A stretch of 24,508 nt of DNA from positions 1-24,508 of the IMG/VR virus record IMGVR_UViG_3300034272_000735. The stretch is one strand, 5' to 3'. The position numbers were made by a program, and so were the translations under genes. Below, piece after piece: positions 1 through 24,508 of this stretch. The notes below the pieces were generated by a model. It made no database searches. It was not told the DNA's origin and saw only the letters and a program-made list of their open reading frames with translations. The stretch comes from a virus. Numbering within the stretch: the stretch's first letter is position 1; each line of letters opens with the position of its first letter.

Positions 1-2
1 AA

Positions 3-611
3 GCGGTGAGGCGGGAAAGGGAGGAGTGGGGCAAGCAGCGGGAGCAATCCAAGGCTGCTGAGACCAGTTCCTTCCGAGATGAGAAGGGCTACACGGCGGA
101 GGACTACGAGGCTGCGGCCAAGGAGTTCGATGCTGATGGCGATTCTCAGTTGGCCAAGGCGGCGCGAGCCAAGGCTGATGGAGTCCGAAAAGCTGCTACG
201 GAGCGACAGCAGAAGGTACAGCAGGAGAAGTTCGCAAAGGCATGGTCTGATTCGTATGCACGGTTGTCCGAGAAGGAGACTTGGCTGAAGGATCAGAACA
301 GCCCCGAGTACAAACGTACTGTCGAACTGCTCCAGAAGGTGCCGATGCTGACATCAATGCCCGATGGACTTGTCCATGCGGTGGAATTGATGAAGCTCCA
401 GGACACTGCGGGAAAAGCTCAGTCGATCGAGGCCGAGAACAAGGCTCTGAAGGAACAACTCAATAAGCTCCAGCAGAAGACCGCTATTGGTAAAAGCGTG
501 CCGGCAGGACAACTCAAGGCTGAGGAGAAAGATTTCTCGAAGCTGTCTCTCAAGGAGCAGAGGGAGGCGCTGTTGAAAGCGTCGAGGGCGTTCGACCGGG
601 ACGAAAACTGA
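3..611 (+). CDS. Probable capsid scaffolding protein, 5' end cut off
   Basis: The reading frame is open to the left edge of the window, so the true start is probably upstream; a GTG at 6 could be read as a start but has no supporting signal. About 200 residues are visible, very rich in Lys, Glu, Gln and Ala. Long helical, coiled-coil-like stretches lie at roughly residues 35-80 and 135-160, and the tail is acidic and basic (ending RAFDRDEN). It has no cysteine and no membrane segment. It sits 21 bases upstream of the major capsid gene, the usual place for a scaffolding protein that templates procapsid assembly and leaves before DNA packaging. The assignment rests on composition and position only. 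A minor head protein with a coiled coil is the alternative. Confidence 0.6.
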   Translation, partial: AVRREREEWGKQREQSKAAETSSFRDEKGYTAEDYEAAAKEFDADGDSQLAKAARAKADGVRKAATERQQKVQQEKFAKAWSDSYARLSEKETWLKDQNSPEYKRTVELLQKVPMLTSMPDGLVHAVELMKLQDTAGKAQSIEAENKALKEQLNKLQQKTAIGKSVPAGQLKAEEKDFSKLSLKEQREALLKASRAFDRDEN

Positions 612-632
612 TAGAACAACCACAACTCAAAT

Positions 633-1784
633 ATGCCAGTTACTACTTCAACCACGCTCACCAACCAGTTCCAGAACTACTTCAGCAAGGAGCTGCTCTC
701 GATCGTCCAGCAGGAGACGATCCTCGATCAGTTCTCTATGAAGGCCCCGATCCCCAAGAACAATGGTAACAAGGCCATCTCGATGTTCCGTTTCGGACCT
801 CCGAGCATTGGCAGTGTTCAGACCATCAGCTCTGAGGGTACGGCTATCAGCTCCTCCAACTACCGCGCTCTGGCCCTCAACAGCCTGAGCAAGTCGCTGG
901 CTCAGTACGGTCAGGTGATCGGTTTGACCGACATCCTCCGCGCCACCGACCTGTTCAACTCGCTCCAGCAGGCCACCAAGACCTCCGGTCTGGACATGGC
1001 CCTCTGGGTTGACTCGGTGATCCGCAACACCCTGATCGGCTCCAACCTCACCGCCAGCGGTTCCTCCATCGGTTCCGCCGCCGAGGGTGGTGGTACGTTC
1101 GACAACTCGGATGCCGTGAACACTGTGGCCAGCTCCGGAGGCGTGAAGGTGTACGGTAACCCCGCCACCCTGACCACGCAGAGCTTCTCTGCGCTGAACA
1201 GCGACACCACCGCGGCCAACACCACGATGACCGCTTCGGCTGTCCTCGATTCCATGACCCGCCTGAAGCGCAACCGCGCCCCGCTGATCAACGGCGGCTA
1301 CGTCCTGGCCACCGACCCCCGTGTGACCCGCGACCTGATGCGCGATGCTGACTGGTTGAACGCCTCCAACTACGGCAACAAGGGCCAGCCGTTCTACAAG
1401 GGCGAGGTTGGTTCCATCTACGGTTGCCGCGTGGTCACCCAGACCAACTCGTTCGTCAGCACCGGCTCCGGCACTGCTGCCGATGAGTTCGTTTATCAAG
1501 CGACCTCCGCCGGTGGCGGTCTGGCCGTCAGCAAGGACATCATCGCCTCGTTCTTCTTCGGTAACGAGTCGTTCGGTATCCCTGCTCTGACCGGTGATGA
1601 TCCGTTGTCCCCGCGCATCGTGATCACCGACACCCCCGACAAGTCGGATCCGTTGAACCAGCTCGTCACCGTTGGTGTGAAGCTGTACTTCGCCGCTCTG
1701 CGTCTGGCCGCTGGTAACACCGGTTCCACCGGTAACCCGGTGTGGTACCTCGTCCATCGGACCAAGACCTCGACCACGCTGTAA
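633..1784 (+). CDS. Major capsid protein, N4 gp56-like family
   Basis: This 383-residue protein forms the icosahedral head shell. The N-terminus (TLTNQFQNYFSKELLSIVQQ) followed by a PKNNGNKAISMFRF stretch is typical of the N4 gp56 family of major capsid proteins, which have the HK97 fold and are usually about 380-400 residues long, so it looks full length. The middle (residues about 130-200) is rich in Ser, Thr, Ala and Gly. The C-terminal half carries a segment with LYFAALRLAAGN, also usual for the family. Codon use is strongly biased to C-ending codons compared with neighbours, as expected for a highly expressed gene. The start at 633 has no Shine-Dalgarno site; the preceding bases are A/C-rich. 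A strong hairpin terminator follows 46 bases after the stop. The family call is from recognition, not a search. Confidence 0.88.
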   Translation: MPVTTSTTLTNQFQNYFSKELLSIVQQETILDQFSMKAPIPKNNGNKAISMFRFGPPSIGSVQTISSEGTAISSSNYRALALNSLSKSLAQYGQVIGLTDILRATDLFNSLQQATKTSGLDMALWVDSVIRNTLIGSNLTASGSSIGSAAEGGGTFDNSDAVNTVASSGGVKVYGNPATLTTQSFSALNSDTTAANTTMTASAVLDSMTRLKRNRAPLINGGYVLATDPRVTRDLMRDADWLNASNYGNKGQPFYKGEVGSIYGCRVVTQTNSFVSTGSGTAADEFVYQATSAGGGLAVSKDIIASFFFGNESFGIPALTGDDPLSPRIVITDTPDKSDPLNQLVTVGVKLYFAALRLAAGNTGSTGNPVWYLVHRTKTSTTL

Positions 1785-1829
1785 TATGCGACCCAAGACG
1801 GCCACCATCATGGTGATTGCCGTTAGCCC

Positions 1830-1868
1830 GAGGGGGCATCATCGTAAAGGTGGTGCCCCCTCTTCTCA
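1830..1868 (+). terminator. Rho-independent-type terminator after the capsid gene
   Basis: A perfect 9-bp stem (1830-1838 with 1854-1862, GAGGGGGCA/TGCCCCCTC) can be extended to 14 bp with two G-T wobbles, closing on a GTAAA loop at 1844-1848. The 3' side runs into TTCTCATT, a moderately T-rich stretch. It lies between the capsid stop and the next credible start. It would cut or attenuate transcription so that capsid mRNA is more abundant than downstream mRNA. No promoter is obvious directly after it, so partial read-through is likely. Confidence 0.75.
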
Positions 1869-1908
1869 TTCCGCTTGCGGATGCGATGAGGCTGACAACA
1901 ATGCACCC

Positions 1909-2181
1909 ATGATTTCTATTCCGCTCGAAGCCCTTTCCACTGACATGGAGGATGGCCAACAGGCCATGCCCGAGGTCGGTGATGAAGTGGTTTTGGACGA
2001 TGTTCGCGGTGTCCTCAAGAAGCTCGAAAACGGCGAAGCCTATATCGAGATCCGCAGCGTCAACGGCATGCCCGCTGAGTACGAGAACAAGAGCGAGAAG
2101 GCCATGGCCTCCAAGGAGCCGATGGACGAGAAGGGTATGCGGGAGATGGTTGAGGAGTACGACAGCGAAATGGGTTCCTGA
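1909..2181 (+). CDS. Small acidic protein of unknown function, downstream of capsid
   Basis: The protein has 90 residues, starting MISIPLEALS. An in-frame ATG at 1786 exists, but using it would translate straight through the terminator hairpin and give a basic, low-complexity leader unlike the rest, so I place the start at 1909. The centre (VGDEVVLDDVRGVL...GEAYIEIRSVNG) looks like a small beta-barrel, and the C-terminal third is acidic and helical. It ends 1 base before the next ATG, so translation is probably coupled. I do not recognise a named family. Its position just after the capsid gene suggests a head decoration, head completion or assembly protein, but nothing in the sequence proves this. 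Confidence 0.65.
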   Translation: MISIPLEALSTDMEDGQQAMPEVGDEVVLDDVRGVLKKLENGEAYIEIRSVNGMPAEYENKSEKAMASKEPMDEKGMREMVEEYDSEMGS

Positions 2182-2182
2182 T

Positions 2183-2437
2183 ATGCCGATCTACACCTTC
2201 GAGAACAATGGCAAGTCCATCGAGCATATCGCTCCGATGGGTACCGACTCTGTTGTCCTTGATGGGAAGCGGTGGATGCGACAACCGGTGGCCCGCTTCG
2301 GGGTCACCGGCTTTGCTCGCGAGACCGAACTCAAGGACAACGTGAAGAAGGGATTCAGCCGGATGGAAGACCGTCAGGGTTCCCGCTTCGAGAGCACTTT
2401 CACCAAGAATCAAATCCGGAAGATCTGGGATATATGA
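2183..2437 (+). CDS. Small protein with FmdB-like N-terminus, no zinc ribbon
   Basis: The protein has 84 residues and begins MPIYTFENNGKSIEHIAPMG. The start resembles the MPxYxYxC opening of FmdB-type zinc-ribbon proteins, also seen in some phages, but the CxxC pairs that would hold zinc are absent and there is no cysteine at all. The C-terminal half is basic and helical (KDNVKKGFSRMEDRQGSRFE). The ATG lies 1 base after the previous stop, and the gene overlaps the next start by ATGA (2434-2437). The function is unknown. The gene is probably part of the head/morphogenesis operon, because it is embedded there. Confidence 0.6.
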   Translation: MPIYTFENNGKSIEHIAPMGTDSVVLDGKRWMRQPVARFGVTGFARETELKDNVKKGFSRMEDRQGSRFESTFTKNQIRKIWDI

Positions 2438-2700
2438 GCGACGTAGCAAATCAGGCCATCGAGTATTCGATGGGACAGGGCGGCTTTCAACTGGTGACAG
2501 CCACCACGCTGACCACTGGCCCGTTTGTGGCCATCACCACCATCGCCCCTACCACCTTTAGCTCGATCACCGGTGGCAACATCAGCGGATCCTGGTCCAC
2601 GGCGACCATCCCTGCTGGTATTACCCTGCCGGGACCGATCACGAGCTTCCAGATTTCCAGCGGTCAGGTGATCGCATTCAATGGCGTGATTCAATCGTGA
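2434..2700 (+). CDS. Small Thr/Ser/Gly-rich beta protein, probable virion component
   Basis: The protein has 88 residues, beginning MSDVANQAIEYSMGQGGFQL. It then becomes almost entirely beta-prone (Thr, Ile, Ser, Gly, with repeated T-T-I and S-S-I patterns), with no charged clusters, cysteines or membrane helix. The start is set by the ATGA overlap with the upstream stop at 2434-2437. The next gene starts by a GTGA overlap at 2697-2700. Composition of this sort is common in small structural or capsid-decoration proteins of phages. No specific family is recognised, so the role is inference from composition and neighbours. Confidence 0.55.
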   Translation: MSDVANQAIEYSMGQGGFQLVTATTLTTGPFVAITTIAPTTFSSITGGNISGSWSTATIPAGITLPGPITSFQISSGQVIAFNGVIQS

Positions 2701-2927
2701 CACTCGCTCTCGGCACACGACTGGTATCGAACGGCGGGGGTAATGTTACCCCTGGCGATCTGCCTATCCTGCGCCGGGATCTGCTTCAGGAGGACGACTT
2801 CTTCGTTCTGCTGGAGGATGGTGACAAGATCGTCATCACGTTTGGGACTTTTGACTCTTTAGACTTGGAGAATGGGGATTTCCTACTCCAAGAGGACAGT
2901 GGCAAACTCATCATTCAAGCTAACTAA
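2697..2927 (+). CDS. Small acidic protein of unknown function
   Basis: The protein has 76 residues and starts with GTG inside a GTGA overlap with the preceding gene, which implies translational coupling. The sequence is acidic in its second half, with repeated short motifs: LLQEDDFFVLLEDGDKIVI and later FLLQEDSGKLIIQ. This is an internal near-repeat of the form LLQED-x-x-[FK]-[FL]-[VI]. It has no cysteine and no transmembrane helix. The gene ends the group of small proteins between the capsid gene and the first tail fibre. The function is unknown, and a virion accessory protein is the most economical reading. Confidence 0.55.
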   Translation: MTLALGTRLVSNGGGNVTPGDLPILRRDLLQEDDFFVLLEDGDKIVITFGTFDSLDLENGDFLLQEDSGKLIIQAN

Positions 2928-2933
2928 CAGTTT

Positions 2934-4334
2934 ATGGCAGATACAAAGATCACAGCACTGACGGCGATCACGACCGTCGATCCCGCGGTGGATGTCCTTC
3001 CCATTGTCGATGTCAGTGACACGACGATGGCTGCATCGGGCACCACGAAGAAGATCACCAGCAACCAGATCCTGGGAGCCGGCGGCACCGCCACCCTCGC
3101 CTCCGCCACCATCACCGGCGATCTGACGGTGAACACAAACGTGTTGAAGGTTGATTCGACGAATGATCGGGTGGGTATTGTTAATGCGTCTCCGACATAT
3201 CCTTTGGATGTAGTTGGAACCGGTCGATTCGTTCAGACCAATTTTGCGGACAATATTTTTCGGCTTTCTACTGGAGGATCAACAACCGGCAATATCAATC
3301 AGATCCTGTTTGCCGATCAGGCCACAAGCGCAACTGCCGCAATCACGGCTTACAACTCCGCATTTGGTTCCGGTAAGAACTACGCACTTGGTTTTACGAC
3401 CAATGGATCTGAGCGTTACCTGATCGACAGCACCGGCATCTCCACTTGGTCCGTCGGCGGCTCCACCGCCATGACCCTGAACTCCACGGGGCTGGCCTTA
3501 GGAATGTCGATTTCTAGCCCTTGGGCAACAAACCGGCGCGTTCTACAAATCGGTGGCACTAACAGCGGTGCCATTGCGTTGACTGGCACCAGCGGATCTG
3601 GCGAGCTTTTCTTCAACTCGTTTTTCAATAGTAGCTCTCAAAACATCTGTGTTGTCACAGGTGGAACTGGAAAGTACGACTTTAACGTAAGCACTGTCGG
3701 ATGCCATACATGGAGCATTGGAACAGGAACGGCAGGCAACGCCTTCACCTTCACCCAAGCAATGACCCTCGATACGACTGGGAATTTGCACGTTGGTACG
3801 ACAGCATATGTCGGTGTTGGTTCTAATTTTGTTAACAGCTTAAACGGTTTTAACATTGTTCCTAATAACACCGGAAGTGCTTCAAATCGAAACTGGCAGC
3901 TTGCCGCAAATGGAAGTGCTGCTGGCAATCTTGATTTCACTGTAAGCTCAGCAAACAATACCTATCCGAATTCTGCGTATCGGATGCAGCTTACGTCCGC
4001 TGGTGCGCTCAACAATACCACTGGAACTTACGGCACCATCTCCGATCTGCGATTGAAGGAGAACATCTCCGATGCTCGCAACTATCTGGCCGACTTGCTC
4101 AAGTTGCGCGTGGTGAAGTATTCGCTCAAAGAAGAGTCTTCCGCTGTTGCAACCAAACTCGGTTTTATCGCTCAGGAAGTCGAACTGGTGTTCCCGAATC
4201 TAGTCGATCAATCTGATAAGGAATACGACGGAGCCGAAGGTATTCGTAGCGTGAAGACTAGCATCCTGATTCCGATGCTCTTGAAAGCCATACAAGAACT
4301 CACCGCCCGCGTCCAAACCCTCGAAGCCCGCTAA
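2934..4334 (+). CDS. Tail fibre with C-terminal S74 intramolecular chaperone
   Basis: This 466-residue protein has an N-terminus (KITALTAITTVDPAVDVLPI) of a type common at the front of phage fibre proteins. The body is a long Gly/Ser/Thr/Asn-rich beta region with repeated TMTLNSTG-like and GNLHVG-like strands. The C-terminus is a Peptidase_S74 intramolecular chaperone. It starts at the SDLRLKENI motif (Ser370, Asp371, Lys375) and continues through KLGFIAQEVE to an end coiled coil (LLKAIQELTARVQTLEAR). In this family the trimeric chaperone folds the fibre and then cuts itself off just before the conserved Ser using a Ser/Lys dyad; both residues are present here, so an active domain of about 97 residues is predicted. 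The mature protein would bind the host surface. The start at 2934 has no Shine-Dalgarno site. Confidence 0.85.
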   Translation: MADTKITALTAITTVDPAVDVLPIVDVSDTTMAASGTTKKITSNQILGAGGTATLASATITGDLTVNTNVLKVDSTNDRVGIVNASPTYPLDVVGTGRFVQTNFADNIFRLSTGGSTTGNINQILFADQATSATAAITAYNSAFGSGKNYALGFTTNGSERYLIDSTGISTWSVGGSTAMTLNSTGLALGMSISSPWATNRRVLQIGGTNSGAIALTGTSGSGELFFNSFFNSSSQNICVVTGGTGKYDFNVSTVGCHTWSIGTGTAGNAFTFTQAMTLDTTGNLHVGTTAYVGVGSNFVNSLNGFNIVPNNTGSASNRNWQLAANGSAAGNLDFTVSSANNTYPNSAYRMQLTSAGALNNTTGTYGTISDLRLKENISDARNYLADLLKLRVVKYSLKEESSAVATKLGFIAQEVELVFPNLVDQSDKEYDGAEGIRSVKTSILIPMLLKAIQELTARVQTLEAR

Positions 4335-4337
4335 TTT

Positions 4338-4706
4338 ATGACCATCCTCTGGATCATCGAACGCCTTCTCGTCAAACCTACTGAAGGCTCCCTCACCGAT
4401 GTCGTGATTACCGCCGATTGGCGATGCAACGGCACCGACGAAACCTACAGCGGCACTTGCTACGGCAGCGCGTCGTTCGCGCCTCCGACCGGATCGTTCA
4501 CTCCTTACGAGGATCTGACCGAGCAGCAGGTGCTGGACTGGTGCTACGCCAATGGCGTCGATAAGACTTCCATTGAAGCGAACGTCACCGCGCAGATCGA
4601 GAACCAGATCAACCCGCCGGTCATCGCTCCTCCGCTGCCGTGGGTGCCGGTGCCGCCGGTTTTGGTTGCACCCGTCGAAACTGTCGTCGATGCTCCGGCG
4701 GCATGA
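4338..4706 (+). CDS. Small uncharacterised phage protein, fibre-neighbour type
   Basis: The protein has 122 residues. It follows a recognisable small-phage-protein pattern: a hydrophobic N-terminus with alternating beta residues, a W-rich strand (VVITADWRC), a GxxYGSASFAPP segment, then FTPYEDLTEQQVLDWC and a Pro-rich end (PPVIAPPLPWVPVPP). I recall proteins of this shape next to tail-fibre genes in aquatic phages, grouped as a domain of unknown function (possibly DUF7936, from memory), with no established role. It lies 3 bases after the fibre stop and overlaps the next start by ATGA at 4703-4706. A fibre-assembly or structural accessory role is plausible from position only. Confidence 0.6.
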   Translation: MTILWIIERLLVKPTEGSLTDVVITADWRCNGTDETYSGTCYGSASFAPPTGSFTPYEDLTEQQVLDWCYANGVDKTSIEANVTAQIENQINPPVIAPPLPWVPVPPVLVAPVETVVDAPAA

Positions 4707-4864
4707 TTAAAATTGAACTCACACTGCAACAGTTGCAACAGCTCACCCAGCTTCTCGTGATCGGGATGAAGGCTGGAGACGTTATGAATATGAAGGTTGG
4801 GCTTCCTTTGTACGAAAGCATTGAAGCCCAAGTGAACGCACAGCAGCAGCACAAGCCCGAGTAA
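4703..4864 (+). CDS. 53-residue Gln/Leu-rich helical protein, unknown function
   Basis: A short gene (MIKIELTLQQLQQLTQLLVI...) set by the ATGA overlap with the upstream stop at 4703-4706. The N-terminal 22 residues are an amphipathic Leu/Gln-rich helix that could pack as a coiled coil. The rest is polar and ends in a Gln-rich tail (QVNAQQQHKPE). It has no cysteine and no clear membrane helix. The next ATG is at 4866, 1 base after the TAA. It opens a run of four or five very small genes that looks like a lysis-type block. Function is unknown. Confidence 0.5.
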   Translation: MIKIELTLQQLQQLTQLLVIGMKAGDVMNMKVGLPLYESIEAQVNAQQQHKPE

Positions 4865-4865
4865 C

Positions 4866-5039
4866 ATGGACGCTTCCAACCAAGGCGGAACGAACGGCCT
4901 AGCCCTTTCGCTCGGAACCGCGGCGACTGCGACCGCAGCGTCGATGCTCCCCCAGCTCACGGACGGGATTCGATTCCTCTCCGCCTTGGTTGGCCTTGCC
5001 GCCGCCTGCGTTGCACTTTACAAAGCCCTGAAAAAATGA
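4866..5039 (+). CDS. Holin-like small membrane protein
   Basis: The protein has 57 residues (MDASNQGGTNGLALSLG...). Residues 1-35 are small and Ala/Gly/Thr-rich. A clear hydrophobic segment at about residues 36-53 (IRFLSALVGLAAACVALYKA) is followed by a basic end (KALKK). A single membrane helix with a short basic C-terminus, in a small phage gene next to another membrane gene and a lipoprotein, fits a holin or holin-like lysis protein. The stop overlaps the next start as ATGA (5036-5039), so the two membrane proteins are probably made together. The function is inferred; no holin family signature is recognised. Confidence 0.55.
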   Translation: MDASNQGGTNGLALSLGTAATATAASMLPQLTDGIRFLSALVGLAAACVALYKALKK

Positions 5040-5218
5040 AAAACATCAAAACTACACTCGCTGGCGTTGGCGTCATTCTCGTTGCTATTGGAAGTGCTCT
5101 CAAATCCGTGTTCGATGGCGATCCTAGCACCAACGTCGATCTGACCGCCACCATCGCTCAAGTGACCGTTGGCATCGGCCTTATCTGGGCCAAGGACGCC
5201 GAGAAGAAGGCCGAGTAA
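5036..5218 (+). CDS. Second small membrane protein, holin-like
   Basis: The protein has 60 residues and opens MKNIKTTLAGVGVILVAIGS. This is a pattern seen in small phage membrane proteins with a basic start, a first hydrophobic stretch (about residues 8-24), a polar Asp-rich turn (FDGDPSTNVD) and a second hydrophobic stretch (about 37-51), closing with a charged KDAEKKAE tail. The predicted shape is a two-helix hairpin in the inner membrane. It overlaps the upstream membrane gene by ATGA. A stable hairpin follows 25 bases after the stop. A holin, pinholin or antiholin role is possible for this gene and its partner; which is which cannot be told from sequence. Confidence 0.6.
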   Translation: MKNIKTTLAGVGVILVAIGSALKSVFDGDPSTNVDLTATIAQVTVGIGLIWAKDAEKKAE

Positions 5219-5243
5219 CATCCCGCCAGAACGGCAATGCATC

Positions 5244-5275
5244 GCCAGCGGGATTCACACCTCGCTGGCTTTTCC
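5244..5275 (+). terminator. Hairpin terminator after the membrane gene pair
   Basis: The 7-bp perfect stem GCCAGCG (5244-5250) pairs with CGCTGGC (5263-5269) around a 12-base loop and is followed directly by TTTTCC. This is a standard intrinsic-terminator form, though the T-run is short. It lies in the 60-base gap between the second membrane gene and the next candidate start at 5279. It would separate the holin-like pair from the lipoprotein and second fibre. Confidence 0.6.
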
Positions 5276-5278
5276 ATT

Positions 5279-5479
5279 ATGGACCCAATCCTCAGCATAG
5301 CCCAAGGAGTGGCCAACGCCACGCTCAACAAGATCATAGATCAGAAAGACCAAACCCTTGAAGATGGACAGAAAGACAATCGCCTACGCGACGATCTCCT
5401 TGCTCGCGCTGATGCCGCTGGGCTGCGCCCCAACAAGAGTGGTGATGGTCCCGCCAGGACAACCCGTCAGACTGGCTGA
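5279..5479 (+). CDS. Small amphipathic protein of unknown function, partly overlapping the lipoprotein gene
   Basis: The protein has 66 residues (MDPILSIAQGVANATLNKII...). The first 20 residues form an amphipathic helix and the rest is charged (QKDQTLEDGQKDNRLRDDLL), ending in a basic low-complexity tail. The last 116 bases overlap, in another frame, the lipoprotein gene that starts at 5364. This nested arrangement is like Rz/Rz1 spanin pairs, but there is no convincing N-terminal membrane anchor as an inner-membrane spanin would need. The tail (PARTTRQTG) may be constrained by the overlapping lipoprotein. I regard the N-terminal part as likely real and the function as unknown. Confidence 0.45.
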   Translation: MDPILSIAQGVANATLNKIIDQKDQTLEDGQKDNRLRDDLLARADAAGLRPNKSGDGPARTTRQTG

Positions 5480-5588
5480 AAACGTCAAAGCCCATGTGTG
5501 GGCCAAAGATGCCAGCGGTAACACCGTCAAAAGCCGAAACCGCGTGACAATCCACGAGGGTTGGTACGCACTACCTCCAAGAGAATAG
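5364..5588 (+). CDS. Small lipoprotein, possible outer-membrane spanin or lysis accessory
   Basis: The protein has 74 residues from ATG at 5364; a TTG at 5358 would add two residues and neither start has a good ribosome site. Residues 1-20 are a signal peptide (basic MDRK, then a hydrophobic core) ending LMPLGC, with Cys21 as the predicted lipidated residue. The -3 position is Pro rather than the usual Leu, so the lipobox is not perfect. The mature part (VPPGQPVRLAENVKAHVW, then VTIHEGWYALPP) matches a small lipoprotein type I recall from many phages. Such proteins often lie with lysis genes, and an o-spanin-like role is possible, but the mature part is not Pro-rich like classic Rz1. It ends 1 base before the next ATG. 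Confidence 0.65.
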   Translation: MDRKTIAYATISLLALMPLGCAPTRVVMVPPGQPVRLAENVKAHVWAKDASGNTVKSRNRVTIHEGWYALPPRE

Positions 5589-5589
5589 T

Positions 5590-6912
5590 ATGGGAACACC
5601 ACTCACAGGCAGTACCGTCGCCAGCACCTACACTGGCCTGCTGAAGACAGCCGATAACGCCACGCTGACAGGTGTTCTCAGAACACTCAGCGACGGCAGC
5701 GGAAACGATTCCGCACTCCAAGTCTCCACCACCGCGCTCAACTCCACCGGAGACTTCAGCGTCGCAACCAGCCGCTTCACGGTCGCTTCCGCCAGCGGCA
5801 ACACCGCTGTGGCCGGCACCCTCAACGTCACCGGCGTCACCTCCCTGAGCTCGCTCATCACCAGCGGCAATGCCACGATCGGTGGAACGCTCGGTATCAC
5901 CGGTGGCCTCACGATCCCCGGCACCCTGTCAGTCACCGGCATCTCCACGCTCACCGGCGCGGTTGGCATGGGCAGCACCCTCAACGTCACTGGAGCCTCC
6001 ACATTGGCCAGCCTTGGTGTCACCGGCGCTGCTACGGTCGGAACCACACTGGGCGTCACCGGACTCTCTACGCTCGCCAGCCTCGCGGTTACCTCAGGAT
6101 CCACGCTCAATAGTCTCGCGGTTACCAATGCGGCCACGATCGGCACCACGCTCGGTGTGACCGGCTTGTCCACCCTGGCGATCCTGTCGGTGACGGGGGC
6201 TGCAACGGTGGGATCTACGCTTGGTGTCACCGGCAATACCACGCTCACCGGAGATCTTGCGGCCAATGGCAACACCACGCTGGGCAATGCCGGCACGGAC
6301 ACGCTGACTCTCAACTCGGACAACATCACCGCTCCGAACATTTCGACGGTCACCGTTGATCTGGCCAACGACAAGGTGCTCATCTCCGATGCAAGCGACT
6401 CCAGTAAGGTAAAAGTGGTGACAGCCAATTCACTTGGCATCAACGCATCCAACGCTCCTCAGTGCGTTCAGCAGGTTGCTGATGATCGATACAACTACAC
6501 TGGATCACTCACTGGTCCTGGAACCGAGATCGCCTCTGTAACAAGGTCAATCACTCCTCGGTCCACTTCGTCCAAGATTCTGGTCAGCATCGTCCTGAAT
6601 TACTCAACACTGGTTAACGCCTCTCAATTCGTATTGTTCCGTGTAACCAGAAACGGAACCGAGATCGGCACTTCGATTGGCACAGGCCAGAAAGGTATTG
6701 CTTCAGGAAGCTACGAAGACGGTGAGGTCAATGCGATCAACAACACGAAGATCGAGTTCCTCGATTCCCCGTCATCGTCCACTTCAACAACGTACAAGGT
6801 TCACATCTTCTCTCCGTTGTCGGTCACGAACCTGTACCTCAACTACGCGATAAACGGTGGATCCAGCTTCACAACAATCTCCGCCATGACGCTCCAAGAG
6901 TTCTTCGCATGA
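5590..6912 (+). CDS. Second tail fibre/adhesin with beta repeats and jelly-roll-like tip
   Basis: The 440-residue protein has three parts. Residues 1-74 are a short head with Thr/Ser strands. Residues about 75-232 hold tandem 23-24 residue units of the form TLxVTGxSTLxxLxVTGAAT, likely a beta-helical shaft. Residues about 289-440 form a distinct beta domain with the strand pattern SSKILVSIVLNY, FVLFRVTRNGTEIGT, TTYKVHIFSP and a last strand FTTISAMTLQEF. That pattern resembles the TNF/C1q-like or jelly-roll receptor-binding tips of phage fibres. Unlike the first fibre it has no S74 chaperone. It overlaps the adaptor gene by ATGA (6909-6912). It probably acts as a second receptor-binding protein; enzymatic activity is not evident. 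Confidence 0.72.
   Translation: MGTPLTGSTVASTYTGLLKTADNATLTGVLRTLSDGSGNDSALQVSTTALNSTGDFSVATSRFTVASASGNTAVAGTLNVTGVTSLSSLITSGNATIGGTLGITGGLTIPGTLSVTGISTLTGAVGMGSTLNVTGASTLASLGVTGAATVGTTLGVTGLSTLASLAVTSGSTLNSLAVTNAATIGTTLGVTGLSTLAILSVTGAATVGSTLGVTGNTTLTGDLAANGNTTLGNAGTDTLTLNSDNITAPNISTVTVDLANDKVLISDASDSSKVKVVTANSLGINASNAPQCVQQVADDRYNYTGSLTGPGTEIASVTRSITPRSTSSKILVSIVLNYSTLVNASQFVLFRVTRNGTEIGTSIGTGQKGIASGSYEDGEVNAINNTKIEFLDSPSSSTSTTYKVHIFSPLSVTNLYLNYAINGGSSFTTISAMTLQEFFA
5812..6285 (+). repeat. Tandem 69-72 base coding repeats in the second fibre
   Basis: Roughly six imperfect units encode the pattern [ST]TLxVTGxSTLxxLxVTGAATVG, each itself two 12-residue half-units. Units 3 to 5 (about 5970-6215) are the most alike, for example TTLGVTGLSTLASLAVT and TTLGVTGLSTLAILSVT. 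One unit is extended by an extra half-repeat (SGSTLNSLAVTNAATIG), so copy number has changed in half-unit steps. Such repeats allow the shaft length to vary by slippage or recombination. Confidence 0.7.
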
Positions 6913-7670
6913 AACCCTCCGAAGTAGCCCAAGCGGCCTGCGACAAGCTCTCGTTCACGGACTCGGCCACCCTCACGTTGGCTAAGAAGTTCTGCATCCG
7001 CCGCTACTCGATGATCTGGGATTCGTGTCTCTGGAACGATACCCTCGGAGTCGTCTCAACACCCGTCACAGACGGCCAAGAACTCGTCACCATCTCCGAG
7101 TACGTCACCGCCACGTACACTTCCGGGACCGGTTACAACATGTTCCTCGACTTCCCGGTCGCATCCCGTTTCACGGTCTCCGGTGATACCGATGGTATCG
7201 AAGTACCAGCCGCCGAATGGGTCTCGTTCTTCCAGCTCGATCCCAACACTTGGAACAACGTCGATAGCCGCAAGTCCACACCCGGCAACTTTGTCAACTG
7301 GGCTCGCGTCCTCGGTGTCTCCTACGGTGAAGCCGGTGTCCCGCGCATCAAGCTCATCCCGACACCCAATACCAACGGCACCCTCTTCATCCTGGGCAAG
7401 AAACAGTCCCAGATGCGCCAGTTCGGCGAAGCCCAGACCATCTCGAACGATACCAACTTCGAGCTGCGCGGCGTCGAGAACGCACTGATGGCCTACACAG
7501 AAGGCGATCTCCTCGAATACTCCCGGCAGTACGGGAAGGCGCAGGCCAAGTTCCAAGAGGGCGCTGCTCAGGTCTCCATCATGAAAGACATGGAGCGTGG
7601 CCAACAGCAGCAGATCAGCCGCATCATCCCGGATAGCCTCTACGATTACACGTTCCAGGACATCCTCTAA
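6909..7670 (+). CDS. Probable head-tail adaptor (tail tubular protein A-like)
   Basis: The 253-residue protein starts MKPSEVAQAACDKLSFTDSA. An N-terminal helical part contains KKFCIRRYSMIWDSCLWND. A central beta part carries VPRIKLIPTPNTNGTLFILG, and a C-terminal helical part (LRGVENALMAYTEGDLLEYS...YGKAQAKFQEGAAQ) matches the general shape of podovirus adaptor proteins such as T7 gp11. These form a ring below the portal and hold the nozzle. The call is strengthened by position: the next gene is a nozzle-like protein joined by a TAATG overlap at 7668-7672, and a gp13-sized protein follows. T7 gp11 is 196 residues, so this one is longer. The function is inferred from shape and order. Confidence 0.6.
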   Translation: MKPSEVAQAACDKLSFTDSATLTLAKKFCIRRYSMIWDSCLWNDTLGVVSTPVTDGQELVTISEYVTATYTSGTGYNMFLDFPVASRFTVSGDTDGIEVPAAEWVSFFQLDPNTWNNVDSRKSTPGNFVNWARVLGVSYGEAGVPRIKLIPTPNTNGTLFILGKKQSQMRQFGEAQTISNDTNFELRGVENALMAYTEGDLLEYSRQYGKAQAKFQEGAAQVSIMKDMERGQQQQISRIIPDSLYDYTFQDIL

Positions 7671-9628
7671 TGCCTTTCCAATCCTCAGACGCGCTCGATG
7701 ACCAAATGCTTCTGGATGGAAGCAACGGCTTCTCCACCGGGGTCATCTCCGCCACTCGTCCCGATGCCATTCCTGCCACCAGCATGGAAGAGGCAATCAA
7801 CATGGACTATGACGACTTCGGCAACCTCGTCACACGCCTCGGGACCCTGTCGCTGACCGGCAACAGCGAATCGCGCAACTGGGAAGACATCATCACCAAC
7901 TGGGAGTCCACCACTTCCAACTTTGCCAGTAACCTACCCACCAACTCGCAGGTCTTCTCTGGCTTCTATTTCGATACTGCGGCTTCCGAGCGCCTCGTAA
8001 TCGCCGTTCTCAATCGGAACACCGGTACCAAGGATCTCTACTACGGTTCACCCGGAGTCTCGTACAATTCGATCGCAAGCTCGACGATCAACGACGCCTC
8101 CCGGTTCGTTTACTTCGCACAGCTCAACGACAAACTCTTCTACGCGGACGGCTATAGCGCCCTGCGTTATGTCACGAGCACGAACACCAACGCGGCAATT
8201 ACAGCCGGCAAAATCAGCCGCATCGATGTGATCAGGCAGGGTTCAAATCACAACTCGATTCCCACGATCACCATATCGGCTCCGCCAAGCGGTGTAACCG
8301 CTACGGCCACCGCCATTGTGGCCAATGATGGCAACCTAGTTGCGATTACCATCACGAACCCCGGCAGCGGTTACATCACGGCTCCTACGGTTTCGATCTC
8401 ACCGGCAAACCAGTCCCACGCGGTCGCATTCGTATCACTCGCCGCTCCCGCCAAGCCGCTCTATCTCACCACCCACACCAACCGTCTGTGGGCCGTGTCC
8501 GCAGATACCACCATCCAGCCAGATACCCTCTACTTCTCGGACATCCTCGATGGCGAGTCGTGGGATCCGCTCGGTTCCATCCGTGTCGGTGGCGATGGTG
8601 ATCCAATCCGCGGTCTCTACTCGTGGTTCGGTTACAAGCTCCTCGTCTTCAAGGAACGCTCAATTTGGAGCGTAGATGCCGATCCTACGCAGGATCCAGC
8701 CGATTGGGTCATCACACTCATCTCGGGCAATATCGGCTGCTCCTCGCACCGTTCGATCACCGCTGTCGGTGCCGATGTCTTCTTCCTGTCCCGCGACGGC
8801 ATCCGCTCAATGGCGCAGATCCAAGCGGGTACCCAGACCAGCGTTGGCCTCGCGCTCAGCAGCCCGATCAACGACCTGATCAGCCGCATCGACAAGACCA
8901 AGCTGGAATACTGCGATGGCGTGTTCTGGAACAACCGCTACCTCTTGGCCGTTCCGTTCGTTACCGCTGGTCCGTTCTCCATCGGGTTGGAAAGCGAAGA
9001 GGCACTTCTGCTCGAATCCGGTTCTTCAATCGAACTCGAAGGAACCTTCAACCAGAACAACGCGGTCATCGTCTACCACTCACTGGCCCGCTCGTGGCTC
9101 GGTTACTGGGACAACTGGCAGGTCAACGACTTCATACCCACCGCCTTCTCGAACTTCGGCCCCGTGCTCATGTTCGCCGGCGACATCATCTCGCTCAGTG
9201 AAGGTGCGGGCCAAGTCTGGTCTTTCAACGACTACCTACCCAACACCCGCCTCAGCCCCGTGCAGCAGTCTGCTTACCTCGACGGCGGTAGCACCTACCA
9301 ATCCACGGTCATCACCAAGGCGTACAACCTCGGGGAACCCATTCCGGACAAGATCGGATACAGCATCCAGATCGCGCTTGATAATCCGTACGCTTCGAGC
9401 ATCGGTGCCTCGCTCTCATACGCCACAAACATGAGCGGGACGTTCACCTCGATTGATCCAGCGATCAGCATCCCGAGCACCCAGAAGTTCCTGGCGGCTT
9501 ACAACCTCATCAGCCGAGGACGTTGGAACAACATCCAGTTCAAGATCAACACGACCAGCGGAAGCCGGTTGAGTCTCCAGTCCACGATACTTTCTGGCTT
9601 TGTTGATTCTGTGCGTCCTCAGCAATGA
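7670..9628 (+). CDS. Probable tail nozzle (tail tubular protein B-like)
   Basis: The 652-residue, almost all-beta protein begins MPFQSSDALDDQMLLDGSNG. Its early segment, EEAINMDYDDFGNLVTRLG, matches the pattern (N-x-x-x-D-x-x-G-x-L-x-x-R-x-G) at the front of many phage nozzle proteins that form a beta-propeller tube. Residues about 180-261 are an inserted repeat domain with GSGYITAPTVSI-type motifs. Later propeller-like strands include KLLVFKERSIWSVD and SHRSITAVGADVFFLSRDGI. The protein would close the short tail and guide DNA out. It starts on the stop of the adaptor gene and overlaps the next gene by ATGA (9625-9628). It contains no obvious enzymatic motif. Confidence 0.65.
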   Translation: MPFQSSDALDDQMLLDGSNGFSTGVISATRPDAIPATSMEEAINMDYDDFGNLVTRLGTLSLTGNSESRNWEDIITNWESTTSNFASNLPTNSQVFSGFYFDTAASERLVIAVLNRNTGTKDLYYGSPGVSYNSIASSTINDASRFVYFAQLNDKLFYADGYSALRYVTSTNTNAAITAGKISRIDVIRQGSNHNSIPTITISAPPSGVTATATAIVANDGNLVAITITNPGSGYITAPTVSISPANQSHAVAFVSLAAPAKPLYLTTHTNRLWAVSADTTIQPDTLYFSDILDGESWDPLGSIRVGGDGDPIRGLYSWFGYKLLVFKERSIWSVDADPTQDPADWVITLISGNIGCSSHRSITAVGADVFFLSRDGIRSMAQIQAGTQTSVGLALSSPINDLISRIDKTKLEYCDGVFWNNRYLLAVPFVTAGPFSIGLESEEALLLESGSSIELEGTFNQNNAVIVYHSLARSWLGYWDNWQVNDFIPTAFSNFGPVLMFAGDIISLSEGAGQVWSFNDYLPNTRLSPVQQSAYLDGGSTYQSTVITKAYNLGEPIPDKIGYSIQIALDNPYASSIGASLSYATNMSGTFTSIDPAISIPSTQKFLAAYNLISRGRWNNIQFKINTTSGSRLSLQSTILSGFVDSVRPQQ

Positions 9629-10053
9629 CCGCACATCCCACCATCATCGAAGCGGCACAACTGCTGAGACAACATTGGCCTACTTGTTCCACGTGGAACG
9701 ATGATCAGTTGCTCAACTGGATTGGAATCTTCAATGCCAAGAAGCTGATCGGAATTGTGAAGAACGAGGATGGTAAGTGCGTTGGCGTAGGGGCTGTTCG
9801 ATTTCTCAACTCGATAGAGGAGTCCGAGGATCTGAACAACAACTTCCCAGACGGTCACATCGCGTGGATCGAGATCGCTATTGGTGCTGAGCCATATGCG
9901 GTTCAGACACTCTGGTTGGCCATGATGGGGCTGTGCTCGAAGAACGTCACCAAGCTGGGTGGGTTCCGCAAAGGCATTTCCCGTTTGTACGATTTTGACA
10001 GGTACTCCAAACTACTGATGAACCGAAGGATTTCCTATGGGCGGATCATATAA
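9625..10053 (+). CDS. GNAT-like phage internal protein of T7 gp13 size and position
   Basis: The 142-residue protein has an N-terminal helix (IIEAAQLLRQHW), then strand-loop segments KKLIGIVKNEDGKCVGVGAVRFL and HIAWIEIAIGAEPYAVQTLW. The C-terminal part is GGFRKGISRLYDFDRYSKLL. This is the layout of a divergent GNAT acyltransferase fold. The acetyl-CoA loop (usually Q/R-x-x-G-x-G/A) is not clearly kept, so catalysis is uncertain. T7 gp13, also annotated as acyltransferase-like, is 138 residues and lies between the nozzle and gp14 genes; the same place is occupied here. Such proteins may help load internal proteins. It overlaps the nozzle gene by ATGA and the next gene by 17 bases. Confidence 0.58.
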   Translation: MTAHPTIIEAAQLLRQHWPTCSTWNDDQLLNWIGIFNAKKLIGIVKNEDGKCVGVGAVRFLNSIEESEDLNNNFPDGHIAWIEIAIGAEPYAVQTLWLAMMGLCSKNVTKLGGFRKGISRLYDFDRYSKLLMNRRISYGRII

Positions 10054-11410
10054 AGCACCAGATATGGCAGCGGCCAACCGGGAAGCGGTTATGGCCGGAA
10101 TTGAAACTTTTCCGCTCCAGCGCGAGATTGAGGCAGCATCCCGGATTGGAGAGACAGTCCAAGTTCCAATCTACAAGGATGGAAAGGAAACCGGTCAGTT
10201 CCGAACGGTTGATTTTAGCAAGACATCAGATATCGCGCTGACCAAAGCTATCGGCCAAGCGCTTGCTGATCTTGCTCCGGTTCAAGCCCAACGCCAGCTT
10301 GAGGCGTCTCAACTGTACGGCACCAAGTTCGCCGAACAACGGCTTAAAGAGCTTCAGGCTCTTGATCCCGAGCGGTATGGCACTGCTGCTGCCGATGGAA
10401 GACCCGGAACTCCCGGTCTCTATTCCCAGTTCCTAAGCGATATCAGCAAAGCTCCCATCTCTGAGACTTCTCCTGCCGCTCCTTCCTACGAGCGCGTGGG
10501 CATGCCTACTGGCCCGCAGGATACCGGCTACGCACAGTCCATCCGCAGCGATCTCGAGCGCCAGATCGGAGCCGGTCTTGCTCAGGCTGGCACTCTCGAT
10601 CCCACGATGATCCGTGCTGCCGAGCAAGCCGCTCGCGCCCGCGGAACCGCTACCGGCAACATCCTCGGCAACCTGTCCGCTTTCCGTGAGGCTCGCGCCG
10701 TCAACGAGGCGATCGCCAACGCGGATGTGCAGCGCCGGCAGCAAGCCATTGGTCTGCTCCAGAGCGGCCAGACTACGAGCGATGTCGCCAATCGTCAGGC
10801 GCAGGAGGCGTTCAACAACATCCTCGCGGCCACCGGTCAGCGGAATACTGCGATGCAGCAGAGCTTCGCCGGTCAGATGGCCGCGCAGCAGCAGCAGCAG
10901 GCCAGTCGCCAGCAGAACATTGCCAACATCCAGTCTGCCCTGGGACTCCAGCCGATCGTTTCGCAGGCTTCTCAACTTGGAGGTCTTCAACAGGGCGCTT
11001 CGCCATTTGCTGTTCCTCAGCTCATGCAGGGAATGCAAATGGCAAGTCCAGCTCAGTCGATGCAGATGGGTTCGAGCTTCGCACTACAGAACGCTCAGAA
11101 CGCGTTTGAAGCCTCGAAGGCCAATTCTCCTCTTGCCATTGCTCAGGGCGTCACAAGCAGCATCGGAAACCTCGGTCAGGCATTCAGCGGATTCGGCCTT
11201 GCCGGCTGCTACGTGGCCCGCGAGTGCATCCCAGATCAGTGGGAGGCGTTCTACTTCTGGAAGGAACTTGTTGGTCCCAAGTGGTTCAAGAGCTTCTACG
11301 ACAGCAATGCCGAGAAGTTCGCCAAGTGGATCAAGGACAAGCCGAAGACCAAGAAGCTCGTGGCCAACTGGATGCTCGGTCGAATCAAGAGCCTCATCCC
11401 GAAAGCCTGA
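10037..11410 (+). CDS. Internal virion / DNA-ejection protein, T7 gp14-like position
   Basis: The 457-residue protein is largely helical, Ala/Gln-rich and without cysteine until its end. It includes a five-Gln tract at about residues 284-288 encoded by five CAG codons (10886-10900). The start at 10037 has a fair AAGGA site six bases upstream, inside the end of the previous gene. The last 68 residues are a distinct domain opening GCYVARECIPDQWEAFYFWK and containing basic, Trp-rich helices (KWFKSFYDSNAEKFAKWI). I recall this CxVAREV-type module at the ends of various phage virion proteins, with no known role. T7 gp14 is 196 residues, so this protein is much longer. An ejection role is inferred from order and composition. 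Confidence 0.55.
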   Translation: MGGSYKAPDMAAANREAVMAGIETFPLQREIEAASRIGETVQVPIYKDGKETGQFRTVDFSKTSDIALTKAIGQALADLAPVQAQRQLEASQLYGTKFAEQRLKELQALDPERYGTAAADGRPGTPGLYSQFLSDISKAPISETSPAAPSYERVGMPTGPQDTGYAQSIRSDLERQIGAGLAQAGTLDPTMIRAAEQAARARGTATGNILGNLSAFREARAVNEAIANADVQRRQQAIGLLQSGQTTSDVANRQAQEAFNNILAATGQRNTAMQQSFAGQMAAQQQQQASRQQNIANIQSALGLQPIVSQASQLGGLQQGASPFAVPQLMQGMQMASPAQSMQMGSSFALQNAQNAFEASKANSPLAIAQGVTSSIGNLGQAFSGFGLAGCYVARECIPDQWEAFYFWKELVGPKWFKSFYDSNAEKFAKWIKDKPKTKKLVANWMLGRIKSLIPKA

Positions 11411-11413
11411 TCA

Positions 11414-12454
11414 ATGGCAAACGATACCAGCACAGATACGTCAGGATCTGGAACGGATTCATCAAGTCCGAATCAGGCGTCTGAGAGGCTATATCTTGCC
11501 GGCGACCAGTATCTGCCATGGGGAGCAATCATTCCTGGCACGGGTGGACTTCGAGTTGGAGATGAATATGTCGATAACGCTGGGAATCGCTGGGACTGGC
11601 AGATCGATGACTGGGAATACAATAGGCCAGCAGTCGATCTATCGACCCCTCCAACCCCTAAGTTCGGACCAGTAACTCGATCCGGATACGCTCAGCCTCC
11701 CGTAGATCCGCTGAGCTACTACTCGACTCCTGAACCGACTCCTGAACCGACTCCGTACACTGGTGGGCCAACAAGGTGGTGGGAAATCAATCGTCCCGCT
11801 TTGGATCTGAGCAATATCCAGACGTTTACTCCGGTTTCATCGCCTGCTCCTGAGCCAACCTCGCCTCCTGTATCTCAACAACCGACATACAGCAGCGAGG
11901 GAGAAGACTCTGGAACCAGCCTGATAACCGATGAAAACAGGGAAAGGTACATCAGGGAAGGCGGGATGAATCTTCAGGGACCATCGGAACCCACTCCGGT
12001 GAATCCTCTTCCTGAGACACCTCTCCCAAAGGTGGAAGATGTTAATACCAACATTTTCTCAGGCGTTGTCACAAACCCAGTACAAGGAGGCGAGAAGCCT
12101 TACTACATAGAGGACACTGGTGTTGCCGGCCCCGCTATAGAGAGCAAGCCTATCACTCCAGGGTTGATCCCGTTGGATAAACCTCAATTCACCTTACAGC
12201 CCACAACCAGTTTTCCGTCAACGACCACTCGCAACCCCATCGTACTCCCCGGTGCCTCGGTGCTGAGCAGGCCAGTCATCACGACCCCGTTGCCCGAGCT
12301 TCCGGTCAACCCCGTGCTGACTCGCAATCGGGACATGGCTTCGAGCCGGTACTTCCGCGACATCAACTACGATCCCGAGGAGATCCTCGCCGCGGCGATG
12401 CGGAGCATGGGCGGTCGCATGGCCCGTCGGTCAATCCTCAACGAACTGAGCTAA
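11414..12454 (+). CDS. Pro/Thr-rich, mainly disordered virion-module protein
   Basis: The 346-residue protein is rich in Pro, Thr and Ser. Its N-terminus is low complexity (TSTDTSGSGTDSSSPNQ). A short folded-looking segment follows (residues about 27-70, with GDQYLPWGAIIPGTGGLRV). Two copies of a W-E-[YI]-N-R-P-A-[VL]-D-L-S motif sit at residues 67-77 and 123-133, separated by a PEPTPEPTP spacer. The rest is mostly disordered until a helical, basic end (EEILAAAMRSMGGRMARRSI). No family is recognised. It lies between the two other internal-protein genes, so it is probably carried in the virion or needed to assemble the ejection proteins. Neighbouring gaps are 3 and 6 bases. Confidence 0.6.
   Translation: MANDTSTDTSGSGTDSSSPNQASERLYLAGDQYLPWGAIIPGTGGLRVGDEYVDNAGNRWDWQIDDWEYNRPAVDLSTPPTPKFGPVTRSGYAQPPVDPLSYYSTPEPTPEPTPYTGGPTRWWEINRPALDLSNIQTFTPVSSPAPEPTSPPVSQQPTYSSEGEDSGTSLITDENRERYIREGGMNLQGPSEPTPVNPLPETPLPKVEDVNTNIFSGVVTNPVQGGEKPYYIEDTGVAGPAIESKPITPGLIPLDKPQFTLQPTTSFPSTTTRNPIVLPGASVLSRPVITTPLPELPVNPVLTRNRDMASSRYFRDINYDPEEILAAAMRSMGGRMARRSILNELS
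11725..11754 (+). repeat. 12-base tandem repeat, 2.5 copies, encoding PEPT units
   Basis: The unit GACTCCTGAACC occurs at 11725-11736 and 11737-11748 with a further half copy to 11754. It encodes TPEPTPEPTP, a stiff Pro/Glu spacer between the two NRPA[VL]DLS motifs. The perfect identity of the copies suggests recent slippage. Confidence 0.8.
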
Positions 12455-12460
12455 CGATCT

Positions 12461-13807
12461 ATGGCTACACAATCAGCAGAAGAAATTAGAGACGACCTCG
12501 AAAAGAAGGCCAAGCAGCGCATCAATCCGCTGCTCAAGGGTCTGACCATGCTGACCGGCGGTCTGGCCGGCGAGTTCACTGGTACCAACGAGCAGATCCG
12601 CGAGCGCAACAAGGCCAGAGCTTCACTGCTTGAGCAGCAGCAGCGTGATCTTGAGAACGAGCGGATCTCTGCCCGTATGGCCGCTAAACGAGAAGACGAG
12701 ATCAAGAAAGAAATCGAGCGCACTCGCCCTGAACTCGGCGGCTATCTCCGATCCCGTGGATACAATCTCGGAGATCCTGACATCGACACGCTTCGTGAGA
12801 TGGCAGCTTTCGAGAAGTCAAAGGAACAGAAGCAGAAGGAAGATGAGGCCAAGAGCACTCGCAGGTCTCAACTGATCGGTGCTTTGTCCGTTGATCGTGG
12901 CCCGCTTGAATTGCTTGCCGAACAGCAGGGTCTCACCACCCCGATTGCTGAACTTGATACGGCTGCTCTTGAACGCATGGCTTCTGCTTCTCAAGCAGCT
13001 ATTTCCGCTAAGGAAAGAGCCGCTAAAGGAACCACCATGCAGCTTATGACTCCGAGCGGAAGCGTGGTGTACGGAACTCGCAAGGAGTTGATGGAGCAGT
13101 ATCCTGATCTGGTTCAGAACATCACTGTTGCCAAACCTGATAAAACCAAGGACATCGAGCCTTCAGTGAGGGCTACTTACGACGAGCTTGGAAACGCTCG
13201 ACCTCTTGTTGACTTCCCTCCTGGCTATCCAATCGAAAAACAAGAGGAGTTTCTTGGAAGAGTTCGCAAGGCTTATGGAATGGAACAAGGTGCAATGGGC
13301 GGTGTTCCATCTGCGGGCGCTCCGAAGACTTTTCCCAAAGGACCGGCTGCGGCTCAAGGTGCTGCTCAAGTCAGTCGGTTTGGGGGAGGTGCTGCTGCGG
13401 GCGGTGGTAGGACTACTGCTCCAAGCACTACTGCAATGCCTACTCAAACCGAACAGCCGATGTTTGGTCCGTTCCTCATGGAGGAATATAATCGCAAGGC
13501 CAAGCAGTTAGCCGCTGAATCTGGCCGTGTTCCGTATACGAGATCAACTGACCCTCTGATGATTCCAATGTACGAGAACATCGCCCGTGAACTTGGTGTT
13601 CAGCCAGAGCAGATCGGAGCTTCCAGATTGAGCACCCGTCCGTACAAAGTGGTTGAATCAAATCTGAACCAGTACCTTGGTCAGTTTGGCCAACTTCCTC
13701 AAGAGGTTCAGAACCAAGCTGTCATGGACGCTTTGAATCAAGCGATGCAAAAGCGTAGGTATCGTGAGCAAGAAGGTGTGATGTACGAATCTCCGTTCAA
13801 CAAGTAA
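12461..13807 (+). CDS. Internal virion protein with long coiled coil, T7 gp15-like position
   Basis: The 448-residue protein has three parts. Residues 1-40 contain a hydrophobic Gly-rich patch (GLTMLTGGLAGEFTG). Residues about 45-160 are a strongly charged coiled coil (KARASLLEQQQRDLENERIS, then EIKKEIERTRPEL). A Gly/Ala-rich linker at about 275-330 leads to a helical C-terminal region (PQEVQNQAVMDALNQAMQKR). It has no cysteine. The gene directly precedes the giant 1726-residue gene with a 3-base gap, matching the gp15-gp16 order of T7, but there is no recognisable sequence similarity to gp15 and it is shorter than its 747 residues. Its role as an ejection or scaffold partner is inferred from position. 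Confidence 0.55.
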   Translation: MATQSAEEIRDDLEKKAKQRINPLLKGLTMLTGGLAGEFTGTNEQIRERNKARASLLEQQQRDLENERISARMAAKREDEIKKEIERTRPELGGYLRSRGYNLGDPDIDTLREMAAFEKSKEQKQKEDEAKSTRRSQLIGALSVDRGPLELLAEQQGLTTPIAELDTAALERMASASQAAISAKERAAKGTTMQLMTPSGSVVYGTRKELMEQYPDLVQNITVAKPDKTKDIEPSVRATYDELGNARPLVDFPPGYPIEKQEEFLGRVRKAYGMEQGAMGGVPSAGAPKTFPKGPAAAQGAAQVSRFGGGAAAGGGRTTAPSTTAMPTQTEQPMFGPFLMEEYNRKAKQLAAESGRVPYTRSTDPLMIPMYENIARELGVQPEQIGASRLSTRPYKVVESNLNQYLGQFGQLPQEVQNQAVMDALNQAMQKRRYREQEGVMYESPFNK

Positions 13808-13810
13808 ACC

Positions 13811-16800
13811 ATGACTCAAGAACAGCGCGACTGGCTGGAGAAAAACGGCCTTGATCCTACGGTCTACGACATCGACGCCGAAGGCAATGTCTTCGAAAAC
13901 CCCGTCGAGCGGATGTCCAAGACGCGAGCTGCGCTGACATCAGCCGCTGCAAGCACCCTTCCAAGTCTCGGTGGCTTGGCTGCTGCTGTTCCTGGCATGA
14001 AGGTTGGCGCTATTGCAGGTGCGCCTTTTGGTGGCCCTGTCGGATCTACAATCGGATCTGTCATCGGCGGCATGGTTACCGGATTCGGTGGATCATACCT
14101 CACCGGAAAAGCTCAGGAGGCTGCACTTGAAAGGTACGCTCCCGAAGCGATTGAGCAGATTGCCAGAGCGCAAGAAGAGCAGCCTGTTGCTTCGTTCGTT
14201 GGTGGAGTTGCACCTACTGCGCTCACCATGCGTCCAACCACTCAGGGATTGAGTGGCCTGCTTCGTCCTACAGTTCGTGGAACAACTCTACGAGAGGCTG
14301 TCACGAGACCTGAGTTCGTTGCTCCTGCGTCTAACGTCGCAGCCAACATTGCTCAGTCAGCCGCTGGCCAAGCTCTCAAGGTTGCTCAAGGTGGAGAGTT
14401 CTCGCCCACTGAGTTTGCTGCGGAAACTGCTATCGGAACCCTGTTCAATCGACCGACTCGACTTGGGCGTAAGCTGGGATTGCCCGATCTTCCGGAAGTT
14501 CCCGAAGCACAGAAGACCGATTTGGAACGCGCTCGGCTGATGGCTGAAAGGCCAGAAGAGTTTGTTACACCGCGTGAAGAACGGCTTGGTATCGGGCGCG
14601 AAAAAGTTGCTCCAGAGCAGTTCTTTGGAACTGAGATGGATCAGCGCAATCGACCTGTCAGTGAAGAACGCGCTGCAAAGGAATACGCCAACTGGTGGAA
14701 GTCTGAGACCGAACCGACTGCTGATCTCATCAAGCAAGCGGCTGAAAGTGTTAAGATCAAGATCCCTCGTGAACGCATCAATGAGTTGGCCAACGATCCT
14801 GATGTCGCTCGCGTCATCAACGATCCGACAACTCTGCCTGAGTTCGTAGCCAAGCAGAGCCAAGACGCGCTTCAGGACGCTTACGAGAACGCTGCAAAAC
14901 AAAATCAGGCTGTTAAGACTGAGGAGATGCCTGATTGGATGCGTCCCGCTTTAGAGGACGTTGCTAAGGCTGAGACGATCCAGAAACAGAACGAAGAAGC
15001 CGGACTCATGGAAGAGGGCATGGCTGCTCAGGAGCTTCTCAACGAGCAAAAGAAGAGACGCAACAAGCAGGGTATTGCTGCCGCCCGCGAGATCTACAAC
15101 GACATCTACAGCCGTTTCCAACGCGGTGAAGGTGAACCTCGAATCAGCCAAGCGGATATCGATGCCGCTGCACAGATCGCTGCTCGCCGAGGTTTGAAGA
15201 TCGAACTTGATCGAGCCTACTCCGGTTCGAGAGAGGTTCGCGGTGTGTACATGGTCAATCCGGACACTGGAGACCGTATTGTTCGCGTCAACCCGTTGAT
15301 GGCCACACCGGATACCGCTATTCACGAGATTGGCCACGATGTGTTTCGTGGAGTCACGAACCCTTCGATGCGGAAGTCCTTGCTGGAAACGGCGATCGAC
15401 ACGCCCGCGTTCAAGTCTGAGATGGCCGCAAGACAGGCCGAGGTCGATCAGGGTCTTATGAGCCCGCAGAGGGCCAGAGAGATCGCTCTCGAAGAAGGTG
15501 TCATCCAAGCGTTCGGTGAACAGATACCGAACATCAACCGCAGCGAACTCCGCTCGTGGTTCCAAGCGTTTAAGGCGTCCACCAAGCAACTCGTCACTGG
15601 CCGACTCTCACCGGATGACGCTATCGCTTGGCTTCACTACGCCAGCACGGAAGCGGTGCCATGGAAGGGTGTTGCTGCTCCGAAGGCTACTGAGCAGCGA
15701 ATGCAGAGGGATGAGCAACCTCAAACCATTTCAGAGCGTAGAGCTGCTGCATTTGAAAGATTCAAGCAATCTACTCCTGGCTCACAAGCCGAAATGATGG
15801 AAAGTGGCAGAATCTTTTCTCCAGATGTCAGAGCTAAACTTGAGGCTCTTCAAGCTGGAGGAACACTGGACAGAGAGGCGTTGCAGGCTGCAATAAACCG
15901 AGATATTCCGGTTAGAAAAGTTGCTGAGTTTTCAACGAAATCACTTCCAGATTTTAAAACAATTCGAGACTCGCTTAGTGATCCGAGGAAAAAAGCTAAT
16001 GTTGGTAAGTTAAACGAAATACCTGCTGGATCTGAAATGACGCTTAGACAGGACGTTCCTGCGATGACTGATTTTGGTGTTGGCGTAGTAACAGGAACAA
16101 GTGGAGATATAACTACATACGAGCCGTTTATTCGTGTCAGGAACATCAAAATGGTTCCCACGAAAGGAATGGAAACACAGTCACTTAAGATAGGTGCTGG
16201 TGCTGCAAAGAACCCTGCTATCGTCGCAAAAGGGATAAAGCATGAATTGCAAACAATTCCAAGCGACATAAACACTTGGACTCAAGTTGGATTCAATCCT
16301 GATAGGCATTCATACTTTTACGACAGAGCTGACGGTGTGACCCCAATTTTAGGAGGGGATGAGGCTGTTCAGATAGGGAATACGGTTTTTGTTAAAAATC
16401 CACAAACCGGAGATTCGGGTAGTTTCCGTTTTCAACGCGGAGAAGAGAAGACACGCAAGTTCGCGGAGCGTGTTGCTGCTTCAGAGCAGGTTCCTTCCGA
16501 GGTAAGGCGTGTGGTTGCTGGTTCTCCAGAAGCACAGTACATCGAGCAATCCGTTCGTGATGAAGCCAGCCGAGCCTCCATCAAGAGCGACCGTGAACTG
16601 GCCGCAGACATCATCGATCCGGAATCCAACACTCGGGTTATCTCGGGGATGGAGCAGTTCAATCGCCAGATCGCCAGTGGAGACATGGATGGTGCGAGTA
16701 AAACTGCGCTGTCGCTTTCAAAGAGCGGTACCACTTGGGGTCAGCTCATCAACCAGTTCAAGCTCCTCAAGTCGGCCAGTCGTGAGGGCGTAATTCAACT

Positions 16801-18991
16801 CGTCACCAAGTCGCTTGAACAGAACAAGCGCAAGCCGATGACTCCGAAGCAGGCCGATCAGCTCGGCACTGCGATGGATCAGTACAAGATCGCTCAGGAC
16901 GCTGCGACCGCCGCCCGTGTTGAAGGGCGCACCGCTTTTGGAAGCAACAAACCATCCGATATCCAGAGCGCACTGGACCGCATCAACGTGGCCGACACGC
17001 TTCGCATGGAAGCGGATGTCGTTCTCAACGAGACGATCGCCAGGATCAATCCTTCGTCCGCTGCTGATCTCTTCGTGTCGCTTGTGCAGGGATCGGTCAT
17101 GGCCCCGATCTCCATCGTTCGCAACGTGGTCGGCAACGCCATCAACCTGCCACTCCGTGAGACCGCCGATCTTACCTCGTCGCTCATCGACATGGCGCTG
17201 TTTGGTAGCAAGAACAACGCTTACAACTACAGGTCTCGGTTGCTCGATCGTATCAAGGCGTTTGGACAATCTTTGCCCGCTGCACAGAAAGCGATTCTCA
17301 GGGGTTCCAACGCCAACCCATACGAACTGGGAACAAGCATCGGAAACCCGCTCAACTTCCAGCGGGCGTGGAAGAATCTGTACGAGGCCATGTCCGGTGA
17401 GTACCGAGGCAACGTGGTCCGCAATATTGTTGAGGCTACCGTTGGCGTGATGCCTGACATCATGCTGAGACTGACTCAGGCGACCGACATCCCGTTCAAG
17501 CAGGCCAACCGTGCGGCGATCGTCTCTGAGTTGGGACGCATGCGCGGTCTCACCGAAAGTCAAATCAAGCTGGCACTCAAGGATCCTGAGCTTGCGCTGA
17601 TCTCTGATCAGGCTCGTGCCAATGGGCGCAAAGGATTCACCGCGGATGACATCAACACGATCGAAACCGAGGCCGCTCGGTCGGTGTTCCAGCAGGACAA
17701 TTCCGCTACCCGCATGGTGGCCGGTATCAACCGGTTCATCAAACAGGAGACTGGTTCTCTTGGATACGTCCCGTACCGCCTGATCTCGCTCTTCCAGAAG
17801 ACGCCCATCAACGTCGCCGCTGAGGCATTGCAGTTTACTCCTGCTGGCGTTCTTAGAGACTGGGGCAACATGAGTGTGCGCGACCGTGAGCAGGCTGTTG
17901 GCCGGCTCATCGTTGGAAGCATGGTGATGGGGGCGTTCTCCTACCTGTACGACAAGGGGATCATCACCCCTAACCTCGACACTCCTGGTGAGACCAACAA
18001 GGCTCGTGAGTTGGCCAAATCTGGTGGCGTCATGCCTCCCGGAACTCTCAACGTGTCGGCCCTGCGCCGCCTGACTTCGGGTCAGGATCCTAGCTTCCAG
18101 CCGGGGGACACCGTCAAAGACTTGTCAGCCCTCGGAACCATGGGCGCTCTTGGCATCATTGTCGGATCCTCGAAGCGTATCGCCGAGCGTTCACGCACCG
18201 ATGAACCTGACTTCTTCGCCCTCGGAAAGGGGTCTGCTCTGTCTGGCATCAACTTCGTGATGGAGCAGCAGTTCCTCAAGGGAACGAGCGATCTGATCAA
18301 GCTCATGTCCGAGGAATCGGGCGCTTCGCTTGAGCGGTTTGTGAAGAATCTGGCGGTTACCGCTGCATCCCCAGTCGCCCCATCTACTCTCGGTTCCATT
18401 CGCCGCGCTGAACGCGAGTACCTGCCCGTCACGGGCGGAGAAGGCATTATCAAAGACACCGTGAACGAGCTGAACCAGCGGTTCGCAGCCCTTGGATTGG
18501 CCATCCCTGGCACGAAGGATCCGAATGCGATGCCGGTGCGCCGTGATCTGTGGGGAGAAGCGGTTGAGCAGACACCAAAGGGCAACAATCCGTGGGTGTA
18601 CCAGTTCCTTTCGTTCGCCAAGAACCGCGAGATCGATGCCGACCCGCTGAACGCCTCGATTTACCGCGTGTGGCGCAGGACTGCGGACAACAAGGCGCTC
18701 CCGTCAGTGCCGAATCCGCAGCTCACCTACAAGAACCAGACGTTCGAGCGGATGACTCCTGAGCAGTACGACCGATACGCTCAACTCGTCGGGTTTTACC
18801 GCAGAAAGTTCTCCGAAAGAGCGTTCATGAGCGGTGCCTACCAGCAGCGCGGTGATGAGGCTCGCATCAAGCTGCTGTCCGAGGCTTACGACAACGGACT
18901 CAAGCTCGGAAAGCTCAGATTCCTCAAGGAATTGCGAGAATCCGGCCAGACTTTGACGCCCGTCGCTCCCCGTCGAGGCTTCGAGGAATAA
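13811..18991 (+). CDS. Giant multidomain internal/ejection protein with HExxH metallopeptidase-like motif
   Basis: The 1726-residue protein occupies the T7 gp16 position. Visible parts: residues about 63-100, a glycine-zipper hydrophobic stretch (VGAIAGAPFGGPVGSTIG...); about 200-430, charged helices; RFQRGE at 435-440; about 441-600, a probable zincin-like domain with H505-E506-I-G-H509 and possible third ligand Glu561/562 or Glu570; about 636-872, an AT-rich-coded segment with the signature GFNPDRHSYFYDR (827-839) and GGDEAVQIGNTVFVKNP, a pattern I recall from polyvalent phage and plasmid proteins; a second RFQRGE at 873-878. The last 800 residues are helical with GTLNVSALRRL and a conserved-looking C-terminus, possibly an LPD38-like domain. 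It is probably ejected with the DNA, where the metallopeptidase could act on host envelope or proteins. Exact domain edges are uncertain. Confidence 0.65.
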   Translation: MTQEQRDWLEKNGLDPTVYDIDAEGNVFENPVERMSKTRAALTSAAASTLPSLGGLAAAVPGMKVGAIAGAPFGGPVGSTIGSVIGGMVTGFGGSYLTGKAQEAALERYAPEAIEQIARAQEEQPVASFVGGVAPTALTMRPTTQGLSGLLRPTVRGTTLREAVTRPEFVAPASNVAANIAQSAAGQALKVAQGGEFSPTEFAAETAIGTLFNRPTRLGRKLGLPDLPEVPEAQKTDLERARLMAERPEEFVTPREERLGIGREKVAPEQFFGTEMDQRNRPVSEERAAKEYANWWKSETEPTADLIKQAAESVKIKIPRERINELANDPDVARVINDPTTLPEFVAKQSQDALQDAYENAAKQNQAVKTEEMPDWMRPALEDVAKAETIQKQNEEAGLMEEGMAAQELLNEQKKRRNKQGIAAAREIYNDIYSRFQRGEGEPRISQADIDAAAQIAARRGLKIELDRAYSGSREVRGVYMVNPDTGDRIVRVNPLMATPDTAIHEIGHDVFRGVTNPSMRKSLLETAIDTPAFKSEMAARQAEVDQGLMSPQRAREIALEEGVIQAFGEQIPNINRSELRSWFQAFKASTKQLVTGRLSPDDAIAWLHYASTEAVPWKGVAAPKATEQRMQRDEQPQTISERRAAAFERFKQSTPGSQAEMMESGRIFSPDVRAKLEALQAGGTLDREALQAAINRDIPVRKVAEFSTKSLPDFKTIRDSLSDPRKKANVGKLNEIPAGSEMTLRQDVPAMTDFGVGVVTGTSGDITTYEPFIRVRNIKMVPTKGMETQSLKIGAGAAKNPAIVAKGIKHELQTIPSDINTWTQVGFNPDRHSYFYDRADGVTPILGGDEAVQIGNTVFVKNPQTGDSGSFRFQRGEEKTRKFAERVAASEQVPSEVRRVVAGSPEAQYIEQSVRDEASRASIKSDRELAADIIDPESNTRVISGMEQFNRQIASGDMDGASKTALSLSKSGTTWGQLINQFKLLKSASREGVIQLVTKSLEQNKRKPMTPKQADQLGTAMDQYKIAQDAATAARVEGRTAFGSNKPSDIQSALDRINVADTLRMEADVVLNETIARINPSSAADLFVSLVQGSVMAPISIVRNVVGNAINLPLRETADLTSSLIDMALFGSKNNAYNYRSRLLDRIKAFGQSLPAAQKAILRGSNANPYELGTSIGNPLNFQRAWKNLYEAMSGEYRGNVVRNIVEATVGVMPDIMLRLTQATDIPFKQANRAAIVSELGRMRGLTESQIKLALKDPELALISDQARANGRKGFTADDINTIETEAARSVFQQDNSATRMVAGINRFIKQETGSLGYVPYRLISLFQKTPINVAAEALQFTPAGVLRDWGNMSVRDREQAVGRLIVGSMVMGAFSYLYDKGIITPNLDTPGETNKARELAKSGGVMPPGTLNVSALRRLTSGQDPSFQPGDTVKDLSALGTMGALGIIVGSSKRIAERSRTDEPDFFALGKGSALSGINFVMEQQFLKGTSDLIKLMSEESGASLERFVKNLAVTAASPVAPSTLGSIRRAEREYLPVTGGEGIIKDTVNELNQRFAALGLAIPGTKDPNAMPVRRDLWGEAVEQTPKGNNPWVYQFLSFAKNREIDADPLNASIYRVWRRTADNKALPSVPNPQLTYKNQTFERMTPEQYDRYAQLVGFYRRKFSERAFMSGAYQQRGDEARIKLLSEAYDNGLKLGKLRFLKELRESGQTLTPVAPRRGFEE

Positions 18992-19010
18992 TTTCCGCAA
19001 GAAATAGTTT

Positions 19011-19047
19011 GCAACACTCGGCAACACGGGGTAACTTCTTCCCCGTG
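19011..19047 (+). promoter_or_regulatory. Tandem GCAACAC repeat plus hairpin over the HTH gene start
   Basis: Two exact copies of GCAACAC lie at 19011-19017 and 19021-19027, exactly 10 bases (one helical turn) apart. The second runs into a 7-bp perfect hairpin: 19025-19031 (CACGGGG) pairs with 19041-19047 (CCCCGTG) around TAACTTCTT. The 3' arm contains the likely GTG start (19045-19047) of the HTH gene. The element separates the virion genes from the recombination genes. It could be an operator for the HTH protein, a translation lock, or a weak terminator; no T-run follows the stem, which argues against the last. Confidence 0.5.
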
Positions 19048-19218
19048 AGCGTAAAACTACTCTCGATCAAAGAGATCGCACAGACCCTCGGGACTCATCC
19101 CGAGACGGTGCGTCGATGGATCAGGGATGGTCGGCTTCCAGCCATGAAGGCAACGAAGCGCACGATCCGTGTTCGCTCCGACGTCATCGAGCAACTACTC
19201 CGAAACAACAGCAAATGA
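19045..19218 (+). CDS. Excisionase/MerR-type helix-turn-helix DNA-binding protein
   Basis: The protein has 57 residues from GTG at 19045; a TTG at 19009 would add 12 residues that do not fit the family. The sequence LLSIKEIAQTLGTHPETVRR followed by WIRDGRLPAMKATKRTIRVR is the standard HTH_17/excisionase layout: a helix-turn-helix, a wing with GRLPA, then basic strands and a last helix (DVIEQLL). Such proteins act as small DNA-binding regulators or as recombination directionality factors. No integrase is in the window, so a regulator is favoured here. It sits at the head of the recombination genes, directly after a tandem repeat it might bind. It overlaps the RecT-like gene by ATGA (19215-19218). 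Confidence 0.8.
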   Translation: MSVKLLSIKEIAQTLGTHPETVRRWIRDGRLPAMKATKRTIRVRSDVIEQLLRNNSK

Positions 19219-19997
19219 ACGCAATCGCAACGACAACCGCTGATGCATCCTCCGAGATGTACAGCAAGATCGCAGACCCCATCACCGCCATCGAGAAGAT
19301 GGGCGAGTGGATCGCAGCCAGCGGAATGCTGGGATGCACCAAGGTCGAACAGGGAAAGCTCATCGCGTGGCAATGCGCCGCCGAGAAGAAGACCCCGTTC
19401 GATTTCCGCCGGGAATACCACATCATCAACGGCTCCCTCAGTATGCGCTCCGATGCCATGCTGGCCGGCTACCGCGCTCGCGGCGGTAAGGTGCTGTGGA
19501 AGCAGTTCGATACCAAGGCAGCCATCGCTGTCTGGTCCTATGATGGTAACCAGTGCGAGATCGGGTTCTCTACTGAGGACGCCAAGCTCGCCGGTCTCCT
19601 CCCCGCCAAGCCGGGTTCCGGGTGGGCCAAGGATCCTGGTGCCATGCTCCGCGCTCGCTGCATCAGCAAAGCGATCCGCATGCTCGCTCCTGAAGTGGTG
19701 GCCGGCATCTACACCCCTGAGGAGACCGAGGACTTCCAGCCAGCCATTGCTGAGACGCCTGTCGCTCCCACCAAGAGCTTCGACCTCTTGGCCAAGCTGG
19801 AGGAACTCTTCGAGTCACGCGAGTCCGATGTGAACGCGCTGCTGCTCAAGGCCGGTCGAATTAAGGAAGGCCAGACCTTCCGCGATCTGGATGACACCTT
19901 CGCCAGCAAGTACATCAGCAAGCCTGACCTCATCCTCGGCAAGCTGCCGCTGATCGTGACGCCTGAGACCGTCGTGACCCCGGAGGTGACCCCGTGA
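19215..19997 (+). CDS. RecT-like single-strand DNA annealing protein
   Basis: The 260-residue protein pairs complementary single strands during phage recombination and repair. The core features of RecT-type annealing proteins are present: an N-terminal region with GKLIAWQCAAEKKTPFDFRR at about residues 48-67, a central LSMRSDAMLAGYRARGG segment (75-91), and the diagnostic stretch GWAKDPGAMLRARCISKAIR (136-155) leading into MLAPEVVAGIYTPEE (156-170). The C-terminal 90 residues are variable and charged, as usual. The start is set by the ATGA overlap with the HTH gene. It overlaps the nuclease gene by GTGA at 19994-19997, the familiar exonuclease-plus-annealase pairing. I did not assign a gene symbol because subfamily cannot be resolved by eye. 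Confidence 0.85.
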   Translation: MNAIATTTADASSEMYSKIADPITAIEKMGEWIAASGMLGCTKVEQGKLIAWQCAAEKKTPFDFRREYHIINGSLSMRSDAMLAGYRARGGKVLWKQFDTKAAIAVWSYDGNQCEIGFSTEDAKLAGLLPAKPGSGWAKDPGAMLRARCISKAIRMLAPEVVAGIYTPEETEDFQPAIAETPVAPTKSFDLLAKLEELFESRESDVNALLLKAGRIKEGQTFRDLDDTFASKYISKPDLILGKLPLIVTPETVVTPEVTP

Positions 19998-20773
19998 GCA
20001 CCGAGGTAATCCACAACATGCCGTCGGCCATCTACCACGGCACCAAGGCCCTCTCCAAGTCCGGCCTCGATCAGTTCAGGCGGTCCCCCGCCCACTTCCG
20101 CGCTTGGCAGGATGGCACGACCAAGAACGAGTCGTCCCCCGCTCTGGAGTTCGGGACCGCCGTTCACATGGCGATCCTTGAGCCTGAGCTGTTCGCCAAG
20201 TCCTACGCGGTATTCACCGGAGATCGCCGCACCAAGGACGGCAAAGCAGCCTACGAGGCCATCATCGCCGCTGGACTGACACCGCTCAATCAAGAGCAGT
20301 GGGACAACATCACCGGAGCCGCAGCCGCGGTTCACGCTCACCCTGCCGCAGCGCCGCTACTCAACGGAATCCAGACCGAGGTCTCGTGCTTCGACTCGTG
20401 GAATGGCGTGAAGGTCAAGGCTCGCATCGATGGCCTCGCCAAGGACTACATCATCGATGTCAAAACCACTCAGGATGCGTCGCTAAGCGCGTTCGCTAAG
20501 TCCTGCGCTCAGTTCCGCTACCACGTCCAAGCCGCTTGGTACCAACGCATCACCGGCATCAATCGATTCGTGTTCATCGCCGTTGAGAAGGAAGCTCCCT
20601 ACGGTGTCGCCTGCTACGAGCTTGATCAGTTGGCCATCGATGTCGGACATTCAATCATCGATGAACAACTCAAGACATTCATCGAGTGCCAGGAACTGAA
20701 CTCTTGGCCCTGCTACCCATCCACAACTCAAACCCTTTCGTTGCCCACATGGGCGATGCGTCAGTCCGAATAA
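19994..20773 (+). CDS. RecE/PDDEXK-like exonuclease
   Basis: The 259-residue protein probably resects double-stranded DNA ends to feed the RecT-like partner. Motifs in order: SKSGLDQFRRSPAHFRAW (21-38) and LEFGTAVHMAILEP (51-64), both typical of the exonuclease VIII / DUF3799 type; then ARIDG with Asp146, IIDVKTT with Asp155 and Lys157 (the D-x-K of the PDDEXK core), and the YHVQAAWYQ motif with Gln179. Glu129 could be the first acidic residue. All expected catalytic residues are therefore present. It is about a third of the length of E. coli RecE, matching its C-terminal nuclease domain. The GTG start has a good GGAGGTGA site four bases upstream. Confidence 0.85.
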   Translation: MSTEVIHNMPSAIYHGTKALSKSGLDQFRRSPAHFRAWQDGTTKNESSPALEFGTAVHMAILEPELFAKSYAVFTGDRRTKDGKAAYEAIIAAGLTPLNQEQWDNITGAAAAVHAHPAAAPLLNGIQTEVSCFDSWNGVKVKARIDGLAKDYIIDVKTTQDASLSAFAKSCAQFRYHVQAAWYQRITGINRFVFIAVEKEAPYGVACYELDQLAIDVGHSIIDEQLKTFIECQELNSWPCYPSTTQTLSLPTWAMRQSE

Positions 20774-20790
20774 CAAACACAACACAACAC

Positions 20791-21210
20791 ATGAAATTCA
20801 AAGTCGATCGTTCCCAAGCCGAAGTGAAGCCGTTTGCCGGCCCCGGCGAATACACTGTCATCGTCAACTCCTGCAAGGATGACGGTCTGGACAAGAGCGG
20901 TAACAGCGTCGCAACCCTGCGATACAAGGGTCCATCCGGGGAGGTCATCAGCGACCGCTTCGTTCTCAAGGACACCATGATGTGGCGCATTCAGGCGCTG
21001 ATCAGTGCGACCGAGGCAAACATCGATGACGGTGCTGAGTTCGATTTTAGCCTCAACGGAGCCTTCTTCCGATTCCTCCAAGGCTTCGTTGGACTGTCCC
21101 TCGTGATCGTCCTAGAAGAGGAAAAGTACACCGACAAGTTCGGTGCTGAGCAGACCGCTCTGCGTGTCCGTCGCATGAAGAAGGTGCCGAGCGATAACGA
21201 CACCATCTGA
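20791..21210 (+). CDS. Probable DUF669-type phage DNA-metabolism protein
   Basis: The 139-residue protein starts MKFKVDRSQAEVKPFAGPGE. The segments VNSCKDDGLDKSGNSVATLR, ISDRFVLKDTMMWRIQALIS and FLQGFVGLSLVIVLEEEKY follow the pattern of DUF669-type phage proteins: beta strands, a W-containing helix, then two closing strands. In many phages such genes stand with recombination and replication genes, and a single-strand DNA-binding role has been suggested for the position. Upstream reading to 20686 would overlap the nuclease gene and add unrelated residues, so the start is 20791. The 17 bases before the start contain only A and C and no ribosome site. The family call is moderate and the function is inferred. 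Confidence 0.6.
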   Translation: MKFKVDRSQAEVKPFAGPGEYTVIVNSCKDDGLDKSGNSVATLRYKGPSGEVISDRFVLKDTMMWRIQALISATEANIDDGAEFDFSLNGAFFRFLQGFVGLSLVIVLEEEKYTDKFGAEQTALRVRRMKKVPSDNDTI

Positions 21211-21224
21211 CCTACAAACAAAAG

Positions 21225-21252
21225 CCCCCCGGAGAGTGCAGGCTCCGGGGGG
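21225..21252 (+). promoter_or_regulatory. Ten-base-pair hairpin just before the helicase start
   Basis: CCCCCCGGAG (21225-21234) pairs perfectly with CTCCGGGGGG (21243-21252) around an 8-base loop (AGTGCAGG). The 3' arm is the only purine-rich stretch that could serve as a ribosome site for the helicase ATG at 21257, four bases later. Folding would hide it. On the + strand no T-run follows, so it is a poor terminator there. On the - strand it would be followed by CTTTTGTTTGT, a fair terminator tail, but no minus-strand gene is seen. Confidence 0.65.
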
Positions 21253-21256
21253 TGAC

Positions 21257-22417
21257 ATGAGTCCAAAACAAACAAACAAAGCGCAACGACACGCTATGCA
21301 GACCAAAGATCATCCGGAAACCATTTCGACGCAAGCATTTCTGCTGCGTCCCTACCAGCAACGAGCGGTCGAGTGGGCCAAGTCTGGAGCTGATGGACTC
21401 ATCATCGCACCCGCGGGGAGCGGCAAGACCCTCATCGCTTCCTCGATCCTAAAGCATTTCTCCCAATTTCCGACATGGACATTTGGATGGCTCGCCCCCA
21501 CCCGAGAGACATGTCAGCAGGCGGTTGCTTCGCTTCATGCGATGGGCGTCAATACCTCCCGCGTTGAGGTCCGTTGCCCCCATGAATCAGTCGATTTCTC
21601 CAGGAAGAACCTGATCATCGTGGACGAGGCGAAGCACAGTCCCGCTGCCACTTGGCTCAAGATTATCGAGTCATGCAGCGGCCTGCGATTTGGATTCGAT
21701 GCGACCCCTTGGTCCGATGATCCAGAGCGTAATGAGATCCTTCGCAAGCTCTTCCGCGATACCCAGTTCGAAATCCGCCGGGATGAACTGGCCGGTGTGT
21801 TGGCTCATGCAACCGTGCACATGAGTTCCGCCACCGACCTGCATATCCAGGCGAAGATCGATGACCACATCGAAAGATTGTTCGCAGAACGCAAGCGGTA
21901 TATGAGGATCAGCCAGCCAGAACTCCGTGCCATGTGCGCTTGGGAGGCTCTCACAGAGATCGGTATCTGCGGTAACCAGACACGCAACGCTACCGCAATC
22001 ATGTTGGCCAACTGCCACTCTACAACCGGACCCACCCTCGTTTTGGTTCCCCGTGTCACACTCGGAGAAATGTACGCCAGCAAGATCGAAGGATCGGTAC
22101 TGGTTCACTCCAAGATGCCCAAGAAGTCTCGGAAGTACGTCATGGATGAGTTCCTCAAAGGCCACATCAAAACCATGATCGCCACATCACTGGCCGACGA
22201 GGGGTTGGATCTGCCTAACGTCGAGACACTGGTCATGGTGTCCGGTGGGCGGAGCGCCCAGAAGACTATCCAGCGGGCCAGCCGTGCGCTGCGTAGGACT
22301 GAGACCAAGACTGATGCTCGTATCTACGACTTCTTGGACAACTTCCACCCCATGGCGATCGCGCACGCCAAGAAGCGCATCAAGTGCTACAAGGAACTCG
22401 GATGCCACTTCGCATGA
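21257..22417 (+). CDS. Superfamily 2 DNA/RNA helicase (DEAD/DEAH-like)
   Basis: The 386-residue protein from ATG at 21257 is an ATP-driven helicase of the SF2 type. Motifs in order: Q-like LRPYQQRAV (30-38), Walker A APAGSGKT (51-58), motif Ia LAPTRET (79-85), Walker B IIVDEAKH (120-127), motif III-like FDATPWSDD (147-155), motif V IATSLADEGLDLP (308-320) and motif VI QRASRALRR (339-347). All expected catalytic residues are present, including the arginine fingers of motif VI. Two RecA domains are separated by a helical insert at about residues 195-255. It resembles the small phage helicases that act in replication or recombination (T5 D10 and UvsW types). An in-frame GTG at 21236 lies in the loop of a hairpin and is unlikely to be used. 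Confidence 0.88.
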   Translation: MSPKQTNKAQRHAMQTKDHPETISTQAFLLRPYQQRAVEWAKSGADGLIIAPAGSGKTLIASSILKHFSQFPTWTFGWLAPTRETCQQAVASLHAMGVNTSRVEVRCPHESVDFSRKNLIIVDEAKHSPAATWLKIIESCSGLRFGFDATPWSDDPERNEILRKLFRDTQFEIRRDELAGVLAHATVHMSSATDLHIQAKIDDHIERLFAERKRYMRISQPELRAMCAWEALTEIGICGNQTRNATAIMLANCHSTTGPTLVLVPRVTLGEMYASKIEGSVLVHSKMPKKSRKYVMDEFLKGHIKTMIATSLADEGLDLPNVETLVMVSGGRSAQKTIQRASRALRRTETKTDARIYDFLDNFHPMAIAHAKKRIKCYKELGCHFA

Positions 22418-22551
22418 GCACCGCACTCACCATCGTCTCCATGGCCGTGCTGATGCCCCTCTGCGTGATCGCAGGCATCTACGTAGGCCACACTCTCACC
22501 ATCAAGTCCCAACAAACAACCAATGAGCAATCGAATCGTAATCGCATGTGA
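22414..22551 (+). CDS. 45-residue single-helix membrane peptide
   Basis: A short gene set by the ATGA overlap with the helicase stop (22414-22417). The product is MSTALTIVSMAVLMPLCVIA followed by GIYVGHTLTIKSQQTTNEQS and a basic end. Residues about 5-25 form one clear membrane helix with a short outside N-terminus and a polar, basic tail. The last 29 bases overlap the start of the resolvase gene in another frame, and no ribosome site is seen. The size and shape recall tiny phage membrane proteins, but nothing assigns a function. The start overlap and the coherent hydrophobic helix favour a real gene. Confidence 0.5.
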   Translation: MSTALTIVSMAVLMPLCVIAGIYVGHTLTIKSQQTTNEQSNRNRM

Positions 22552-22981
22552 CCCCGGCGTGAACGGCGGGTTCGCAATCCACACCAAGGACGGGATCCTC
22601 CTGTTCGCAATGCCCGAATCCTTACCGGATATGGCGCAACTACTAAGCGGATTCAAATTAGCAGATAGCCATCTCTGGATTGAGAAGGTCCCCAAGTTCG
22701 TGTCAAAGCTGACTCCTGCTGCTTCGGTCGCCACCCTGCACGAGAACTACGGCATCATCCAAGGATTGGCCTACTCCATTGGCTACGCCCTCCACCGCGT
22801 GGAACCCAAGGTATGGCAAGACCCTCTTGGACTGGGTGGTAAACGCTCCTGCGCCAACTCCGCGGAGTGGAAGCGCAAGCTCAAGGCCAAGGCCCAGGAA
22901 CTGTATCCGCACCTCGATGTCACGCTTAAGAACTGTGACGCCCTACTGGTCCTCCACTACGCCCAGGGAGGTGGTCGATGA
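22523..22981 (+). CDS. RuvC-like Holliday-junction resolvase
   Basis: The 152-residue protein probably cuts four-way and branched DNA before packaging. The RNase H-like fold is shown by the first strand IVIACDPGVNGGFAI with Asp10, the acidic strand HLWIEKVP with Glu54, the helix region TPAASVATLHENYGIIQGLA, the VEPKVWQ strand (93-99) and the last helix KNCDALLVLHYA with Asp139. These are the acidic residues expected for two-metal catalysis. The end (EWKRKLKAKAQELYPHLDVT) is typical of phage RuvC-like proteins. The length is slightly below that of E. coli RuvC. The start has no Shine-Dalgarno site and follows a 15-base A/C-only stretch. It overlaps the next gene by ATGA (22978-22981). Confidence 0.82.
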   Translation: MSNRIVIACDPGVNGGFAIHTKDGILLFAMPESLPDMAQLLSGFKLADSHLWIEKVPKFVSKLTPAASVATLHENYGIIQGLAYSIGYALHRVEPKVWQDPLGLGGKRSCANSAEWKRKLKAKAQELYPHLDVTLKNCDALLVLHYAQGGGR

Positions 22982-23142
22982 GCGAGCAGGTCAAACGAAT
23001 GATCAACGATGGTACCGGGGTGTACCAGATGAGCAGGAGCCAAGCCGGTGAAACCTATCGTGCAGCGAAGAAACTTAAAAGATATGAAGTCAGCTACTGG
23101 AACAGGAACAAAAAGAACAAACAAACCCAAACGAAACCGTGA
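22978..23142 (+). CDS. 54-residue basic protein, possible DNA-binding peptide
   Basis: The product reads MSEQVKRMINDGTGVYQMSR, then SQAGETYRAAKKLKRYEVSY and an Asn/Lys-rich basic tail. The start is supported by an ATGA overlap with the resolvase stop and a strong GGAGGTG site (22967-22973) four bases before it. The middle part (YQMSRSQAGETYRAAKKLKR) looks like a short helix-turn-helix. The last 59 bases overlap, in another frame, the following gene if that starts at 23084. No family is recognised. A small nucleic-acid-binding accessory protein is possible. Confidence 0.5.
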   Translation: MSEQVKRMINDGTGVYQMSRSQAGETYRAAKKLKRYEVSYWNRNKKNKQTQTKP

Positions 23143-23278
23143 GCTTGTTAAACACGTTTTGGTGTCACCAGATGTGCATGCTGAGTTAAAGGCATACGCA
23201 ATCAAAAATGGATATAGAACTCAGGGACTAGCAGATGAAGCAATTGTAGAATATCTAAAGAGACAGGAGGCGAAATGA
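23084..23278 (+). CDS. Ribbon-helix-helix-like small DNA-binding protein
   Basis: The protein has 64 residues from ATG at 23084; a GTG at 23048 would add 12 residues and lies deeper inside the upstream gene. After a basic, disordered start (TGTGTKRTNKPKRNRELVKH) comes VLVSPDVHAELKAYAIKNGY, then a second helix LADEAIVEYLKRQ. A short strand followed by two helices is the Arc/CopG/MetJ ribbon-helix-helix arrangement, found in small phage repressors and antitoxins. The second half is noticeably richer in A and T than nearby genes, a possible sign of a different origin. It overlaps the next gene by ATGA with a strong AGGAGG site. Confidence 0.6.
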   Translation: MKSATGTGTKRTNKPKRNRELVKHVLVSPDVHAELKAYAIKNGYRTQGLADEAIVEYLKRQEAK

Positions 23279-23472
23279 GCGAACAAAACAAATCAGAGAC
23301 GGTACGACTAACATTCAAAGGACTGCTGTCCATTTACCTGCCGGACGAGAAGGTGGCGGAAGTTTACAACGCCACCGAACTGTCCTGCCGCAGGAACAAT
23401 TGGGGAATCGCAATCGACGAGAGCAACCGATTGGACTTTGTTCCGATGGTGAAGGTGGAGGAATCGAAATGA
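23275..23472 (+). CDS. 65-residue protein of unknown function
   Basis: Starts at an ATGA overlap, with AGGAGG at 23265-23270, four bases upstream, so initiation is well supported. The product (MSEQNKSETVRLTFKGLLSI, then YLPDEKVAEVYNATELSCRR) has one cysteine and a beta-prone start. It ends LDFVPMVKVEESK. No motif or family is recognised and there is no membrane helix. It belongs to a run of small genes joined by 4-base overlaps and is most likely an accessory early protein. Confidence 0.6.
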   Translation: MSEQNKSETVRLTFKGLLSIYLPDEKVAEVYNATELSCRRNNWGIAIDESNRLDFVPMVKVEESK

Positions 23473-23750
23473 GCAACCAACCAATCAACGCCGGAGGACC
23501 GGCGTTTCCACATACAACGCAATGGGACGGAATTACTCCAGCAATCAATTACCATGGTATTTCAATGCGCGACTACTTCGCAGCGGCGGCGCTAAACGGT
23601 TCGCTGGCAAGCCAATGTAAAGACAGTCATTGGGTTTTCTCGAACATTCCAGATGATTTTGAAAATGACACCGGAGCGTTATCTGGAATTGCTAAGTTAT
23701 CATACGATCTAGCCGACGCAATGCTCAAAGCGAGGGCGGAGGCAAAATGA
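23469..23750 (+). CDS. Small phage protein of the GGPAFP / SMRDYFAA type
   Basis: The protein has 93 residues starting MSNQPINAGGPAFPHTTQWD. Its features are the AFP motif near the N-terminus, a GISMRDYFAAAALNGSLAS segment in the middle and a final helix LSYDLADAMLKARAEAK. This combination (GGxAFP...G[MI]SxRDYFA...YxxADAMLxAR) is one I recall from many phage genomes, always annotated as hypothetical. The function is unknown. The start is set by the ATGA overlap with the previous stop and a GGAG site eight bases upstream; an upstream ATG at 23400 adds unrelated residues and is rejected. Confidence 0.7.
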   Translation: MSNQPINAGGPAFPHTTQWDGITPAINYHGISMRDYFAAAALNGSLASQCKDSHWVFSNIPDDFENDTGALSGIAKLSYDLADAMLKARAEAK

Positions 23751-24187
23751 GCGACACCCCGATATCAGATTCAACACCGCACAACGTAGCCGAGTTGGGG
23801 CTGCTGTGCAGGAGGATCGAACGCGAACTCACCGCAGCCAATACAATCATCCGGCAGCAGCAATTGCTGGATGAAGCAAACCTGCGGCTTCAAGAGCGCA
23901 TCAAGCGGCTGGAGGAATGGAAGGAGTCGGCATTGGAGGTTGAACGCGAATGGGACGCCAACGCCATCGCAACACTGCTCGGAGCAAAACTCGGAGAGTC
24001 TCAGCGCAAAGTGATTCAGCGCGAAGTGCCTCTACTTTTAGAACGCATCAAGCGGCTGGAGGCAGCGGGGGATGCGATGCTGAACGCATGGTTGATGCCC
24101 GAAGACTCAATGGAGTATTGCGACTGGGTTGCGTTGAGCGCAGACGCAAAAGCAATGTGGTACAAAGCCAAGGAGGCCAAGCCGTGA
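23747..24187 (+). CDS. Coiled-coil phage protein with duplicated ERIKRLE segment
   Basis: The 146-residue protein is almost all helix. The N-terminus (MSDTPISDSTPHNVAELGLL) is followed by a coiled coil (residues about 20-70). The heptad segment ERIKRLE occurs twice, at about 50-56 and 99-105, encoded by a 19-base identical stretch (CGCATCAAGCGGCTGGAGG at 23897-23915 and 24044-24062). A C-terminal part has W residues and DAMLNAWLMPEDSMEYCDW. Phage proteins of this form (Thr-Pro-rich start, then a heptad helix) are common and uncharacterised. The start has a GGAGG site four bases upstream and an ATGA overlap with the previous gene. Confidence 0.68.
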   Translation: MSDTPISDSTPHNVAELGLLCRRIERELTAANTIIRQQQLLDEANLRLQERIKRLEEWKESALEVEREWDANAIATLLGAKLGESQRKVIQREVPLLLERIKRLEAAGDAMLNAWLMPEDSMEYCDWVALSADAKAMWYKAKEAKP

Positions 24188-24369
24188 GCATTGAAGAACA
24201 CCTTCGGTACATGGCGGAAGACCCTTTCGGGCCGGCCGACAAAAACTCACTACGCAAATTTGCCGTAGAAGTCCGCAAGCTGGAGGATCGGGTGAAACAA
24301 CTGGAGCAGGAGAACGACGCATTGCGAGCAGATCTGCTGCTGTGGGAAGAGAAGGAGGTGAAGTTGTGA
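24184..24369 (+). CDS. 61-residue leucine-zipper-like small protein
   Basis: Starts with GTG in a GTGA overlap (24184-24187), supported by AAGGAGG at 24170-24176. The product is MSIEEHLRYMAEDPFGPADK, then SLRKFAVEVRKLEDRVKQLE and QENDALRADLLLWEEKEVKL. Residues about 30-55 have Leu/Val at heptad spacing with an internal Asn, the look of a dimeric zipper. It may pair with the preceding coiled-coil protein, which is made from the same mRNA. No specific family is recognised. An in-frame ATG at 23950 exists but lies inside the upstream gene and is rejected. Confidence 0.62.
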   Translation: MSIEEHLRYMAEDPFGPADKNSLRKFAVEVRKLEDRVKQLEQENDALRADLLLWEEKEVKL

Positions 24370-24508
24370 ATCCATTCAAATGGTATCGCAACTGGCGCAT
24401 CCGTCGCACTGAGGAGCGCATCGCTTTTCTTGAAAAGTACTGCGACTCATTCCACGACGAGCATGGATCGGTCAGATACGACATCGCTTATCATCACGAC
24501 CTGTTTGA
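24366..24508 (+). CDS. Unknown small protein, 3' end cut off by the window
   Basis: GTG start within a GTGA overlap, with a near-perfect AAGGAGGTG site (24352-24360) five bases upstream. Forty-seven complete codons are visible, beginning MNPFKWYRNWRIRRTEERIA. A basic, aromatic start leads into a helix (RTEERIAFLEKYCDSFHDEH) and then an acidic/His-rich part. The reading frame is open at the right edge. No family can be assigned from the visible part. Confidence 0.65.
   Translation, partial: MNPFKWYRNWRIRRTEERIAFLEKYCDSFHDEHGSVRYDIAYHHDLF

What the first reader, a model, noticed from the sequence alone, without database searches (positions are those of the whole stretch)
15700..16440. AT-rich insert bounded downstream by a repeated RFQRGE sequence inside the giant protein
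Seen: 60-base rows at 15901 and 15961 contain 20 and 22 G/C (33% and 37%), and those at 16081, 16201 and 16381 contain 26 (43%), against 38 (63%) at 17101. The frame stays open. The segment ends exactly at a second RFQRGE (873-878); the first is at 435-440, and the two coding stretches agree at 16 of 18 bases. The segment encodes GFNPDRHSYFYDR and GGDEAVQIGN, a pattern I associate with polyvalent phage/plasmid proteins. Inference: a domain was acquired from a lower-GC source, possibly by recombination at a linker motif.
Basis: partly seen in the sequence, partly recalled or inferred. Interest (0 to 1): 0.62.

Follow-up and report, generated by a model that had tools for sequence, protein, structure and literature searches.

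The report
Swappable effector slot in phage protein
A giant phage protein, probably injected into the host cell, has a fixed slot between two copies of a short peptide tag where close relatives carry different foreign domains or none, which shows how phages may exchange single effector domains and suggests where such proteins might be cut apart.

Summary
The AT-rich segment is real. GC3 is 0.33 inside and about 0.64 outside (best-fit residues 636-908; log-likelihood gain 44.8 against at most 10.6 in shuffles). Relatives show an exchangeable slot. Of 33 loci with both flanks, 18 hold this module, 10 are empty with a single tag, 3 hold an ADP-ribosyltransferase, 1 a divergent member of the same module family and 1 an unassigned module. 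Backbones 94-98% identical in DNA differ in content, and contents changed at least 11 times on the backbone tree. Four-fold sites of this module are far less diverged between phages than its flanks (p = 3e-7 against one relative), so the module itself has moved. It folds confidently (pLDDT 90), has no PDB match, and is distantly related to phage family PF25735/phrog_586. In 13 of 25 other giant phage proteins carrying this domain, the same short tag occurs on both sides of it (8.5% expected; 0 of 10,000 permutations). Tag cleavage by the embedded zincin-like domain is one possible reason for the tag (about 0.35); nothing was tested at the bench.

The parts
13811..18991 (+). Giant protein, 1726 aa; last large gene after the virion-protein genes; probable polyvalent / ejected protein
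   Evidence: ORF and translation; upstream major capsid and tail fibre genes
13811..15112 (+). N-terminal region A with Gly/Ala-rich hydrophobic stretches (residues ~40-100); variable length in relatives
   Evidence: translation; relatives
15113..15130 (+). Tag copy 1, RFQRGE (residues 435-440), before the zincin-like domain
15131..15697 (+). Zincin-like metallopeptidase candidate; HEIGHD invariant in 22 aligned relatives, downstream ALEEG Glu invariant
   Evidence: alignment A3; model poor, pLDDT 53; no significant Pfam match
15698..15715 (+). Tag copy 2, RMQRDE (residues 630-635): left boundary of the slot
15716..16426 (+). AT-rich cargo module C1 (residues 636-872). DNA homology to relative L113, which carries another cargo, stops at 15718 and resumes at 16425
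   Evidence: model pLDDT 90.4
16427..16444 (+). Tag copy 3, RFQRGE (residues 873-878): right boundary of the slot
16445..18991 (+). Conserved C-terminal half (regions D and E) shared by relatives whatever the slot holds
19116..20773 (+). RecT-family match (start of that ORF not checked) and DUF3799 PD-(D/E)XK gene: candidate recombination machinery next to the giant gene
   Evidence: Pfam PF03837 E=2.7e-5, PF12684 E=2.5e-38

Best explanation
Shown from sequence: the segment is one occupant of an exchangeable cargo slot in a phage giant protein of the polyvalent type. The slot lies between a zincin-like domain and the conserved C-terminal half and is bordered by R[FMTY]QR[GDP]E-like tags. Relatives have it empty with one tag, or filled with different domains between two tags; contents change in frame and much faster than the backbone. 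Inferred: (1) cargo is swapped by recombination in the homologous DNA on either side, possibly helped by the phage's own RecT-type recombinase; (2) the protein is delivered into the host early in infection, and each cargo is an early effector selected by local hosts' defences or targets; (3) the tag is retained at each border because it is read as peptide, perhaps as a site where the embedded zincin-like protease separates the domains (about 0.35 for this step), otherwise as a docking or linker motif. The confidence given is for the exchangeable slot and for point 1 in general form, not for points 2 and 3.
For: 33 loci with both flanks: 18 C1, 10 empty, 3 ART, 1 C2, 1 unassigned; at least 11 state changes on the backbone tree, and strongly supported branches force at least 6 for C1. 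Backbones 94-98% identical in DNA with different slots. Sharp breakpoints against relatives with ART, C2 or empty slots. Module four-fold identity 0.56-0.71 against 0.26-0.44 in flanks, p = 3e-7 for L004. L126 groups with different phages in the module tree and the backbone tree. GC3 of most cargoes 0.32-0.44 against flanks mostly 0.56-0.76. Alternative cargo in L023/L113 is ART-PolyVal, E=3.3e-13. Tag: same [FY]xx triplet on both sides of this domain in 13 of 25 giant proteins against 8.5% of mismatched pairs, 0 of 10,000 permutations; 13 relatives with another, zincin-free N-terminal half have no tag.
Against: No virion proteomics, cleavage data or activity assay. Some giant proteins with recurrent tags have no HExxH in the ORF read, so cleavage in cis by a zincin cannot be universal. 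The virion RNA polymerase of N4, which also has a zincin domain, is packaged unprocessed (PMC5512222). The zincin model is poor. One ART cargo, L140, is not AT-rich. The absence of tag together with zincin may be one evolutionary event counted many times. The tag statistics were designed after seeing the pattern.
Confidence: 0.8

Rival explanations
1. The segment is an old native domain of this protein; its composition and high conservation reflect selection on its own residues, and relatives without it have merely lost it.
For: The module is 88-92% identical among phages, and the module tree agrees with the backbone tree on the deepest split.
Against: Four-fold sites are also less diverged than in flanks. 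GC3, which ignores most amino-acid choice, is halved. Other domains occupy the same place in 94-98% identical backbones. L126 is placed differently in the two trees.
Confidence: 0.07
2. The RxQRxE tag is only a recombination hot spot in DNA, kept because crossovers occur there, with no function as peptide.
For: Left borders of most filled slots share DNA close to AYGCARAGGGG whatever the cargo, and breakpoints lie at the tags.
Against: Left and right copies in one gene agree at only 9 of 18 bases, codons vary while R.QR persists, and in other giant proteins different tags recur on both sides of the same domain.
Confidence: 0.2
3. The tag is a docking or flexible-linker motif, for example for packaging the protein in the capsid or for threading it through the tail, not a cleavage site.
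For: Tags recur in giant proteins without a visible HExxH. N4 virion RNA polymerase has long flexible linkers and is modelled as unfolding during ejection (PMC12633501).
Against: In this protein family the tag is absent from 13 relatives with a zincin-free N-terminal half although their C-terminal half is homologous.
Confidence: 0.4
4. Assembly artefact: metagenomic contigs were misjoined inside the giant gene.
For: All close relatives are metagenomic contigs.
Against: The C1, empty and ART states are each seen in several contigs from different samples; the junctions are in frame and at the tag.
Confidence: 0.03

Closest known systems
Polyvalent proteins of phages and conjugative elements (Iyer et al. 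2017, PMC5512222)
   Same: Very large multidomain phage protein with a zincin-like domain, ART-type and ParB-type modules in relatives, and small phage-specific domains.
   Different: In the sections read I found no fixed slot with empty and filled states in near-identical phages, and no recurrent border tag; the word 'linker' does not occur in the main text.
Domain mosaicism of phage proteins (Smug et al. 2023, PMC10684548)
   Same: Recent shuffling of protein fragments between phages.
   Different: [quoted passage not shown] 'polyvalent' does not occur in that text.
Pfam PF25735 Phage_L5_gp82 / phrog_586
   Same: 24 of 41 members of the module alignment match the Pfam family, best E=8e-10; two module relatives match phrog_586; the fold matches small solo phage proteins.
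   Different: The window's copy has no direct Pfam hit, has about 100 extra N-terminal residues, and sits inside a giant protein.
ART-PolyVal (Pfam PF18760)
   Same: Occupies the same slot in L023/L113 (above cut-off) and, below cut-off, in L140 and L141.
   Different: Not the window's cargo.
N4 virion RNA polymerase (PMC12633501)
   Same: Giant ejected protein with an HExxH domain.
   Different: No direct comparison was made here; packaged unprocessed according to PMC5512222.

Membership tests
Polyvalent proteins (phage type) | Several domains of disparate activity in one phage polypeptide | tested here: inconclusive
   In relatives: ART-PolyVal, sub-threshold ParB_N match; zincin-like motif. 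In the window copy itself only the zincin motif and module C1 are recognised, so the feature is met for the family rather than for this copy.
Polyvalent proteins (phage type) | Delivered into the host cell with the DNA | not testable with these tools
   Only suggested by position after virion genes; no proteomics.
Zincin-like metallopeptidase | HEXXH plus downstream Glu in a three-strand core flanked by one N-terminal and two C-terminal helices | tested here: inconclusive
   HEIGHD and ALEEG invariant; predicted helix, three strands, helices order fits but pLDDT is 53; no Pfam or PDB match.
PF25735 Phage_L5_gp82 | Match above the family's gathering score | tested here: not met
   Window copy: no hit. 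Relative L083 scores 33.8 against the cut-off 27. Filed as a distant relative, not a member.
Contemporary domain mosaicism of phage proteins | Same fragment in different contexts, or different fragments in the same context, at high identity | tested here: met

The most novel reading that the evidence does not exclude
Giant injected phage proteins are punctuated by a short peptide tag that is uniform within one protein and different between proteins; domains are traded into tag-bounded slots and come under the resident tag, which the protein's own protease reads to release each effector after injection.
Probability: 0.25. Interest if true: 0.85.

Novelty: new variant of a known kind. Interest (0 to 1): 0.62.

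Why it matters
It gives a clear natural case of single domains being inserted, removed and replaced inside one phage gene, with empty and filled sites in near-identical phages. The recurrent tag names concrete candidate sites for the processing of polyvalent proteins that was proposed in 2017 without sites that I could find, so the question becomes testable with one purified protein. The slot also offers a way to collect unknown phage effector domains.

Tried and rejected
Recombination between the two RFQRGE copies at 435 and 873: these are not the insert's borders. The Niveispirillum plasmid hit (E=0.02): no ORF that resembles the module at the match, taken as noise. Pfam, PHROGs and PADLOC searches of the whole window protein: nothing specific. 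PDB sequence and fold searches of the module: no relative. Structure of the zincin-like domain: too poor to search. A blind search for over-represented 4-mers found the tag in some proteins only, and a permutation of [FY]xP middle residues between proteins did not control for composition; the matched-versus-mismatched test was then made. The L033 cargo reads to me like a methyltransferase, but Pfam gave nothing and PHROGs only a family of unknown function, so it stays unassigned (the group name 'MT' is only a label).

Full report
Observation. The 1726-aa reading frame at 13811-18991 is open throughout. GC at third codon positions drops from 0.6-0.7 to about 0.3 between residues ~640 and ~880. 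The best-fitting single segment is residues 636-908, with a log-likelihood gain of 44.8 against at most 10.6 in 40 codon shuffles. What was missed is a third copy, RMQRDE, at residues 630-635, exactly at the left edge.

Relatives. The segment is 88-92% identical in sixteen other contigs (L004-L019) whose flanks are mostly 50-75% identical to the window. A scan with the zincin-like domain gave 52 loci. Of the 33 loci with both flanks, counted after leaving out two duplicates, 18 carry this module (C1; three of them identical to the window), 10 are empty with a single tag, three carry an ART-type domain, one a divergent module of the same family (C2), and one an unassigned domain. More distant relatives carry further domains, most of them starting right after an R[MLTY]QR tag or similar. 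On the tree of the C-terminal half these states change at least 11 times; labels are not more scattered than shuffles, but branches with strong support alone force six changes for C1. Pairs with 94-98% identical C-terminal DNA differ in slot content. Against L113 (ART cargo) window homology stops at 15718 and resumes at 16425.

Has this module itself moved? Four-fold degenerate sites between the window and its C1 relatives agree at 0.56-0.71 in the module and 0.26-0.44 in the flanks; for L004, module against region E, Fisher p = 3e-7. Protein-level selection does not explain this easily. The module tree and the backbone tree agree on the deepest split but place L126 with different partners, both with strong support. 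Cargoes are AT-rich in most cases (GC3 0.32-0.44), with L140 the exception at 0.66. The donor is not identified. The nearest module outside this protein family is 48% identical, in AT-rich phage contigs of 88 and 174 kb.

What the module is. AlphaFold2 gives a confident fold (pLDDT 90.4, pTM 0.86). No PDB structure resembles it. Viral models do: domains inside giant proteins annotated as ART-PolyVal-like, PcfJ-like, lysozyme or zeta toxin, and small solo proteins of Bacillus, Streptomyces and Mycobacterium phages. Twenty-four of 41 aligned members match Pfam Phage_L5_gp82, but not the window copy. Its function is unknown from these data; that it is an early effector is inference from the company it keeps.

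The tag. In this family the tag stands before the zincin-like domain, before the cargo and before region D. Codons vary while R.QR persists. Thirteen relatives with another, zincin-free N-terminal half have no such tag, although this may be a single evolutionary event. In 25 other proteins carrying this domain, 13 have the same [FY]xx triplet on both sides of it (for example YMP, FMP, FLP, YSI, FQP), against 8.5% of mismatched pairs; no permutation in 10,000 reached this. Two of the 25 (L063, L065) are near-copies and L090 is the same gene as L024 of the window's own family, so the effective number is slightly lower. The homogeneity of [FY]xP sites exceeded a between-protein permutation (0.279 against at most 0.211) but was at the edge under within-protein residue shuffling (0.260 observed, maximum 0.262 in 500), while the number of such sites, 161, exceeded every shuffle (maximum 114). 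These tests were designed after seeing the pattern, with several versions tried, and need an independent set.

Mechanism. Exchange of cargo is shown as pattern. That it goes through homologous flanking DNA, helped by a RecT-type recombinase, is inferred from the flanking homology, the RecT and exonuclease-like genes downstream and the known relaxed activity of such recombinases (PMC3945230). Cleavage at the tags by the zincin-like domain follows the processing proposal of Iyer et al. (PMC5512222) but is not shown; giant proteins with tags and no visible HExxH and the unprocessed N4 polymerase speak against a universal rule.

Verdict. The finding is real and larger than reported: a well-delimited variant of known phage protein mosaicism, with a tag pattern that deserves an independent test. 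I found no earlier description of it in the papers searched, which leave out most subscription journals.

Noticed in passing
window 14903-14930; L113 5590-5800: A second length difference in the same gene: relatives L113 and L114 carry about 180 extra bases in the N-terminal region.
   Followed up: no
L025-L029, L031, L032, L034-L036, L038-L040: Relatives with a homologous C-terminal half but an entirely different N-terminal half without zincin or tags; L032 has a sub-threshold ParB_N match.
   Followed up: partly
L138 6565-7824: Slot region holds an ART-PolyVal domain and a second HExxH motif with a weak Peptidase_M48 match.
   Followed up: no
L046 4096-12669: Giant ORF of a large AT-rich phage contig with PNFA seven times at wide spacing (0.02 expected).
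   Followed up: no
L042 4668-7652, L043 3282-7469, L044 4215-7052: The same module family occurs in a protein encoded between portal and capsid genes in three phages, two of them Roseobacter phages.
   Followed up: partly
window 11217-11662: Another break in homology to L113, in the genes upstream of the giant gene.
   Followed up: no
window 3501-4250 and 23001-23500: Two other stretches with GC below 0.48, one within the tail fibre gene.
   Followed up: no
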